Assembly (NCBI GenBank): GCA_016931225.1
Contig: JAFGFE010000010.1
Location: 1 to 64,000, forward strand
DNA length: 64,000 nucleotides
Direction: 5' to 3'
DNA from: Candidatus Zymogenaceae bacterium
GTDB lineage: Bacteria > Desulfobacterota > Zymogenia > Zymogenales > Zymogenaceae
In this document: one piece after another, positions 1 to 64,000 of the stretch
How positions within the stretch are numbered: the stretch's first letter is position 1
How the letters are laid out: the number at the start of each line of letters is the position of its first letter
Position numbers and translations under genes: made by a program
The notes under the pieces: generated by a model
What the model was told of the DNA's origin: nothing
Databases searched by the model: none
The model's input: the letters and a program-made list of their open reading frames with translations, nothing else

Positions 1-133
<133 letters not shown>

Positions 134-141
134 AATTAATA

Positions 142-170
142 AAAAAAGGCCGGTATCATCCGGCCTTTTC
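142..170. terminator. Rho-independent terminator, bidirectional
   Basis: A GGCCGG/CCGGCC stem at 148-153 and 160-165 with a 6-nt loop is flanked by seven A on the left and four T on the right. It can terminate from either side and is strongest on the minus strand, where seven T follow the stem. Confidence 0.75.
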
Positions 171-333
171 GCATGCGGATGCGGCAAAACGTAAGGGTTG
201 GCGAAAAAACCGACCCTCTCTCACTCGATGGGGACTCCACGCAAAAAGGGCGAAAAAGTACAGGCGGAACAAGGGGAGAAGATATCACGGATTAGAACTT
301 GAAAAGGCTTGATGTATGGGCTTTCAGGGCATA

Positions 334-378
334 AAAAAAGGAGGGAAAGGGTTTTGTCCCTTATCCTCCGTTTTTGGC
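334..378 (-). terminator. Rho-independent terminator of the GNAT gene, bidirectional
   Basis: A long imperfect hairpin (GGAGG..AAGGG paired with CCCTT..CCTCC, loop about 5 nt) has seven T after it on the minus strand and five T after it on the plus strand. It lies about 80 bp beyond the stop of the minus-strand GNAT gene and probably ends that transcript. The rest of 171-455 shows nothing gene-like. Confidence 0.75.
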
Positions 379-455
379 TTCTTTCCCGTGACGGGCCGGA
401 CCAACCTGGCCCGATGTCGGTCTGTTTGGCGGAAGGTGAAAGAAAAACTATTTGT

Positions 456-968
456 TCATATGGTACGGGTATAAAGCAGATGGAGCATGTCTTTGTTTTT
501 ATAGTACCTGATAAACTGTTTCTTAATAGACATGCCAAGCCTTTCCGCCACCTTTCTTGAAGCAGTATTTTCCGGTCTAATTTGTGCTGTAATTTCTCTT
601 AGATGCAAGACATTAAAAGCATAATCAATACAAGCGGAGGCAGCTTCAAAGGCATACCCGTTTCCCCAATGCGACTTTTTGTAAATGTAGCCGATCCCAA
701 CATAGTTTTCATTGTCTGCTTCTTCAGAAATTAGCCCGGTAACACCAATTAACCTGTCGGATGTTTTTTCTATTACTGCCCAATAACTATACCCATCCCT
801 ATCATATCTCATAATATTTTCATCAATCCATTGAATAACTTCTTCATCAGAAAAAGCATGTTCCCAAGCGTACATAACATCAATATCTTGTAAAATTGAG
901 CCAATAGATTTGTAGTCATCTGTGTGTATTTCCCGCAAGCACAAACGTGACGTTTCCAAAATCACCAT
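456..968 (-). CDS. GNAT-family N-acetyltransferase, RimJ/RimL type
   Basis: This is a 170-residue protein of the size and layout of RimJ/RimL-like GNAT acetyltransferases, which move an acetyl group from acetyl-CoA to an amine. The N-terminus has the typical ETSRLCLREIHTDD start. The acetyl-CoA loop region is around residues 95-110 (KKSHWGNGYAFEA), followed by the ASRKVAERLGM segment near the C-terminus. The start is supported by GGAAGGTG upstream of the ATG. The substrate (ribosomal protein, antibiotic or small amine) cannot be told. The gene is visibly AT-rich and uses AT-ending codons unlike the GC-rich genes around it. It lies on the 3' side of a tRNA gene, which suggests horizontal acquisition. 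Confidence 0.85.
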   Translation of the reverse strand: MVILETSRLCLREIHTDDYKSIGSILQDIDVMYAWEHAFSDEEVIQWIDENIMRYDRDGYSYWAVIEKTSDRLIGVTGLISEEADNENYVGIGYIYKKSHWGNGYAFEAASACIDYAFNVLHLREITAQIRPENTASRKVAERLGMSIKKQFIRYYKNKDMLHLLYTRTI

Positions 969-1035
969 ACCAAAATTTCACCTTCCAATATAATATTCAT
1001 TCACCTTATATCTCATGCACTAAATTATATACCCA

Positions 1036-1071
1036 TAAAAACAAGAGGACAAGCATAGTCGCCCGTCCTCT
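1036..1071 (-). terminator. Terminator downstream of tRNA-Leu
   Basis: Read on the minus strand, AGAGGAC and GTCCTCT form a 7-bp stem around a 14-nt loop, followed by TTGTTTTT. It lies about 85 bp after the 3' end of the tRNA and probably ends its primary transcript, between the tRNA and the GNAT gene. Confidence 0.6.
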
Positions 1072-1095
1072 CAATCTCATTCCAGATATAGCACA

Positions 1096-1145
1096 AATCC
1101 GAACCCCTCGCCGACAGGTTCTCCCTGTCTTTGGTGGTTCGGATT
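1096..1145. repeat. Long perfect inverted repeat next to tRNA
   Basis: A 10-bp perfect inverted repeat (AATCCGAACC at 1096-1105 and GGTTCGGATT at 1136-1145) encloses a second hairpin (GACAGG 1113-1118 and CCTGTC 1124-1129). It begins 10 bp after the tRNA CCA end in the direction of tRNA transcription, so the tRNA precursor would carry it as a structured trailer. No T tract follows, so it is not itself a terminator. Its role is unknown. Confidence 0.5.
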
Positions 1146-1154
1146 ATATTCGTT

Positions 1155-1241
1155 TGGTGCCGAAGGCGGGAGTCGAACCCGCACAGGCGTACACCCACTA
1201 GACCCTGAACCTAGCGCGTCTACCAGTTCCGCCACTTCGGC
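1155..1241 (-). tRNA. tRNA-Leu (anticodon CAG)
   Basis: The minus strand folds as a class II tRNA. The acceptor stem is GCCGAAG/CTTCGGC with an encoded ACCA end. The anticodon stem-loop has loop TTCAGGG, giving anticodon CAG, which reads CUG leucine codons. There is a long variable arm as expected for tRNA-Leu, and the T arm is GCGGG-TTCGACT-CCCGC. It is 87 nt long including CCA. It is the only RNA gene found in the window. Confidence 0.95.
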
Positions 1242-1358
1242 ATTTTTTTACTTTTTCGCCTTCTTTCCCTTTTTACCCACCCCTTTTTAGGTTGAAAATG
1301 ACAAGTTTTAAGAGTATACTTTTTTAATTTTCGTGTCAAGGAAAAAGAACCGACGACC

Positions 1359-2282
1359 ATGCACATCATCAATTGGCACAGGGATTATCGGGCGCCCTTC
1401 GATCGAACGGTGCTTGCCATCGGCAACTTCGACGGCGTCCACCGGGGGCACACGGCCATACTCGAGCGGGTGGTGGATCGGGCCGAGCGGGAAGACGCAC
1501 AACCCGCGATCCTGACGTTTCATCCCCACCCCAGAAAGATTTTCACCGGGGAGGAGCCGCTCCTAATCACCGATTTTGACGAGAAGATGCACCTGATCGA
1601 ACAACAGGGTATCAGTGCCGTCTTCGTGGTGGGGGAGGACCGGACCTTTTACCGGATGAGTCCCCGGGAGTTTTCCCGGCGGGTACTCCGTGAAAGCCTC
1701 TCGGTCGTTCATGTCTTTGTGGGCTATGATTTTTCCTTCGGTAAAAACCGGATCGGCGATATCGACGACCTGAATGTTCAGGGTAAGAAGCTGGGATTTG
1801 CGGTGGAAAAGGTGGAGGAGGTAACATTGGATGGGATGCCGGTGAGCTCGACGGAGATACGCCGGCTCATCGGCGACGGCGCCGTGGACCGGGCGGCACA
1901 GCTTCTGGGCAGGGAGTACACCATGAGGGGCGAGGTGATACACGGGATGGATCGGGGACGAAGTCTCTTGGGATTTCCCACCGCCAATGTCGATTTCACT
2001 ACCCGCCTCGTCCCGGCGGACGGGGTGTACGCGGTCCGGGTGATTCGGGACGGGATGGAGTATCCCGCGGTGGCGAACCTGGGCAATAATCCGACGTTCT
2101 CCGATGTCGGGTTGTCTTTAGAGGTATTTATCCTCGACTTCGTCGAAGACCTCTACGGCGAGGTGATCGAGGTATCCTTTGTCCGGCGCATCCGGGGTGA
2201 GCGGGCCTTTTCCGGTCCCGAGGAGCTCATCGCCCGGATCGTGATGGACGTGCGTGAGGCACGGGAAATCCTCGGCTCATGA
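1359..2282 (+). CDS. ribF: Bifunctional riboflavin kinase / FMN adenylyltransferase
   Basis: RibF makes FMN from riboflavin and then FAD from FMN in the cytoplasm. The 307 residues match the family length. The N-terminal nucleotidyltransferase domain carries GNFDGVHRGH at 22-31. A second adenylyltransferase motif, SSTEIRRLI, lies near 168. The C-terminal flavokinase domain starts near residue 190 with the GFPTAN signature around 206-211. The stop overlaps the next start as ATGA, so the two genes are translationally coupled. No FMN riboswitch was seen in the short upstream region. Confidence 0.97.
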   Translation: MHIINWHRDYRAPFDRTVLAIGNFDGVHRGHTAILERVVDRAEREDAQPAILTFHPHPRKIFTGEEPLLITDFDEKMHLIEQQGISAVFVVGEDRTFYRMSPREFSRRVLRESLSVVHVFVGYDFSFGKNRIGDIDDLNVQGKKLGFAVEKVEEVTLDGMPVSSTEIRRLIGDGAVDRAAQLLGREYTMRGEVIHGMDRGRSLLGFPTANVDFTTRLVPADGVYAVRVIRDGMEYPAVANLGNNPTFSDVGLSLEVFILDFVEDLYGEVIEVSFVRRIRGERAFSGPEELIARIVMDVREAREILGS

Positions 2283-3310
2283 AACTGGACTGGAAATTTT
2301 ACCTGGGGCTCGGTATCGGGGCCTTTTTTTTGTATCTCGCCCTGCGAAGGCTCGATTACACAGCCCTGTGGGCGGCCTTTTTCCTCATCCGGTGGCCGAT
2401 AATCGTCCTCTCTGTTTTCCTCTATTACCTCACCTATCTGATCCGCACGATACGCTGGCGATATCTGGCGATGCCCATCAAAAAGATGCGGCTCCGCACG
2501 ATCTTCTCGGCGGTAGCAATCGGCTTCGGGGCCAATAACATGTTTCCCGCCCGCCTGGGTGAGATCATCCGCTGCATCGTGCTGGGGAGGATGGAGCGGG
2601 TCAGGGCGTCGGCGGTTCTGGCGACGGTGGTGGTGGAGCGGCTCTTCGATATGCTGGCGGTGCTCGTGCTTTTGGGGGTGGTGCTTGTGCTGGTGCCCTT
2701 CCCCGGGGAGTACCAGGAGTTTCAGCGGGGTCTTCGGGCCGCCGGGATGGTAAGTCTCGCGGGCGTGATCGGGGTTTTTGTCTTCCTGGTGTTCCTGGGC
2801 CGGGAGAGCCGCTGGGCGAAGGCGTTGCTTGCGTGGGTGACCAGGCCGGTGCCGGAGCGCTGGCGGGGGCGGGCGGAGTCGATGGCTTTATCCTTTGCCG
2901 GGGGCCTGGCGGTTTTGTTTCGAAAGGATCTCTTCATACCGGTGATCGTCACCACACTGCTTCTCTGGTTGACGGTGACGGGTCTCTATTACACGGTCTT
3001 TCTGGCCTTCGGATTTATGCTTCCCATCTCTGCGGCGCTGTTTTTGACGGTGATATTGTGCTTCGCCGTGGCGCTCCCCTCCACCCCCGGCTACATCGGC
3101 CCCTTCCATGCCGCCGCCCGCTATGCCCTGATATTTTTCGGCCTTCCGGCGGAGGAGGCGGTGGGCATGGGTATCGTCATGCACGCGGTCAATTTTCTGC
3201 CGGCCATCGCCGGGGGGTTGTTGTTCATCTGGCTGGATAAGGTGGATATCGGCGAGGTGCACAGGGCCTCGGCCGCCGGCGTGACGCCGGAAAAGGCGGT
3301 CCAAGATTGA
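2279..3310 (+). CDS. Flippase-like integral membrane protein (lysylphosphatidylglycerol synthase TM family)
   Basis: A polytopic membrane protein of 343 residues with about eight hydrophobic segments, of the UPF0104 / LPG_synthase_TM type (TIGR00374-like). The family signatures seen are FGANNMFPARLGEIIR near 86 and a late PSTPGYIGPFHAA segment near 265. Members are usually predicted to move lipids or polyprenyl-linked sugars, but most have no proven substrate. The C-terminal lysyl-transfer domain of MprF is absent. It overlaps ribF by 4 bp. A second member of the family lies at 52698-53672 inside the glycan cluster. Confidence 0.85.
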   Translation: MKLDWKFYLGLGIGAFFLYLALRRLDYTALWAAFFLIRWPIIVLSVFLYYLTYLIRTIRWRYLAMPIKKMRLRTIFSAVAIGFGANNMFPARLGEIIRCIVLGRMERVRASAVLATVVVERLFDMLAVLVLLGVVLVLVPFPGEYQEFQRGLRAAGMVSLAGVIGVFVFLVFLGRESRWAKALLAWVTRPVPERWRGRAESMALSFAGGLAVLFRKDLFIPVIVTTLLLWLTVTGLYYTVFLAFGFMLPISAALFLTVILCFAVALPSTPGYIGPFHAAARYALIFFGLPAEEAVGMGIVMHAVNFLPAIAGGLLFIWLDKVDIGEVHRASAAGVTPEKAVQD

Positions 3311-3314
3311 ATAC

Positions 3315-3350
3315 AGCGGGGGACGGCTACACCGTCCCCCGTTCGATTTT
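3315..3350 (+). terminator. Terminator between convergent genes
   Basis: A 10-bp GC-rich stem (CGGGGGACGG paired with CCGTCCCCCG, loop CTACA) sits between the convergent flippase-like gene and the metallo-beta-lactamase-fold gene. The plus-strand T tract (TTCGATTTT) is interrupted, so it is a moderate intrinsic terminator. Confidence 0.65.
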
Positions 3351-3353
3351 GTC

Positions 3354-4307
3354 TTAGGCTGCGAAAGTGAGTTTCGTGCCGGCCATGTTGAGGATGAATT
3401 TATCCGACATCCGCTCCTCGATGTAGCCGATCGCCTCCCTCCCGGTGCAGTGGGTGGGGATGATGTAGGCCGGATCGAGGGATATGAGATTATCGGCGGT
3501 GGGCTTGATGACCCCGTCGAAATCCGCCCCGTTGAGGTGGAACCCCCCCATGATGACGTGGACATCGCCGATTCCGGTGACTTCTTTGGCGTAGTTGGTG
3601 GTGTTGATGATGCCCGAGTGGGCGCAGCCGGAGAGCACGATCAATCCCTTCCCCTTCAGGTTCGCGACGATGGAGGTGTCATCGGCGATATCGTCCTGGG
3701 TCTCCACGCCGTCCCTCTCAAAGAAGAAGTCGTTTCCCACCCTCTCGAAATCGGTCTTTCTCGGCACCCCCCCCAAAAACAGCATCTGGCCGTCCAACAG
3801 CGGCGTGGGCTCGGATCGCTCCACCGGCTCGAACCCCGCCTTTTTCGCCCGCTCCCGGGTGAAGGAGGGAAAGCCGACCCGGATATCCTCGGTGACTTTC
3901 AGATAACGGGGATTGCGGAAGGCCTCGGGGTGGAGATAGAGGGAGAGACCGGGCTTTTTGATGCGTTTGCCCAGCTCCTCGATGCCGCCGGTGTGGTCAA
4001 GATGTCCGTGGGAGAGCGCCGCCGTCTCCACGACGGAGAGGTCCACACCCAATGCGTCGGCGTTGAATGCGGCGCCGTGTGCGGAAAAGCCGAAATCGAA
4101 GAGCACGCTCCGGGAGACGTCCCCGGACGTGACCGTCACCAGGGACGAAAAGCCGTGTTCGGCTAAAATTGAGTTCTTCACCTCCATGTCTTTGAGGGGC
4201 ATGGCCCGAAGCACGACCTCCGAGTTGTCCCTGAGGATCAGGTCCACGTAGTTGTCCTGGAGGGTGAGAATTTCCACCTTGTCCACTTCTTTGAGAGATA
4301 CGCTCAT
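3354..4307 (-). CDS. Metallo-beta-lactamase-fold hydrolase, COG1237-like
   Basis: A 317-residue MBL-fold protein. The metal-binding signature SHGHLDH is at about 99-105, followed by SGCAHSGI near 227-234, GGFHL near 255 and a late THCTG near 286-290. This pattern and length match the COG1237 group, often annotated as a dihydropterin ribofuranosylaminobenzene-phosphate synthase from methanopterin work. In bacteria the true substrate is generally unknown, so only a metal-dependent hydrolase is claimed. It is the last gene of the minus-strand unit running from porG, 15 bp after the M20 peptidase gene. Confidence 0.85.
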   Translation of the reverse strand: MSVSLKEVDKVEILTLQDNYVDLILRDNSEVVLRAMPLKDMEVKNSILAEHGFSSLVTVTSGDVSRSVLFDFGFSAHGAAFNADALGVDLSVVETAALSHGHLDHTGGIEELGKRIKKPGLSLYLHPEAFRNPRYLKVTEDIRVGFPSFTRERAKKAGFEPVERSEPTPLLDGQMLFLGGVPRKTDFERVGNDFFFERDGVETQDDIADDTSIVANLKGKGLIVLSGCAHSGIINTTNYAKEVTGIGDVHVIMGGFHLNGADFDGVIKPTADNLISLDPAYIIPTHCTGREAIGYIEERMSDKFILNMAGTKLTFAA

Positions 4308-4322
4308 GATTTACTCCTTTTT

Positions 4323-5645
4323 TTACCGCCCGCACAGGTCGAGGACGATATCCGTCATGATGTTCGAGCCGTTGATGACGTTTTCAATCGAAATCTTCTC
4401 ATCGATGCCATGAATCATCGAGATGACATCGGAGAGCGGCACCAGGGCGGGCATGACGCCGTATGTGGGTATGCCGATTTTCCTGAAAAACCGCGAATCG
4501 GAGCACCCCGTCAAGAGCGACGGGGTGATGACGGCGTCGGGCAGATATCGTTCCATGACACGGACGATGGTTTCATATTCATCGGTATTAAAGGGGGATT
4601 CGTTGGCCACCGAGGTGTCGAGGTATGACACGTCGATACCGACATCATTCAGAAGCTTGGTTACGGCGGCCATGAACTCCTCCACGCCCTCCCCCGGCAG
4701 CAGGCGGCAGTCCAGATGCGCCTCGGCCCGGGAGGGGATGGTGTTGGTCTTGTCTCCCGAGTGCATGACCGTCAGGCTGATGGTGTTCTTCAGTTGAGCG
4801 GAGATCATGGGATTGAAAAGAAGCGATGAGTCCTTCAGGTTTTGTATCAGGGTGTCCGCATCGCCGTCCTTTTGATACTCCGCCAAAAAGGGCCACCCCT
4901 CGGCGAGATTTTTGAAATAGGCGGCCACCGCCGGCTTGACGTCGTAGTCGGTCCCCCGCTCGAGCACCCGGTTCACCGCCCGGGTCAATCGCTCCAGGGC
5001 GTTTTCGCCGTGGGGGGCGGAGCCGTGGCCCGGGGGACCGGTGACCGAGAGCTTCAGCCAGCACAGCCCCTTTTCCGCCGTGGCGATGGTCATCAGGGGC
5101 CGTCCGGCCAATAGATCCGTGATGCCCATCCCCCCCTCGTTGAGAACGATCCCCGCCTCGAAATCATCCCTGTGGTTTTCAATCAAGTATCCCGCGCCGT
5201 AGTTACCGGCCATCTCCTCGTCGGCGCAGGCCAGAAACACGACGTCTCTCGTCGGCTCGATCTTCTTCCGCTTGAGGTGAAGCAGCGCCATAAGCAGCAT
5301 GATGCCCTGGCCCTTTGTATCCAGCGCCCCCCGGCCCGTGACAAAGCCGTCGATGATCTTCCCGCCGAAGGGGTCGAAGCTCCATTCGCTCTTGTCCGCG
5401 GGAACCACGTCGATGTGGGTCATGAGGATAAGCGGTTTTTTCTCCCCCGTACCGGGGAGGTGCGCCCTGATGGACGCCCGCCCCGCCTCGGGCTCATAGA
5501 TTTTGTAATCGATGCCCTCGGCCGTGAAGAGCTCCGAGAGGAAATCGACGGCGACCCGCTCGTTGCCGGGGGGATTCGTGGTGTTGATCTTGATATAGTC
5601 CGACAGGAGTCGAACCGCTTCGTGGTCTGAGTCGTGCGTGCTCAT
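4323..5645 (-). CDS. M20-family metallopeptidase / deacylase
   Basis: A 440-residue di-zinc hydrolase of the M20 (ArgE/DapE/CPG2) family. Metal and catalytic motifs are MTHIDVVP (His and Asp near 77-79), GRGALDTKG (bridging Asp near 109), ADEEMAG (general base Glu near 143-144) and the dimerisation-domain start GHGSAPHGENA near 216. The family cleaves N-acyl amino acids, dipeptides or related amides, and the substrate is not readable from sequence. It lies between porB and the MBL-fold gene on the same strand, so it may release amino acids whose keto acids the oxidoreductase uses. That link is inference. Confidence 0.88.
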   Translation of the reverse strand: MSTHDSDHEAVRLLSDYIKINTTNPPGNERVAVDFLSELFTAEGIDYKIYEPEAGRASIRAHLPGTGEKKPLILMTHIDVVPADKSEWSFDPFGGKIIDGFVTGRGALDTKGQGIMLLMALLHLKRKKIEPTRDVVFLACADEEMAGNYGAGYLIENHRDDFEAGIVLNEGGMGITDLLAGRPLMTIATAEKGLCWLKLSVTGPPGHGSAPHGENALERLTRAVNRVLERGTDYDVKPAVAAYFKNLAEGWPFLAEYQKDGDADTLIQNLKDSSLLFNPMISAQLKNTISLTVMHSGDKTNTIPSRAEAHLDCRLLPGEGVEEFMAAVTKLLNDVGIDVSYLDTSVANESPFNTDEYETIVRVMERYLPDAVITPSLLTGCSDSRFFRKIGIPTYGVMPALVPLSDVISMIHGIDEKISIENVINGSNIMTDIVLDLCGR

Positions 5646-5720
5646 TATCGATACTCCTTTTGTCAGGCGGCCATATGTTGTACCATGGTGTGGATGTGTG
5701 TATCCTGTTGGCCCCCGATA

Positions 5721-6617
5721 CTACGGGACGGAAACGTCCGCCGTTTTCATGAGCCGTTCCCATCTTTCATTTACCCACCGCTGGATTTCGGCGATCTCGT
5801 CTTTCGACATGCCGGAAAACCGCCCCTGTATTGAGAGGTACTCGGCCAGGGGAATCCGGGGCTCCGGGAGATACGTGATGGTGGTCCGCTCGCCGTTTTC
5901 TATTTCAATCAGCGGAAAGACGCCCGTCTCCACCGCCAGGCGGGCCGCGGTGATGGTCATGTCCGACGGCATGCGCCAGCCCGTGGGGCAGGCCACCAGA
6001 ATGTGGAGAAACCGGGTGCCGGTGATGTGTTTCGCCTTTTCGACCTTGGCCGTAAGATCGTCGGGAAAGGCGATGGAGGCGCTGGCGGCGTAGGGGATGC
6101 CGTGGGCGGCCATGATGGCCAGGATATCCTTCTTGTGCATGCTCTCCCCCGCGGGACTCGTGGTGGTCCGGGCGAACCGGGGGGTGGCGGAGCTCCGCTG
6201 GTTGCCGGTGTTCATGTACGCCTCGTTGTCGTAGCAGACGTAGATGATATCCTCGTTTCGCTCGGCGGCGCCGGAGAGGGCCTGGAGCCCGATGTCGAAC
6301 GTGCCGCCGTCTCCAGCCCAGGAGACCACATGGGCATGTCCCCTGCCGGTGGCCTCCAATCCCGCCTTGAGGCCGGAGGCGATGGCCGCGCCGGTTTCGA
6401 AGGCGGTGTGGACCAGGTTGACGTTCATGGGAGTATGGGGGAAGGCGCCGCTGATGATGGAAAAGCAGCACGCCGGAAGCCCCAGCACGGTGTCCTTCCC
6501 CAGAACGGACAGCACCCACTGCATGGCCAGCGTCGCCCCGCATCCGGGGCACGCCAGGTGTCCCGGGGTGATGTATTGATCGGTTCGTTCGTTTGCCGCT
6601 GTATCCGGTGTCGTCAT
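5721..6617 (-). CDS. porB: 2-oxoacid:ferredoxin oxidoreductase, beta (TPP) subunit
   Basis: The thiamine diphosphate subunit of a pyruvate:ferredoxin-type oxidoreductase, which decarboxylates a 2-oxoacid to acyl-CoA and reduces ferredoxin. The N-terminal CPGCG cluster ligands are at 23-27. The TPP/Mg motif GDGGTFDIG is at 102-110, with the paired DNEAYMNTG at 130-138. The QRSSATP segment that follows is typical of PorB. At 298 residues it has the usual length. It lies 11 bp after porA in the porG-fusion-porA-porB order. Pyruvate is the likeliest substrate by similarity, but branched or other oxoacids cannot be excluded. Confidence 0.92.
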   Translation of the reverse strand: MTTPDTAANERTDQYITPGHLACPGCGATLAMQWVLSVLGKDTVLGLPACCFSIISGAFPHTPMNVNLVHTAFETGAAIASGLKAGLEATGRGHAHVVSWAGDGGTFDIGLQALSGAAERNEDIIYVCYDNEAYMNTGNQRSSATPRFARTTTSPAGESMHKKDILAIMAAHGIPYAASASIAFPDDLTAKVEKAKHITGTRFLHILVACPTGWRMPSDMTITAARLAVETGVFPLIEIENGERTTITYLPEPRIPLAEYLSIQGRFSGMSKDEIAEIQRWVNERWERLMKTADVSVP

Positions 6618-6628
6618 GATTGACTCGT

Positions 6629-7780
6629 CTATTTCTTCATGCCCAGAAAGAAAGGTTGGGGTGTATCCTTCGTTTTTTCAAGCCCACGGATCGCCTCACA
6701 TATCAGGTCGACGGTGATATCCCGCCCCCCCAGCCCCGCCACGGCGCCGATTACCCGGGGACGTTTGTTCGCATCGTAGAGGGCGGCGCGGATCTCCTGG
6801 GCCAGGGGGCCGCCCTGCCCCGGGATGACGCTCTTGTCCAGGACAAACACCGTGGACACCCCCGAGACGGCGTCCGTGATCAGCTCTGAGGGGAAGGGCC
6901 TGAAAGTCCGCACCTTGAGCATGCCGACCGGCGTCTTTTCTTCCCGAAGCCGATCCACCGCCGCCCGTATTGTTCCGCACACCGCCCCGCAGGCGGCGAT
7001 GATGGTCTCGGCGCCGTCAGTCCGGTAGGTCTCGATAGAGCTGTAGCTCCGGCCGAAGATCTCCTTGAACCGTCGGTTTTCCTCGTCGATGACCGTTAAC
7101 GCACGGCGGGCGGCGTCGAACTGGCGATACTTCACCTCGGTGAAGTGATCCGGCGCCACCACCGGCGAGAAGGCCCGGGGGGAGTCCAGATCGATGGCGT
7201 GGGGGTTGTTGAGCGGCGGGAGAAACCGATCCGCCGTCATCTCATCGGGCACATCCACCGCTTCCGTGGTATGGGAGAGGATGAAGGCGTCGAGGATGAT
7301 CATGGCCGGTGTAAATACCCGTTCCGCCACGGCATAGGCAAGAAGCACGGAATCGACGCAGTCCTGGTTGTCCTCGCAGTAAAACTGGAGCCAGCCCGTA
7401 TCCCGCTGGGACATGGAATCGGACTGATCGTTCCAGATATTCCAGGGGGCGCCCAGGGTGCGGTTGACGCAGGCCATAACGATGGGGAGGCGTCCCCCGG
7501 CGGCCCAATGCAGCAGCTCGTGCATCAGGGCCAGACCCTGGGAGGATGTGGCGGTGAAGGTTCGGGCGCCGGCGGTGGCGGCGCCGATGCACGCGGCCAT
7601 GGCCGAATGCTCGCTTTCAACCTTGATGTAGCGGGCGTCCATGGTCCCGTCGGAGGCGAACTGGGCCAACAGTTCCGATATGTGTGTCTGGGGGGTGATG
7701 GGGTAGGCGGGGATGACCTGGACACGGGAGCGCAGCACCCCCATCGACACGGCATGGTTCCCCTCCAAAAGTTGTTTCAT
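6629..7780 (-). CDS. porA: 2-oxoacid:ferredoxin oxidoreductase, alpha subunit
   Basis: The alpha subunit binds the oxoacid and shapes the TPP site. The N-terminus GNHAVSMG, then PAYPITPQTHISE, ESEHSAMAAC and TSSQGLALMHE are family hallmarks, and NRTLGAPWNIWNDQSDSMSQRDTGW is close to PorA proteins of pyruvate oxidoreductases. The C-terminal third holds the transketolase-like domain II. I chose the internal ATG at 7780, since AGAGGCGAG lies just ahead of it and the family begins there. An in-frame ATG at 7816 would add 12 unlikely residues. The product is 383 residues, normal for PorA. Confidence 0.92.
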   Translation of the reverse strand: MKQLLEGNHAVSMGVLRSRVQVIPAYPITPQTHISELLAQFASDGTMDARYIKVESEHSAMAACIGAATAGARTFTATSSQGLALMHELLHWAAGGRLPIVMACVNRTLGAPWNIWNDQSDSMSQRDTGWLQFYCEDNQDCVDSVLLAYAVAERVFTPAMIILDAFILSHTTEAVDVPDEMTADRFLPPLNNPHAIDLDSPRAFSPVVAPDHFTEVKYRQFDAARRALTVIDEENRRFKEIFGRSYSSIETYRTDGAETIIAACGAVCGTIRAAVDRLREEKTPVGMLKVRTFRPFPSELITDAVSGVSTVFVLDKSVIPGQGGPLAQEIRAALYDANKRPRVIGAVAGLGGRDITVDLICEAIRGLEKTKDTPQPFFLGMKK

Positions 7781-7838
7781 ATGTTGCTCGCCTCTGGTGG
7801 TCAAATCCGGCCGCATCCCACACGAAGATCGTGGGGGA

Positions 7839-9551
7839 TCACGGCGTTTTCATCACGATGACGCCCCGGGGGCACTCCCGGGCGCAGATACCGCATCCCT
7901 TGCAGAAATCCTCGTCGACCCGGACGCTGCTTCCCACACCGCGCGCCTTGAGATTCCTGATGATCGAGAGCGAAAAATCGGGACAGAACCGCTCGCAGGT
8001 CTTGCAGTCGATGCAGGTGCCGCAGACGAAGCATCGGGCCGCCTCGGCGGCGGCGTCCCGTTCGGTCGGCCCCGCGGTGACTTCCGAGAAATCACCCGAT
8101 CGCATATGTGGGTCCGTCTTCTGGAGACGATAGGCGTCACTTTTCTTGAAATAGGCCGTTTGTATATCCTCGAACGCCACCGGGTCCCCCTCTGGGGCCG
8201 GACGCTCTTCCAGCCAGCGGCTGAAGGTCATCCTCTCCGTCGCCTCGGGCGCCGGGCGGCCGGAGAGACGCGCGTCGATCATGATCGCCGCCCGCTTGCC
8301 GGCGGCGGCGGCGTCCGCCACGGTGCGTCGCCCCCCACCCGCGTCCCCGCCCAGGAGCACGCCTTCTGCATCGAGGATGGATACGGGATCTTTTTTGTCC
8401 CCGTCCGTCCCCATGAACGAGAAGTCCTCCGCCTCACCCACGGCGGTGATGACCCGATCCACACAGACCTCCCGCTCGCTGCCGGAAATCTGCACCGGCC
8501 GCCTCCTGCCGGAGGCGTCCTCCTCCCCCAACTCCATTGTGATCAGGGTCATCGCCAGGCGCCCCTTTTTTTCCGTGAGCCCGACGGGGGCCGTCAGGTA
8601 CGAGATCGGGATGTCCTCCTCACGCGCCTCCTCGATTTCGTCGGTGAAGGCGGGCATCTCGTCACGACTTCTCCTGTAATAAATATGGGGGGATCCCCCC
8701 AGGCGGAGGATCGTGCGGGCGGCGTCCAGGGCGGTGTTCCCGCCGCCGATAACGGCGTACTCGCCCGTGACCGAATCGATTGTTCCCCGAAAGACGTCCG
8801 CCAGAAAAGAAAGGCCGGATAGAACGCCGATTCCTGTATATCCTCCCAGGTCCACATCCAGGGAGCGATGCGCCCCGGGCGCCGCGAAGACGGCGTCGAA
8901 GTCTTTCTCGAGATCGGTGAGAATGATGTCCGTACCGATGGAAACGCCGGTTCTGATATCCACCCCCAGGCGGCGGATTGCATCGATACACGAATCCAGT
9001 ATGTCCCGGGGGAGCCGATACGGGGGAATCCCCAGCCGGAGCACCCCGCCGGGGGCCTCCTCCCGCTCGAAGACGGTGACCGCATATCCCAAGAGCGCCA
9101 GGAACCTCGCCGTCGAAAGGCCCGCAGGACCGGAGCCGACGATCGCCACGCTTTTCCCCGTGGCCTTTCGCTTCGGGAGGTCGGGGTGTTTTTTCAGTGC
9201 TTCGTTCCCCAGAAGGCGCTCGACGGCCCTGATGGAGACCCTCTCGTCGAATCGATCCCGATTGCACGCTTCCGTACAGAATGCGGGGCACACCCGCCCC
9301 AGGACGGCGGGAAAGGGATTTTCCAGGGCCAGGGCGAGGGTCGCCCCGGCCGTGTCTCCGTCTGCGAGGAGGGCCATCATCTCGGGAATATTGTTCTGCA
9401 GGGGGCACTCTCTACTGCAGGGGGAGGGCCGGGGGGAGAATACCGGCATAAGAAACCGCCAGCTCCCGGTTTTGTTCCACTCCATTCCCCCCCAGGACGA
9501 GGGGACCTCAGGATACTGGTCGATCTGGGTGAGGGTTATCTTCGTGGTCAC
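7839..9551 (-). CDS. Fusion of GltD-like NAD(P)H oxidoreductase and PorD-type 2x[4Fe-4S] ferredoxin
   Basis: At 570 residues this joins two modules. Residues 1-450 resemble the small subunit of glutamate synthase (GltD). They hold an N-terminal Fe-S region (CSRECPLQNNIP, then RVCPAFCTEACNRD), an FAD site (VGSGPAGLSTARFL near 136) and a second Rossmann NAD(P)H site (IGGGNTALDAAR near 268). The last 75 residues are a ferredoxin domain with cysteine clusters CFVCGTCIDCKTCERFCP and CKGCGICARECP, as in the PorD delta subunit. It overlaps porG by 4 bp and precedes porA. The likely role is electron transfer between the oxidoreductase and NAD(P)H. The direction and cofactor preference are inferred only. 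Confidence 0.88.
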   Translation of the reverse strand: MTTKITLTQIDQYPEVPSSWGGMEWNKTGSWRFLMPVFSPRPSPCSRECPLQNNIPEMMALLADGDTAGATLALALENPFPAVLGRVCPAFCTEACNRDRFDERVSIRAVERLLGNEALKKHPDLPKRKATGKSVAIVGSGPAGLSTARFLALLGYAVTVFEREEAPGGVLRLGIPPYRLPRDILDSCIDAIRRLGVDIRTGVSIGTDIILTDLEKDFDAVFAAPGAHRSLDVDLGGYTGIGVLSGLSFLADVFRGTIDSVTGEYAVIGGGNTALDAARTILRLGGSPHIYYRRSRDEMPAFTDEIEEAREEDIPISYLTAPVGLTEKKGRLAMTLITMELGEEDASGRRRPVQISGSEREVCVDRVITAVGEAEDFSFMGTDGDKKDPVSILDAEGVLLGGDAGGGRRTVADAAAAGKRAAIMIDARLSGRPAPEATERMTFSRWLEERPAPEGDPVAFEDIQTAYFKKSDAYRLQKTDPHMRSGDFSEVTAGPTERDAAAEAARCFVCGTCIDCKTCERFCPDFSLSIIRNLKARGVGSSVRVDEDFCKGCGICARECPRGVIVMKTP

Positions 9552-10117
9552 GTCGCCTCCAGGATGATCACCCGGTTATACGCCTCCCGGGCGCCCTCGG
9601 CGTTGTTGGCGGCGTGTTTCGGGATGGTCTGTTCGATTGCGTCGGTCAAACTTTCGAGGGATACGATATCGGTCATGCGTGTTACGGCGCCCAAAATGGT
9701 GGTGTTGATGATCGGAAGGAGTTCCGTCCCCAGCCCCCGGCTCCGGGCGATCGTGCCCGCGGGCACGGTGCCGATGGAAATCCCTTCACAGCTTTTGAGG
9801 GTGCGAAACGCCTCCGGGGGGTCGTCGCTGTTAATCAAAAGCCCCCCCTCCGGCTTCAGGCCGGAGAGCGTCGGCTCAAGCTCCAGGAGGGTGGGATCCA
9901 TCACCACGATGAAGTCAGGATTGTAGATGTTCTGCCGGATGAGGATTTTTTCATCGTCGATCCTGAGGTAGGCCGCCACGGGCGCACCGCGGCGCTCCAG
10001 GCCGAAGGAGGGAAACGACTGGGGATAGTTCCCCTCGAGGAACGCCGCCAGAGCCAGAATCTCCGAGGCCATGACCGCCCCCTGTCCCCCGCGACCGTGA
10101 AATCGAATTTCGTACAT
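9548..10117 (-). CDS. porG: 2-oxoacid:ferredoxin oxidoreductase, gamma subunit
   Basis: The gamma subunit of the Por complex. It begins with the family signature MYEIRFHGRGGQGAVMASE and contains SFGLERRGAPV and the NTTILGA motif near the middle. It is about 189 residues from the chosen ATG at 10117, which has GGAAAG ahead of it. Codons at 10150-10153 could add 11-12 residues but have no ribosome site and are not part of the family. It is the first gene of the minus-strand operon porG - fusion - porA - porB - M20 - MBL. Confidence 0.92.
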   Translation of the reverse strand: MYEIRFHGRGGQGAVMASEILALAAFLEGNYPQSFPSFGLERRGAPVAAYLRIDDEKILIRQNIYNPDFIVVMDPTLLELEPTLSGLKPEGGLLINSDDPPEAFRTLKSCEGISIGTVPAGTIARSRGLGTELLPIINTTILGAVTRMTDIVSLESLTDAIEQTIPKHAANNAEGAREAYNRVIILEAT

Positions 10118-10481
10118 GAAAGTGGCGCTTTCCGGTGTCGTGAAAAACATCACTCATGTTAGCCGGGACGAAGGGGCGTGTCAAGGGCAATCAGCGCCCT
10201 TCGGGCCGTATCCGAGAGCTTTCCGGACTCGGTATGCCACCCCCGTCGGGCATTTCAGGGAGGTTCTCATTGCGGCGCGAAGGGCACACGTATACAAAGT
10301 GTTCCCCGCCTCGGCGATCGATGCCGGGACGATTGAAAAGAAATACTTTGACTTCCACCTCCCGTGTTGCTACAGTCTATACTTTGCGGCATTTTGTCGC
10401 ATCGTTTCGATAACGCAGGAGCGCGCCGGAATTCTCACCGGAGATCTTTTTGATGAGGAATGATCGGCGCACACACTACCT
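10118..10481. other. Intergenic region between divergent operons
   Basis: About 360 bp separates porG (minus) from the acyltransferase pair (plus). It holds a good plus-strand promoter at 10348-10376. Apart from that no conserved RNA motif, operator or coding region was recognised. The open frames inside it have no family resemblance and no ribosome sites. Confidence 0.5.
10348..10376 (+). promoter_or_regulatory. Sigma-70-like promoter for the acyltransferase genes
   Basis: The -35 box TTGACT (10348-10353) and -10 box TACAGT (10371-10376) are separated by 17 bp. The promoter lies about 105 bp upstream of the LpxL-like start. A TATACT a few bases further could serve as an alternative -10. Confidence 0.5.
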
Positions 10482-11405
10482 ATGGCACGGGGATTCGTTT
10501 CTGACCTGGGAGATCGTCTGGCCGCGATCGCCTTTTGCTTTTTCGCGGAGGTTATCCCCTATACGCCCCTCTGGCTCATCCGGGGGGTGTCGGTGGTGAT
10601 GTTCGTGTTGATGTATCCGGTGGCCGGATACCTGCTGGGGCTTGAACGGCGGTTCGCCCGGCACATCAGGATCGCCTTCGAGGAGGACCTCACCCCACGG
10701 GATTCCCGGAGGCTGGCCCGACGGGCCCTCTATGAGCTCTTGATCGATAGCCTCGAGATCAACCACTACTACCACCCCAGGAATATCGATGAGCTGCTCC
10801 GAAATGTGCCCGTTGAGGGGCTCGAAAAAATTCACCGGGCGCTCGAGGGGGGACGGGGCGCCGTCGGCGCCGCCGCCCATCTGGGGAACTTCCAGCTTTT
10901 GGCCATCCGCCTGAGCAAGGAGGAGTTCAATTTTTCCTTTCTCGTGAAGGATCCGAAGAATCCGCATTTCGCGAAGGCATGGTATAAATACATGGACACC
11001 ATCCCGGTCAATCGGATCAATTTCGTCAGCAGGGTGAGCGCCGCAAAGGGGGCGTTTCGGGCGCTTGGACGAGGTGATTTTGTGATGATGGTGGCCGATG
11101 AATTCAAGCGCCGGGGCGGCGTTGAGGTGAACTTCTTCGGCAAAACCACCATGCTGGCTGCGGGTCCGGCGGCCATCGCTCTCAAGACCGGCGCCCCGAT
11201 GCTGCCCATCAACATCTTTCGGGGGAAAAAGAGTTGCTACCGGGTGGTGGTGGACGACCAGATCGAATTCGCCCCCACCGGCGATGTCGAAAAGGACATC
11301 CGAAATTATTCCCAGCTCCGCACGGACATCATGGAGCGATATGTGCGGGAGTATCCCCATGAGCTTCTCTGGACCCACGACAGGTGGAAAAAAAGGCGCA
11401 GATAA
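10482..11405 (+). CDS. LpxL/HtrB-like lipid A acyltransferase family protein
   Basis: A 307-residue inner-membrane-associated acyltransferase of the LpxL/HtrB type, with an N-terminal hydrophobic anchor at about 15-52. It has the family motif region AAHLGNFQ near 131-138 and a late HELLWTHDRWKKRR C-terminus typical of LpxL proteins. The family adds secondary acyl chains to lipid A. The HX4(D/E) catalytic motif reads H133-LGNF-Q138, so the usual acidic residue is Gln. Either the enzyme is altered in mechanism or it acts on a different lipid. A promoter lies upstream, and a PlsC-like gene follows 88 bp downstream, so the two are probably co-transcribed. Confidence 0.82.
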   Translation: MARGFVSDLGDRLAAIAFCFFAEVIPYTPLWLIRGVSVVMFVLMYPVAGYLLGLERRFARHIRIAFEEDLTPRDSRRLARRALYELLIDSLEINHYYHPRNIDELLRNVPVEGLEKIHRALEGGRGAVGAAAHLGNFQLLAIRLSKEEFNFSFLVKDPKNPHFAKAWYKYMDTIPVNRINFVSRVSAAKGAFRALGRGDFVMMVADEFKRRGGVEVNFFGKTTMLAAGPAAIALKTGAPMLPINIFRGKKSCYRVVVDDQIEFAPTGDVEKDIRNYSQLRTDIMERYVREYPHELLWTHDRWKKRRR

Positions 11406-11493
11406 ACGTGAATTTATGATATGATGAAGACTCAGTAATTTAATATTTTTTGCAGTGCCGTTTTTCCTCGACGCGCAACTGAAAGGGAAACAG

Positions 11494-12465
11494 ATGAAAA
11501 TTGACATGAATCATATGAACCGAATACGGTTGAGCACAAACGCCAAGCTGCAAAAGACCCTCGGGAGGTTTTTTGTGGGGCCCAACTACTTCTTCTCGAA
11601 GGTTGACATTAACATCGAGAACATCGAGCGGATACCCACGGACGAGACGGTGATATTCGCCCTGAACCACACCGATCGCTACAACTACTGGCCGTTTCAG
11701 TACAAGATGTGGCGGATGAACCCGAGGCTTCCCTACACCACTACCTGGGTCAAGGGAGATTACTACAACAACCCGTTATTGGGGAAGTTCTTCGACTGGA
11801 CGAACAACATCCCGGTGCCGTCCCGGGGCTATCTCATTAAGGAGGATTTTCGGGATATCGTCAACCGGAAGATATCCCAGATCGAGTATCGGCTGCTCAG
11901 GGACCTGGTCAACGGGAAAAAGCAGATACAGAAGCTGAGCGACGAGATCACCGAGGCCCTTAGAAGTGTTTTGGAGTATCCCCGTCAGCTTATAGACGAG
12001 ATAAAAATTCCCTACGCCGAGTACGTTGAGCGGTACTACCGGATGCTGATGGCGAAGGTGGCGGAGATAAACTTCAACGCGCTGTTTGAAAAGCGCCTCA
12101 ATGTTATCATCTTTCCTGAGGGCACCCGGTCGGACACCCTCACCTCCGGGAAAACCGGCATATCTCATCTGGCATTGAAGTCCAGGGCCAAGGTGGTGCC
12201 GGTGGGATGCAGCGGATCGGATACGATTTATCCCGGTAACTCCCCGGTGGCGAAAAAGGGAAAGGTCGTCTACCGGGTGGGTATGCCCATCGATCCGAGG
12301 GACTTCGTTGTCGATGAGGACAAAATGGACTTCGTCCCCTTTTCACGGGACGCCGAAATCCGCCTGGCCGACGAGATGCATGAGTTCGCCCTCCAGGTGA
12401 TGGAGGCCATCAACGAGCTGTTGGATGAAAAATACCGTTCACTCCAGCCGGTGACGGTGGTATAG
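11494..12465 (+). CDS. PlsC-like 1-acyl-glycerol-3-phosphate acyltransferase family protein
   Basis: A 323-residue phospholipid/glycerol acyltransferase. Motif I reads NHTDRYN (His59, then Asn64 where HX4D expects Asp), and motif III is FPEGTRSD at 207-214. About 148 residues separate the two motifs, roughly twice the usual, with a charged, probably helical insert at 115-200. The likely role is esterifying a lysophospholipid-type acceptor at the membrane. The ATG at 11494 is preferred because AAAGGG lies 7 bp ahead. A GTG at 11455 would give an unsupported extension. A strong terminator follows. Confidence 0.8.
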   Translation: MKIDMNHMNRIRLSTNAKLQKTLGRFFVGPNYFFSKVDINIENIERIPTDETVIFALNHTDRYNYWPFQYKMWRMNPRLPYTTTWVKGDYYNNPLLGKFFDWTNNIPVPSRGYLIKEDFRDIVNRKISQIEYRLLRDLVNGKKQIQKLSDEITEALRSVLEYPRQLIDEIKIPYAEYVERYYRMLMAKVAEINFNALFEKRLNVIIFPEGTRSDTLTSGKTGISHLALKSRAKVVPVGCSGSDTIYPGNSPVAKKGKVVYRVGMPIDPRDFVVDEDKMDFVPFSRDAEIRLADEMHEFALQVMEAINELLDEKYRSLQPVTVV

Positions 12466-12531
12466 CGAATGAGGCCGATGATGTGTGTGAATCACCGGCC
12501 GTGACTGAGATAAAGAATACACGTGATATTC

Positions 12532-12567
12532 AAAACCCTCCGATGGCACACATCGGGGGGTTTTTTT
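12532..12567. terminator. Bidirectional rho-independent terminator
   Basis: An 11-bp stem (ACCCTCCGATG with CATCGGGGGGT) around loop GCACA, with seven T on the plus side and AAAA on the minus side. It serves the convergent acyltransferase operon and rlmB. Confidence 0.9.
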
Positions 12568-12623
12568 CGATACCATTGGTGTTCTGTGTGTCTGTTCCGG
12601 AGGGAGAGAAAGACGCGGTTTTA

Positions 12624-13418
12624 TCAGCTGGAGACGACGTGTTGCTGGCGGACCTTTTCGTACAGCACCACCGCCACCGCCACCGAGATGTTCAAAGACG
12701 AGATGCGGCCCAGAAGCGGTATGGAGATAACCCGGTCGCACTTGTTCCTGAGGGTATCGGACAGGCCCTTGTCCTCCCCGCCGAAGACTAAAGCGACCGG
12801 CCCCGTCAGGTCCGCCTCGAAATGAGCGCATTCGCCGTTCGCCTCCACCCCGATGATGTGAAACCCGGCCCGGGAAAGCTGGGCCAGGGCGCTGGTGGGG
12901 CTTTCCCTGATGACCGGGATATATTCGGATGCGCCCATGGACACCCGGACCGCCACCGAAGACAGCGGTGCGCTTCGGCGGGGGGGAACCACCACGCTCC
13001 GGGCGCCGGCGCCGTCACAGGTGCGCAGAATCGCCCCCAGGTTCTGCTCGTAGAGCACCTCTCCCAGCACCAGGATCACAGGATCCGTGGTGTTGTCGAC
13101 GACCTCAAGGAGGGTCTTGAGGCTGATATCCTCACGGGGACGGGCCAGGGCGATGACCCCCTGATGGGAGCCGGTTTGGGAGCGGGCGTCCAGCTCCCGG
13201 CGGTCCAGGGCCGTGAGCGGGACCCCCCGTTTTCGGGCGAGCTCCATGATGGAGCGCACCTTCCCCGCCGCCTCGGCGCCCCCGTCCAGAAACACCTCCT
13301 CGATCTCCCGGTCGGACCCCAACGCCTCCAGGACCACATTTCGCCCCTCCAGGCTGATACGGGGCTCGTCTTCGGGGCGTCTTTTGCCCGGTTTTGGAGG
13401 ATGCTTTTTCTTTTTCAC
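12624..13418 (-). CDS. rlmB: 23S rRNA 2'-O-methyltransferase RlmB (SpoU/TrmH family)
   Basis: A SAM-dependent 2'-O-ribose methyltransferase. In E. coli RlmB methylates G2251 of 23S rRNA. The 264 residues start with a basic Lys-rich tail (MKKKKHPPKPGKRR), then the substrate-binding domain from about 21. The SPOUT domain has NLGAILRTCDGAGA at 126-139, LVFGGEDKGL near 209 and IPLLGRISSLNISVAVAVVLYE near 233, which form the knotted SAM site. The exact rRNA target is inferred from the family. It stands alone, with the DUF1232 gene upstream on the same strand. Confidence 0.93.
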   Translation of the reverse strand: MKKKKHPPKPGKRRPEDEPRISLEGRNVVLEALGSDREIEEVFLDGGAEAAGKVRSIMELARKRGVPLTALDRRELDARSQTGSHQGVIALARPREDISLKTLLEVVDNTTDPVILVLGEVLYEQNLGAILRTCDGAGARSVVVPPRRSAPLSSVAVRVSMGASEYIPVIRESPTSALAQLSRAGFHIIGVEANGECAHFEADLTGPVALVFGGEDKGLSDTLRNKCDRVISIPLLGRISSLNISVAVAVVLYEKVRQQHVVSS

Positions 13419-13476
13419 TAAAAAACCGATCTTCGAAAAGGACGTTTTGTCTCGAGGTTTCGAAACGAAGCGGGGG

Positions 13477-13830
13477 TTACCTGCGGGTTCCTTCGAAATC
13501 CTTCATCTTTTCCCGGACCCGGTCGCTTGCGTCCGACGGGTCGGTGTCATCTGCGTCCATCTCTCCCGTTTCAAGGAAGTTTTTGTATCGCTCGGTCTCG
13601 TAGACCAAAAGTCCCATGATCAGGGCCAGGGCGCCGATGTCGTCCACCAGGCCGACCAGGGGAAAGATGCCGGGGATGAAATCGATGGGGATGAGGATAT
13701 ATACAATCAGGGCGAGATAGGTGAGTTTTCGAAAGAGCGGAACCCGGTAGGCCTTGTCGGTGAAGATGGCCTTTAGGTATCGCCAGCGGCGGGCGATATT
13801 CACCGCGTCGAATATGCTTTTCGAGGGCAT
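13477..13830 (-). CDS. DUF1232 (YkvA-like) membrane protein
   Basis: A small protein of 117 residues with the DUF1232 core IPIDFIPGIFPLVGLVDDIG, which forms two short membrane segments. The C-terminal tail is acidic. The family is widespread and its function unknown. The ATG at 13830 is preferred over the one at 13854 because GGGAG lies 7 bp ahead of it. It is 58 bp upstream of rlmB and probably co-transcribed. Confidence 0.85.
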   Translation of the reverse strand: MPSKSIFDAVNIARRWRYLKAIFTDKAYRVPLFRKLTYLALIVYILIPIDFIPGIFPLVGLVDDIGALALIMGLLVYETERYKNFLETGEMDADDTDPSDASDRVREKMKDFEGTRR

Positions 13831-14005
13831 GGAAACACTCCCGTGGTACGTCAATAATGAATACTAATCATTATACGGCATATTGTTCGGAAAGAAAAGA
13901 GGGAAAAGGGAGTCGTGTGAGATTCACACCGGCTCGCCGCCCGCTCCGGGGATGTTCGAAAGGTCGAGGTGAGCCGCCTTACTCGGCCGCCCGGGATCCG
14001 TCGGC

Positions 14006-14642
14006 TCATCGTCCGACGGTTTTTTTCCTGCCGATGAGGTACACGCAGTTTCTGGCAAGGCTGTTGGGCATGACGTCCCGGATGAAAGACGATACACCCC
14101 CCGTCTCGGGAAAGTGCTTTCTCCGTATGACGGAAAGGTCCATGCGGTCAAGCAACGTGTCGAAGTCCCGGAGGGTGAAGGGGTGTATGTTCGGTGTGTC
14201 GTCCCAGGCGTAGGGGATGTCGGTGGTGGCCGGCATGCGACCGGAGAAGAGGAGATAGAGCCGCACGAGGAGGTAGCCGTAGTTTGGAAAGCCGACGATG
14301 CCGATATCCCCGACCCTGAGCATCTCGGTGAGGACGAACAACGGCCGCTGTATCTCGTGGAGAGTCTGGTTGAGGATTACGTAATCGAACGAGCCGTCGG
14401 CCCACTCGGAGAGACCCTCGTTGATATCGCCGTGATAGACCGACAGGCCCCGGGAGACGCAGGCCGCCACGCCGTCGGCGGAAATCTCCACTCCCCGGCC
14501 AGATACCCCCTTCTCCTCCACCAGGGCGCCGAGGAGCTCCCCAAACCCGCAGCCCAGGTCGAGCACCCGGCTCCCATCCGGGATGGTCTCGAAGATGAAC
14601 GTGTGATCGTCCCTGAAAAGCGGTGCGTGTGACGTCGATCGA

Positions 14643-14650
<8 letters not shown>
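14006..14650 (-). CDS. metW: MetW, methionine biosynthesis methyltransferase-like protein
   Basis: MetW works with MetX in homoserine acetylation in many proteobacteria, and the mechanism is not fully settled. This 214-residue protein has the class I SAM-binding motif VLDLGCGFGELL at 29-40. It also has the MetW signature region NQTLHEIQRP and GFPNYG, and the late TPNIHPFTLRDF segment. The ATG at 14650 overlaps the metX stop by 8 bp, the usual metX-metW coupling. Longer in-frame starts at up to 14710 would lie deep inside metX. Confidence 0.93.
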
Positions 14651-17134
<2,484 letters not shown>

Positions 17135-18067
17135 CTATTCGTTTGTGCTTTTTGCAAGGTCTGTTGAGAGGTATCGATCTCCGGTATCGCAGATGATGGT
17201 GACGATGGTTTTTCCCGTGTATTCGGGTCGGGCGGCGAGCTTGCGTGCGGCCCATACGTTTGCCCCCGAGGAGATGCCGCACAGGATACCTTCCTCGGTG
17301 ATGATCCTCCTGGCGGTGGTGAGGGCGTCTTGGTCTGTGACGGTGATGATTTCATCAATCACCGTCAGGTCTAATACCTGTGGAATGAATCCCGCGCCGA
17401 TACCCTGGATACCATGGGGTCCCGGCTTTCCTCCTGAGATCACGGGGGAGCCTGCGGGTTCCACCGCCACCACCCGACAGTCGCCGATCAGCTCCTTGAG
17501 CCGTGATCCTGTGCCGGTGATGGTTCCGCCGGTGCCCACACCGGCCACAAAGACATCCACGGAACCCTCGGTATCTCGATAAATCTCCTCGGCGGTGGTG
17601 CGGCGGTGAGCGGCGGGGTTTTCGGGATTTTCAAATTGGAGCGGCATATAGGCGTTCGGCGTCTCGTCTCGTATCCGAGAAGCCTCTTCGATGGCGGCCT
17701 CAATGCCCGATGCCCCCGGCGTGAGTACCAGATCAGCTCCCAAGAGTCTTAGGAGGTCCATACGCTCGCGGCTCAGGGAATCGGGCATGACGATGACCAC
17801 CCGGTAGTTTCGAGCCGCCCCCACCAGAGCAAGACCGATGCCGGTGTTGCCTGATGTGGGTTCCACGATGGTGGATACTCCCGGAGTGATCAAACCCTGG
17901 TGTTCCGCCGCTTCTATCATCGAAAGGGCGATACGGTCCTTGATGCTGCCGCCTGGATTTTTCGATTCCAGTTTCACCAGGATTGAGGACGAGAGGTCTC
18001 GGGAAAGCCGATTGAGCCTGACCAATGGGGTGTTTCCGATGAGGTCGGTGATGGTTTCGGAAATCAT
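17135..18067 (-). CDS. cysK: Cysteine synthase A (O-acetylserine sulfhydrylase)
   Basis: A PLP enzyme making cysteine from O-acetylserine and sulfide. The 310 residues carry NTPLVRL near 12, the PLP lysine in NPGGSIKDR (Lys43), the substrate loop TSGNTG at 71-76 and the phosphate-binding GVGTGGTITG near 176-185. IQGIGAGFIP near 220 fits CysK. It lies 16 bp downstream of the Rrf2 regulator and 42 bp upstream of metY, so sulfide assimilation into cysteine and homocysteine is encoded in one unit. Confidence 0.95.
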   Translation of the reverse strand: MISETITDLIGNTPLVRLNRLSRDLSSSILVKLESKNPGGSIKDRIALSMIEAAEHQGLITPGVSTIVEPTSGNTGIGLALVGAARNYRVVIVMPDSLSRERMDLLRLLGADLVLTPGASGIEAAIEEASRIRDETPNAYMPLQFENPENPAAHRRTTAEEIYRDTEGSVDVFVAGVGTGGTITGTGSRLKELIGDCRVVAVEPAGSPVISGGKPGPHGIQGIGAGFIPQVLDLTVIDEIITVTDQDALTTARRIITEEGILCGISSGANVWAARKLAARPEYTGKTIVTIICDTGDRYLSTDLAKSTNE

Positions 18068-18083
18068 ACGGAGCGACGTTTCC

Positions 18084-18518
18084 TTATGAAGCCTCTCGCG
18101 CCAAGCCCAAGGTCTTACCCTGATCGATGAGGTTTTTCAGAGTAATGTTTCTGAAATAATCCGCGATTATCTCGCTCGCCTCTACCCACACGTCGTGGGT
18201 GATGCACGACTCCACAAACATACAGTCTTTATGATTGTTGACACACGAGACGAGAGCGATGGGTCCCTCCACCGCCTCGATGATGGCAAGAAGAGTGATC
18301 TCCTCCGGCGCGGCACTCAGGACATATCCGCCCGAGCGCCCTCTATGGCTCTTGATAAGTCCGGCCCTCTTGAGCTTCAGAAATATCTGTCCAATGTAAT
18401 TGAGTGAAATATTTTGGCGCTTGGAGATCTCCGACGCCCGGACAGCTTCGCCCTGTCCGTAATAGGCGATATCAAATAGCGCCCTGGTTCCGTATCGGGA
18501 AAGCGTGGTGAGTCTCAT
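18084..18518 (-). CDS. Rrf2-family transcription regulator with IscR-like Fe-S ligands
   Basis: A 144-residue winged-helix regulator of the Rrf2 family (relatives: IscR, CymR, NsrR). The start MRLTTLSRYGTRALFDIA and the wing KSHRGRSGGYVLS are hallmarks. Cys92, Cys99 and Cys105 followed by His108 match the IscR cluster ligands, with the first spacing one residue longer (CX6CX5CX2H). It heads the cysK-metY-metX-metW series, so it may act as a CymR/IscR-like sensor of sulfur or Fe-S status. ATG 18518 is chosen for AAGGA six bases ahead. An AT-rich region with TATAAT lies upstream. Confidence 0.9.
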   Translation of the reverse strand: MRLTTLSRYGTRALFDIAYYGQGEAVRASEISKRQNISLNYIGQIFLKLKRAGLIKSHRGRSGGYVLSAAPEEITLLAIIEAVEGPIALVSCVNNHKDCMFVESCITHDVWVEASEIIADYFRNITLKNLIDQGKTLGLAREAS

Positions 18519-18564
18519 GGGGAATCCTTTTGAATGGGAATAAGAATTTTCCCAAACATTATTT

Positions 18565-18570
18565 ATTATA
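18565..18570 (-). promoter_or_regulatory. Candidate -10 box of the rrf2-cys-met operon
   Basis: On the minus strand a perfect TATAAT lies about 50 bp ahead of the regulator start, inside a markedly AT-rich stretch. No convincing -35 box is present, as often seen at activator- or Rrf2-controlled promoters. An operator was not identified. Confidence 0.35.
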
Positions 18571-18753
18571 TTTGAAATAAAAGCAATAAAAACCCGCATT
18601 TTTTAAAAATTTGTATGAGCATTGATTGATATGCGGTATTTTCTTTTTACTGCAAATGGTGTAGTATAAGTGCGTATTACAGGCGGGTGGTGCCGATGCG
18701 TGAGGATATCTTTTTCTATATTGGCATATACCGTGCCGAAAGGAATATTATAT

Positions 18754-19824
18754 ATGACTGCGAAGAAAAAGGTTCCGGGGGCGGGAGTTATCGGATTGGG
18801 AGTCGGGCGCGCACATGTGATCGGGCTGATGGAGAGCGAACACGCCCGGATGCTGGCGGTATGTGATCTGATGGAGGATCGCCTGGCTCAGGCCCGGGAG
18901 TATTTCAAGACCGACACCTATACCGATCTTGACGAATTTCTTGCCCGGAAGGATCTTGACCTCGTGGTGGTGGCCACGCCGGACCATACCCATCGGGAGG
19001 TGGCCCTGGCGGTGATTGAAGCGGGCAAGCACCTCCTTTTGGAAAAACCGGTGGCCCTGGACATCCCGAGTGCCGTGGATATCGTCACCGCGGCGAAGCA
19101 AAAGGATGTCAAGCTTTGTGTCGGGTATGAATACCGCCTGAATCCGGTGACCGTACGCACAAAAGAGCTCATCGATCAGGGTGTCCTGGGGACGATTGCG
19201 GGGATGTCTCTGCAGCATTTTCGCGGGCCCTTTCTGCGGGACAAGTGGGAGCGGTGGATACAGAAGAAGGAATTTTCGGGCGGTATGATCGTTGAGGAGA
19301 CATGTCACTGGTTCGATCTGTTACGCTACTACAAGGGGATGGAGATGACGAGGGTGGGCTGCGTAAAGAACGATTGGGTCTTTGATGATTTCGACTTCGA
19401 GGATATGGCGTACGCCCACGGCATCTTTGAAGACGGCTCGATCTGGGAGGTGTCTCACGTACTGACCGGATTCGATTTCGACCTGACGATCGTGATAAAC
19501 GGTACGAAAGGGACCCTCTGGAGCTCGGTGAAGGATAAGGAGAGATCGCCCCTTGACAACTACGTCAGCGAGCATATGGGGGTGGTGGCCTATCGGGCCC
19601 ACGGGAGGCCGCCTGAGGAGACGGTGGTGGAGTTGTTCGGTAATGAGATTCATGAGGTGAGAAACATCGCGGATTTTGCCGGTTATTTCGCAAAGACGGT
19701 GGCGGACGACCTCCCGGTGCCGGTGACGGGGGAGGACGGCATTGCGGCCTTGAATATTGCCCTGTGTGCCAGCATGTCCGCCGATGAGGGAAGGGTGATG
19801 GACATACCGCAGATGGATTTTTGA
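18754..19824 (+). CDS. Gfo/Idh/MocA-family oxidoreductase
   Basis: A 356-residue NAD(P)-dependent sugar-type dehydrogenase. The N-terminal Rossmann fold has GVIGLGVGRAH at 11-21, followed by VVVATPDHTH near 71-80 and the EKPVALD motif at 97-103. The C-terminal domain contains EETCHWFDLLRYY, a substrate-site segment of the family. Substrates range over sugars, inositol and others and cannot be told here. The ATG at 18754 has AAAGGA upstream, and a longer frame from 18670 is not supported. It is a single gene, with no obvious partner. Confidence 0.85.
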   Translation: MTAKKKVPGAGVIGLGVGRAHVIGLMESEHARMLAVCDLMEDRLAQAREYFKTDTYTDLDEFLARKDLDLVVVATPDHTHREVALAVIEAGKHLLLEKPVALDIPSAVDIVTAAKQKDVKLCVGYEYRLNPVTVRTKELIDQGVLGTIAGMSLQHFRGPFLRDKWERWIQKKEFSGGMIVEETCHWFDLLRYYKGMEMTRVGCVKNDWVFDDFDFEDMAYAHGIFEDGSIWEVSHVLTGFDFDLTIVINGTKGTLWSSVKDKERSPLDNYVSEHMGVVAYRAHGRPPEETVVELFGNEIHEVRNIADFAGYFAKTVADDLPVPVTGEDGIAALNIALCASMSADEGRVMDIPQMDF

Positions 19825-19966
19825 TCGGCGCCCCGCCTGCGACGGCGTGCGGGTGAGTGGTGGATCGGGATCGGTACGGTCGAGGCCCGTCTATTGTGTG
19901 AAGCTTTTGTATTTCTTCTCATAAAATGTGACACGGCACACGGATTCGATCGTAATGTATGGTAAC

Positions 19967-19995
19967 TTGAAGAATACGTGAAAATAGAGTATACT
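19967..19995 (+). promoter_or_regulatory. Sigma-70-like promoter
   Basis: -35 TTGAAG (19967-19972) and -10 TATACT (19990-19995) with 17 bp between, about 32 bp upstream of a start that has a strong AAAGGAGG site. Confidence 0.65.
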
Positions 19996-20026
19996 AATTT
20001 AACTATTTTTGAAAAAGGAGGCTTCA

Positions 20027-20596
20027 ATGTGTGATCGTCGTGCAACGCGATTGTTTTTATTTTCCCTTGTGGCGCTGCTGGTGGTGCTGTTAACGGTGCC
20101 GGCACTGGGGCAGGAACTTCTCGTCAACGATGATGATTTCCGCAGTTCCGACGAGGTGTGGGACTTTATCCCCGATTATACCGACATGTACGAGGACTCC
20201 AGCAACGCATGGGTATGGACCGAGCCGGGCGTGAGCCTCTCCCAGTACAAGACCGTCGAAGTCATCCCCTTTGAAAACATCTCCCGCACCATCGACGTGA
20301 ACGCCCAGCACGCCCTGACGGAGAACCTGCGTCAGGGATTGGGACGTTTGGGACTGTCCGTTGTGGATAAGAACGCGGACATCACCGTACACAGCGCCAT
20401 GGTCGATTATTACGCCGGCGGCGGCGGAAGCTGGTGGGGCATCGGCGGCCCGTTCGTGGAGGTGGAAATTTATATTGTGGACAACGCCACGGGGAACATC
20501 ATCTCCAAGGTGCGTCACCAGGCCCACGCCGAATCCCTCAACGGCGCCATGGCCGAGACCATTTCCGATGTCATCGGCTACTGGGGAAGACAGTAG
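20027..20596 (+). CDS. Secreted DUF4136/DUF4410-like protein
   Basis: A 189-residue exported protein. The signal peptide is basic (CDRRATR), then a hydrophobic run to VPALGQ near 28-29. There is no lipobox cysteine. The mature part has the pattern YKTVEVIPFENISRT..ALTENLRQGL and a Gly/Trp-rich strand GGGGSWWGIGGP before EVEIYIVDNATGNI, like small periplasmic or outer-membrane DUF4410/DUF4136 proteins of unknown function. The start at 20027 has AAAGGAGG 5 bp ahead and its own promoter and terminator, so it is a single-gene, probably well-expressed unit. Confidence 0.7.
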   Translation: MCDRRATRLFLFSLVALLVVLLTVPALGQELLVNDDDFRSSDEVWDFIPDYTDMYEDSSNAWVWTEPGVSLSQYKTVEVIPFENISRTIDVNAQHALTENLRQGLGRLGLSVVDKNADITVHSAMVDYYAGGGGSWWGIGGPFVEVEIYIVDNATGNIISKVRHQAHAESLNGAMAETISDVIGYWGRQ

Positions 20597-20624
20597 GGAC
20601 TGAAGATTTCGATTACAATCTGAC

Positions 20625-20667
20625 AAAGAAACGGGGAGCGATGACCTTCGCTCCCCGTTTCTTTTCG
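20625..20667 (+). terminator. Rho-independent terminator
   Basis: A 14-bp perfect stem (GAAACGGGGAGCGA with TCGCTCCCCGTTTC) and a short loop, followed by TTTT. The minus side also has a broken T tract, so it may additionally end the small minus-strand gene at 20798. Confidence 0.9.
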
Positions 20668-20797
20668 GGAAAAAAGAGTATATCAACGCCCGATCCTTGA
20701 CGGGTCGGGATTGCACGATGACACCGGTGTCTTTGGATCATGTCCATGGTCGACGGACGGTGGTGTGCATGTGCATCGACGGAAAAGAGGCGGATTC

Positions 20798-20983
20798 CTA
20801 CGCCGACGTGGCGAACCACTTCTCCGAGACGATATTTTCAAGCTGGATGATCACGTCACAGGTTTTTTCGGTATCGAGATTTTTCAACGCGGCGAGGTGA
20901 GAGATTCGATTGACCGCATCCTTTTTGTTGACATCCAGTTTAGTCATCAGGATTTTTGTTGCCTGTTCCATCTTCCCATTCAT
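20798..20983 (-). CDS. Small stand-alone ANTAR-like helical protein
   Basis: A 61-residue basic/helical protein. Its middle, MEQATKILMTKLDVNKKDAV followed by NRISHLAALKN, resembles the three-helix RNA-binding ANTAR fold (A..iLM......eA...L..lA). ANTAR domains usually sit on response regulators and cause antitermination by binding paired hairpins. A free-standing version is unusual. The second ATG (20983) is preferred because AAGG lies 9 bp ahead. The first ATG (20992) touches the ribosome site. A strong promoter, twin palindromes and a terminator-like hairpin lie in its leader. The family call is by eye only, and it could be another small helical regulator. Confidence 0.45.
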   Translation of the reverse strand: MNGKMEQATKILMTKLDVNKKDAVNRISHLAALKNLDTEKTCDVIIQLENIVSEKWFATSA

Positions 20984-21009
20984 GGCGTTCATCCTTGTTT
21001 GGGTGACAA

Positions 21010-21033
21010 AAAACGGTGCTCCCTGTTCGGTGC
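21010..21033 (-). terminator. Weak terminator or attenuator hairpin in a leader
   Basis: On the minus strand, AAACGG and CCGTTT form a 6-bp stem with a 16-nt loop, and the T run continues to six T. It lies between the promoter at 21116-21143 and the small ANTAR-like gene, so it could act as an attenuator. The stem is short, so confidence is low. Confidence 0.35.
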
Positions 21034-21046
21034 CGTTTACCCGAAA

Positions 21047-21079
21047 GCATAATTATGCTTAAATAACGCATAATTATGC
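21047..21079. promoter_or_regulatory. Twin 12-bp palindromes, candidate operators or RNA hairpin
   Basis: GCATAATTATGC occurs twice, at 21047-21058 and 21068-21079, 21 bp centre to centre (two helical turns). Because each copy is self-complementary, the RNA could also form one 12-bp hairpin with a 9-nt loop. They lie 30-60 bp downstream of the predicted start of the minus-strand transcript, a typical repressor position. Confidence 0.65.
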
Positions 21080-21115
21080 TTAAAGGTGGTTAAATAACAT
21101 ATCATTTTAAGCTAT

Positions 21116-21143
21116 ATTATATAAAATATCACATCTCTGTCAA
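21116..21143 (-). promoter_or_regulatory. Near-consensus sigma-70 promoter
   Basis: On the minus strand, TTGACA (21138-21143) and TATAAT (21116-21121) are both perfect, with 16 bp between. This is the strongest promoter seen in the window and drives the 61-codon gene. Confidence 0.75.
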
Positions 21144-21477
21144 GTATTTTTTTATTAAAAAGGTATTGAAAAGGGGCGGTCGATTTTCGGAGTACACTGG
21201 CGGGAGAAAAGAACGTAATGCCGCTGTGAACCAACGGTCAAGGCGGGGCGGCCCCGTTTTTCAAATGCGGGATACCTGTTGGCTGTTTTTTCTGGGTGGT
21301 CCCTCCCCCTGTTCGAGCGGAGATGTGACACTATTTCTCACGTGTTGAGGATGGATGGTTAAAAAACGTATGGTAAAATGCTGATAAAAGAGAGGACGTA
21401 TCAATCCAAGAAAGACTGTGGGTGTGTACCTATCGGGAAGGGAATATCGGAAAAATCGGAACAACGATAACGGGCCG
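21144..21477. other. Intergenic region upstream of methyltransferase gene
   Basis: About 330 bp with no recognisable gene. It contains AT-rich sequence near 21353-21390 that may hold the methyltransferase promoter, but no clear -35/-10 pair. Confidence 0.4.
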
Positions 21478-22239
21478 ATGATGACCGACGCAATACACAG
21501 ATTTGATGAACGATCGGAGGAGTACGACAGGTTCAGACCTTCCTACCCGGTCGAGATGATGAATTTTCTCAGGGTGGAGGTTGGACTGGATGCATCGCAT
21601 GTCGTGGTTGATGTTGGGGCCGGGACCGGAAAGCTTACTGAAATTCTCCTGCAGAACGAAAATCGAGCGTATGCCGTCGAGCCGAATGACCGAATGCGTG
21701 TGATTGCAGAGAGAAACCTATCCCGATATAAAAAATATATATCCGTCAAGGGCACGGCGGAAGAGATGAATGTGCCGGATCATGCGGCCGATTTTGTGTT
21801 CGCCGCCCAGGCGTTTCATTGGTTTGATGTGAGGAGAGCCCGCCAAGAATTCCGGCGGATATTGCGTGGAGGGGGGATGGTCGTACTGATATGGAACGTC
21901 CGAAATACTCACGGGTCTGATTTCTTGACGGCGTATAATGAAATTCTCCGTACGTATTCATCCGGGTATGCGGCGCACGAACGGGATAAGATTGATGATG
22001 AAAAAATCGGATCCTTATACGGTTCCCGGAAATACAAAACAGCGTACTTTCCCTATTCTCAAACACTCTCCGAGGACGGTCTTGTCGAAAGGATATTGTC
22101 AAACACGTACGCTCCGTCACCCGATGATGATAATTATGAGGAAATGCTGGATGCGGTTCGCGCTCTTTTCGGTGAATTAAACAAGGACGGGAAAGTATAC
22201 ATTGAATATACGACGAATGTCGTCTACGGCGCGCTATAA
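21478..22239 (+). CDS. Class I SAM-dependent methyltransferase
   Basis: A 253-residue methyltransferase of the UbiE/Methyltransf_11 type. It starts with a FDERSEEYDRFRPSYP segment common to this group. The SAM motif I is VVVDVGAGTGKLTE near 41-54, the acidic end of strand 2 is YAVEPNDRM near 65-72, and AAQAFHWFD near 107 is the post-motif. Natural substrates of these stand-alone enzymes vary widely and none can be named. I took the ATG at 21478. A GTG at 21418 in frame would add 20 residues of unlikely composition. Two terminators follow it. Confidence 0.85.
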   Translation: MMTDAIHRFDERSEEYDRFRPSYPVEMMNFLRVEVGLDASHVVVDVGAGTGKLTEILLQNENRAYAVEPNDRMRVIAERNLSRYKKYISVKGTAEEMNVPDHAADFVFAAQAFHWFDVRRARQEFRRILRGGGMVVLIWNVRNTHGSDFLTAYNEILRTYSSGYAAHERDKIDDEKIGSLYGSRKYKTAYFPYSQTLSEDGLVERILSNTYAPSPDDDNYEEMLDAVRALFGELNKDGKVYIEYTTNVVYGAL

Positions 22240-22257
22240 AATACTGGAAGTATTCGT

Positions 22258-22285
22258 GAGGCCGGCATACGCCCGGTCTTTTTTC
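22258..22285 (+). terminator. Rho-independent terminator
   Basis: Stem GGCCGG/CCGGTC (one G-T pair) with a short loop and six T, about 20 bp after the methyltransferase stop. Confidence 0.7.
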
Positions 22286-22318
22286 ATCCGGCTCTCGAAG
22301 AGTGTTTCCGGTCTTGTC

Positions 22319-22846
22319 CTACCGGTTTTTTCCCCATCGATGGCCCCCGGCTCTCGTGCCGGGGGCTGTTTTCGCAGGTATTTCGACTGTTTTCAGGTTC
22401 ACATCACCCGAGATCCTTCCCGGGCCGGGGCCCCGGTTGAATCCGGAGAGGTTCGATTCTATCCCGTAATCGACCCCCCTGCCTCCTCGATATCCGTTTC
22501 CTCCCGGGTGTTCCCCCGCGAAGAAGAAGGGGACGCACACCGCAGCCAAGAGTAACAGCCCCATGAGCGCTCCCAGTATCCACAACCCGACACCGGTGTA
22601 TTTCTTCCCGCACGTCGCACCCCAGGAACGATGGAACACCAGGTGCACGATAATCAGCGCAAGGAAGACCAGGGAGGCGATCATGTGAATGTCCTTCCAG
22701 CTCAGGCCGCCGATGGTGAAACCGCCCTCTCTACCGGATCCGCCGAATGCATGGGTGTACAGAAGAAAGCCGGTGAATACCAGGATGACGAAGACCACGA
22801 ATGTTGCCGCATCGATCCAGAAGTTGATCTTGTTTTTGTCCATCAT
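22319..22846 (-). CDS. DUF4405 / cytochrome b561-like membrane protein
   Basis: A 175-residue protein with three hydrophobic segments (about 9-29, 53-72 and 85-110). Histidines in LLYTHAFGG, WKDIHMIAS and IIVHLVFHRSW are placed like heme ligands of DUF4405/cytochrome b561-type proteins. The long C-terminal tail (from about 115) is Gly-rich and soluble. A role in membrane electron transfer is possible, with no evidence of a partner. The start has AAAGG 5 bp ahead. Oddly, the final 15 codons coincide with a hairpin and T tract that read as a plus-strand terminator, so the end of this gene may be extended by loss of an earlier stop. Confidence 0.65.
   Translation of the reverse strand: MMDKNKINFWIDAATFVVFVILVFTGFLLYTHAFGGSGREGGFTIGGLSWKDIHMIASLVFLALIIVHLVFHRSWGATCGKKYTGVGLWILGALMGLLLLAAVCVPFFFAGEHPGGNGYRGGRGVDYGIESNLSGFNRGPGPGRISGDVNLKTVEIPAKTAPGTRAGGHRWGKNR
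22340..22376 (+). terminator. Terminator-like hairpin inside the end of a minus-strand gene
   Basis: A 9-bp perfect stem GCCCCCGGC/GCCGGGGGC with loop TCTCGT, then TGTTTT on the plus strand. It would act on transcripts from the methyltransferase gene yet lies within the 3' coding end of the convergent DUF4405 gene. Confidence 0.6.
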
Positions 22847-23005
22847 AAGAGCCTTTCTCCAGATAAGAAAGTGGTGAACAGCAGGTCCTCCCTTTTGTTG
22901 ATACTAACAGGCGATATGGGGATATCCTTCGTTTTTTTCTTCGGGGGGTGCGAATATTCCGCGAAACGCCGAAATGGGCGTGCAAAGAATCACGCTGTTA
23001 TTTCC

Positions 23006-23034
23006 TTGAAATGGAACTTTTTATATGTTATGAA
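23006..23034 (+). promoter_or_regulatory. Candidate promoter of lptD
   Basis: -35 TTGAAA (23006-23011), 17 bp, -10 TATGAA (23029-23034), about 36 bp before the lptD start, in an AT-rich stretch. Confidence 0.45.
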
Positions 23035-23069
23035 TTTTCATTGGTGTTTTTAGGGAATAGATACGACCC

Positions 23070-25274
23070 ATGAAATCATGTATAGCATTGATTCGATGTA
23101 TCGGTTCAGCGATGCTGGTCATCGCTGTGGTGGCCGTTGCGCCGTTTGCGACGGCGCAGGTCGATGACGACTATTTCGGCGATCCGACCACGCCCGTCAC
23201 GATCGAAGCTGATATGCTCAGCTATGATCGGGAAAATAATGTATACATCGCCGAGGGGAATGTTGAAATCACCCGGGGAACCTCCATGCTCAATGCGGAC
23301 CTAATCAGGGTCAACGCCGTCACCAAGGACGCCGTTGCCGAGGGGAACGTGGTGTATTATGATGGGGAGAACCGGGTAGAGGCGGACCGGGTTGAGCTGA
23401 ATATAGACACCCAGACCGGTATCCTCTATAACGGAATGATCTTTTATGCCGAGAAACATTTCTACGTCGCCGGCGAGGAACTGGAGAAGACCGGCGAGGA
23501 TACCTATCGGGCCTTCAGGGGAAGCCTGACCAGCTGCGACGGGGAGGTACCGGCCTGGAGGATTTCCGGCAGAAAAGCCGAGGTGACCGTCGGCGGGTAC
23601 GCGGAAGTCTGGGACGGGGTGTTCCGGGTCAAGGACGTGCCGGTCATGTACCTTCCCTACGGCATCTACCCGGTCAAGAGGGAGCGGCAGACCGGGCTTC
23701 TCATGCCGTCATTCGGCTCGTCCAGCGACGACGGCTTTTCGTTCACGCTCCCCTTTTACTGGGCCATCAATAAGAGCATGGACGCCACCATCATCGGTGA
23801 TGTGATGACCGAGCGGGGCCTGAAGGTGGGGCTGGAATATCGATATGTTCTGGCCGAAGACCTGTACGGCCAGATCAACTACAGCTTTATCGAGGACCAT
23901 AACCGCAAGGACGTGGATACCGGCCGTACGTATACCGACTTTCGCTGGGCGTTCTCCTTCGACCATTCCCAGGTGCTCCCCGGGGGTATCCAGGCGTTTG
24001 TGGACATCAACATGATCAGCGATGACGATTACATCGACGACCTGTATGACTCGTACGACAATATCGAACAAAGAGACTCCGACTATATGGAGTCCAGGGT
24101 GAATTTATCCCGGGACTTTGACTGGGCCTTCGCCTACGTCAATTTCAGCTATCTCGACGATCTGGACGATCGGCGGGATGAAAGAACCCTCCATCGGCTA
24201 CCCGAGGCGGGGTTCACGGTGCGGCCGGTTGAGATACCCCATACGCCTCTGGTGTTCAGGATGTCACCCACGATGGTCTATTTTTATCGCGAGAAAGGGA
24301 CTGAAGGGGTACGTCTGAACGTCAACCCCAGGCTCTCCGCGCCGATCTCCCTGAAATACCTGACCGTGGAACCCTGGGCCGAGGGCATCGCCACCTGGTG
24401 GTGGACCGACGACAACAACCGCGGCGACAACAGTTCCGATCGATACACCTACGTGGCGGGGGTGAAGGCGTTCAGCGAACATGTGTCCACCGTCTATCCG
24501 GATGGAGGTCCGTATGATACGCTCTCGTGGCTCATCAGACCCGGCGTGTCCTACACCTTCGCCCCGGACCTCGAACAGAAACACTACCCCCGGTTCGATT
24601 CCGTGGATCGGGTGTGGGGGAGGAGCATACTCACTTTTTCTCTGGAGAGCAGTCTCAACGGGAATCCCGTCTTTGCCGATACGCCCGATACGCTCGAGAT
24701 TTTCTATCTCAAGGCGGGCGTCGCGATGGATTTCGACAAGGATCCTGACAGCGTCAACTACAATCTTCCCGAAACCTATGTCACCTCGTTCTACGAGGTG
24801 CGTCTGAACCCCTGCAATCACTTCAGCCTCGGGTTCGAGATGGACATAGACCACTATTTGAACAACATTTCCCGGCTCTCCGGGGATATGAGCGTCACCG
24901 ATTCCCGGGGCGATTATCTGAAGGTCGGGTATTCGAGGATTGAAGAAATATACTATAATATCAAGGATGAGCAGTTTTACACACAAGAGTACGATAGGCT
25001 TTTCGGGGAGTTGAAACTGGTTGCATACAGAGATCTTGATCTCTATTTGGAAACCAGTTGTGTGTTCAACGATGAAGAATACAAAGACGGTGTTTTGCAT
25101 AAGACCGACGATGAGAGGCGATATTACAGCATCGGCTTCGATTACCACAAACAATGCTGGGCGGTCTTTTTGGACGTGTATTACGAAGAAGACACGAGTG
25201 ATGATTCGGACGACTACGGCTTTATGATGACCATCTCCCTGACGGGATTGGGCTCCATCTCGTATGGGGACTGA
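23070..25274 (+). CDS. lptD: LPS-assembly protein LptD
   Basis: The outer-membrane beta-barrel that inserts LPS into the outer leaflet. The 734 residues start with a signal peptide ending near ATAQ (27-30). The periplasmic OstA/LptA-like beta-jellyroll repeats follow (TIEADMLSYDRENNVYIAEG at 44-63, then AEGNVVYYDGENRVEADRVE). The C-terminal barrel starts near 200 after the conserved VPVMYLPYGIYPVKRERQTGLLMPSFGSS stretch. Cysteines at 156, 582, 664 and 696 could form disulfides linking the N-domain and barrel, in a different pattern from E. coli. No partner lptE is adjacent. It directly precedes the rhamnose genes. Confidence 0.95.
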   Translation: MKSCIALIRCIGSAMLVIAVVAVAPFATAQVDDDYFGDPTTPVTIEADMLSYDRENNVYIAEGNVEITRGTSMLNADLIRVNAVTKDAVAEGNVVYYDGENRVEADRVELNIDTQTGILYNGMIFYAEKHFYVAGEELEKTGEDTYRAFRGSLTSCDGEVPAWRISGRKAEVTVGGYAEVWDGVFRVKDVPVMYLPYGIYPVKRERQTGLLMPSFGSSSDDGFSFTLPFYWAINKSMDATIIGDVMTERGLKVGLEYRYVLAEDLYGQINYSFIEDHNRKDVDTGRTYTDFRWAFSFDHSQVLPGGIQAFVDINMISDDDYIDDLYDSYDNIEQRDSDYMESRVNLSRDFDWAFAYVNFSYLDDLDDRRDERTLHRLPEAGFTVRPVEIPHTPLVFRMSPTMVYFYREKGTEGVRLNVNPRLSAPISLKYLTVEPWAEGIATWWWTDDNNRGDNSSDRYTYVAGVKAFSEHVSTVYPDGGPYDTLSWLIRPGVSYTFAPDLEQKHYPRFDSVDRVWGRSILTFSLESSLNGNPVFADTPDTLEIFYLKAGVAMDFDKDPDSVNYNLPETYVTSFYEVRLNPCNHFSLGFEMDIDHYLNNISRLSGDMSVTDSRGDYLKVGYSRIEEIYYNIKDEQFYTQEYDRLFGELKLVAYRDLDLYLETSCVFNDEEYKDGVLHKTDDERRYYSIGFDYHKQCWAVFLDVYYEEDTSDDSDDYGFMMTISLTGLGSISYGD

Positions 25275-25344
25275 TGTTCGTCGGGTGTGAATCGCTCGTA
25301 CGATGAATACGACATCATCTTGGAATGAATGAAAAGGAACAGGT

Positions 25345-26073
25345 ATGAAAGGTGTTATTTTAGCGGGGGGGCTGGGCACCAGGCTCTATCCACTCACGAG
25401 GGTAACCAACAAGCATCTCCTGCCGGTGTATGACAAACCAATGATATTTTACCCGATTCAGACCCTAGTCAATGCGGGTATTGAGGATATCCTCATCGTC
25501 ACCGGTGGAAACAGCGCCGGCGATTTTTTGCGCCTGTTGAAAAACGGTGCTGACTTCGGCCTGAAGCGCCTGCACTACGCGTACCAGGAAGGGGAAGGGG
25601 GCATTGCGGACGCCCTGAGCCTGGCGGAGCATTTCGCCGAGGGAGAGGCCATCTGCGTGGTGCTGGGGGACAACATTATCGAGAAAAACATCATCCAGGC
25701 GGTGAAGGATTTTGACAATCAGGGAAACGGGGCGAAGATACTCTTAAAAGAGGTTTCGGACCCCCAGCGGTTCGGTGTGCCGGTCCTCAAGGGCGACAAA
25801 GTCGTTAAGATAGAGGAAAAACCGAAAGATCCAAAATCGGATTATGCCGTTATCGGGATATATCTCTATGACAATGAGGTTTTCAGTATCATAAAAATAC
25901 TCAAACCGTCGGATCGGGGAGAGTTGGAAATCACTGATGTCAACAACGCCTACATAGAGCGAGACGCCCTGACGTGGAGCGTCATCGACGGTTGGTGGTC
26001 CGACGCGGGCACCTTCGACTCACTTCTTTCGGCCAGCGGGCTCGTTGCCAAGACAGGGGCCAACAACGTATAG
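25345..26073 (+). CDS. rmlA: Glucose-1-phosphate thymidylyltransferase, short type
   Basis: Makes dTDP-glucose from dTTP and glucose-1-phosphate, the first step to dTDP-L-rhamnose. The nucleotide-binding start KGVILAGGLGTRLYPLT, the NKHLLPVYDKPMIFYP segment and VVLGDNI are family signatures. At 242 residues it lacks the extra C-terminal region of the usual 290-residue RmlA and belongs to the shorter form. It is followed 7 bp later by rmlC, in the order rmlA-rmlC-rmlB-rmlD. Confidence 0.92.
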   Translation: MKGVILAGGLGTRLYPLTRVTNKHLLPVYDKPMIFYPIQTLVNAGIEDILIVTGGNSAGDFLRLLKNGADFGLKRLHYAYQEGEGGIADALSLAEHFAEGEAICVVLGDNIIEKNIIQAVKDFDNQGNGAKILLKEVSDPQRFGVPVLKGDKVVKIEEKPKDPKSDYAVIGIYLYDNEVFSIIKILKPSDRGELEITDVNNAYIERDALTWSVIDGWWSDAGTFDSLLSASGLVAKTGANNV

Positions 26074-26080
26074 GGAGACA

Positions 26081-26548
26081 ATGAAATCATCGGATATAGC
26101 GGGGGTCGTGGTCAAACGGCTCAAGACAATCCCGGATGAACGGGGTCGTCTCATGGAGATAATGAGGTGCGACGATGAGTTTTTCCAGAAATTCGGCCAG
26201 GTCTATATGACCACGGCGTTTCCGGGAGTAGTGAAAGGGTGGCACTATCACAAGGAGCAGACGGACCATATGGCGGTTGTCAGGGGAATGATGAAGATCG
26301 TGCTGTACGATTCCAGGGATGGGAGCCCCACGAAGGGGAACGTCATGGAGCTGTTTATGGGTGAGCACAATCCCCAGCTTGTGGTCATTCCGCCGGGAGT
26401 GTTTCACGGGTTCAAGTGCATCTCGGAGGTGGAGGCCATCGTCATCAACACGCCCACGGAACCCTACGATCGTAAAAATCCGGATGAATATCGGGTTCAT
26501 CCCCACGAAAACGACATACCCTACGATTGGGATAGAAAGGATGGATAA
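26081..26548 (+). CDS. rmlC: dTDP-4-dehydrorhamnose 3,5-epimerase-like cupin
   Basis: A 155-residue RmlC-type cupin. It shows DERGRLMEI near 18-26, the metal-free catalytic His in GWHYHKEQTD (canonical RmlC has GLHYQ) and a second His in IPPGVFHGF. The TEPYD tyrosine is placed as in RmlC. It is about 30 residues shorter than canonical RmlC, pairing with the short RmlA next door. Alternative activity as a dTDP-ketohexose isomerase cannot be ruled out. The ATG at 26081 has AGGGAG ahead of it, and the frame open from 26045 overlaps rmlA and is not used. Confidence 0.82.
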   Translation: MKSSDIAGVVVKRLKTIPDERGRLMEIMRCDDEFFQKFGQVYMTTAFPGVVKGWHYHKEQTDHMAVVRGMMKIVLYDSRDGSPTKGNVMELFMGEHNPQLVVIPPGVFHGFKCISEVEAIVINTPTEPYDRKNPDEYRVHPHENDIPYDWDRKDG

Positions 26549-26657
26549 CGGGCGGCGATACAACAGGCGGCGGTACATCAGAGACGGCTGGCTCCGGTAT
26601 CCATGTGAATAGGATACCTTCATTTTTTCCACACACTACATGGAGCATGTAAACACG

Positions 26658-27668
26658 ATGAAACTCTTGGTGACCGGTGGGGCCGGATTTATCGGCTCCA
26701 ATTTCATTTTATACCTGTTGGAGAAAGACGAAGGCTTAGAAATCGTCAACCTCGACGCCCTCACCTATGCGGGAAACTTAGCGAACCTGAAGTCTGTGGA
26801 AGATAATCGCCGGTATCGGTTTGTCAAGGGTGATATAATCGACGCCACGCTCGTGGGAGAGATCATGGCCGACGGGATCGATGCGGTGGTCAATTTCGCC
26901 GCCGAATCTCACGTGGACCGCTCTATCATAGACCCCGATACGTTCATCAAAACGAACATCCTGGGCACCCACGTGCTTCTGGATGCGGCCAAGAAATATA
27001 ATATCTCCCGATTTGTCCAGATTTCCACCGATGAGGTGTACGGCTCCCTGGGGCCGACAGGGTATTTCACCGAACAGACACCCCTGGACCCCACCAGCCC
27101 GTATTCCGCCAGCAAGACATCGGCGGATCTTTTGGCCCTGGCCAGTTTCAAGACCTTCGGTCTCCCGGTAATGGTCACCCGCTGTTCCAACAACTATGGT
27201 CCCTATCAATTCCCGGAAAAGCTTATCCCGCTTTTTATCACAAACGCCCTGGAGGACAAGCCCCTGCCGATTTACGGCGATGGGAAGAATATCCGGGACT
27301 GGCTGCACACCTGGGATCATGCCGCGGCGATCGAGACGGTGCTGAAAAAAGGTGTCCCCGGCGAGGTATACAACATCGGCGGGAACAACGAGCGGACGAA
27401 TCTTGAGATCACCGAGGCGATACTTGCGGCCCTTGACAAGTCCACCGACCTCATCCGCTTCGTGGCGGACCGACCCGGCCACGACCGCAGGTACGCCATC
27501 GATTCGTCCAAGATTCAGAAAGAGCTGGGCTGGGCGCCGTCGTATACCTTCGATCGGGCGATGGAGGAGACGGTCACCTGGTACGTGGAAAACCGTTGGT
27601 GGTGGGAGGAGATCAAGAGCGGTCAGTATCAGGAATACTACAAGAACTTTTACGGAGATCTTTCATAG
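26658..27668 (+). CDS. rmlB: dTDP-glucose 4,6-dehydratase
   Basis: An extended short-chain dehydrogenase/reductase of 336 residues. It has the NAD motif TGGAGFIGSNF near the start, the catalytic Tyr/Lys in YSASKTSAD and STDEVYGSLG. The RCSNNYGPYQFPEKLIPLFI stretch is specific to RmlB. It converts dTDP-glucose to dTDP-4-keto-6-deoxyglucose. The ATG at 26658 is taken because MKLLVTGG is the family start. An ATG at 26640 is possible. The gap back to rmlC is about 110 bp. Confidence 0.94.
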   Translation: MKLLVTGGAGFIGSNFILYLLEKDEGLEIVNLDALTYAGNLANLKSVEDNRRYRFVKGDIIDATLVGEIMADGIDAVVNFAAESHVDRSIIDPDTFIKTNILGTHVLLDAAKKYNISRFVQISTDEVYGSLGPTGYFTEQTPLDPTSPYSASKTSADLLALASFKTFGLPVMVTRCSNNYGPYQFPEKLIPLFITNALEDKPLPIYGDGKNIRDWLHTWDHAAAIETVLKKGVPGEVYNIGGNNERTNLEITEAILAALDKSTDLIRFVADRPGHDRRYAIDSSKIQKELGWAPSYTFDRAMEETVTWYVENRWWWEEIKSGQYQEYYKNFYGDLS

Positions 27669-27679
27669 GAACGAATCTT

Positions 27680-28546
27680 GTGCGGATACTGTTGATCGGA
27701 GCCCGAGGGATGTTGGGCACAGACCTCACAGGTGTCCTTCGGGATAGGTCCCCGAAGCATAATCTTACGCTGTGGGATGTGGAGGAGGCGGACATTACCG
27801 ATAACAAAGCGTTCGACAGTGCTCTGGAGGGTTTACCTGAGCCGCCGGAGGTCATCATCAACTGTGCGGCCTTCACCGCCGTCGATCTGGCGGAGACCGA
27901 ACGGGAGGCGGCGATGCGCATTAATGGTGACGGCGCCGGAAACATATCCCGGGCGGCGCGGAGGATCGGAGCCCGGGTGGTATATATCAGTACCGATTAC
28001 ATTTTTGACGGAAAGAAAGAGACTCCCTGGCGGGAGGACGATCCGACCGAGCCGGTGAACTGGTACGGACAGACCAAGCTCGAAGGAGAAAAAAGGACTC
28101 TCGATGCGTGTCCCGACGCGCTCATCGTCAGGACCCAATGGCTTTACGGTCCCGAGGGGAAAAACTTCGTTGAGACGATACTGAAACTCGCCGACGAGAG
28201 AGACGAGCTCCGGGTTGTTGACGATCAGCGGGGCTCTCCCACATATACCGAAGATCTGGCCCGGGCGCTGACGACATTGGTGGAGGGAAAACATCAAGGC
28301 GTCTATCACGTAGCCAACTCCGGAGAAACGACCTGGTTCGATTTCGCCCGGGAAATCATGACTCGAACAGGGAAGGACGTGCGGGTGGTCCCCGTATCCA
28401 CTGAGGACTATCCGGCGATTGCCAGGCGGCCCGGGAACTCCGTATTCGATATGATGAAGTTTCAAAAGGACACCGGTATGACCATGCCCTCCTGGCGGGA
28501 GGGGCTGGCGGCGTATCTTCGCCGGAAAAACCTGCCTGTTGAATAA
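27680..28546 (+). CDS. rmlD: dTDP-4-dehydrorhamnose reductase
   Basis: The last step of dTDP-L-rhamnose synthesis. It has 288 residues. The GTG start at 27680 is preceded by AGGA at a good spacing. Motifs are RILLIGARGMLGTDL at the N-terminus, INCAAFTAVDLAE near 60, YISTDYIFDGKK near 100 and the YGQTKLEGE catalytic Tyr/Lys near 130. The start of rmlD follows the rmlB stop by 11 bp. The rhamnose made here probably feeds the glycan cluster at 38.7-53.7 kb. Confidence 0.93.
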   Translation: MRILLIGARGMLGTDLTGVLRDRSPKHNLTLWDVEEADITDNKAFDSALEGLPEPPEVIINCAAFTAVDLAETEREAAMRINGDGAGNISRAARRIGARVVYISTDYIFDGKKETPWREDDPTEPVNWYGQTKLEGEKRTLDACPDALIVRTQWLYGPEGKNFVETILKLADERDELRVVDDQRGSPTYTEDLARALTTLVEGKHQGVYHVANSGETTWFDFAREIMTRTGKDVRVVPVSTEDYPAIARRPGNSVFDMMKFQKDTGMTMPSWREGLAAYLRRKNLPVE

Positions 28547-28615
28547 TCGTTGTGACAAGCAGCGGCGGGGGGAATTCGGCAATATTTCGGCAAGTGTGGT
28601 CTGAATGGTGTGATG

Positions 28616-29257
28616 ATGGCGTATAAAGAAAAAGAAACCAGACTGAGCGTATTCCGTGAATACGCCGAGGCCATCACCATCGCCATGATGCTGGCGCTTA
28701 TCATCAAGGCGTTTATCTTTCCCAGCTTCATGGTCCCCACCGGCTCCATGATACCCACCATACTCGAGGGAGATCGGTTTTTTGTCAACAAATTCGTCTT
28801 CGGCACCCGCATTCCGTTTTCGGATGTAAAGGTGCTTGCCATTCGGGAACCGAGACGGGGCGACGTCGTGGTGTTTGAGTATCCGGAAGACAGGCGGATT
28901 CCCTATATCAAACGGGTGATCGGGCTGCCGGGCGATACGGTGGAAATCAGGGACAAGCGGGTATATATCAACGGTGAGGAGTACTTCGTAGAGAGCGAGA
29001 TACACTCGGATCCTGACATTGTGCCTGGCGAGCGGGATAATTTCGGCCCGATCGTCGTTCCCCCCGATTCCTATTTCATGATGGGGGACAACCGGGACAC
29101 CAGCGTGGATTCCCGCTTCTGGGGTTTTGTTCATACCCAGGAGTTGACCGGAACCGCACAATTGATATACTGGTCATGTGACATCCAGGCGGGGGGCTAT
29201 CTCGCCCGCTTTGCCAATATCCGCTGGGATCGTATTGGAACCATAATCAACCGCTGA
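28616..29257 (+). CDS. lepB: Signal peptidase I, copy 1
   Basis: Signal peptidase I removes signal peptides from exported proteins at the membrane outer face. This 213-residue copy has an N-terminal anchor (about 16-36), the catalytic Ser44 in PTGSMIPT, the catalytic Lys99 in YIKRVIGLPGD and the MGDNRDTSVDSRFWG box. The start ATG (28616) matches that of copy 2. An upstream GTG/ATG would add two residues. It is nearly identical in protein sequence to copy 2, and the downstream noncoding DNA is also similar, so the pair is a recent tandem duplication. Confidence 0.95.
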   Translation: MAYKEKETRLSVFREYAEAITIAMMLALIIKAFIFPSFMVPTGSMIPTILEGDRFFVNKFVFGTRIPFSDVKVLAIREPRRGDVVVFEYPEDRRIPYIKRVIGLPGDTVEIRDKRVYINGEEYFVESEIHSDPDIVPGERDNFGPIVVPPDSYFMMGDNRDTSVDSRFWGFVHTQELTGTAQLIYWSCDIQAGGYLARFANIRWDRIGTIINR

Positions 29258-29440
29258 GTGTCGCATATATCGGTGTCTTAACGAGCCGGAGACACGTGGA
29301 ATTCTCGATGTGCCGGAAGCCGTGTATCGCCAATACGGTTGAAGCGACGGGCATATACACATTGTGACATCTTATGGTGTGGAAAAACGGGGCGTGTTTC
29401 GGCCTGAAGAGCCTTAATATGAAGTCTGAAAGGTGTGATA

Positions 29441-30082
29441 ATGGCACACAAAGAAAAGGAAACAGAGCTGAGTGTATTTCGCGAATACGCGGAGGCCATT
29501 ACCATCGCTCTGATGCTGGCGCTTATCATCAAGGCGTTTATCTTTCCCAGCTTCAAGGTTCCCACCGGCTCCATGATTCCCACCATACTTCGGGGAGATC
29601 AGTTCCTGGTCAATAAGTTCGTCTTCGGCACCCGCATTCCGTTTTCGGATGTAAAGGTGCTTACCATTCGGGAGCCGAGGCGGGGCGATGTCGTGGTGTT
29701 CGAGTATCCGGAAGACAGACGGGTTCATTACGTCAAGCGGGTGATCGGGCTGCCGGGTGATACGGTGGAAATCAGGGATAAGCGGGTGTATATCAACGGT
29801 GAGGAGTATGTCGTGGAGAGTGAAATCCACTCGGACCCTGACATTATACCGGGGCAGCGGGATAATTTCGGCCCGATCGTCGTCCCACCCGATTCCTATT
29901 TCATGATGGGGGACAATCGAGACAACAGTCAAGATTCCCGCTTCTGGGGATTTGTCCATACCCGGGAGTTGACCGGAACCGCGCAATTGATATACTGGTC
30001 ATGGGACATTCAGGCGAAAGGGTATCTCTCCCGATTTGCACATATCCGCTGGGATCGTATTGGAACCATAATAAACCGTTGA
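29441..30082 (+). CDS. lepB: Signal peptidase I, copy 2
   Basis: 213 residues, with Ser44 in PTGSMIPT and Lys99 in YVKRVIGLPGD, and the box MGDNRDNSQDSRFWG. Most differences from copy 1 are conservative, and every catalytic element is intact. The ribosome site GAAAGGTG is stronger than that of copy 1. It probably has the same activity, either a dosage increase or early divergence. The 183 bp between the copies contain no other gene. Confidence 0.95.
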   Translation: MAHKEKETELSVFREYAEAITIALMLALIIKAFIFPSFKVPTGSMIPTILRGDQFLVNKFVFGTRIPFSDVKVLTIREPRRGDVVVFEYPEDRRVHYVKRVIGLPGDTVEIRDKRVYINGEEYVVESEIHSDPDIIPGQRDNFGPIVVPPDSYFMMGDNRDNSQDSRFWGFVHTRELTGTAQLIYWSWDIQAKGYLSRFAHIRWDRIGTIINR

Positions 30083-30289
30083 GTGTCACATACATCGAAG
30101 CGTTGACATAATGACCGACAACAGGTGGAACGTGCGGAAGACTTCTCTCTTTCGTTTTCAGATAACATTTGAAACAACGTATGCATATGCATCGCGACAT
30201 CCAGTGCTGTGGGAAAAACCGTCCTTAATCAACAAGATGCCGCCGCACCCCGGGACCTCATTCAGGATGACATTTGCCGGGAGTATCCA

Positions 30290-30955
30290 TTGAGCACGGA
30301 GTCGCGGGCGAAGGAGACGACACACGCCGTCCATGCCGTCAGGGAATTTGCCGAGATCATTGTCCTGGCGCTGATAATCGTGCTGGTCTGTAAAACGCTG
30401 GTATTCCAGACATACAGGATTCCGAGCGAATCGATGGTACCCACCCTTTACCCCGGAGACCAGATTCTCGTCTGTAAGTGCTCCTACGGCGTTCCCGTTC
30501 CCTTTACGGATGTTTTCATTTTCGGATTACGCGAGCCGTCCCGGGGGGATGTGGTTGTCTTCAAATTCCCGCCGGATCATCGTGTTCACTATATTAAACG
30601 GCTGGTCGGAATGCCGGGGGATACCATCGAAATCAAAAACAAGGTGCTGTATGTCAACGGCGAGGTGTATGACGTGGCGGAGGCACAATATATAGATCCT
30701 CTGGTGATGCCGGGCGTCGTCAGCCGACGGGACAACTACGGACCGATCACCATCCCTCCCGGCGCATTTTTCATGATGGGTGATAACCGAGACAACAGCA
30801 ACGATTCCCGCTTCTGGGGATTGGTCCGGGAACACGAAATCATCGGTCGTACCGTAATGGTGTACTGGTGCCGGGATACCGGAGACGGCGGATTCCTCGG
30901 CCGCCCCGCCCACATCCGCTGGGATCGCATCGGAACGATCCTGGTCCACAGATAA
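30290..30955 (+). CDS. lepB: Signal peptidase I, copy 3
   Basis: 221 residues from a TTG start at 30290, chosen because GGGAG lies 6 bp ahead. A GTG at 30209 in frame lacks a site. The catalytic Ser48 is in PSESMVPT and Lys103 in YIKRLVGMPGD, with MGDNRDNSNDSRFWG downstream. A Cys-rich patch (VCKCSYG) follows the active-site serine, unlike copies 1 and 2. It is clearly older than the copy 1/2 duplication, and the ancestral order of the four genes is not known. It is followed 4 bp later by copy 4. Confidence 0.93.
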   Translation: MSTESRAKETTHAVHAVREFAEIIVLALIIVLVCKTLVFQTYRIPSESMVPTLYPGDQILVCKCSYGVPVPFTDVFIFGLREPSRGDVVVFKFPPDHRVHYIKRLVGMPGDTIEIKNKVLYVNGEVYDVAEAQYIDPLVMPGVVSRRDNYGPITIPPGAFFMMGDNRDNSNDSRFWGLVREHEIIGRTVMVYWCRDTGDGGFLGRPAHIRWDRIGTILVHR

Positions 30956-30959
30956 CGCA

Positions 30960-31562
30960 ATGATAGAAAGAGGTCACCGGTTCTTTTTTGCCTTCTGCCT
31001 CTTCTGCGGATTCCTTTTTCTCCTGTTCGTCTGGCTGTTTGAAAATATCTACGTGACCGCTTCGGGCATGGAGCCGGCGGTCAGTCCCGGCGATTACCTC
31101 CTGGTGCTTTCTCCCGGGGGTCGGTGTTTTTTACCGGCGGCACCAGTACTCTGCGACGTCTCAACCCTGAGGAAAAACGACCTGATATATGTCAGAACCC
31201 CCGATGAGGACAGACGGCGTGTGATTCTGAGGGTTGTGGGATGTGCCGGTGATGAGGTGATGATCGTCGACAAGACGCTTTTTATCAACGGAGTCCCCCA
31301 AGAGGAACCGTATGTGACCTTTGACGATCCGGAGATATATCCCCGGGATTTGTCTGTCCGGGACAACTTTGGTCCGGTGGTTGTGCCGGACGGGGCGGTC
31401 TTCGCTCTGGCCGATCATCGGGATAGTATGGGTGACGGGCGTTTTTTCGGCTTCATCGGAGACGAGCATCTCAGGGGCCGTGTGCTGCTTTGCTACTGGT
31501 CCCGGGATCTGACCGGGCGGTTCTACTCCGTCAGATGGGAACGTGTGGGGAAATCCTTTTAA
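30960..31562 (+). CDS. Signal peptidase I-like pseudoenzyme, copy 4
   Basis: 200 residues that align with the lepB copies over the whole length: N-terminal anchor about 8-28, then ASGMEPAVSPGDYLLV, ILRVVGCAGDEV and ADHRDSMGDGRFFG. The residue that should be the nucleophile Ser is Gly36 (a Ser at 35 is shifted by one), and the general-base Lys is Leu90. Both catalytic residues are therefore missing. The frame is intact over 600 bp and the fold motifs remain, which suggests a kept non-catalytic role rather than fresh decay. Possible roles are binding signal peptides or modulating the other copies. It lies 4 bp after copy 3, so it is co-translated. Confidence 0.82.
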   Translation: MIERGHRFFFAFCLFCGFLFLLFVWLFENIYVTASGMEPAVSPGDYLLVLSPGGRCFLPAAPVLCDVSTLRKNDLIYVRTPDEDRRRVILRVVGCAGDEVMIVDKTLFINGVPQEEPYVTFDDPEIYPRDLSVRDNFGPVVVPDGAVFALADHRDSMGDGRFFGFIGDEHLRGRVLLCYWSRDLTGRFYSVRWERVGKSF

Positions 31563-31576
31563 TGGAAAAATCCATT
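31561..31576. repeat. Short inverted repeat after the lepB array
   Basis: AATGGA-AAAA-TCCATT, a perfect 6-bp hairpin overlapping the stop of copy 4. It has no T tract and is too weak to call a terminator. Confidence 0.35.
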
Positions 31577-31603
31577 GACACTGATTGACTAAGGTGATAA
31601 AAA
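31575..31603 (+). promoter_or_regulatory. Possible promoter of DUF4845-like gene
   Basis: -35 TTGACA (31575-31580), 17 bp, -10 TAAAAA (31598-31603). The -35 is perfect and the -10 poor. A second TTGACT lies 11 bp further on. Confidence 0.3.
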
Positions 31604-31665
31604 CATACATTAGGGATATATCATTTTGTATGTAAAAATTACATCTGTACCGATAGGATGAAATT

Positions 31666-32049
31666 ATGGATAGAATAAGACGAACGTTTTTTTCCCAGCG
31701 CGGTGAAGGACGGGGAAAGACGTTTGCGGTGATCATCGTCATCGCCATTATTGTTTACGCCGCAGCGAAATTCTTCCCGCCGATTAAAACACATATGGAT
31801 CTGAAAAAAGTTGTGGAAGAATATATGTGGTCAAACGGCGGCGGGAGTGAGGAAATAATTCTGGAAAGATTGTCGCCGAGAATTGCGGCAGTGAAAGAAG
31901 ATCTGGGTCGGGATGACATCGTCATTGTCAAGAAGGGCAACCAGAACTATGCCATGATCGATTACACGGAAACGGTTGTGCTTATACCGGACATGTTCGA
32001 ACACGAGTTGAAATTTCACGTTGAGGGCTTCAGTAAACCCCAAAAATAA
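31666..32049 (+). CDS. Membrane-anchored DUF4845-like protein
   Basis: 127 residues with an N-terminal basic segment, one transmembrane helix (about 19-38) and a soluble mixed alpha/beta domain facing outward. The layout and position right after lepB genes resemble DUF4845 proteins, which sit beside lepB in many proteobacteria and whose function is unknown. AGGATGAAATT precedes the ATG. The family call is by context and shape, not by a firm motif. It could cooperate with the signal peptidases, but this is inference. Confidence 0.55.
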   Translation: MDRIRRTFFSQRGEGRGKTFAVIIVIAIIVYAAAKFFPPIKTHMDLKKVVEEYMWSNGGGSEEIILERLSPRIAAVKEDLGRDDIVIVKKGNQNYAMIDYTETVVLIPDMFEHELKFHVEGFSKPQK

Positions 32050-32112
32050 TAATAAAGAACCATTGGTTCATCCTACACATAATATAACGAGTAGCGTAAA
32101 GCTGGATATCAC

Positions 32113-32148
32113 AAAACCTCCCTGTTTTCGTGCAAGGGGGTTTTTTTT
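32113..32148 (+). terminator. Terminator just upstream of pyrR
   Basis: A stem AACCTCCCTG with CAAGGGGGTT (one mismatch and one G-T pair) and loop TTTTCGTG, followed by eight T. It ends about 24 bp before the pyrR start. It either ends the upstream DUF4845-like transcript or serves as an attenuator for the pyr genes. Confidence 0.75.
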
Positions 32149-32172
32149 GGAAGGCGCATAAAAGGAAATCCG

Positions 32173-32727
32173 GTGACTGAACAAGATCGACTTATATTAA
32201 GTCAGGAACAGGCGAATCGAATCGTCAGCCGATTGGCCACCCAGATTCTTGAGAAAAACGTCAATGCCGCAGAGGTGGTGCTCATCGGCATGCGTACCGG
32301 CGGGATATTTCTGGCGCGGCTTATACAGGAAAAACTCAAGCAGCTCGAAGGGGTGGCTATTCCCATCGGCGTTTTGGATATTACCCTCTACCGCGATGAT
32401 ATATCGACAACCGACCAGCATCACTTCGTCCGAAAAACGGAAATTCCCTTTTCTTTGAACGGTCGGGTGGTGCTTCTGGTGGACGACGTATTGCATACCG
32501 GCCGCTCCACCAGGGCGGCGCTTGACGCCATGATGGATTTCGGCCGCCCGAAACGAGTGCAGCTAGCGGTGTTGGTGGATCGCGGTGAGCGGGAACTGCC
32601 CATCAGTCCAAATTTTGTGGGGAAGACGATTTCCATCGATGAGAACGAGCGGGTGGAGGTCATCTTCGACGATGAGGGAACTCTCCTGGGGGCGGTCGTA
32701 CGACAGCATGAACAGACACCATCATAA
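32173..32727 (+). CDS. pyrR: PyrR, pyrimidine operon regulator / uracil phosphoribosyltransferase
   Basis: A 184-residue type I phosphoribosyltransferase with the PRPP loop [20 protein letters not shown] near 96-115 and [14 protein letters not shown] near 37-50. PyrR senses UMP and, where studied, controls pyr attenuation by RNA binding. Many members also have weak UPRTase activity. The GTG start at 32173 has AAAGGA 6 bp ahead. It is the first gene of pyrR-pyrB-pyrC. Confidence 0.93.
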
Positions 32728-32750
32728 TGCTTCTTGAAGAGGGAGAAAAA

Positions 32751-33710
32751 ATGAGCGAGTCGGTGGAAAAAGTCTGGGAGCGAAAAGACCTTCTCGGCAT
32801 CAGGGACCTGGATATATGGGAGATCGAACTGATCCTCGATACCGCCGAGTCCTTTCTTGAAATTTCAAAACGTGATATTAAGAAGGTCCCGACTCTGAGG
32901 GGGAAGACCGTCATCACCGTGTTTTACGAGGCGAGCACCAGAACCCGGGTGTCCTTTGAACTCGCCGCAAAGAGACTGTCCGCCGATACCGTCAATATCT
33001 CCGCCTCGACATCCAGCGCGAAAAAGGGAGAAACCCTTATCGACACCGCCCGCAACCTGGAGGCGATGGCGCCGGACGCGATCATTATGCGTCATCCCAT
33101 CCCGGGATCGTCGGATCTTTTGGGGAGGCATGTCAGGTCGTCCATCATCAACGCCGGAGACGGCGCCCACGAGCACCCAACCCAGGCGTTACTTGACGCC
33201 ATGACCATTCGTCAGGTTAAGGGGGGGATTGCCGGCCTGAATATATCGATCATCGGCGATATCACACACAGCAGGGTGGCCCGCTCGAACATCTACTGCC
33301 TGACAAAACTGGGCGCCAACGTGACCATAGCGGGACCCGCCACCATGATACCGACCCGCGTAGAAGAGATGGGCGTACGGGTGGTTCGCACCGTCCGGGA
33401 GGCGATCCGGGACGCGGATGTGATTATGATGCTCAGAATACAACGCGAGCGTCAGGGGAAAGTGCTCTTCCCGTCGGATCGGGATTACGCCCGATTTTTC
33501 GGCTTGAACCTGGAGAATATGGAAGAAGCAAAAGACGATGTCACCATTATGCACCCAGGTCCCATCAACCGCGGGGTTGAGATAAGCCCGGAGGTGGCCG
33601 ACGGCCCCTTTTCGGTCATACTGGAGCAGGTGACAAACGGTGTGGCTGTGCGCATGGCCATACTCTATCTCCTCATCGGCAAGGGAGGTTCCGATGAAGC
33701 TGCTGCTTAA
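32751..33710 (+). CDS. pyrB: Aspartate carbamoyltransferase catalytic subunit
   Basis: Catalyses carbamoyl phosphate plus aspartate to carbamoyl aspartate. The 319 residues hold the carbamoyl-phosphate site [12 protein letters not shown] near 59-70 and later the [10 protein letters not shown] motif. The region HPTQALLD near 148 is also present. No pyrI regulatory subunit is nearby. The ATG at 32751 is chosen for the GAGGGAG five bases ahead. It overlaps pyrC by 17 bp. Confidence 0.94.
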
Positions 33711-34980
33711 GGGCGGTACCGTTGTGGATCCGGGCGGCGGCCAAAGCGGCCCCGCCGATGTTCTGATAGAGAACGGAGTGATTTCGGATGTCCTCTCACC
33801 GGGAGCGGGTCCGAAGGACGCCGACGTCATTGATGTCTCAAAGATGACGATCATCCCGGGCGTCATTGATATACACACACACCTGAGGGAGCCGGGCTTC
33901 GAATACAAGGAGACCGTTGCATCGGGAACCCGCGCCGCCGCCGCGGGCGGCGTCACGTCTGTGGCCTGTATGGCAAATACCGATCCGGTCAACGACAACG
34001 GACAGATCACCGAATATATCCTTGAGAAGGCCGAGACGACCGGCGTCGTTCGGGTGTATCCCGTGGGGGCGGTGTCTCGGGGGCTTTCGGGGGAAGTCCT
34101 GGCGGAGATCGGGGAGCTGGCGGCGGCTGGGGTGTGCGCCCTCTCCGACGACGGGCACGTGATATCCAACTCGGACCTCATGCGCCGGGGGATGGAATAC
34201 GCCGTAACCTTCGATCTCCCGGTGATATCCCACTCCGAAGACATGAGCTTGGTGGCCGATGGGGTGATGAACGAGGGATTCGTCTCCACCGAGCTCGGCC
34301 TCCCGGCGAATCCGCCCCAGGCCGAGGAAATCATGATATTTCGCGACGTCACCCTGGCACAGCTCACCGGCGCCCGGCTCCACGTGGCCCACATCTCCAC
34401 CGCCGGGGGCGTGGAGGTCATCCGGCGGGCGAAGGAGCGGGGGGTGGCCGTCACGGCGGAGACCTGTCCCCACTATTTCACACTCACTGACGATGCCGTG
34501 CGCACCTTCGACACCAACACCAAGGTCAATCCGCCCCTCAGGTCGGAGGAAGACCGGCGGGCGGTCATTGAGGGCCTCAAGGACGGCACCATAGACGTCA
34601 TCGCCTCGGATCACGCCCCGCACGATATTGTGGAAAAGGCGGTGGAGTTTTCCTACGCCGCCAGCGGCATATCCGGTCTCGAAACGCTCCTTTCCCTCTC
34701 CCTGCAGCTTGTCAGGGATGGGGAGATGACCCTTTTCGATGTTGTTGAAAAGCTCACCATCGCCCCCGCCAGAACGCTGGGGCTTGCCGGCGGGACGCTG
34801 GCGACAGGGGTTCCTGCGGACCTAACGATCGTCGATACCGGGGAGGACTGGACGGTCGATCCCCGAGCCTTTTTCTCAAAGGGCAAAAACAGTCCGTTTG
34901 CCGGGCGAAGCGTCCCGGGCCGGGTGAAGATGACCATTGTCGCGGGCAGCATTGTGTATCGGGAGGGCGCCATTGTCTGA
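33694..34980 (+). CDS. pyrC: Dihydroorotase
   Basis: Closes carbamoyl aspartate to dihydroorotate. At 428 residues it is of the longer class I type. Metal ligands lie in the HTH of [10 protein letters not shown] (His61, His63), later histidines at HSED and HVAHIST, and the catalytic Asp in DHAPH near 304. The ATG at 33694 has AGGGAGG 5 bp ahead. The next gene starts at a TTG within its last codons. Confidence 0.94.
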
Positions 34981-36493
34981 TATATTTTCACGATACGGAC
35001 GCTTCACGACGCTCATCCTGCTGATCATGACAAGCCTCGTTTGCTGCTCCATGACCGGTGATTATGACCGGAGATTCGAGAAGTTCGAATCTATTGATGT
35101 GATGTTCGACGAATGGTTCGGCATATATTTTCACGATATCAAGGTCGGGTATGATCATTTTACCGTAACCCGGGGTATGCTTGACGACAATCCGGTTGTT
35201 CGGCTCAACGATGACGGGATGATACGCTATCGCCTCGATGAATTCTCCCATCCCACCGACAACACGTTTCGTTCCGAGGTGTTTATCACAGGTGACAACA
35301 CCGTCCTGGGATTGATGTATGAGCATATCATCATGGATCACCTCCTCACCGAGGTGGGGCTTGCGGAAAAGGACGGCTTCATGTATCTGGACGTGTATTC
35401 CGGGGGAGGGCATGAGCGGATAAAGTACCGTCTGGACGAGGGGATCTACCCGTCGCTGGCCATTGGCTATTTCATGATGCAAAAGCCCCTGGAGGTCGGT
35501 TCTCGTTTTGAGTACCGGGTGTTTCTGGAAAACCTGCGGGCCATCGAGGATTTTTCCGCAGAGGTTGTCGGTGAGACCGTCATTGACATTGACGGCGAAT
35601 CGATGGAGGTGTTCGAGGTCGTCGGAGCGATTCGGGGGCTGGAGTCGACATCCTACGTCACCCGGGACGGGGACCTGATCCGCCAGGTATCGATGGACCA
35701 GTTCGATCAACGCCTGGAGGACAGGGAGACGGCGACGAACATGGGAGAGATAACGGGAATCACGATGACGGCGGTCATCGATTTCACCCTGATACCGGTT
35801 GATTTTCCCCTGCCGTCTCCTGTGTCATTGTCGGAACTGTCGATCAGGGTAACGGGAGTCCCCCGGGGGTTTGAGCCCATCGACGGTTTTTACCAGCAGG
35901 TGGTGGGACCGGACGATGAGGGCGCGTATATCTACACGATCCTCTTGCCCGAGGTGTCGGACGGACCGATCGAAATTCCAGAGATATATCCTGAAGGAGT
36001 TGAAGGATATCTTCTGCCCGAGATAGACATCGAGAGCGATAATGAAGAGATGCAGCGCACCGTCGAAGATATCCTGGGTGATGTCGCCGATCCGACGAGG
36101 TCCGCGAAAATGATCATGGACTGGGTGTATCGTAACGTGGAAAAACGGCTTGTCGACGCGACGTCGGCCCTGGATGTGCTGTCCACCATGGAGGGGGAGT
36201 GCGAATCCCACGCGAAGCTCTATGCGGCCCTAGTGCGGGCGGCGGGTATCCCCACAAGGGTGGTTAACGGCATCGTCTACGTGGAGGAAATGGAGGCGTT
36301 TCTTTTTCATGCGTGGAATGAAGTGTACCTCGATGAATGGATTCCGGTGGACGCGGCGTTCGGTCAGTTTCCCGCCGACGTCACCCATATCAAGTTTGCC
36401 GAGGGGAGCGGCGCGGTGGTCATCGACGTGGTGTCCCTTGTGGGCAGCATCGACGTGACGATTCTTGAGGCGAAAAGGGCCGATATCAAATGA
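34973..36493 (+). CDS. Exported transglutaminase-like cysteine protease fold protein
   Basis: A 506-residue protein with an N-terminal hydrophobic segment (about 11-26) ending in LVCC, a possible but atypical lipobox. A large beta-rich region is followed by a C-terminal transglutaminase core. This has the catalytic Cys in GECESHAKLYAALVRAAGIP, the His in FLFHAWNEVYL and the Asp in WIPVDAAFGQ. Such proteins are usually periplasmic proteases or crosslinking-like enzymes of unknown target. The TTG start at 34973 overlaps the pyrC stop and has GGGAGG 6 bp ahead. Longer frames from 34937 are not supported. Confidence 0.8.
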   Translation: MSDIFSRYGRFTTLILLIMTSLVCCSMTGDYDRRFEKFESIDVMFDEWFGIYFHDIKVGYDHFTVTRGMLDDNPVVRLNDDGMIRYRLDEFSHPTDNTFRSEVFITGDNTVLGLMYEHIIMDHLLTEVGLAEKDGFMYLDVYSGGGHERIKYRLDEGIYPSLAIGYFMMQKPLEVGSRFEYRVFLENLRAIEDFSAEVVGETVIDIDGESMEVFEVVGAIRGLESTSYVTRDGDLIRQVSMDQFDQRLEDRETATNMGEITGITMTAVIDFTLIPVDFPLPSPVSLSELSIRVTGVPRGFEPIDGFYQQVVGPDDEGAYIYTILLPEVSDGPIEIPEIYPEGVEGYLLPEIDIESDNEEMQRTVEDILGDVADPTRSAKMIMDWVYRNVEKRLVDATSALDVLSTMEGECESHAKLYAALVRAAGIPTRVVNGIVYVEEMEAFLFHAWNEVYLDEWIPVDAAFGQFPADVTHIKFAEGSGAVVIDVVSLVGSIDVTILEAKRADIK

Positions 36494-36506
36494 ACACGTA
36501 GGGAAT

Positions 36507-37919
36507 ATGGAAACGGACCAGGAAAAAAAGCGAGCCCCGCAGATTCTCGTGGTGGATGACGAGCAGAATATGAGAGATTTTCTCGAGATCATGCTCAGGC
36601 GCGAGGGGTACGTGGTTGATCTGGCTGAAAACGGGAAGGAGGCGGTCGAACGTATTGATAAAAAAATGTATGATCTCGTCATTACGGATATCATTATGCC
36701 GGGCATGAACGGAACGGAGGTCCTCAAAAAGGCGAAGGAGGTCAATCCCGCCACCACAGTCATCATGGTTACCGCTTACGCCTCCACCGAAAGCGCCGTT
36801 GACGCCATGAAGGAGGGTGCGTACGATTACATCACGAAGCCGTTTAATGTCGACGAGATAAAAGTTATCATCAGCAACGCCCTGGAAAGGGGGAGACTGG
36901 AGAAGGAAAACGTACTCTTAAAACGACAGCTGGGCAGAGAATATAACTATGAGAATATCATCGGGACCAGCTTCGCCATGCAGAAGATATTCGACCTGAT
37001 CGGACGGGTATCGGCCACAAAGTCCAACGTGCTCATATTGGGAGAAAGCGGCACCGGCAAGGAGCTGGTGGCCCGGGCGATACACAATAAAAGCCAGAGA
37101 AAAGATCGTCCGTTCGTGGTGATAAACTGCGGCGGCATCCCTGAAAACCTACTGGAGAGTGATCTCTTTGGACACGTAAAGGGTTCCTTCACCGGAGCGG
37201 TGTCCCACAAGGAGGGTCTCTTCGAGGTGGCCGATACCGGTACCATATTCCTCGACGAAGTGGGGGAACTGACTCAGGCGATCCAGGTTAAGCTGCTTCG
37301 TGCCATCCAGGAGCGCACATTCAAGCGGGTAGGGGGGACGGAGGACATTTCTGTGGATGTGAGAATCATCGCCGCCACGAACAGAGAGCTGGAACAGGAG
37401 GTGATATCGGGCCGCTTCCGGGAGGATCTCTATTACCGCCTCAACGTGATAGAGATAAAAATACCGCCCCTCAGGGAGCGGCGGGAGGATATACCGCTGT
37501 TGGCGTCGCATTTTCTGGAAAAGATGTCCGCGGAGCAGGGAAAGGAGATCAGGAAGATATCTTCCTACGCCTTGGAGGTGCTCAAGGACTATTCATTTCC
37601 CGGCAATGTTCGGGAGCTTGAAAACATCATCGAGCGGTCCGTGGCCCTGGAGTCCTCCAATATCGTTCTGCCGGAGAGCCTGGCGCTCTCCATGCATAAG
37701 GAGCACGGCGGCAGGGCGGCAACGGAAGACGCCGCACATATGCTGGGAGGCGATTCGTTTTCCATGGAGGAATATATCTCGGGCATTGAGACCGAGCTCA
37801 TCAAAGAAGCCCTGCTTCGTGCCGGCAGGAACAAGAAAGAAGCCGCCCGGATTTTGGGCATCAGTTACTGGGTGCTTCTCAGGAAGATCGAAAAATACGG
37901 CATCGGTGACGACGCCTGA
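36507..37919 (+). CDS. Sigma-54-dependent response regulator, PilR-like
   Basis: A 471-residue NtrC-family activator. The receiver domain has ILVVDDEQN (12-20), the phosphoacceptor Asp61 in ITDIIMPGMNG and YDYITKPF with the conserved Lys. The AAA+ domain has GESGTGKE (Walker A), the sigma-54 contact loop GSFTGA (usual GAFTGA with A to S) and the FREDLYYRLNVIEI region. The C-terminal Fis-type helix-turn-helix is NKKEAARILGISYWVLLRKIEKYG. It is 230 bp upstream of pilA, whose promoter is sigma-54 type, so a PilR role is likely. No partner sensor kinase gene lies in the window. Confidence 0.9.
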   Translation: METDQEKKRAPQILVVDDEQNMRDFLEIMLRREGYVVDLAENGKEAVERIDKKMYDLVITDIIMPGMNGTEVLKKAKEVNPATTVIMVTAYASTESAVDAMKEGAYDYITKPFNVDEIKVIISNALERGRLEKENVLLKRQLGREYNYENIIGTSFAMQKIFDLIGRVSATKSNVLILGESGTGKELVARAIHNKSQRKDRPFVVINCGGIPENLLESDLFGHVKGSFTGAVSHKEGLFEVADTGTIFLDEVGELTQAIQVKLLRAIQERTFKRVGGTEDISVDVRIIAATNRELEQEVISGRFREDLYYRLNVIEIKIPPLRERREDIPLLASHFLEKMSAEQGKEIRKISSYALEVLKDYSFPGNVRELENIIERSVALESSNIVLPESLALSMHKEHGGRAATEDAAHMLGGDSFSMEEYISGIETELIKEALLRAGRNKKEAARILGISYWVLLRKIEKYGIGDDA

Positions 37920-37936
37920 GTTGGTATGTGTGACTA

Positions 37937-37967
37937 TTTTGCAAAAAGGATTTGCTTTTTTGCAAAA
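37937..37967. promoter_or_regulatory. Candidate enhancer sites for the PilR-like regulator
   Basis: The palindrome TTTTGCAAAA occurs at 37937-37946 and 37958-37967, 21 bp centre to centre, on one face of the DNA. They lie at about -160 and -140 relative to the predicted pilA start, the usual distance for NtrC-family activator sites. Confidence 0.6.
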
Positions 37968-38074
37968 GTTTTTCATGTGTGGTATACTTCATAACAAGAG
38001 TTTTCAGGTGATTGCGTTTTAATGAGCGATTTCATGCTGTTAGAGCGCACACAAACCCCCGAAAAAGATTATTA

Positions 38075-38091
38075 TTGGCATTGAATTTGCT
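38075..38091 (+). promoter_or_regulatory. Sigma-54 promoter of pilA
   Basis: The -24/-12 elements are TTGGCA and TTTGCT, with GG (38077-38078) and GC (38089-38090) separated by exactly 10 bp. It is about 60 bp upstream of the pilin start. Confidence 0.8.
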
Positions 38092-38151
38092 TTATATGAG
38101 TGATGTCAAATGGTCCTGAAACTACGTTTACCTACAAAAGGAGGACATGTT

Positions 38152-38637
38152 ATGTTGAGTAAGATCAGAAGCAAAAAGGGTTTTACCCTTATTGAGTTGA
38201 TGATCGTTGTGGCCATTATCGCCATTCTGGCGGCCATCGCCATCCCGAACTTCCTGAAGTTCCAGGCGAAATCCAAGCAGTCCGAAGCCCGGACGATCCT
38301 GACCGGTGTGTACGAGGCCGAGCTGGCCTACTTCGCCACCGAGAATACCTTCAGTAGAGTACCAGACCTCATTGGATTCGAAACCGCATCTGACCCCAAA
38401 TACTACCTGATGTATCCCGGCGGGGACACTAAAATTGCATCTTCCGACTGGATCGCGATGTATGACGGTGACGGGGATACCCTCTACGACAGCTTTACCG
38501 CCACCTGCTCCGGCAACATCGACCGTGACGCGGATCGCGACGTCTGGTATGTACATGACGGATCCCGTGAACCTTCACAGGAAGACACGCCTGGTGGATT
38601 TAACGCTGCGGGAGAGCAGGCCTTTAACGACGTCTAA
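38152..38637 (+). CDS. pilA: Type IV major pilin-like prepilin
   Basis: A 161-residue prepilin. The leader MLSKIRSKKG ends at the PilD site Gly10/Phe11 and is followed by FTLIELMIVVAIIAILAAIAIPNFLKF, the canonical N-terminal helix with Glu at position +5. The C-terminal globular part is acidic (GDGDTLYDSF, NIDRDADRDVWYV), like many deltaproteobacterial pilins. Only one Cys is present in the mature part, so the usual disulfide loop is missing. A strong AAAGGAGG site lies 7 bp ahead of ATG 38152. It has its own sigma-54 promoter and terminator, so it is a single high-output gene. Confidence 0.93.
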   Translation: MLSKIRSKKGFTLIELMIVVAIIAILAAIAIPNFLKFQAKSKQSEARTILTGVYEAELAYFATENTFSRVPDLIGFETASDPKYYLMYPGGDTKIASSDWIAMYDGDGDTLYDSFTATCSGNIDRDADRDVWYVHDGSREPSQEDTPGGFNAAGEQAFNDV

Positions 38638-38699
38638 TAACGACGCCGGGCGATGTATGTATGCATAGATCATTATGATGTATGCAGACGATGGCCACT

Positions 38700-38731
38700 A
38701 ACGGCGGAACCTACAGGTTCCGCCGTTTTTT
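38700..38731 (+). terminator. Rho-independent terminator of pilA
   Basis: A perfect 12-bp stem (AACGGCGGAACC with GGTTCCGCCGTT), a short TACA loop and seven T. It separates pilA from the glycan cluster. Confidence 0.93.
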
Positions 38732-38768
38732 TCTTTATTACCTGTCTGTTTCGTGGTAGATAAAAACC

Positions 38769-40910
38769 ATGCCAGACCTCCGTTTTATACGAAACAATAT
38801 CGACACGGGTCTTTTCGGATTCGTTTTTCTGGTAAGCTTTTTCGTCTATCTCCTGACCCTGTGCCCGACGGTCTACTGGAGGGACTCGGCGGAGTTTGTT
38901 GACGCCGCCTTCGCCCTGGCCATCCCCCACCCGGCGGGATTTCCCTCCTACATGCCGATGGCGAATCTTTTGACCTATCTTCCCTTCGGGTCCATTGCGT
39001 TCAAGGTCAATCTGTTATCCGCATTCATGGGCGCCGGTGCGGCGGTGATGGTCGCCGTTCTCATTATGGAGGTTGTGTTTGCGATGGGTGGGGGGAGGGA
39101 CAATACTTCCCGATTTCTAGCTGCGGCGGGGGCGCTGACGTACGCCTTTTCCTTTTCGCTGTGGGAGAGCTCGGTCAGCGCGGAGGTGTATGCCGGCATG
39201 GCGGCGGCGGGTGCGGGGATCCTTTTCTGTCTGGTCCGATGGGCGGTGAGGGATGATCGGAGGTATCTCATCGCAGGCGGATTCCTCTACGGGCTGTCCG
39301 CCGGCATCCACGCCACCGTGGCCCTGTTTCTCCCGGCGGTCCTCGTATTTATCGTCCTGAACCTGAAACGGGACGAACTCCCCCGAAGGCTGGGAGATGT
39401 GGGATGGGCCCTTCTCTTTTTCGCCATCGGCTTTTCCGTATATATGTATCTTCCCATCAGGTCTCTTTCGAATCCGAGGATGGATTGGGGGAATCCGGAA
39501 ACCCTTGAGCAGTTTTTCATTCATATCACCGATCGAAAGGATTCCGCATATCACTTCGCCGTATCCCGGGGGGGGCTGTGGAGTAATATCTCGCGGTTTG
39601 TGGGCATCACCGCCTCTGAGCTGACGGTTTTGTGGAGCCTGGTTTCGGTGGCGGGTCTTTTGGTGGTGTTTCGGAAAAATTGGCGGATGGCGCTCCTTTT
39701 TCTGCTCTATTTTTTGGGGCATGTATCATTTTTCATCTGGTACTGGCAAACCGGCAGCATCTACACGGCGTCGTACGTGGTGCCGATGATGCTCGCCGCT
39801 GTGGCCTTTTATTTCGGAATATCCTGGATCGAAAAGAGATTCAGTGTGCGGATTCGATGGAGACGGGTGGGGGCGGTGGTGCTTGCGGCCTTCGTGATGT
39901 TTACCCTGGCGATCGACTACGGAAAACTCGATAAATCCAATTACTGGGCGGCGGAGCGCCTGGCCGCGGCGGATTATACCGGCTTCGATCGAGACGCCCT
40001 GGTCCTCACATCCCTGTACTGGCCGTTTTTTTACTACTTTAAGGACGTGGAGAGGCTTCGGGAAGACCTCCACGTGGTCCCCGTCAGCGATTGCCTTGAG
40101 CCGGAATATTTCAACCGGGTGACGCCGGAGCGCTTTCCCGGGATAGAGGTCCCGGACATGAAATACACCCGGGACACCGGCATTGATTTCATGCTCCAAC
40201 TGATGGGTGAAAACATCTCGTCCCGAACCGTGTACCTGGGCCCGGATCGACGCATCGTTGAAAAGCTCTCGAACCAGCTGGTTCCCGAGCTGTTTTTCTT
40301 CCGGGTGGTGACAGACGACGAAGCGGAGAAGGTGGATGCCGACTATTGCGCCGCATATCTGACCGGGCTTCATGATTTCGTGCAGAGGGAGCTGGACTCC
40401 CGGGGCGGTGAGTTTTTCGCAGACGAGGTGTATCGCTCGTACTACAGCAACAATTTCCTGGCGCTGTCCACCTACCTGGTAAAGCAGAAACAATGGCTGG
40501 CCGTGGTGTCTGTGGCCAGGATGGCGGAGATTGTCATCGGGCCCGTGCCCTTGATAAAGAGGGACCTCCTGGATGCCCTGACGATGCTGGAGCGCTACGA
40601 CGAGGCGGAGGATGAGTTCATCTGGTTTCTTGAACGGTACCCGAACGTGTCTCTGTTGCTGGTGAATTATGGATACAACCTGTTCTCCCAGGGGAGGTAT
40701 GACGATGCGGCACGGGAGTTCTCTCTGGCCGTGGAGATGGGTGATATAAACGCCGAGGCCTATCTGGGGCTGGGCATCGTTTTTTTGGCGATGGAGCAAA
40801 ACGAGGAGGCGGTCGACGCCCTTCGTGCCGCCCGGGAGGCGATAAACGAGAATACATCGCCGGACGACAGGGAGAAGATCGAGGAATTGCTTGATGAACT
40901 GTCCCGATAA
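38769..40910 (+). CDS. DUF2723 membrane glycosyltransferase (GT-C-like) with C-terminal TPR
   Basis: A 713-residue polytopic membrane protein. The first loop has the DUF2723 signature LCPTVYWRDSAEFVDAAFALAIPHPAGFPSY (Asp-Ser/Glu near 39-43), which resembles the acidic catalytic loop of GT-C enzymes using polyprenyl-phosphate sugars. About ten hydrophobic segments follow up to about 400. The final 130 residues hold at least two TPR repeats (LLVNYGYNLFSQGRYDDAAREF, AYLGLGIVFLAMEQNEEAVDAL). It starts 131 bp after pilA, beyond the terminator. A role in O-glycosylating surface proteins, possibly pilin, is inference. Confidence 0.8.
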   Translation: MPDLRFIRNNIDTGLFGFVFLVSFFVYLLTLCPTVYWRDSAEFVDAAFALAIPHPAGFPSYMPMANLLTYLPFGSIAFKVNLLSAFMGAGAAVMVAVLIMEVVFAMGGGRDNTSRFLAAAGALTYAFSFSLWESSVSAEVYAGMAAAGAGILFCLVRWAVRDDRRYLIAGGFLYGLSAGIHATVALFLPAVLVFIVLNLKRDELPRRLGDVGWALLFFAIGFSVYMYLPIRSLSNPRMDWGNPETLEQFFIHITDRKDSAYHFAVSRGGLWSNISRFVGITASELTVLWSLVSVAGLLVVFRKNWRMALLFLLYFLGHVSFFIWYWQTGSIYTASYVVPMMLAAVAFYFGISWIEKRFSVRIRWRRVGAVVLAAFVMFTLAIDYGKLDKSNYWAAERLAAADYTGFDRDALVLTSLYWPFFYYFKDVERLREDLHVVPVSDCLEPEYFNRVTPERFPGIEVPDMKYTRDTGIDFMLQLMGENISSRTVYLGPDRRIVEKLSNQLVPELFFFRVVTDDEAEKVDADYCAAYLTGLHDFVQRELDSRGGEFFADEVYRSYYSNNFLALSTYLVKQKQWLAVVSVARMAEIVIGPVPLIKRDLLDALTMLERYDEAEDEFIWFLERYPNVSLLLVNYGYNLFSQGRYDDAAREFSLAVEMGDINAEAYLGLGIVFLAMEQNEEAVDALRAAREAINENTSPDDREKIEELLDELSR

Positions 40911-40984
40911 AGAGAGATAATATAAATAGGTATATATACAATAAGTAGATACCCATTCACAGCGGGATACGAAATAAATCGTCC

Positions 40985-41962
40985 ATGAGGAAGAACCAGA
41001 CAATCTGTGTCGTCATTCCGGCCCACAACGAGGAACTTTTGATCACTCGGGTGCTTGAGGGTCTGCCGGACTACGTCGACTGGGCGGTGGTGGTGGATGA
41101 CGCAAGCACCGACGCCACCGTCGATCGGGTATCCGACTACTCGGGGAGCTTTCGGGGCGAGGTGCGGCTCATCACCCTGGAAAACAACAGTGGTGTGGGG
41201 AGGGCCATCGCCCGGGGATACCGGGAGGCGCTGATTCTGAAGGCCGATGTGACGGTGGTCATGGCGGGGGATAACCAGATGGACCCGGCGGACCTGCCTG
41301 CGGTGGTGGACCCGGTGCTGGACGGGCGGGCCGACTATACCAAGGGCAACCGCCTGTTCGGGGGGGGGGCGTGGGGGATGATTCCGAAGGTGCGTTATCT
41401 GGGCAACTCCACCCTTTCACTTTTAACAAAAATCGCCTCGGGATACTGGCACGTGGCCGATTCCCAGACCGGGTACACGGCGATCAACTTTCGCACCCTC
41501 GCTCGTCTGGATCTGGAAAACATATATCCCCGCTACGGCATGCCCAACGACATGCTCATCAAACTCAACATCATCAACGCCCGAGTTGTGGATGTTCCGG
41601 TCAGGCCGGTGTACAACATTGGGGAGAAGTCGGGCATCCGGCTTTTCAAGGTGATTCCGACCATTTCTCTCTTGCTTCTTCGCGGCTTCTTCACCCGTAT
41701 GTTCAAAAAATATGTCATCTATGATTTCCACCCTCTGGTATTTTTTTACATGATGGGCCTTTCCCTCACCCCCGCCGGGGGAATCCTGGGGCTGTATCTC
41801 TTCGTGGTACGGATTTTGGGACACGGCGTGGCAGCGACCAGCGCTCTATTCGCCGCCTTTCTGTTCATATCAGGCCTCCAGTCTCTGTTCTTTGCCATGT
41901 GGTTTGATATGGAATATAATAAACCCTTAAAGGGCGATGAAAATCCGAAAGTGTCGCCGTGA
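40985..41962 (+). CDS. GT2 glycosyltransferase with membrane tail (DPM1/GtrB-like)
   Basis: A 325-residue GT-A enzyme. The N-terminus is VVIPAHNEELLITRVLEGL, then VVDDASTDATVDRV (UDP-sugar loop) and VVMAGDNQMDPADLP with the metal-binding DXN near 94. Two or three hydrophobic segments (about 225-305) anchor it. Such enzymes usually load a sugar onto a polyprenyl phosphate, which GT-C enzymes then use, so it may supply its neighbours. A G10 homopolymer at 41360-41369 lies in the coding region and could allow frameshifting. There is no clear ribosome site. Confidence 0.85.
   Translation: MRKNQTICVVIPAHNEELLITRVLEGLPDYVDWAVVVDDASTDATVDRVSDYSGSFRGEVRLITLENNSGVGRAIARGYREALILKADVTVVMAGDNQMDPADLPAVVDPVLDGRADYTKGNRLFGGGAWGMIPKVRYLGNSTLSLLTKIASGYWHVADSQTGYTAINFRTLARLDLENIYPRYGMPNDMLIKLNIINARVVDVPVRPVYNIGEKSGIRLFKVIPTISLLLLRGFFTRMFKKYVIYDFHPLVFFYMMGLSLTPAGGILGLYLFVVRILGHGVAATSALFAAFLFISGLQSLFFAMWFDMEYNKPLKGDENPKVSP
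41360..41369 (+). repeat. G10 homopolymer within glycosyltransferase gene
   Basis: Ten consecutive G encode Gly-Gly-Gly-Ala of FGGGAWGM. It is the longest internal homopolymer seen in a coding region here and a potential slippage site. Confidence 0.6.
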
Positions 41963-43158
41963 AAATCGTAATGACCACCAGCTCCTTTCCCCGCGGGCCG
42001 GAGGACTGGGCCGGGGTGTTTGTATTATCCCTGGCCCGAGAGCTGGTGCGGAGGGGACATCGGGTGACGGTGGCGGCGCCTCACGCGCCCGGCCTTGCTC
42101 GGGGTGAAATCGTCGACGGCGTGGGTGTGGTCAGGTTTCGATACATGCGTCCGGAAAGGCTCGAAGCGCTGGCGTACGGCCGGGGCATGGTTACCAATGT
42201 GCGCCGCCGTCCGTGGCTCTTCTTTCTGGTGCCCTTCTTTTTAGCGGCCCAGGGGTTGGTCCTCGGGCGCCTCGCTTCCAATGCCGATGTGGTGGCGGCC
42301 CACTGGCTCTTCCCCCAGGGGATGGTGGCCCGGTTGTGCGGCGCCTCCCCCGTGGTAATACTCCACGGCAGTGACGTGCACCTTGTCGGGGGGAGGGTGA
42401 CGGCCTTTCTCGCCCGGTGGACTCTTTCGGGCGCGTCGGGCGTGATCGCCAACAGCGCCGCGACGGCCCGCCGGGCACAAGCCATTGCTCCCAAGGCACG
42501 GATCAGGGTGATACCCATGGGGGTGGAGGTGGAGCGTTTTGCACCATCCGGCGGCGGTTCGGGGGAAAAACAGGAGGCCATCGCACCAAGGATCATCGGC
42601 GTGGGGCGGCTCATCCCCCTCAAGGGGTATCGATATCTGATTGAGGCGTTGGTGAAAATCAAGGGGAAGTTCCCCGGGGCCGTTCTCACACTGGTGGGCG
42701 AAGGGCCGGAGAGGGAGGCGCTGGAGCGATTGGCGAAAACGCTGGGTGTGGGAGCGGCAGTGACCTTCACGGGAGAGGTGCCTCATGCTGATGTGCCCGG
42801 GATACTGCGGGAGCACGATCTGTTCGTCCTTCCGGCGATCGTCACCGAAACCGGTGAGACGGAGGGGCTGGGAACGGTAATACTGGAGGCGATGGCCGCG
42901 GGTCTTCCCGTGGCGGCGTCCGGTGTGGGGGGGATACCGGATATCGTCGAGCACGAAAGGACCGGACTTATCTTTCCCCAGAAGGACCCGGACGCCATCG
43001 CTCATGCGGTCATACTGCTTTCCGGTGACGGTGATCTTCGGGATCGTATTGTCGGGGCGGCGGAAAGGAAGGTTAAGGAGCGATTTTCCTGGCCGGTCAT
43101 CGCCGAACAATATGAAGAACAATTTCTGCGCATACGCACACGGGAAACAGACACATGA
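41959..43158 (+). CDS. GT4 glycosyltransferase
   Basis: A GT-B enzyme of 399 residues. The N-terminal domain has TTSSFPRGPEDWAGVFVLSLARELVRRGHRVTVAAP and HGSDVHLVGGR. The C-terminal domain has GVGRLIPLKGYRYLIEAL, LVGEGPERE and the nucleotide-sugar site TEGLGTVILEAMAAGLPVAAS as (E/D)-GLG...EAMA. The donor and acceptor are unknown. The GTG start at 41959 overlaps the previous stop by 4 bp and the following gene by 4 bp. Confidence 0.92.
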   Translation: MKIVMTTSSFPRGPEDWAGVFVLSLARELVRRGHRVTVAAPHAPGLARGEIVDGVGVVRFRYMRPERLEALAYGRGMVTNVRRRPWLFFLVPFFLAAQGLVLGRLASNADVVAAHWLFPQGMVARLCGASPVVILHGSDVHLVGGRVTAFLARWTLSGASGVIANSAATARRAQAIAPKARIRVIPMGVEVERFAPSGGGSGEKQEAIAPRIIGVGRLIPLKGYRYLIEALVKIKGKFPGAVLTLVGEGPEREALERLAKTLGVGAAVTFTGEVPHADVPGILREHDLFVLPAIVTETGETEGLGTVILEAMAAGLPVAASGVGGIPDIVEHERTGLIFPQKDPDAIAHAVILLSGDGDLRDRIVGAAERKVKERFSWPVIAEQYEEQFLRIRTRETDT

Positions 43159-44126
43159 ATCCGATAGATGAGGGGAAAACCGTTCTCGATATCGAGCAGG
43201 GGGCCATTGGAGCCCTCCGGGATCGACTGGGGAGTGAGTTCTCCCGTGCCCTGGACCTCTTTTACGAGACGACCGGCCGGGTGATCATCACCGGGATCGG
43301 GAAATCGGGACTGGTGGGCAGAAAGATCGCCGCCACCCTTTCCAGTACCGGAACCCCGGCAGTGTATCTCCACCCCGCAGAGGGTCTCCATGGAGATCTG
43401 GGGGTGGTAACGACCGACGATCTGGTGGTGGCCATCTCGTACAGCGGCGAGTCCGATGAAATCCTCCGTCTCTTCCCCTATTTTCGCTGGGTGGGCGTCA
43501 AGATCATCGGGATGACCGGATCGAAGGACTCCCGCCTGGCCCGGGAATCGGATGTGGTGCTGGATGTGTGGGTCGAAAAGGAGGCGTGTCCCTGGGATAT
43601 CGTGCCGACTTCCTCCACCACTCTGATGATGGCCCTGGGTGACGCCCTCGCGGTGGTTCTCTTGAAAATGCGGGGGTTCAACCTGGAGGATTTCGCAAAG
43701 CGCCATCCGGGAGGGGCCATCGGCCGGCGGGTACTGCTCTCCGTGGCGGATTTGATGCATGCTGGAGACGAGTGCCCCCGGGTGGAACGTTCCACTCTCC
43801 TCAAGGATGCAATCTATGAGATGACCTCCAAGGGACTGGGGATGACCACCGTCATCGGCGAGGGGGGGAGACTTTCGGGTATCGTCACCGACGGGGATCT
43901 CAGGCGGATATTCCAGAACCATCCGGCCCCACTGGACATGAAGGTTGGGGAGTTCATCGCCGGGAAGGGGATACCTCGGACCATCGAGGCGGAAAAGCTC
44001 GCCGCGGAGGCTCTGCGGGTTATGGAGGACAACGCCATCACCTCGCTGGTGGTCCCGGACGATGAGGGCCGTCCCCGGGGCGTCATACACATTCACGATA
44101 TCCTGAAGGCGGGAATTACCCTATGA
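43155..44126 (+). CDS. kdsD: Arabinose-5-phosphate isomerase (KdsD/KpsF/GutQ family)
   Basis: Interconverts ribulose-5-phosphate and arabinose-5-phosphate, the entry to KDO. The 323 residues contain an N-terminal SIS domain (GIGKSGLVGRKIAATLSSTGTP, SYSGESDE, PTSSTTLMMALGDALAVVL) and two CBS domains from about 197 (VADLMHAGDECP, IVTDGDLRR). It supports LPS inner-core or capsule synthesis. It overlaps its neighbours by 4 bp on both sides, so it is part of one transcript with the GT genes. Confidence 0.92.
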   Translation: MNPIDEGKTVLDIEQGAIGALRDRLGSEFSRALDLFYETTGRVIITGIGKSGLVGRKIAATLSSTGTPAVYLHPAEGLHGDLGVVTTDDLVVAISYSGESDEILRLFPYFRWVGVKIIGMTGSKDSRLARESDVVLDVWVEKEACPWDIVPTSSTTLMMALGDALAVVLLKMRGFNLEDFAKRHPGGAIGRRVLLSVADLMHAGDECPRVERSTLLKDAIYEMTSKGLGMTTVIGEGGRLSGIVTDGDLRRIFQNHPAPLDMKVGEFIAGKGIPRTIEAEKLAAEALRVMEDNAITSLVVPDDEGRPRGVIHIHDILKAGITL

Positions 44127-45106
44127 GGACGATACTCGTGGTGGGCGGCGCCGGGTATATCGGCTCACACGCGGTCAAGGCGCTGATACACACCGGACAC
44201 CGGCCGGTGGTGCTGGATAATCTTTCCCGGGGACACAAAGACGCCGTATTGACCGATGATTTCGTCGAGGGTGATCTAAGGGATTACGATCGGCTGATGG
44301 AGGTCTTTCGGTCCTATGACATCGACGCCGTGATGCACTTCGCGGCGCTGACGTATGTGGGGGAATCCGTGGAGCACCCCGAGCTCTATTACGATAATAA
44401 CGCCGTGGGCGGCCTGACGCTCCTTCGGGCCATGCGCGCATCGGGCGTGAAAGCGTGTATCTTTTCCTCCACCGCCGCGGTCTACGGAGAGCCGCATGCA
44501 ATCCCCATCCCCGAGGACACGGAGCTCTCTCCGATCAATCCCTACGGCACGACGAAACTCTTTTTCGAGCGGGCGCTTTCGGATTACAACGCGGCATACG
44601 GCATGCGGTATGTCTCGCTTCGGTATTTTAACGCCGCGGGATGCGATCCCGAGGGGGAGATCGGCGAGCGCCACGACCCGGAAACCCATCTCATCCCCCT
44701 GGTGCTCCAGGCGGCGGGGGGAAGGCGGGAATCCGTCACCGTGTTCGGCGACGACTACCCGACACCGGACGGGACCTGCATCCGGGATTATATCCACATC
44801 ACCGACCTGATCGACGCCCACCTTCTGGCCCTATCACATTTGATGGACGGCGGGGAAAGCTGTGTGTTCAACCTCGGGAGCGAATCGGGACATTCGGTGA
44901 TGGAGGTGATCGAGGTGTGCCGCCGGGTGACGGGACGAAAGATCACTGCGGTGATGGGGGAGCGGCGGCCGGGAGATCCGCCGGTTCTGGTGGCGTCTTC
45001 GAAAAAGGCCAAGGAGACGCTGGGGTGGCGTCCCTCCCATACCGATCTCGACGAGATCGTCCGGGACGCCTGGAATTTCATGATGAAGAGAGACATGGTG
45101 TCGTGA
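44123..45106 (+). CDS. galE: UDP-glucose 4-epimerase
   Basis: An extended SDR of 327 residues converting UDP-glucose and UDP-galactose (or the N-acetyl forms). NAD motif GGAGYIGSHAV, YGEPHAIPIPED, catalytic Tyr/Lys in NPYGTTKLFFE and the GalE-specific LRYFNAAGCDPEGEIGERHDPETHLIPL are all present. It overlaps kdsD by 4 bp and its stop overlaps the ispD start by 1 bp. Confidence 0.94.
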   Translation: MRTILVVGGAGYIGSHAVKALIHTGHRPVVLDNLSRGHKDAVLTDDFVEGDLRDYDRLMEVFRSYDIDAVMHFAALTYVGESVEHPELYYDNNAVGGLTLLRAMRASGVKACIFSSTAAVYGEPHAIPIPEDTELSPINPYGTTKLFFERALSDYNAAYGMRYVSLRYFNAAGCDPEGEIGERHDPETHLIPLVLQAAGGRRESVTVFGDDYPTPDGTCIRDYIHITDLIDAHLLALSHLMDGGESCVFNLGSESGHSVMEVIEVCRRVTGRKITAVMGERRPGDPPVLVASSKKAKETLGWRPSHTDLDEIVRDAWNFMMKRDMVS

Positions 45107-45837
45107 TGGGCGGCGATCGTCTATGGGGCGTGGTGCCCGCCGCCGGGCTGGGGGAGCGAATGAGGGGTGGAGGCGGTGCGGCGAAGCAGTTTCTGTCCAT
45201 CGGGGGCGTCCCGATGCTGGCGGTGACGCTGAAAGCCCTCTTTCACGCGGCGGATTTTGCGGGCGTCGTGCTGACGCTCAGGGAGGACGACTTCGAGACG
45301 GCCGAAGACATTTTAGCAAAATATGTCCGGGAGCGCTCATCGGTCGCATGTGTCCCCGGCGGCGCCGTTCGTCAGGAGTCGGTCTATAACGGGATCAGGG
45401 CGGTGATGGAGCGGGGCGGAGATCCGGACGATCTGGTGGCGATCCACGACGCCGCCAGGCCCGTGATACATAAAGATGTGGTTGAGAGGGCGGTAACGGC
45501 CGCCCGAACAAGCGGCGCCGCGGTTGCGGTGGTCCCCGCGGTGGATGCCGCCGTCCTGACGGACGGGGTGCGTATCGATTCCTACCTGGATCGAAAACGG
45601 CTCTTCCGCATTCAGACCCCCCAGGTCTTCCGCCTGGGCCTGATCGCGGATGCCCATGAGCATGCCCGAAAACGGGGCGTAACCGATGCGGTGGATGATG
45701 CATCCCTGATAATTGAAAACGGTGGGGAGGTGCGGATCGTTCCCGGAGACCCGAACAACATCAAGGTGACGCACCCCGGGGACATCGCCGTGGTGGAGGG
45801 AATCCTGGCGGGCAACGACGGGCACACGGATGAGTGA
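45106..45837 (+). CDS. ispD: 2-C-methyl-D-erythritol 4-phosphate cytidylyltransferase
   Basis: A 243-residue nucleotidyltransferase of the IspD type. It has the CTP loop VPAAGLGERMRGGGGAAKQFL at the start, HDAARPVI near 107 and DASLIIENGGEVRIVPGDPNNIKVTHPGDI near the end. IspD makes CDP-methylerythritol in the MEP isoprenoid pathway. Its place among glycan genes also suits a polyprenol-supply role, but a glycan-specific cytidylyltransferase (ribitol type) cannot be excluded. ATG 45106 overlaps the galE stop. Confidence 0.88.
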   Translation: MGGDRLWGVVPAAGLGERMRGGGGAAKQFLSIGGVPMLAVTLKALFHAADFAGVVLTLREDDFETAEDILAKYVRERSSVACVPGGAVRQESVYNGIRAVMERGGDPDDLVAIHDAARPVIHKDVVERAVTAARTSGAAVAVVPAVDAAVLTDGVRIDSYLDRKRLFRIQTPQVFRLGLIADAHEHARKRGVTDAVDDASLIIENGGEVRIVPGDPNNIKVTHPGDIAVVEGILAGNDGHTDE

Positions 45838-45850
45838 AGGGGGATGATCG

Positions 45851-45868
45851 GCCCGGCGTCGGCCGGGC
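45851..45868. repeat. GC-rich hairpin without T tract
   Basis: A 7-bp perfect stem GCCCGGC/GCCGGGC with loop GTCG, after ispD. It is not followed by T, so it is not an intrinsic terminator. It could slow decay or be chance. Confidence 0.35.
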
Positions 45869-45958
45869 GCACACGGGGGATGTATGTTGGGATACCTTTG
45901 TGGTTCTATTTGGCATGCACGCCAAGGGCGGTGTCTATAGAAGGAGGCGACACACCCG

Positions 45959-46933
45959 ATGAGCGGACGGAGAGTGCTGGTAAGCCTCCTGAACTACAAC
46001 CATAAGGCGTACCTGGAAGAGTGTATCGAGCGGGTCAGGGCACAAACCCACGATGATGTGGAGCTTGTCATCAGCGATAATGCGTCCTCCGACGGCTCCC
46101 GGGACGTGATCAAGTCGTACCGGGGCACATATGAGATTGTTCTTCACCCTGAAAACACCGGCTTTTCCGGGGGCCACAACCGGATCATCGCCGGCGGCGG
46201 CTTCAATTTTTTCATGACGCTCAACCCGGATCTCTTCATGGAGCCGGATTTCATCGAGCGTAAGGTTGCGGCCTTTGAGGCGGGCCCCAGAATCGGGCTT
46301 GTGGCGGGGAAGCTCCTCCGTCTTGACGGAAAGACCATAGACAGTGCGGGAATGGTTCTCTCCCGCACCCGCAAGAACGACGACCGGGGCGGAGGAGAAA
46401 TGGATCGGGGACAATACGACATCCCGGGATACGTCATGGGAGTCATGGGGTCGGACGGGATGTATTCGAGGGAGATGCTGGAGGATATAAAACAGGGGGA
46501 TCAGTACTTCGATACCGATTTTTTCGCCTACCGTGAGGAGGTTGACCTGTCGTGGCGGGCGCTTCTTTCGGGCTGGCGATGCCGGTACGAGCCGAGGGCT
46601 GTGGCACGACATGTCCATGAATACACTCTGGTCCCCCGGCGCGGGAAAGATCGACGCGCCACCTATCTCCAGTTTCGCAACCGGTATCTCCTGTTGGCAA
46701 AGAACGACACTTTGGTCAATCTCGCCCGTCACCTCCCCTTCGTCGTCGGGTATGAGGCGGCGTTGTTCGCATGGGCACTTCTGTTCGAGCGTCACCTCCT
46801 GGGCGCCTATGCTGATGCGGCAAGTCTGATGAGGGTCATGCGAGAAAAACGAAAGGTGATATTCTCCCGGGGAAGTCTTGAGCACCGGGAGGTGATGCGG
46901 TTTATCAGGAGGCGGTTTGTTCCCGATCAATAA
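45959..46933 (+). CDS. GT2 glycosyltransferase (rhamnosyl/galactosyl-transferase type)
   Basis: A 324-residue GT-A glycosyltransferase with VLVSLLNYNHKAYLEECIERV, VISDNASSDGSRDVI, NTGFSGGHNRII and the metal-site NPDLFMEPDF (typical NPD). FAYREEVDLSWRALLSGWR carries the acidic catalytic-site ED-type motif. The gene has AGAAGGAGG 11 bp ahead of ATG 45959. It is similar in layout to enzymes adding rhamnose or galactose to O-antigens, which fits rml and galE nearby. The specific sugar is unknown. Confidence 0.88.
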   Translation: MSGRRVLVSLLNYNHKAYLEECIERVRAQTHDDVELVISDNASSDGSRDVIKSYRGTYEIVLHPENTGFSGGHNRIIAGGGFNFFMTLNPDLFMEPDFIERKVAAFEAGPRIGLVAGKLLRLDGKTIDSAGMVLSRTRKNDDRGGGEMDRGQYDIPGYVMGVMGSDGMYSREMLEDIKQGDQYFDTDFFAYREEVDLSWRALLSGWRCRYEPRAVARHVHEYTLVPRRGKDRRATYLQFRNRYLLLAKNDTLVNLARHLPFVVGYEAALFAWALLFERHLLGAYADAASLMRVMREKRKVIFSRGSLEHREVMRFIRRRFVPDQ

Positions 46934-47693
46934 CACGGTGACCCTCGAGGGGATCGAGATCGCACGACTGACCCTTGATGGCCTCCTGGATGCTGCGGTG
47001 GTCGCCGCGTCCGGAAAGCCGCCCGGAGGAGCGGTTTTTATGTATGCGAACATACATACCATGAACCTTGCCAGGAAGGACCGGACGTATCACGAGATGC
47101 TCACCCGGGCTGACCTGGTATACTGTGATGGGGTGGGGGTTGTCCTGGGTGCCCGGGTTGCGGGGCTCTCCATCCCTGGCCGACTGACCGCCGCCGATTT
47201 CATCTCCGATCTCGCGTCCCGTTTTACGAAGGAGGACCGCTCCATCTTCGTCTTGGGGGGCGAGCCGGGGGTGGCCGAGCAGGCGGTGGGGGTGCTCGGA
47301 TCGATGTTTCCCGGACTCCGGGTGACGGGGACCCATCATGGATATTTCGACCGTAAGGGGATGGAGAATGAGGCCGTACTCGAGATGCTCGCCCGAAACA
47401 GGCCCGATTGCCTCTTCGTGGGCATGGGCTCCCCCGCCCAGGAGGAATGGGCCCTGTTCCACCGGGACCGCCTCGGGATCCCCCTGATCTGGTGCGTGGG
47501 GGCTACCTTCGACTTCGTGGCGGGGAAGGTCAGCCGGGCGCCGTCCTGGATGCGAAAGGTTCACCTGGAGTGGTTCCACAGATTTTTGATGGAGCCGAAG
47601 CGGATGTTTTACCGCTACGCGGTGGGCAACCCGTCGTTTCTCTTTCGCATGCTCGGGCTTCGCCTGAAAAGAATGAGAGGGGACGTTTCGTGA
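46917..47693 (+). CDS. WecG/TagA/CpsF family glycosyltransferase (GT26)
   Basis: A 258-residue GT26 enzyme. It has ANIHTMNLARKD, DGVGVVLGARVAG, VLGGEPGVAEQAV, the conserved FVGMGSPAQEEW and CVGATFDFVAGKVSRAPSWMRKVHLEWFHRFLMEPKRM. In other systems these transfer ManNAcA or ManNAc onto a polyprenyl-linked sugar. The start is taken as TTG 46917, which overlaps the upstream gene by 17 bp and has AGGAGG 4 bp ahead. A GTG at 46938 is an alternative. Its stop overlaps the next GTG start. Confidence 0.9.
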   Translation: MFPINNTVTLEGIEIARLTLDGLLDAAVVAASGKPPGGAVFMYANIHTMNLARKDRTYHEMLTRADLVYCDGVGVVLGARVAGLSIPGRLTAADFISDLASRFTKEDRSIFVLGGEPGVAEQAVGVLGSMFPGLRVTGTHHGYFDRKGMENEAVLEMLARNRPDCLFVGMGSPAQEEWALFHRDRLGIPLIWCVGATFDFVAGKVSRAPSWMRKVHLEWFHRFLMEPKRMFYRYAVGNPSFLFRMLGLRLKRMRGDVS

Positions 47694-49174
47694 AGATAAT
47701 GATCGCCTATCCCGCCCTTTCCGGCAAGGGAAGCCCCATGCTGACGCAGAACCGGCAGTTTCAGTGGTATCACGAGCCGTCGTATATCTACCCGGTGGTA
47801 TCGGCGTCCGCCGCCACCATCCTCCAGGCCCGGGGATATCGGGTAATCTGGTATGACGGCATCGCCCGGAAGAAGTCCCCCGACGACTTCTTCCGTATCG
47901 TCGGGGAGGAGCGGCCCGACCTGATTGTCATGGAAAGCAAGACGCCGGTCATTCGCCAGCACTGGGATATCGTCGGGAAGATCAAAAATATCGATGAGGA
48001 CATCAAGACGGCACTGATGGGTGATCATGTGACCGCGCTGCCGGAGGAGACTATGCGGTCGTCCCCCGTCGATTATGCGGTGACCGGCGGCTCCTATGAT
48101 TTCACCCTCGAAAAGCTTGCGGCGCACATCGACGCCGAAGCCGCGATACCGCCGGGGGTGTGGTATCGGGAGGCGGGCGAGATAAGACAGAGCGGTGAAT
48201 TCTGCCTGGAGGACGACCTGACGGGAGCCCCCTTTATCGACCGCGTGCTGACACAGGCATGGCTCTACGGGGAAAAATGGAGGCGTCGTACGCCGTTTTT
48301 CTATATCATGTCCGGGAGGGACTGTCCCTGGCACCGCTGCACCTTCTGTGCATGGACGACGCTCTATCCGAAATTCACCGTGCGCCCGGTCGAACACGTC
48401 CTGGACGAGATCGGTTTTTTGATTTCCGAGCACGGCGCCCGGGAGATTTTCGACGACACCGGAACCTTCCCCGGCGGTGCGTGGCTCGAGAGGTTCTGTC
48501 ACGGCATGATCGAGAGAGGGTATCACAAAAAAATCCTCTTTTCATGCAACATGCGCTTTGATTATCTGCAAAATCCGGACATCCCCCGACTAATGAAGAG
48601 GGCCGGATTCAGAAAGGTGAAGGCGGGCCTCGAAAGCGCAAACCAAAAGACCCTGGACCGTATCGACAAGGGTATAGCCGTCGAACAGATCGTCTCCGGC
48701 TGCAGAAACGCCGCCGCCGCGGGGCTCGATGTTCACCTCACGGTCATCGTCGGGTATCCCTGGGAGACCAGGGCCGACGCGATGAATACCCTGAATCTCG
48801 CCAAGCGCCTCATGGAGGACGGTTCCGCAGAGATGCTTCAGGCCACAGTCCTGGTGCCCTATCCGGGCACGCCGCTCTTCGAGCTGGGTGTCAGGGAGAA
48901 TCTCTTTCGCATCCGCCCGGATGAATACGAGCGGTTCGACATGAGCGAGCCGGTCTTCACAACCCTGGACATGGAACCGGAAGAGGTCATGACGATAGCC
49001 GGCGGCATTTACAAGTCGTTTTTGTCTCCACGGGTCATACTCAGAAATCTGTTTAAAATCAGATCGCTTCGGGATATTTCCTATATATTCCGGGGCGCCC
49101 GGGCGGTCATTGGGCATCTGAGGGATTTTTTAACGCGGAAGCCTGAGAAAACAAAAGGGGAGCGTCATGGATAG
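47690..49174 (+). CDS. B12-binding-type radical SAM protein with CX4CX2C motif
   Basis: A 494-residue protein. The N-terminal 190 residues look like a cobalamin-binding/Rossmann-like region (IMIAYPALSGKGSPM, YPVVSASAATILQARGY). The radical SAM core starts with GRDCPWHRCTFCAW, where the three cluster cysteines are spaced CX4CX2C instead of the usual CX3CX2C. LESANQKTLDRIDKG and VGYPWETRADAM are typical downstream motifs. Such proteins make methylations or rearrangements on sugars, lipids or cofactors. The GTG start at 47690 has GAGGGG ahead. In this glycan cluster it may modify a sugar or lipid carrier, a guess. Confidence 0.83.
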   Translation: MKIMIAYPALSGKGSPMLTQNRQFQWYHEPSYIYPVVSASAATILQARGYRVIWYDGIARKKSPDDFFRIVGEERPDLIVMESKTPVIRQHWDIVGKIKNIDEDIKTALMGDHVTALPEETMRSSPVDYAVTGGSYDFTLEKLAAHIDAEAAIPPGVWYREAGEIRQSGEFCLEDDLTGAPFIDRVLTQAWLYGEKWRRRTPFFYIMSGRDCPWHRCTFCAWTTLYPKFTVRPVEHVLDEIGFLISEHGAREIFDDTGTFPGGAWLERFCHGMIERGYHKKILFSCNMRFDYLQNPDIPRLMKRAGFRKVKAGLESANQKTLDRIDKGIAVEQIVSGCRNAAAAGLDVHLTVIVGYPWETRADAMNTLNLAKRLMEDGSAEMLQATVLVPYPGTPLFELGVRENLFRIRPDEYERFDMSEPVFTTLDMEPEEVMTIAGGIYKSFLSPRVILRNLFKIRSLRDISYIFRGARAVIGHLRDFLTRKPEKTKGERHG

Positions 49175-51293
49175 GAAAACACGATGGATATTGATTTTAT
49201 TTGTCGGATTGGTTCTGGCGGGCCTTATGAGAAGCGCTCATCCCGCGGCGGACGCGCCGTTTGACCTGAGCTGGTCCCAGGGGCCCAGCACCGATGCCGC
49301 CTACTATCTTGAACCAGCCATATCATTCGTCGAAACGGGAGAGACCCGGAGCATTTCCCGGAACTGGAATGCTCCCGGGTATTATCTCCTGTATGTGCCC
49401 GCCGTCTGGCTTTTTGGTTCTTCAAACGCCGTCATTAACCTGACCACCGTCCTAATCGGGCTTATTGGCCTGGTCTTTTTCTTTTTGATCGCCCGCCGCA
49501 CGGACGACGAGCCGACGGTGATCTTCGCAATGCTTTTTTGGGTGTTCTCCTATTTCTGGATCATGTATACCAGGATTCCCCTGGTCTATACGACGATGAT
49601 TACCTACATGCTCGCGGCGGTATATCTATGGATGCTGGGCCTCAAGAGACCCCTGTGGTTCATCCCGGCATGGATCATACTGATCGTAGCGATCCTTTGG
49701 GTGCGGGTTATAGCCGTGGCCCTCGTTCCCGCCCTGGTGGTGGGGCACGGGGCGGCGCTGTACGGACGGTTCAGGGACAGAAAGCGGATGATTTCGATGG
49801 TGTTTGGGGCGGTGGTGCTGCTTGTCGTGGCGGGTGCGCTGGCGGTAATTGCGTCGCTGTATCTTGATTTTGCTCCGGTGCTGATGGCCCTGGGACGGAT
49901 CAAGGCGCACATGCGTGAGGGATTGACCGGAGACAAGGTGCTTTTTTATCTGTTCAATCTCGGACAGAGCGGGGCCATCTTCCTGTGGCTGCCGGTCGTC
50001 TCGCTCATGAGCTACCTCTACCTTCTGATGTTTATGGGCGATCTTATAAAGAAAAAGCTTGATTTCACCGATCCCGATACCGTCGTACGCCTGGTAATTG
50101 TGGTCTGGCTGGTATTTGGGGCGCTTTCAACCATCCTTTTTGAATATGCACCGCCGCGATACTTCCTGTTTCTCATGCCGCCGATGTTCTACACTGCGGG
50201 GTGCGCCCTTTCCCGACTGTTGAATCCTCCGCCCCGGGTCGAGTACGATTACGGATATTACATCCTGCTGATCGTCTGGATCGTTTTTCTGACATTCAAG
50301 CTGCTCTACACAACACTGTTTTACTTCATCAGGAATTTCGATACCTTCGTTATGGGGCTGAGCATGTCCGCGGAGGGGGTCGCTCGTTTTGAACGAATCA
50401 TCGGATTCTTCAGTTCTTTTTATCTCCTGGCGTCCATATCACTCATTGTGGGGGTTGCCGTGGCCCTGGTGGTCTTCTCCTACCGGCGAAGCGAACGATA
50501 TAGTGACAGCGGTGTGATTAGAAGAGGCGTGCGGGTGGTGATGGTGGGGATGCTTGTGGTGTTATGTATCGTATATCAGGGATCGATGTATGTCTCATGG
50601 CTGGTGCGGCCCCATTACACCATGAGCAGCTTCTCCCGGGAATTGGGAGACATCCTGGCGGAAGATGCGGTTCTGGCGGGCCCCTATGCCCATGTGATGA
50701 CCCTGGAAAATGACCTGGACGCCGTATACATGACGTTTATTGATCCCGGAGAGTCGTCTCCCTGTGATCGGTTTGAGGCCGCCGGCGTCACGCACCTGAT
50801 TATCGACGTGAAAAACGGGCTGCCGTATCTGGAGGAGATTTATCCGGAGGTGTTCGAATGTCTGGAATTTGTGGATACGATATATATCAGGGGAAACGGC
50901 GTGGATCTCTATCGATATACCGGCGCGGATGAATATGTGCCGACCGATTTCGAAAGGGCCGTGGAGTTGATCCGACAGGAAAGACAAGAAGAGGCGATAA
51001 CAATTCTCGAGGGTGTGACGGCGGATTATCCCCGGGACACGATCCCCGTGGTGTTTCTGGCCCTGGCGAAACTGCAGATCGGAAATACCGACGAGGCGGG
51101 CGAGCTTCTGTTGCATGCCGCCCGTCTGAATCCCGACTACATGAAGGCCTATTTCGGCCTGGCAAGTATTATGGAGATTCGGGGTGATCGACCGGCGGCG
51201 TTGGCCTATTATCGCAAGTGCTTGGAACTTTTTCCGGAATCCTTACAGCTTCGAGAGAAAATTCAGGAGTTGAGCGGTGTCAGAGGTGAATAA
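49167..51293 (+). CDS. GT-C (PMT/ArnT-like) membrane glycosyltransferase with TPR tail
   Basis: A 708-residue polytopic protein. An N-terminal TM is followed by an acidic first periplasmic loop (STDAAYYLEPAISF near 40), then about ten TM segments to about 430, a soluble domain and a C-terminal TPR tract (LEGVTADYPRDTIPVVFLALAKLQIGNTDEAGELLLHAARLNPDYMKAYFGLASI). It resembles GT39/ArnT-type enzymes using polyprenyl-phosphate sugars at the periplasmic face, and it mirrors the layout of the DUF2723 protein at 38769. The ATG at 49167 has GGGGAG ahead and overlaps the radical SAM gene by 8 bp. Confidence 0.78.
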   Translation: MDRKTRWILILFVGLVLAGLMRSAHPAADAPFDLSWSQGPSTDAAYYLEPAISFVETGETRSISRNWNAPGYYLLYVPAVWLFGSSNAVINLTTVLIGLIGLVFFFLIARRTDDEPTVIFAMLFWVFSYFWIMYTRIPLVYTTMITYMLAAVYLWMLGLKRPLWFIPAWIILIVAILWVRVIAVALVPALVVGHGAALYGRFRDRKRMISMVFGAVVLLVVAGALAVIASLYLDFAPVLMALGRIKAHMREGLTGDKVLFYLFNLGQSGAIFLWLPVVSLMSYLYLLMFMGDLIKKKLDFTDPDTVVRLVIVVWLVFGALSTILFEYAPPRYFLFLMPPMFYTAGCALSRLLNPPPRVEYDYGYYILLIVWIVFLTFKLLYTTLFYFIRNFDTFVMGLSMSAEGVARFERIIGFFSSFYLLASISLIVGVAVALVVFSYRRSERYSDSGVIRRGVRVVMVGMLVVLCIVYQGSMYVSWLVRPHYTMSSFSRELGDILAEDAVLAGPYAHVMTLENDLDAVYMTFIDPGESSPCDRFEAAGVTHLIIDVKNGLPYLEEIYPEVFECLEFVDTIYIRGNGVDLYRYTGADEYVPTDFERAVELIRQERQEEAITILEGVTADYPRDTIPVVFLALAKLQIGNTDEAGELLLHAARLNPDYMKAYFGLASIMEIRGDRPAALAYYRKCLELFPESLQLREKIQELSGVRGE

Positions 51294-52695
51294 CAACAGG
51301 GACATCGTCATCAAGAGACGGGGAGGGGTGTTTTTAACGGCCATACTGGTGTTTCTGGACGCATTGTTTCTCTTCGTCTCGTGGTTGTGTGCGTACTGGC
51401 TTCGGATCGCCCTTGCGTACTACTATCCGCTCCAACTCAATCCTTTTTCCGATTATCTCGTCGCCACGCCGATGATGGTTCTCGGCTGGATTATCACGGG
51501 CGGCATTTTTGGTCTGTATCACCGGACCGCGAAAATGAGCATTACCAATGAATTCATCATCCTGGTGAAGGTCTTTTTCTTGGGTCTGTTGGTCAGCATG
51601 TCCCTTGGATTTCTCCTGAGAGACCTGCATATATCCCGCTCCGTGGTGATCTTCATGGGTATCTTAAGTTTTTTCTTTCTCAGTATTTCACGAATAATCG
51701 TTCGTATGGTGGAATCGGTGCTGTGGAAGCGGGGATATGGGGTTCTGAGAACCCTGGTGGTGGGGGCGGGGGAAAGCGGTATACGCACCGTCCAGAAGCT
51801 TCAGGATTCCCGGGATGTGGGATATCGGGTTGTTGGATTCGTGGATAACGATCGCTCGAAAATCGGGACAAACGTGGGCGATATCCCGGTACTGGGAAGC
51901 GATCAGGATATTCACACCATCATCGATGAGTACCATGTAGACGATGTGTTTTTCGCTCTGCCGAATCTGGATCATCACACCATTCTCAATGTCGTTTCCG
52001 CATCCGGCAGGAAGGGTGTGTCGTTTCATATCGTGACCGATGTATTCGACGTCATCTCCGACGCCACCAGAATAGACATGGTGGGGAATTTTCCGGTCGT
52101 AAATCTCAAGGGGGAGGGGCCGGGGCGTGGATATGATTTTTTCAAGCGAACGATGGATATTATTCTGGCATCCATCGGCATCGTGATAACCGTCCCGCTG
52201 TGGCTTTTCGTTATGGCGCTCACCAAGATCGATTCCCCCGGGCCGATCTTCTTTTCCCAGGAGCGGGTGGGGAGGGACGGCAGACGGTTTTCAATGATAA
52301 AGTTTCGAACGATGCGTGTGGACACGCCGACCTATTCCCGCTCGCCCCGAAAGGAACGGGACGACCGGATAACCCGGCTGGGGGGGGTACTTCGCCGGCT
52401 CTCCCTGGACGAGTTGCCCCAGCTTATCAATGTCCTGGCGGGAGACATGAGCATCGTCGGACCCCGGCCGGAGATGCCCTTTATCGTTGAAAAGTACCAG
52501 GAGTGGGAGAAAAAGCGTCTCTCCGTCAAGCCGGGACTGACCGGTCTGTGGCAGGTTATCGGCCGTCAGGACCTGCCCCTGGAGGAGAACGTGCAATATG
52601 ATTTTTATTATATAAAGAATCGTTCTCTGATTATGGACATATCCATCATCCTGCGTACCATCCCGGCGTTGCTTTCACGGAGGGGGGCGTACTGA
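51277..52695 (+). CDS. Undecaprenyl-phosphate sugar-1-phosphate transferase (WbaP/WcaJ-like)
   Basis: A 472-residue polyprenyl-phosphate sugar-phosphotransferase that starts glycan repeat assembly. The N-terminal half has four or five TM segments and a CoA-binding-like Rossmann segment (VVGAGESGIRTVQKL, VGFVDNDRSKIGTNVGDIPVLG). The C-terminal catalytic domain has KRTMDIILASIGIVITVPLW, the RVGRDGRRFSMIKFRTM segment, LGGVLRRLSLDELPQLINVLAGDMSIVGPRPEMP and the late GLWQVIGR. The GTG start at 51277 has GGAG ahead and overlaps the upstream gene by 17 bp. It is the natural first enzyme for the neighbouring GTs. Confidence 0.92.
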   Translation: MSEVNNNRDIVIKRRGGVFLTAILVFLDALFLFVSWLCAYWLRIALAYYYPLQLNPFSDYLVATPMMVLGWIITGGIFGLYHRTAKMSITNEFIILVKVFFLGLLVSMSLGFLLRDLHISRSVVIFMGILSFFFLSISRIIVRMVESVLWKRGYGVLRTLVVGAGESGIRTVQKLQDSRDVGYRVVGFVDNDRSKIGTNVGDIPVLGSDQDIHTIIDEYHVDDVFFALPNLDHHTILNVVSASGRKGVSFHIVTDVFDVISDATRIDMVGNFPVVNLKGEGPGRGYDFFKRTMDIILASIGIVITVPLWLFVMALTKIDSPGPIFFSQERVGRDGRRFSMIKFRTMRVDTPTYSRSPRKERDDRITRLGGVLRRLSLDELPQLINVLAGDMSIVGPRPEMPFIVEKYQEWEKKRLSVKPGLTGLWQVIGRQDLPLEENVQYDFYYIKNRSLIMDISIILRTIPALLSRRGAY

Positions 52696-52697
52696 CC

Positions 52698-53672
52698 GTG
52701 AACGAAAAACGGGATGCGGCATTCAATACGACGGGATTGCCGGGAAGACGATTACGCGTGCTCACAAGCATCCTGTTGTTGGGTATCGTGGGGTTCATCG
52801 CCTGGTTTTTTATCAAGAGACACTGGGGTGAATTCGTTACGCTTGTGGATCTCTCGCCCGGGTATCTTGTGCAAATGAGCATCCTCATCGTGCTTTTTCA
52901 AACCGTCCTCGGGGTAAAAATCCGTGCGGCGACCCGGGCATTCGATGTGCACCTCGCCGGGCACCAGTGGTTCGCCGTCGCCCAGATCAACTCGCTGTTG
53001 AACTACCTCCCGGTTAGAAGCGGGCCGATCGTCAGCGCCGCCTACTTGAAGAATGTGTTTGATTTTCCCTATACCCGGTATGCTTCGGTGCTGGGCGCCG
53101 GTTTTGTGCTGACGGTTATCGTGTTTTCGTCGATGGGATGTCTCGGAATCATCGGCATGGCGATTCTGGGCGAAGCCATGCTCTGGGAGATACTTCCGAT
53201 ATATGCCGTCATGATCGCGGCGCCGTTGGGACTGTTTCTCTGGATGGGGAGAAACCCGGAGAGCATACAGAACCGGCTTCTTGTAAGGTTTCGAGAGGGA
53301 TGGGCGGTCATCGCGGGAAATGCGATGTGCCTGGGGACCCTCATCGTCGCCGATTGTCTCCTGGTGATGATCGACTCCTATCGTATACTGCTCTCATACC
53401 GCACCGTCGGCGTCGATATTCCCTACCTCGCCGGCTGGGCCATGATTCCCCTGGCGAATCTCGCCGGTGTTCTGAGCTTCGTTCCCGGAGGGCTGGGGGT
53501 TAAGGAGGGGGTTGTGGGACTGCTGTCTCGAGTGGCGGGGATCGGATTCGAATCGGGTATCTACGCAACCGGCATCGACCGGGTGCTGTTGATGATGTGG
53601 CTTGTGATTCTGGGTGTCGCGTCGATGCTGACACTGGTGCTGCGGCATGGAATATTTCATGAAAAATCTTGA
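52698..53672 (+). CDS. Flippase-like LPG_synthase_TM family membrane protein
   Basis: 324 residues with about eight TM segments and the family motifs LNYLPVRSGPIVSAAYLKNV near 96-115 and a late LSFVPGGLGVKEGVVGLL near 260. It starts 3 bp after the sugar-phosphotransferase gene, at a GTG. Family members are commonly predicted to flip or transfer lipid-linked substrates, and here a polyprenyl-linked oligosaccharide is the likeliest, by context only. No Wzx-type (MATE/MOP-fold) flippase is present in the window, so this could fill that gap. Confidence 0.82.
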   Translation: MNEKRDAAFNTTGLPGRRLRVLTSILLLGIVGFIAWFFIKRHWGEFVTLVDLSPGYLVQMSILIVLFQTVLGVKIRAATRAFDVHLAGHQWFAVAQINSLLNYLPVRSGPIVSAAYLKNVFDFPYTRYASVLGAGFVLTVIVFSSMGCLGIIGMAILGEAMLWEILPIYAVMIAAPLGLFLWMGRNPESIQNRLLVRFREGWAVIAGNAMCLGTLIVADCLLVMIDSYRILLSYRTVGVDIPYLAGWAMIPLANLAGVLSFVPGGLGVKEGVVGLLSRVAGIGFESGIYATGIDRVLLMMWLVILGVASMLTLVLRHGIFHEKS

Positions 53673-53732
53673 AAAAGCGGGGAAATCTGTTATTGTATGC
53701 TTATTTGATGTGAAATCATCAGGAGCGGCGGT

Positions 53733-54416
53733 GTGTCGATGAAGAGGTCTCTTCTCTCTATTGTTGTTGTGGTTTTGCTGGTGGCGCTATTGGTGGCGGC
53801 CATCGTGCCGATTCAGCGTCGCCTGGACAGAGAGAAGGTCACATGGGAAAAGCAGGAGGAACTCCTCTATTTACCGTCCGGGAGAGTGCTGCACATCGTG
53901 AGTCTCGGATTTGACCAGGTGGTGGCCGATATCATTTTTATTAAGATGATCGAATATTTCGCCACTCACAATGCTACGGATCATACCTACACGTGGCTCT
54001 ATCACATGGCGGACATCACCACCGACCTGGATCCGTATTTCAAGTTTCCCTATGTTTTTGCGGGACTGCTTTTAAATCTCGAAGCGAACCAGTTTGACAA
54101 TGCCCGCCTGATACTGGAAAAGGGGATGACCGTCTATCCGGACGACTGGTATTTTCCCTTCCTTTTGGGACTCAATTATTTCTTCCATGACGGGGACCTC
54201 AACGAAGCAGCGAAATATTTCGAGCGTTCGAACCGGCTCGAGGGATCTCCGGAATACTTGGCGAAACTGACCAGTAAATTGAGAGAATATGGACAGACAC
54301 GGGAAACAACCCTTGAATTTATGTACTTTCTCTATAATTCATTCACCATTCCGGAGATAAAAGCCATTCTTGCGCAAAGAATTATGGAGCTTGAGAGCGA
54401 GGGCACACATGACTGA
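53733..54416 (+). CDS. Membrane-anchored TPR-like protein of unknown function
   Basis: 227 residues. One N-terminal TM (about 5-26) is followed by a soluble helical domain, with TPR-like pairs VFAGLLLNLEANQFDNARLILEKGMTVYPDDWYFPFLLGLNYFFHDGDLNEAAKYFERSNRL. It faces the periplasm if anchored N-in. The GTG at 53733 has AGGAG 7 bp ahead. The ATP-binding gene begins in its final codons. It belongs to a four-gene module with the ABC transporter and the small membrane protein, of unknown role. Confidence 0.75.
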   Translation: MSMKRSLLSIVVVVLLVALLVAAIVPIQRRLDREKVTWEKQEELLYLPSGRVLHIVSLGFDQVVADIIFIKMIEYFATHNATDHTYTWLYHMADITTDLDPYFKFPYVFAGLLLNLEANQFDNARLILEKGMTVYPDDWYFPFLLGLNYFFHDGDLNEAAKYFERSNRLEGSPEYLAKLTSKLREYGQTRETTLEFMYFLYNSFTIPEIKAILAQRIMELESEGTHD

Positions 54417-55347
54417 GAATGCGGTATATCTGAGAGGCGTTCAGAAGTCCTTTCGTACCGGTTTTTTTATAAAGAAAACGCAGGCCCTCTCGAGTGTGAG
54501 CCTGGAAATAAAAAAAGGGGAGGTGTTCGGATATCTGGGTCCGAACGGATCGGGGAAGACCACCACCCTCAAGCTGATCATGGGAATCATCTTTCCGGAT
54601 AAGGGGATCATCAGGGTGATGAACAGACCCCCGGGGGATATTGTCGTCAAGGAAAGCATCGGTTTTTTGCCGGAAAGTCCCTATTTCTATGAATATCTCA
54701 CCGCCAGGGAATTTCTTGATTTTTACGCCCGACTGTTCGCACTCTCTTCTCGTGTAAGGAATGAGCGGATCGGCTATCTCCTCAAGCTGGTGGGCTTGGA
54801 AAAAAAATCGGATATCGCGTTGCGGCTGTATTCCAAAGGAATGCTCCAACGCGTCGGCCTCGCTCAGGCCCTCATCAATGATCCTGATCTGATTATACTT
54901 GACGAGCCGATGGCGGGGCTGGATCCCCTGGGCCGGGCGGAGTTCAAGCAGATTATCCACAGCCTCAAGAGCCGGGGCAAGACGATTATCTTCTCCTCCC
55001 ACATCCTTCCGGACGTGGAGGCGCTTGCCGATCGGGTCGGCATCATTATCAACGGAAGCATCAGGGATGTGGGGAAACTCGATGAGCTGCTCGGGAAACG
55101 GGTGAAGTCGATGGAGATAACGGTTCGCGGCGGTGACAAGACGATGGTGGATCAATTGAGCGAGTATGCGGCGCTGAAGCGCTCCGTGGACGACAGGTAC
55201 CTGTTTACGGTAAAGAAGACTGATGATGTCAATAAGGTCATTGATATTGTTCGCTGGTTCAATGCGAGGATCGAGACGGTGGAGCCGATCAGGGTGAACC
55301 TGGAGGAGCTCTTCATCAGTGAAATCAAGAAGGATGTGTCGTCATGA
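54409..55347 (+). CDS. ABC transporter ATP-binding protein
   Basis: A 312-residue ATPase of the ABC-2 exporter type. Walker A is GPNGSGKTT near 41-49, the Q-loop is near GFLPESPYFYEYLTAREFLDF, the signature is LYSKGMLQRVGLAQAL (variant of LSGGQ) and Walker B is DLIILDEPMAGLDP. The H-loop is SSHILPDVE. A C-terminal domain of about 80 residues follows, as in NosF/CcmA-like exporters. It overlaps the TPR gene (8 bp) and the permease (4 bp). Confidence 0.93.
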   Translation: MTENAVYLRGVQKSFRTGFFIKKTQALSSVSLEIKKGEVFGYLGPNGSGKTTTLKLIMGIIFPDKGIIRVMNRPPGDIVVKESIGFLPESPYFYEYLTAREFLDFYARLFALSSRVRNERIGYLLKLVGLEKKSDIALRLYSKGMLQRVGLAQALINDPDLIILDEPMAGLDPLGRAEFKQIIHSLKSRGKTIIFSSHILPDVEALADRVGIIINGSIRDVGKLDELLGKRVKSMEITVRGGDKTMVDQLSEYAALKRSVDDRYLFTVKKTDDVNKVIDIVRWFNARIETVEPIRVNLEELFISEIKKDVSS

Positions 55348-56123
55348 TGAAATTCATCACAAAGGTCTGGGTGATCGGTGAAAACACGTTCAAAGAGGCC
55401 ATCCGGGACAGGATCCTCTACAGCATCGTCTTTTTCGCCGTACTGATCCTGATTGTCTCCACGGTGCTGGATGTCGTCACGATCGGCCAGAGGACGAAGA
55501 TCATCAAGGACGTGGGATTGGCGTCCATCTCGCTGTTCGGCGCCCTGATCGCCATTTTCGTCGGGATCGGCCTGGTGTATAAGGAGCTGGATAAAAGGAC
55601 GATCTATACCATCGTTTCAAAGCCGGTCACACGACTGCAATTCCTGCTGGGCAAATACCTGGGCCTGGTCTTTACGATTTTCGTGGAAGTGGCGGCGATG
55701 TCACTGATTTTCTGTCTCATCGTTTTCTCACAGAACGGGGGTGTGGATCTGCTGCTTATTGAGGCCATTGTGCTGACATTTCTCGAGCTGATGATCGTCT
55801 GCGCCGTGGCGATATTTTTCTCTTCATTCACAACGCCCATCCTCAGCGGTATGTTCACCCTCGGAGTCTATATTATCGGGCATCTGACCTATGACCTGTA
55901 TGAGTTTAGTCATAATTTCAGCGGAACGGCGCTTGAAAAAATATTGAAAATCCTCTATTACGTTTTTCCGAACCTGGATAACTTCAACATCCGCAGTAAC
56001 GCGGTTCACGGATTGCCGGTAAGCGGGGACTTTCTGCTGTTTTCGATTACGTACGGCCTTTTGTATATCATTCTGCTGTTTGCTATTTCTTCCTTTATCT
56101 TTAACAGGAAGGATTTTAAATAA
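55344..56123 (+). CDS. ABC-2 type permease (NosY-like)
   Basis: A 259-residue polytopic permease with about six TM segments, in the ABC2_membrane / NosY style (KEAIRDRILYSIVFFAVLILIVSTV, then VGIGLVYKELDKRTIYTIVSKPVTRLQFLLGKYLG). It pairs with the upstream ATPase. The exported cargo is unknown. Relatives include transporters for copper enzymes, polysaccharides or lipids. Confidence 0.9.
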   Translation: MMKFITKVWVIGENTFKEAIRDRILYSIVFFAVLILIVSTVLDVVTIGQRTKIIKDVGLASISLFGALIAIFVGIGLVYKELDKRTIYTIVSKPVTRLQFLLGKYLGLVFTIFVEVAAMSLIFCLIVFSQNGGVDLLLIEAIVLTFLELMIVCAVAIFFSSFTTPILSGMFTLGVYIIGHLTYDLYEFSHNFSGTALEKILKILYYVFPNLDNFNIRSNAVHGLPVSGDFLLFSITYGLLYIILLFAISSFIFNRKDFK

Positions 56124-56756
56124 ATGAGTGAATCAACCGAATCGTTGAGAATTTCCCGTTTTCTCATGTTCGTTGTCGTGCTGTTGGCCATGGTGCTCGG
56201 CAGGGTATACGTGGGATCCGTTGTTGAGTACAACCGTGCAGTGGACGCGGCCCGAGCGAGCGATGAGATATCGGCCATTATTCACCACGGCAGGGCCATC
56301 AAGTGGTATGCGCCCCTGAATCCCTGGGTGAGGGGTTCCGCCGAAGCCCTCTGGGACATCGGGGAATCCGCGGCGAAGCGGGGGGATATGAAAACGGCGA
56401 TATTCGCCATTGAAACCCTCAGGAGTTCTCTCAATGCCGCACGAGGGCCGTTTACGCCCATGACCGAGTGGATTGATCGCTCCAACCTGTGGCTCGCGGA
56501 TCACATCGCTCAGGAATATCCGAACATGACCGAGGAAGAGGTCATGGATACACTCACACGGCCCACGGGCCCGCATCGGGGCTGGTCGGTTTTGGTGGGA
56601 GTCGGTTTCGTCGGCTGGATCCTGGCGCTGTTTCTTTTTATCTTCAGCGCGTTTCCCATCTATGATGAAAAGGGGAACAAAAAGAAAGCGGTTTTTGCAT
56701 GTGTCGCCGCAATCGTGTTCTATTTGATATGGATCGTCGGATTATATCTGGCCTGA
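56124..56756 (+). CDS. Small membrane protein of the ABC module, unknown function
   Basis: 210 residues. An N-terminal TM (about 14-33) leads to a soluble domain with WYAPLNPWVRGSAEALWDIGESAAKRGD and AARGPFTPMTEWIDRSNLWLADHIAQEYP, then two C-terminal TM segments (about 153-173 and 188-208). It starts directly after the permease stop, so it is co-translated. I recognise no family. Confidence 0.65.
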   Translation: MSESTESLRISRFLMFVVVLLAMVLGRVYVGSVVEYNRAVDAARASDEISAIIHHGRAIKWYAPLNPWVRGSAEALWDIGESAAKRGDMKTAIFAIETLRSSLNAARGPFTPMTEWIDRSNLWLADHIAQEYPNMTEEEVMDTLTRPTGPHRGWSVLVGVGFVGWILALFLFIFSAFPIYDEKGNKKKAVFACVAAIVFYLIWIVGLYLA

Positions 56757-56860
56757 GAGGGCGGTATCTCTCGGGCAGTATGAATGCCCCGTTCATATGG
56801 CCGCCCGTATATTCGGGGGGAGCTGCGGCTCTTCCACACGCCTGTATATACATGCCCTGT

Positions 56861-56885
56861 CGGCCCGGCCTTTCATGCCGGGCCG
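56861..56885. repeat. Strong GC hairpin ahead of pilD
   Basis: A perfect 9-bp stem CGGCCCGGC/GCCGGGCCG with loop CTTTCAT, 20 bp before the prepilin peptidase start. No T tract follows on either strand. Confidence 0.45.
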
Positions 56886-56904
56886 AAAACAATCTGGATT
56901 GTTG

Positions 56905-57684
56905 ATGGATATATATTTATTCATACAGATCGCGACCTTCTTTTTCGGGCTGATCATCGGCAGCTTCCTGAACGTATGCATCTACAGGCTTCCCCGGGAA
57001 CAATCGATCGTCCATCCCGGATCATGCTGTCCCGAGTGTAAGGAGCCGATACGCTGGTATGACAATATCCCTCTGATCAGCTTTATTGCGCTCAGGGGAA
57101 AATGCCGCGGCTGCGCGCGCCCCATATCATGGCGATACCCGATTGTGGAGCTGCTGACGGGGCTTGTGTGCACGGGACTCTTTTATCTCTACGGCCCTTC
57201 CGTCCCTTTCGTCATATATTTTATTCTGAGCGCTTCGCTCATCGTGGTAACGATGATTGATGTCGATTTTCAGATCATACCCAACGTCATTTCGATCCCA
57301 GGGATTCTCATCGGATTCGCCCTGTCGTTTCTTAATCCGGAGATTTCGTGGAAGGAATCGGCCCTGGGCATTCTCGTCGGCGGGGGATTTTTGGCACTGA
57401 CCGCCCTCGGTTATTACCTGTGGACAAAGGAAGAGGGCATGGGGATGGGGGACGTGAAGCTTTTGGCGATGATCGGGGCGTTTCTGGGGATCGGCGGCGT
57501 CTTTTTTACCATTCTCCTGGGGAGTATTGTGGGATCCATCTGTGGAATTTTTATGCACATGAGGCATTCAGGCGACGAGAAGATGAAAATTCCCTTCGGC
57601 CCGTTTCTCTCCCTGGGAGCGGTTTGTTTCATATTTTTCGGAAGAACCCTCATGGACATGTATCTCGGGATGTTTGTGCCATGA
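56905..57684 (+). CDS. pilD: Prepilin peptidase / N-methyltransferase
   Basis: Cleaves the leader of prepilins and methylates the new N-terminus at the inner membrane. The 259 residues have the zinc-binding cysteine pairs CPEC (42-45) and CRGC (67-70). The catalytic aspartates sit in TMIDVDFQIIPN (119-121) and GMGMGDVKLLAMIGAF (Asp183). It fits the size of full bifunctional PilD. ATG 56905 is taken because the family begins MDIYLF. The frame open upstream to 56797 has no support. It can process the pilin at 38152, 19 kb away. Confidence 0.93.
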   Translation: MDIYLFIQIATFFFGLIIGSFLNVCIYRLPREQSIVHPGSCCPECKEPIRWYDNIPLISFIALRGKCRGCARPISWRYPIVELLTGLVCTGLFYLYGPSVPFVIYFILSASLIVVTMIDVDFQIIPNVISIPGILIGFALSFLNPEISWKESALGILVGGGFLALTALGYYLWTKEEGMGMGDVKLLAMIGAFLGIGGVFFTILLGSIVGSICGIFMHMRHSGDEKMKIPFGPFLSLGAVCFIFFGRTLMDMYLGMFVP

Positions 57685-57741
57685 AAACCAGTTGGTACCG
57701 TTGGGGAAAATGTCTTGACCGGGCATACGTGAGAAGTTACA

Positions 57742-58749
57742 ATGAATCGTTCAGACGATATACCTCATGACGGCATAACGGATGTTCCGGGGATTCTGGT
57801 CGGACACGCCCAGAACTATGATGCCATGACCGGCGTGTCGGTGGTGATGACCGAAACCGGCGCAGTGGGGGGGATAGACATTCGAGGAACCGCCGCCGGA
57901 ACTCGACAGGTGGACTCCCTCTCTCCACTGCATGTGGCCAATACCGTTCATGCCGTTACCCTATCCGGCGGCAGTGCGTTCGGGCTCTCCGCATCAGGAG
58001 GTGTGCTTCGCTATCTTGAAGAGCGGGGTGTGGGTCTTGACGTCTTTTATGCCCGCGTTCCCGTTGTGCCGTCGGCGATTATTTTTGACCTGGGGATAGG
58101 TAATCCGGCGGTTAGGCCCGACGAGGAGATGGGATACCGGGCGGCACAGAGCGCGTCGGCGGATGGGTTTTCTCAGGGGAGTGTGGGTGCTGGGTGCGGC
58201 GCATCCGTCGGGAAGCTGTTCGGCACGGGATGGGCGATGAAGGGAGGTCTGGGAACCGCCAGCGAATCGATCGACGGTGTTATCGTGGGGGTTCTGGTGG
58301 TGGTAAACGCCTTCGGTGATATCCTGGACTGGGAGACAGGATCGATTCTCGCGGGGACCCGGGATCCCGAACATCCCGAAAACCTGATCGATACCGCACA
58401 GAAGATTCGCCTCGGATTTGATCGGGCCATGCCCCCCGGCCAGAACACCACCCTTGCCGTGGTGGCGACCAATGTGGAACTGCCCAAGAGCGGGGTCATT
58501 AAGCTTGCGCAAATGGCGCAGTCGTCTTTGGCCCGGGTGATATCCCCCATACACTCCACATTTGATGGGGATGTCGTATTCGCCCTGTCGGTGCGGAACC
58601 CGGACGGATTGAAAGACGATTCGGTCAAAGCGGGAATAAACACCCTGGCGCTGCTCGGCGAACGAGCACTGTTTCGAGCGGTAAAGCGGGCGATTGTTCA
58701 TGCGGACGGCAGGGGAGTAGTTCCGTCATATCAGGATATGCAAACGTAG
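57742..58749 (+). CDS. P1-family (DmpA/NylC-like) aminopeptidase
   Basis: A 335-residue Ntn-type hydrolase of the P1 family (DmpA/BapA and nylon-oligomer hydrolases). It opens ITDVPGILVGHAQNYDAMTGVSVVMTE and has SGGSAFGLSASGGVLRYLEE, GAGCGASVGKLFG and, near residue 235, QNTTLAVVATN, where Asn-Thr is the expected self-cleavage point that frees the nucleophile Thr. It may be an aminopeptidase for D- or beta-peptides, and the substrate is unknown. It follows pilD by 57 bp and precedes the HEAT gene by 2 bp. Confidence 0.88.
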   Translation: MNRSDDIPHDGITDVPGILVGHAQNYDAMTGVSVVMTETGAVGGIDIRGTAAGTRQVDSLSPLHVANTVHAVTLSGGSAFGLSASGGVLRYLEERGVGLDVFYARVPVVPSAIIFDLGIGNPAVRPDEEMGYRAAQSASADGFSQGSVGAGCGASVGKLFGTGWAMKGGLGTASESIDGVIVGVLVVVNAFGDILDWETGSILAGTRDPEHPENLIDTAQKIRLGFDRAMPPGQNTTLAVVATNVELPKSGVIKLAQMAQSSLARVISPIHSTFDGDVVFALSVRNPDGLKDDSVKAGINTLALLGERALFRAVKRAIVHADGRGVVPSYQDMQT

Positions 58750-58751
58750 CT

Positions 58752-59318
58752 ATGCTGGAAGACAGGAAAAATGCCTTAATCGGCGCACTGAAGGATGAGG
58801 ACGCCGAGGTTCGAAAACGCGCATCAGACGCCCTGCTGAAGCTTGAGGCGCTCTCCGAGCTGGGCGATGTCCTCAAGGCATACAAGGACTCGTCCAAGCA
58901 GGAGAAGCTTCGCTATATCTATTCTCTTTCAAAGATGAAACACGAGAAGGCCCTGGTGCCCCTCCTGTATTCCCTCAGGGACCCCGATGAGGAAATACGC
59001 GTCAGCGCGATACGGGCGATCGGGGATATGGGAAAGAACAAGGGAGTGCCGGCCCTGCTGCAGATGCTCAAAGATACCAGCATAGTGGCGAAAATTCAGG
59101 CGGTGGAGTCATTGGGGAAGATAGGCGATAAATCCGTGGCGGGTTTTTTGGTCAAGATGCTTCCTTCACGAAACGCCGAGCTCGATGAAGCCATCGTGAC
59201 GGCTCTGGGCACATTTCGCCTGAAGGCAACCGAGCCGCTGCTGATTAAGATGCTGGAGAGTAAATTTCCGAACGTCCGTCGGGCCGCCGCGTGGGCGTTG
59301 GGAGAGCTTGATATCTGA
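58752..59318 (+). CDS. HEAT-repeat protein
   Basis: 188 residues made of at least four HEAT/PBS-lyase-type helical pairs (LRDPDEEIRVSAIRAIGDMG, LKDTSIVAKIQAVESLGKIG, FRLKATEPLLIKMLESKFPNVRRAAAWALGELD). It acts as a protein-protein scaffold; partner unknown. It starts 2 bp after the peptidase gene. Confidence 0.85.
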   Translation: MLEDRKNALIGALKDEDAEVRKRASDALLKLEALSELGDVLKAYKDSSKQEKLRYIYSLSKMKHEKALVPLLYSLRDPDEEIRVSAIRAIGDMGKNKGVPALLQMLKDTSIVAKIQAVESLGKIGDKSVAGFLVKMLPSRNAELDEAIVTALGTFRLKATEPLLIKMLESKFPNVRRAAAWALGELDI

Positions 59319-59348
59319 CAGGCGGTACAAGATTGTAGGTCTATACAG

Positions 59349-59382
59349 AACGCCGCGGGATCATATCCCGCGGCGTTTTTTT
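59349..59382 (+). terminator. Rho-independent terminator
   Basis: A perfect 13-bp stem (AACGCCGCGGGAT with ATCCCGCGGCGTT) with a 3-nt loop and seven T, ending the pilD-P1-HEAT unit, between convergent genes. Confidence 0.93.
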
Positions 59383-59416
59383 GTTTCTTCACTCCCGGTC
59401 CCCCGGATGTTTCGCA

Positions 59417-60790
59417 TTACGACTCCAGTATCCGGTTGAGGTCAAGGTTCCTCGCGATGGGGTCCACTTCGTCGATAATATTGCGAAAGGGCTTGCCGGT
59501 TTCCATATCCTTTTCGTTGAGATCCACTTCCTTTGGCTCGTTCAGCATCTGCCCCGCTCTGTCGAGGAAGATTTTTACCATCGGCGCCTCCTTCTTGGAG
59601 CCGTACCGTGTGACGTAGCCGATTTCATTGGTGTCGAGCCGGACGGTTGTGCCGATCGGATAGCCGCCCATCATCTTTTCAAAAGATGCGAGCATGTTCC
59701 TGTCGAATTCACTTGTTTCCCTGGACATCTGCCGCATCAGCTTAATGGCGCCCGTGCAGGAAAGCGGTTCCTGATACGGCCTGATGGTCGTGGCGGCGTC
59801 ATAGGTGTCCGCAATGGCGACGATTTGGCTTTGGGTTAAAGGTTCCCTGCCCGGATCATATTGAGGGTATCCCTTGCCGTTGGGCCGCATGTGATGCTCC
59901 AGCACTATCCTGATCGTTTTTTCCGATAATCCTTCCTGTTCCTTGAGGAGGTCCGCTCCCAGTTGTGGGTGCTGCCTCATCAATTCCCATTCCTCCTCGT
60001 TCAGCTTGCCCGGTTTCTGCAGGACTTCCAGGGAGGTTTTGATCTTGCCTATATCATGAAGCAGCCCCGCCATTCCGATATCGGTGAGTTCATCTTCTCC
60101 GTAGTTCAGCTCCTCCGCCAGTGAAATCGACAGGATACAGACGTTTACCGAGTGGGAGAACAGATAGTCATCGAAGTTTTTTATCATCGATAGAGAAAGC
60201 AGGATGTTTTTATCGACCAGAATGGAATTGATCATTCCCTTGACCGATCGCTTGCTCTCAAAGATGTTGACCACATTGTCATGTTGTACATCATCGAGCA
60301 CCCTGCTAATGGAGCCGATGGCATCGAAATATGCTTCTTTCGCCCGCTGATTGAAGTTTACATCCTTAATAAGGATATTTTTTACGCGGTTTTGTTCGAG
60401 AAGAAGGGTCAGGTTTTCGGAGGTGAGGGTTTGTTTGTCACCCCTGAGGATATTCAGAAAGGGAACGAGCTCTTCCTGTTTCAATTTTGACTTGATGATA
60501 ATCAGCTCTATCCCCCGCTGTTGCATCATTTTGACGAAGGATTGTATGGCGACATCGCTTTCATATACCGGTATCCCATCCAGAATCGGGATGTTTCGTG
60601 TGACCGCGATGACGATGCGATCCTTGTCATCGATGAGTGCTTGGATAATGCTAAACAGATCATCCAGAGACTTTGAGACCGATGGGTGATTGGGTGAATA
60701 AAGCTTCAGGCTGGAGATGGCGGCGTTAAGGATCTTCATCGCTCTGATGAAGCTTTGCTTTCGCTGTTTCTCATCCTGTAATGTGCTCAT
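59417..60790 (-). CDS. HD-GYP domain protein (putative cyclic-di-GMP phosphodiesterase)
   Basis: 457 residues. The N-terminal 200 residues are a helical segment with no recognised sensor. The HD-GYP domain has HSVNVCILSISLAEELNYGEDELTDIGMAGLLHDIGKIK (HD pair), EHHMRPNGKGYPQYDPG (GYP box) and IADTYDAATTIRPY. These hydrolyse c-di-GMP where catalytic residues are complete, as they seem here. The ATG at 60790 overlaps the HEAT gene end by 20 bp. It could link pilus or surface behaviour to c-di-GMP. Confidence 0.88.
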   Translation of the reverse strand: MSTLQDEKQRKQSFIRAMKILNAAISSLKLYSPNHPSVSKSLDDLFSIIQALIDDKDRIVIAVTRNIPILDGIPVYESDVAIQSFVKMMQQRGIELIIIKSKLKQEELVPFLNILRGDKQTLTSENLTLLLEQNRVKNILIKDVNFNQRAKEAYFDAIGSISRVLDDVQHDNVVNIFESKRSVKGMINSILVDKNILLSLSMIKNFDDYLFSHSVNVCILSISLAEELNYGEDELTDIGMAGLLHDIGKIKTSLEVLQKPGKLNEEEWELMRQHPQLGADLLKEQEGLSEKTIRIVLEHHMRPNGKGYPQYDPGREPLTQSQIVAIADTYDAATTIRPYQEPLSCTGAIKLMRQMSRETSEFDRNMLASFEKMMGGYPIGTTVRLDTNEIGYVTRYGSKKEAPMVKIFLDRAGQMLNEPKEVDLNEKDMETGKPFRNIIDEVDPIARNLDLNRILES

Positions 60791-62384
60791 GATTATATCC
60801 CAAACTGGCCAGGCAGCTTTCCGCGGCACGTCTGATGATTCTGTCTCTCTTTTGTACCGCAGAGATGAGATAGGCGACGGCTTCTTCACCGCCGATTCGC
60901 CCCAGCGCCTTTGCCGCGGAGATTCTGAGGTCTTCGTTTCTGAGTCCCCCCAGAAATTCAGCTTTCAGAAGAATTTTTCCCAGAGCGTCGATCGCTTCAG
61001 TGGACTTCAGGCGCCCCAGGTTGTTGATGGCTTCTTTTCGTAATTCATAATTGCGATACAGGATATCCCGCTTTTTGGCGATGTCCACCAGCGGTGCTGT
61101 GGCCATTGTGTCTCCCAGAACTCCCAGGGCGTTGATAATGATGATCGCCTGTTGCGGTTCGGCGTCCTCAAGCAGCTTGAGAAGGAAAACAATAACCTGC
61201 TTCCCGCCGATTTTCGTGAGGGCGTGAATCACCTCACGCTGAATCCTGACGTCATCGTGGTTAATGATACGCATGAGTGGTCCCAGGGAGCGCTCGTTTC
61301 CGATGTGTCCCAGAATCGAGACCATGTTTCTGACGACGTACCAGCGATCATCGGAAAGGTAGGATTCTACAGGGCCTCGGGAATGTTCACCGAAGCCGAC
61401 GATTATCTGTATGAGATTCCGTCTCTCTGATGCGCTGTCACTTACTATGAGTTTTTCAATGGTCGGCTCAATGGCGTCTTCACCGATAATTTTAATCAGG
61501 GCGCTGTATTCAGCCTTGTTGACATCACCTTTGTTGCAGTAGGTATCAATGGCGGAACTGATGACATCGGTGGTGACGGATCGTTTGATCGCCTTGATAC
61601 TGAGAACCTGTAACTCCCGGGGGCGCTTCTTTTTCGGAAGCACTTCCCTTGTTATACCGATGAGTATGGTAAGCAGTTCGCCTGTTCGTGTCTCTTCCGC
61701 CAGTTTTTCCGAGAGCTTTACCAGGTTGAGCAGTATCTTGCGATACTTTTTCAGGTCTCTTTCCTGCGAGAGGGCGGTGAGGTACAGGTCGATTTCCTTG
61801 TGGAGTTCCTCTTTTTCCTCTTCCTGGATATCAGGTAATTTTTCCTCCTCTTCCTGTACTTCCTCCTCCGGGACGGGCTCAGGCGCTTGCTCTCCCTCCT
61901 CAAGGGTATCGTCGTTTCCCTCTTCCTTGTTCTTCAAGAGGGTGTCGTAGTCGGCTTCCTTGACGGCAATACTCTTCAGGTTGTTGTTTACGAAGAGAGT
62001 TTGAGCGCCGCCTTCGTTCCTGAAATCCCTGCTGTTCATGTTGAGGAGATCGACGAAAATCTCCATCTCACTGATGGTGAGGTCGTGCTTGAAGGTCAAT
62101 TCACTGATATTTTTTAGAGTGAGCTCTTGAAAGAGCTTTTCTTGTATCTCGGCGTCTCCGCCTATGGGAATGTCGTTGTATTTCAGGTTTTTCTTGCCGA
62201 CCGTGAGACGAAATTCGTTTTCCTCATCTAAAAAAGAGCGGAAAACATGGTAGGTATTCACCAGTATGTTTTTTCTGGTGGGGTGTCCGGGTGGATACAT
62301 AAAACCGCTGCGCTGCGCCTTCATCAGTTCAACCAGTAGCGCTTCAACATGCGGATTGTGAGGAGTTGTGTTATCAACTACCAT
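60771..62384 (-). CDS. HEAT-repeat protein with acidic linker
   Basis: 537 residues. The first 160 residues form a helical/beta segment (FMYPPGHPTRKNILVNTYHVF), followed by a strongly acidic Glu-rich linker (about 160-205). A C-terminal HEAT array follows from about 320 (GFGEHSRGPVESYLSDDRWYVVRNMVSILGHIG and repeats to the end). It is coupled to the HD-GYP gene by a 20-bp overlap, so the two proteins may form a signalling pair. Function is unknown. Confidence 0.82.
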   Translation of the reverse strand: MVVDNTTPHNPHVEALLVELMKAQRSGFMYPPGHPTRKNILVNTYHVFRSFLDEENEFRLTVGKKNLKYNDIPIGGDAEIQEKLFQELTLKNISELTFKHDLTISEMEIFVDLLNMNSRDFRNEGGAQTLFVNNNLKSIAVKEADYDTLLKNKEEGNDDTLEEGEQAPEPVPEEEVQEEEEKLPDIQEEEKEELHKEIDLYLTALSQERDLKKYRKILLNLVKLSEKLAEETRTGELLTILIGITREVLPKKKRPRELQVLSIKAIKRSVTTDVISSAIDTYCNKGDVNKAEYSALIKIIGEDAIEPTIEKLIVSDSASERRNLIQIIVGFGEHSRGPVESYLSDDRWYVVRNMVSILGHIGNERSLGPLMRIINHDDVRIQREVIHALTKIGGKQVIVFLLKLLEDAEPQQAIIIINALGVLGDTMATAPLVDIAKKRDILYRNYELRKEAINNLGRLKSTEAIDALGKILLKAEFLGGLRNEDLRISAAKALGRIGGEEAVAYLISAVQKRDRIIRRAAESCLASLGYNHEHITG

Positions 62385-62478
62385 TGGGCCTGCTTGTATA
62401 GAGTAACAGGTGGAAAGTATAAGATCGGTATTTTTATATAACGCCTTTCTTCGATTTTTTATCGTATATCAGTACCCG

Positions 62479-63447
62479 TCAGGCGCTTCGTTCAATGATA
62501 TAATCGGCTATGCCTATCAGGGCCTGTTTCTCTTCCGAATCCATGAGATACGAAAGTTCTTTTTTTGCGTCATCCACGTAATGAGCGGCCCTCTTAAGGG
62601 AAAAATCAATCCCGCCGTTTTTACGGACCAACCGGGCGATTTCCCTGAATTCGTCGTCTGAAAGGGTGTTCGCGTAAAACAACCCGGTCACATACGCGCG
62701 CTCCTCATCGTTCATCCTGCTCAGGGCGTATATCAACGGAAGCGTCGGTTTTCGTTCGGTAAAATCGATTCCGACCGGTTTCCCAAGATCGCTCGACCTG
62801 GAGACATAATCGAGAACGTCGTCGACGATCTGAAACGCCATTCCCAGTCCCTCGCCGAAGCGGACGATTCTTTCTTCGTCCTCCTCGGTTGCATCGCCGA
62901 GGATGGTCCCGATACGACATGCGGCCGAAATCAATATGGCGGTTTTGTTATAAATGACCTTCAGATACTCTTGTTCGCTAATGTCTATTCTATCCCCAAG
63001 ACTGATCTGGAACATCTCTCCTTCCGACATCTTCTTGGTGGTTTCCGATACGATCTGAAGAATCCTGAGACTGCCGGAATCCACCATGATGGAAAAGGCC
63101 TGAGAGATCAGAAAATCGCCCACAAGAATACTCGCCTCGTTCCCCCACAGTCGGTTGACCGACTGCACACCCCGACGCATGTCGGCTTTATCCACCACGT
63201 CGTCATGAAGCAGTGTGGCCGCGTGTATCAGTTCAATTACCCCCGCAAGGGGAAGATACTGGTGGCGATCACCGTGAAAGAGGCGCGCGCATAATATCAA
63301 CAGCGACGGGCGAAAGCGCTTCCCGCCGGAGGAGAAGAGATGACGGCCGATTTTTGGAATCAACGTGACATCCGATGCGAGATTGTCTGCCAGTTCCGAC
63401 TCCAGGGCCTTCAGATCATCTTCTATAACTGAAAATGTTTCTGTCAT
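62479..63447 (-). CDS. Polyprenyl diphosphate synthase (IspB-like)
   Basis: A 322-residue trans-prenyltransferase. It has the first Asp-rich motif DDVVD at 82-86 after LIHAATLLH and the second near AFQIVDDVLDYV (about 210-221), with GKRFRPSLL near 42-50. It makes a C40-C50 prenyl chain for quinones or carrier lipids. Chain length cannot be read here. It lies 9 bp downstream of ssb. Confidence 0.92.
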   Translation of the reverse strand: MTETFSVIEDDLKALESELADNLASDVTLIPKIGRHLFSSGGKRFRPSLLILCARLFHGDRHQYLPLAGVIELIHAATLLHDDVVDKADMRRGVQSVNRLWGNEASILVGDFLISQAFSIMVDSGSLRILQIVSETTKKMSEGEMFQISLGDRIDISEQEYLKVIYNKTAILISAACRIGTILGDATEEDEERIVRFGEGLGMAFQIVDDVLDYVSRSSDLGKPVGIDFTERKPTLPLIYALSRMNDEERAYVTGLFYANTLSDDEFREIARLVRKNGGIDFSLKRAAHYVDDAKKELSYLMDSEEKQALIGIADYIIERSA

Positions 63448-63456
63448 GAGCGGGTG

Positions 63457-63912
63457 TTAGAAGGGGATATCGTCGTCGTCGGGTGGACCCGGAGTGCCGG
63501 ACGGTGGTCCGCTTCTTCTGTCCTGGTTGTAATAATCATTTGAGTCCGAATAACCATCCGACGGCCGTGCCCCCGGGCCGCTTCCGCTCAGCATGACCAT
63601 CTCCCTGGCGACGATCTCCGTGGTATATCGCTTGTTGCCGTCCCGGTCGTCCCACGACCGTGTCTGTATTCTCCCCTCTATGTAAACCTGCTTGCCCTTG
63701 GAAAGGTATTCTCCGCAGATTTCTCCCAGTTTGCCCCATGCCACAACCCGGTGCCATTCGGTGCGTTCCTGCTTTTCGCCGGAGGAGCGATCGGTCCATC
63801 GTTCGTTTGTGGCGATGTTGAACGTCGTGACGGCCGTGCCGTTGGCCGTGTATCGCACCTCTGGGTCCGCCCCCAAATTTCCAACCAGGATGGCTTTGTT
63901 TACTCCGCTCAC
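63457..63912 (-). CDS. ssb: Single-stranded DNA-binding protein
   Basis: 151 residues. It has an N-terminal OB fold ([53 protein letters not shown]). The Gly/Asp-rich flexible tail ends in DDDDIPF, the conserved tip that binds partner proteins. It protects ssDNA in replication and repair. The start is GTG at 63912. The rest of the window upstream is its promoter region. Confidence 0.97.
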
Positions 63913-63960
63913 GGTCTATCCAATACTATGTATGCAGAAAAAAATGAATTGATTGGTCTT

Positions 63961-63989
63961 ATATAAATCGATCAACGGCCTATACACAA
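63961..63989 (-). promoter_or_regulatory. Candidate ssb promoter
   Basis: On the minus strand, -35 TTGTGT (63984-63989) and -10 TTATAT (63961-63966) with 17 bp between. Moderate match, about 50 bp before the GTG start. Confidence 0.4.
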
Positions 63990-64000
63990 TCGGACACAAA

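What the first reader, a model, noticed from the sequence alone, without database searches (positions are those of the whole stretch)
28616..31562. Four tandem signal peptidase I paralogues ending in an apparent pseudoenzyme
Four lepB-like genes lie head to tail. Copies 1-3 have the catalytic Ser and Lys (44/99, 44/99, 48/103). Copy 4 aligns over its full length but has Gly36 at the nucleophile position and Leu90 at the lysine position, and keeps its reading frame and fold motifs. A maintained inactive member beside active copies suggests a regulatory or substrate-selecting role. A set of diverged signal peptidases next to a DUF4845-like gene may serve a special exported substrate class.
Basis: partly seen in the sequence, partly recalled or inferred. 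Interest (0 to 1): 0.7.

Follow-up and report, generated by a model that had tools for sequence, protein, structure and literature searches.

The report
Conserved dead signal peptidase in array
A little-known bacterial lineage (Zymogenia) keeps, right next to its working protein-export scissors (signal peptidases), a sister protein whose cutting residues are gone but whose shape is preserved in every genome of the lineage I could search, which suggests that it helps rather than cuts; the similar dead copies I know of are all from Gram-positive bacteria.

Summary
Four signal peptidase I genes lie head to tail and are the only ones in the genome. Copies 1-3 keep Ser/Lys; copy 4 has Gly36 and Leu90 there. 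The genome belongs to Candidatus Zymogenaceae (Zymogenia, Desulfobacterota). All four Zymogenia genomes held carry the array downstream of rfbD, each ending in a copy-4 orthologue 4-76 nt after an active copy. The orthologues form a private clade. The Lys column is Leu in 4/4; the Ser column is Gly, Ser, Val, Gly. Scaffold residues are kept, while dyad and pocket residues are preferentially changed. Synonymous sites are near saturation while proteins stay 35-58% identical: purifying selection, though weaker than on active copies. A model (pLDDT 84) has the signal-peptidase fold; its best target-normalised match is the dead S. pyogenes SipA (TM 0.80). Copy 4 is therefore most likely a maintained pseudoenzyme, although one orthologue (G001) has lost its C-terminus. 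Its likeliest role, inferred only, is non-catalytic partner of the adjacent active peptidase. The special-substrate idea is not supported: copies 1-2 are 90% identical, the context is housekeeping, and a related DUF4845-like gene also flanks an ordinary lepB elsewhere. Precedents: SipA and SpsA, both Gram-positive.

The parts
28616..29257 (+). active signal peptidase I, copy 1 (213 aa; Ser44 codon 28745-28747, Lys99 codon 28910-28912)
   Evidence: PF10502 174.7 bits; Ser and Lys in column; 1 TM helix
29441..30082 (+). active signal peptidase I, copy 2 (213 aa; Ser44, Lys99), recent tandem duplicate of copy 1 (90% identical)
   Evidence: PF10502 176.9 bits; dN 0.054, dS 0.42-0.50 against copy 1; repeat families
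30290..30955 (+). active signal peptidase I, copy 3 (221 aa from TTG 30290, preceded by GGGAG; Ser48, Lys103); a longer frame runs from GTG 30209
   Evidence: PF10502 172.4 bits; dyad intact
30960..31562 (+). copy 4: signal peptidase pseudoenzyme, 200 aa, starts 4 nt after the stop of copy 3
   Evidence: PF10502 94.8 bits; Gly and Leu in the dyad columns; AlphaFold2 model pLDDT 84.1, signal-peptidase fold; gap 4 nt
31065..31067 (+). Gly36 codon (GGC) in the place of the nucleophile Ser (E. coli Ser90)
31227..31229 (+). Leu90 codon (CTG) in the place of the general base Lys (E. coli Lys145); Leu in 4/4 orthologues
31666..32049 (+). small membrane protein, remotely DUF4845-like; follows the array in G000, G002, G003; about 3 kb away in G001
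   Evidence: custom HMM; Pfam DUF4845 only sub-threshold in relatives from G001 and G033

Best explanation
Copy 4 is a conserved, catalytically dead signal peptidase I paralogue (pseudoenzyme) private to Zymogenia. It arose by duplication of an active peptidase gene before the known Zymogenia diverged. It first lost the general-base Lys (Leu in all orthologues) and then its Ser (still present in one), while keeping the membrane anchor and the fold. It is made together with an active signal peptidase encoded immediately upstream. The most likely way it works is as a non-catalytic partner: anchored in the inner membrane with its domain outside, it pairs with or sits beside the active peptidase and changes its stability, activity or presentation of preproteins. 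Shown here: gene array, dyad loss, predicted fold, orthology, synteny, purifying selection. Inferred: loss of activity in the protein itself, order of the two losses, co-transcription, physical pairing and any effect on the active copies.
For: Same gene order in 4/4 class members, the copy-4 orthologue always last and 4, 8, 21 or 76 nt after an active copy, with no terminator-like site in the 4-nt gap of the window. The orthologues form one clade with 100/100 support, and active Zymogenaceae copies another; a joint clade is not rejected, p-AU 0.59. The orthologue profile scores 302-350 bits on the four and at most 189 bits on anything else in 395 phylum genomes. Leu in the Lys column 4/4, and the Lys-supporting Ser278 changed in 4/4. 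Of 50 columns at least 95% conserved in 60 active enzymes, those of the catalytic pocket are changed in two or more orthologues in 9/11 against 12/39 elsewhere, Fisher p 0.003; pocket residues taken from own knowledge of E. coli LepB. dN 0.31 (G002/G003) with synonymous sites saturated; 1.8-1.9 times the dN of the active copies for the same genome pairs. Fold: SipA 4n31 TMt 0.80, SpsB and LepB also matched. Precedents: S. aureus SpsA is inactive (PMC12445088); S. pyogenes SipA is inactive and required for pilus assembly (PMC4049620).
Against: No evidence of a physical complex; SipA itself showed no detectable binding to its pilin or sortase (PMC7900414). Only four genomes, all drafts. The G001 orthologue keeps Ser and ends about 18 residues early at a TAG. 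Pocket residues Val132 and Phe84 are also replaced, so binding of ordinary signal peptides may be lost. Long branches (G000_4 3.75) leave the position of the clade relative to the active Zymogenaceae copies unsettled.
Confidence: 0.5

Rival explanations
1. SipA-like assembly factor: copy 4 does not act on the signal peptidases but binds a particular exported protein and presents it to another enzyme or assembly.
For: The model's best target-normalised match is SipA. SipA is the one dead signal peptidase with a known requirement, pilus polymerisation (PMC4049620).
Against: No sortase or exosortase in the four genomes. The conserved neighbours are dTDP-rhamnose and pyrimidine genes, no dedicated substrate gene. 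The S1/S3 pocket is altered.
Confidence: 0.25
2. Decaying duplicate: copy 4 is on its way to a pseudogene and has no function.
For: Faster evolution than active copies (about 1.9 times dN); very long G000_4 branch; C-terminal truncation in G001.
Against: Retained in 4/4 genomes of three genera at 35-58% identity, with synonymous sites near saturation and 45 invariant columns, 35 of them carrying the majority residue of the active enzymes.
Confidence: 0.12
3. Copy 4 is still a protease, with other residues in catalysis (Ser35, another base, or substrate-assisted).
For: Ser is kept in G001; non-canonical bases (His) exist in ER-type signal peptidases (own knowledge).
Against: Ser35 is Pro in the three other orthologues; no His is conserved; the only conserved Lys (K105) is also conserved in active enzymes and aligns with E. 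coli Lys214, not with the dyad.
Confidence: 0.06
4. Some of the copies are an assembly or binning artefact.
For: The genome is a 46-contig draft; copies 1 and 2 are 90% identical.
Against: dS 0.42-0.50 between copies 1 and 2 is far from an assembly duplicate; the array recurs in three other assemblies.
Confidence: 0.02

Closest known systems
Streptococcus pyogenes SipA/LepA (pilus islet signal peptidase-like protein; PDB 4n31)
   Same: Signal peptidase I fold, one membrane anchor, both dyad residues replaced (Asp48/Gly85), Lys-contact residues relaxed too (Gly272->Asn, Ser278->Arg in SipA; Ala and Met in copy 4); homologues in other streptococci appear to keep the dyad, much as G001 keeps Ser (PMC4049620).
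   Different: SipA lies in a pilus operon with a sortase and is Gram-positive; copy 4 lies in a signal peptidase array with no sortase in the genome, carries Gly/Leu, and by sequence is closer to active signal peptidases than to SipA.
Staphylococcus aureus SpsA (beside SpsB)
   Same: Inactive signal peptidase I homologue lacking both catalytic residues, in a genome with an essential active one (PMC12445088); adjacency of spsA and spsB is from own knowledge.
   Different: SpsA is dispensable and of unknown role; different phylum; in Zymogenia the dead copy is last in an array with up to three active copies.
Type I signal peptidase LepB/TIGR02227 (MEROPS S26A)
   Same: Full-length profile match and fold; copies 1-3 are ordinary members.
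   Different: Copy 4 lacks the Ser90 and Lys145 equivalents and much of the pocket.

Membership tests
Type I signal peptidase (S26A), as an enzyme | Signal peptidase I fold / PF10502 full-length match | tested here: met
   Copy 4: 94.8 bits, profile 4-168 of 168; Foldseek to SpsB, LepB, SipA, E about 1e-9 to 1e-7
Type I signal peptidase (S26A), as an enzyme | Nucleophile Ser in box B | tested here: not met
   Copy 4 Gly36; orthologues Ser, Val, Gly. Copies 1-3 meet it
Type I signal peptidase (S26A), as an enzyme | General-base Lys in box D | tested here: not met
   Leu in 4/4 orthologues. Copies 1-3 meet it
Type I signal peptidase (S26A), as an enzyme | Cleaves signal peptides | not testable with these tools
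   needs an assay
SipA/LepA pilus assembly factor | Signal peptidase fold without the dyad | tested here: met
SipA/LepA pilus assembly factor | Encoded in a sortase/pilin operon | tested here: not met
   No sortase (PF04203) in any of the four genomes; neighbours rfbD, signal peptidases, pyr genes
SipA/LepA pilus assembly factor | Closest sequence relationship to SipA | tested here: not met
   Weaker to SipA (E 1e-6) than to active signal peptidases (E 8e-11); next-best profile matches are active Desulfobacterota enzymes
SpsA-like inactive signal peptidase | Dead homologue encoded beside an active one | tested here: met
   Copy 4 is 4-76 nt after an active copy in 4/4 genomes
SpsA-like inactive signal peptidase | Orthology with SpsA | not tested
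   SpsA sequence was not fetched; independent origin is expected from the lineage-restricted clade
DUF4845 (gene 31666-32049) | PF16137 above gathering score | tested here: not met
   No match for the window gene; 19.9 and 18.1 bits (cut-off 27) for the G001 and G033 relatives

The most novel reading that the evidence does not exclude
Zymogenia have a hetero-oligomeric bacterial signal peptidase: a catalytic SPase I subunit plus an obligate dead SPase I subunit encoded as a coupled pair, analogous to (but independent of) the multi-subunit eukaryotic signal peptidase complex, in a diderm bacterium where signal peptidase I is thought to act alone.
Probability: 0.25. Interest if true: 0.7.

Novelty: new variant of a known kind. 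Interest (0 to 1): 0.42.

Why it matters
Dead signal peptidases are known from a few Gram-positive bacteria and their function is unsolved. This is a separately evolved, lineage-wide case in a Gram-negative-type lineage, in which the likely order of loss (Lys first, Ser later) can be read from the orthologues and the dead gene is coupled to an active one. That makes the question 'what does a dead signal peptidase do?' testable in vitro with a defined pair of proteins. If the pair forms a complex, bacterial signal peptidase I is not always a one-protein enzyme.

Tried and rejected
Realignment with Ser35 as nucleophile: rejected (Pro in the three other orthologues, no Lys). Copy 4 as assembly artefact: rejected (orthologues in three other assemblies). 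First genome-contig scan with copy 4 alone found nothing; the profile scan found only Zymogenaceae. Other Desulfobacterota with several signal peptidases (22 genomes): only G347 has a tandem pair, both active; one K->M case (L097, G201) is a single-genome change, its family relatives (G418, G407, G401) keep Lys. Sortase/exosortase link: none. First structure model with 9 sequences was poor (pLDDT 60), repeated with 23 sequences (pLDDT 84). First pocket table was numbered one residue off and was redone. Pairwise dS for copy-4 orthologues is saturated, so a reliable dN/dS value cannot be given, only that dN is far below dS. Papers on Zymogenia: none in the held library. No defence-family match.

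Full report
OBSERVATION. The window holds four signal peptidase I genes in a row on the + strand, 28616-31562. All four match PF10502 over the full profile (174.7, 176.9, 172.4 and 94.8 bits) and TIGR02227 above its cut-off. They are the only PF10502 matches in the 3.73 Mb, 99% complete genome. Copies 1-3 have the Ser/Lys dyad; copy 4 has Gly36 and Leu90 in those columns. Copies 1 and 2 are 90% identical (dN 0.05, dS 0.42-0.50), a recent duplication; copy 3 is about 50% and copy 4 about 30% identical to them.

WHERE IT IS. A profile of copy-4 orthologues found two named records, Candidatus Zymogenus sp. and Candidatus Zymogenaceae bacterium, so the genome belongs to Zymogenia. In the taxonomy used here that is a subclass of Deltaproteobacteria; I call the phylum Desulfobacterota from own knowledge. 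Only four genomes of the class are held: the window's (G000) and G001-G003.

ORTHOLOGUES. All four carry the array downstream of rfbD: 4 copies in G000, 3 in G001, 3 in G002, 2 in G003. In each, the last gene is a copy-4 orthologue, starting 4, 8, 21 and 76 nt after an active copy. The Lys column is Leu in 4/4 ('LRVVG'). The Ser column is Gly (G000), Ser (G001), Val (G002), Gly (G003). G001's gene ends about 18 residues early at a TAG.

A PRIVATE CLADE. Searched against 395 genomes of the phylum, the orthologue profile scores 302-350 bits on the four genes and at most 189 bits on anything else. In a tree with 48 other Desulfobacterota enzymes, the four form one clade (100/100) and the active Zymogenaceae copies another (100/97). 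A joint clade is not rejected (p-AU 0.59), but long branches leave the exact attachment open. Because copy 4 always sits beside active copies, local duplication is the simplest origin (inference). All 52 comparison sequences from other Desulfobacterota keep both dyad residues. Among 22 genomes with several signal peptidases, one sequence (L097, K->M) departs, and its nearest relatives keep Lys. So sporadic loss occurs, but a fixed loss was seen only here.

SELECTION. For the same genome pairs, dN of copy 4 is 1.8-1.9 times that of the active copies (0.31 vs 0.16 for G002/G003; 0.60 vs 0.33 for G000/G003; 0.51 vs 0.27 for G001/G003), while synonymous sites are at or near saturation. Codon positions differ by 0.31, 0.22 and 0.58 in G002/G003. 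That is purifying selection, weaker than on the enzymes. Of 50 columns at least 95% conserved in 60 active enzymes, those belonging to the catalytic dyad, its support and the S1/S3 pocket (list from own knowledge of E. coli LepB) are changed in two or more orthologues in 9/11, others in 12/39 (p 0.003). At a threshold of three or more orthologues the difference is not significant (5/11 vs 8/39, p 0.10). In active Zymogenaceae copies, changes at the pocket places are rarer (9/48 cells against 32/48 in copy 4). Kept in 4/4: Met91, Gly98-Asp99, Arg146, Gly152, Arg-Asp-Asn 255-257, Asp273, Arg275, Asp276, Asp280, Arg282. Changed in 4/4: Lys145, Ser278, Pro87, Val132, Asn274, Trp284. The protein has kept its fold and lost its chemistry.

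STRUCTURE. A model from 23 sequences reaches pLDDT 84.1 and pTM 0.81: one N-terminal membrane helix, then the signal-peptidase beta domain. Its PDB matches are SpsB, LepB and SipA; the highest target-normalised TM-score, 0.80, is to S. pyogenes SipA 4n31, itself a dead signal peptidase. SpsB chains carry a fused maltose-binding protein, so their target-normalised score is not comparable; query-normalised scores are equal (0.56).

MECHANISM. Shown: array, dyad loss, predicted fold, orthology, synteny, purifying selection. Inferred: copy 4 is inactive; it is co-expressed with copy 3 (4-nt gap and no intervening terminator-like site); it acts as a non-catalytic partner. I prefer a partner of the active peptidases over a SipA-like client chaperone because the constant immediate companion in all four genomes is an active signal peptidase, and there is no sortase or exosortase. 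SipA's own mechanism is unsolved (PMC7900414), so precedent does not decide it. The altered S3 wall (Val132 to Tyr/Leu/Phe/Phe) argues against simple competition for ordinary signal peptides.

CONTEXT. Neighbours are housekeeping: an LptD-like protein, dTDP-rhamnose genes and rfbD upstream; pyrR, pyrB, pyrC and a transglutaminase-like protein downstream (names other than transglutaminase from own reading of the sequences). The small gene at 31666-32049 has relatives in G001-G003 and beside a single ordinary lepB in G033. Relatives match DUF4845 below cut-off. In many proteobacteria a DUF4845 gene follows lepB (own knowledge), so this neighbour is not a sign of a special substrate.

KNOWN. Dead signal peptidase I homologues are known in Gram-positive bacteria: SipA (PMC4049620) and SpsA (PMC12445088). 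I found no described case in a Gram-negative lineage, but the library is open-access only and the search limited. Hence: a new variant of a known kind.

Noticed in passing
L097 1435-2028 (genome G201, Desulfobacterota family f25): A solitary extra signal peptidase with Ser kept but Lys replaced by Met (KEFVMRVVALSG); relatives in G418, G407 and G401 keep Lys, so it is a single-genome change or an error.
   Followed up: yes
L095 1444-2139 and 2138-2758 (genome G347): Another tandem pair of signal peptidase I genes in a different Desulfobacterota family, both with an intact dyad.
   Followed up: partly
L036 9168-9845 and 9873-10556 (genome G002): The two active copies of G002 are 75% identical (dS about 0.5), so recent duplication of active copies seems to have happened separately in G002 and in the window genome.
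   Followed up: partly
L035 8063-11232 (genome G001): About 3 kb of unrelated genes sits between the truncated copy-4 gene and the DUF4845-like gene; an insertion or rearrangement here may have removed the C-terminus of copy 4.
   Followed up: no
active copies of Zymogenaceae, column of E. coli Asp142: The residue three before the catalytic Lys is His (Pro in copy 1) in the active Zymogenaceae enzymes, but Asp in 52 of 52 other Desulfobacterota enzymes compared; possible shift in substrate preference.
   Followed up: no
L125 1381-1947 and 1950-2489 (IMG/VR contig): Two signal peptidase I genes in tandem on a short contig classed as viral.
   Followed up: no
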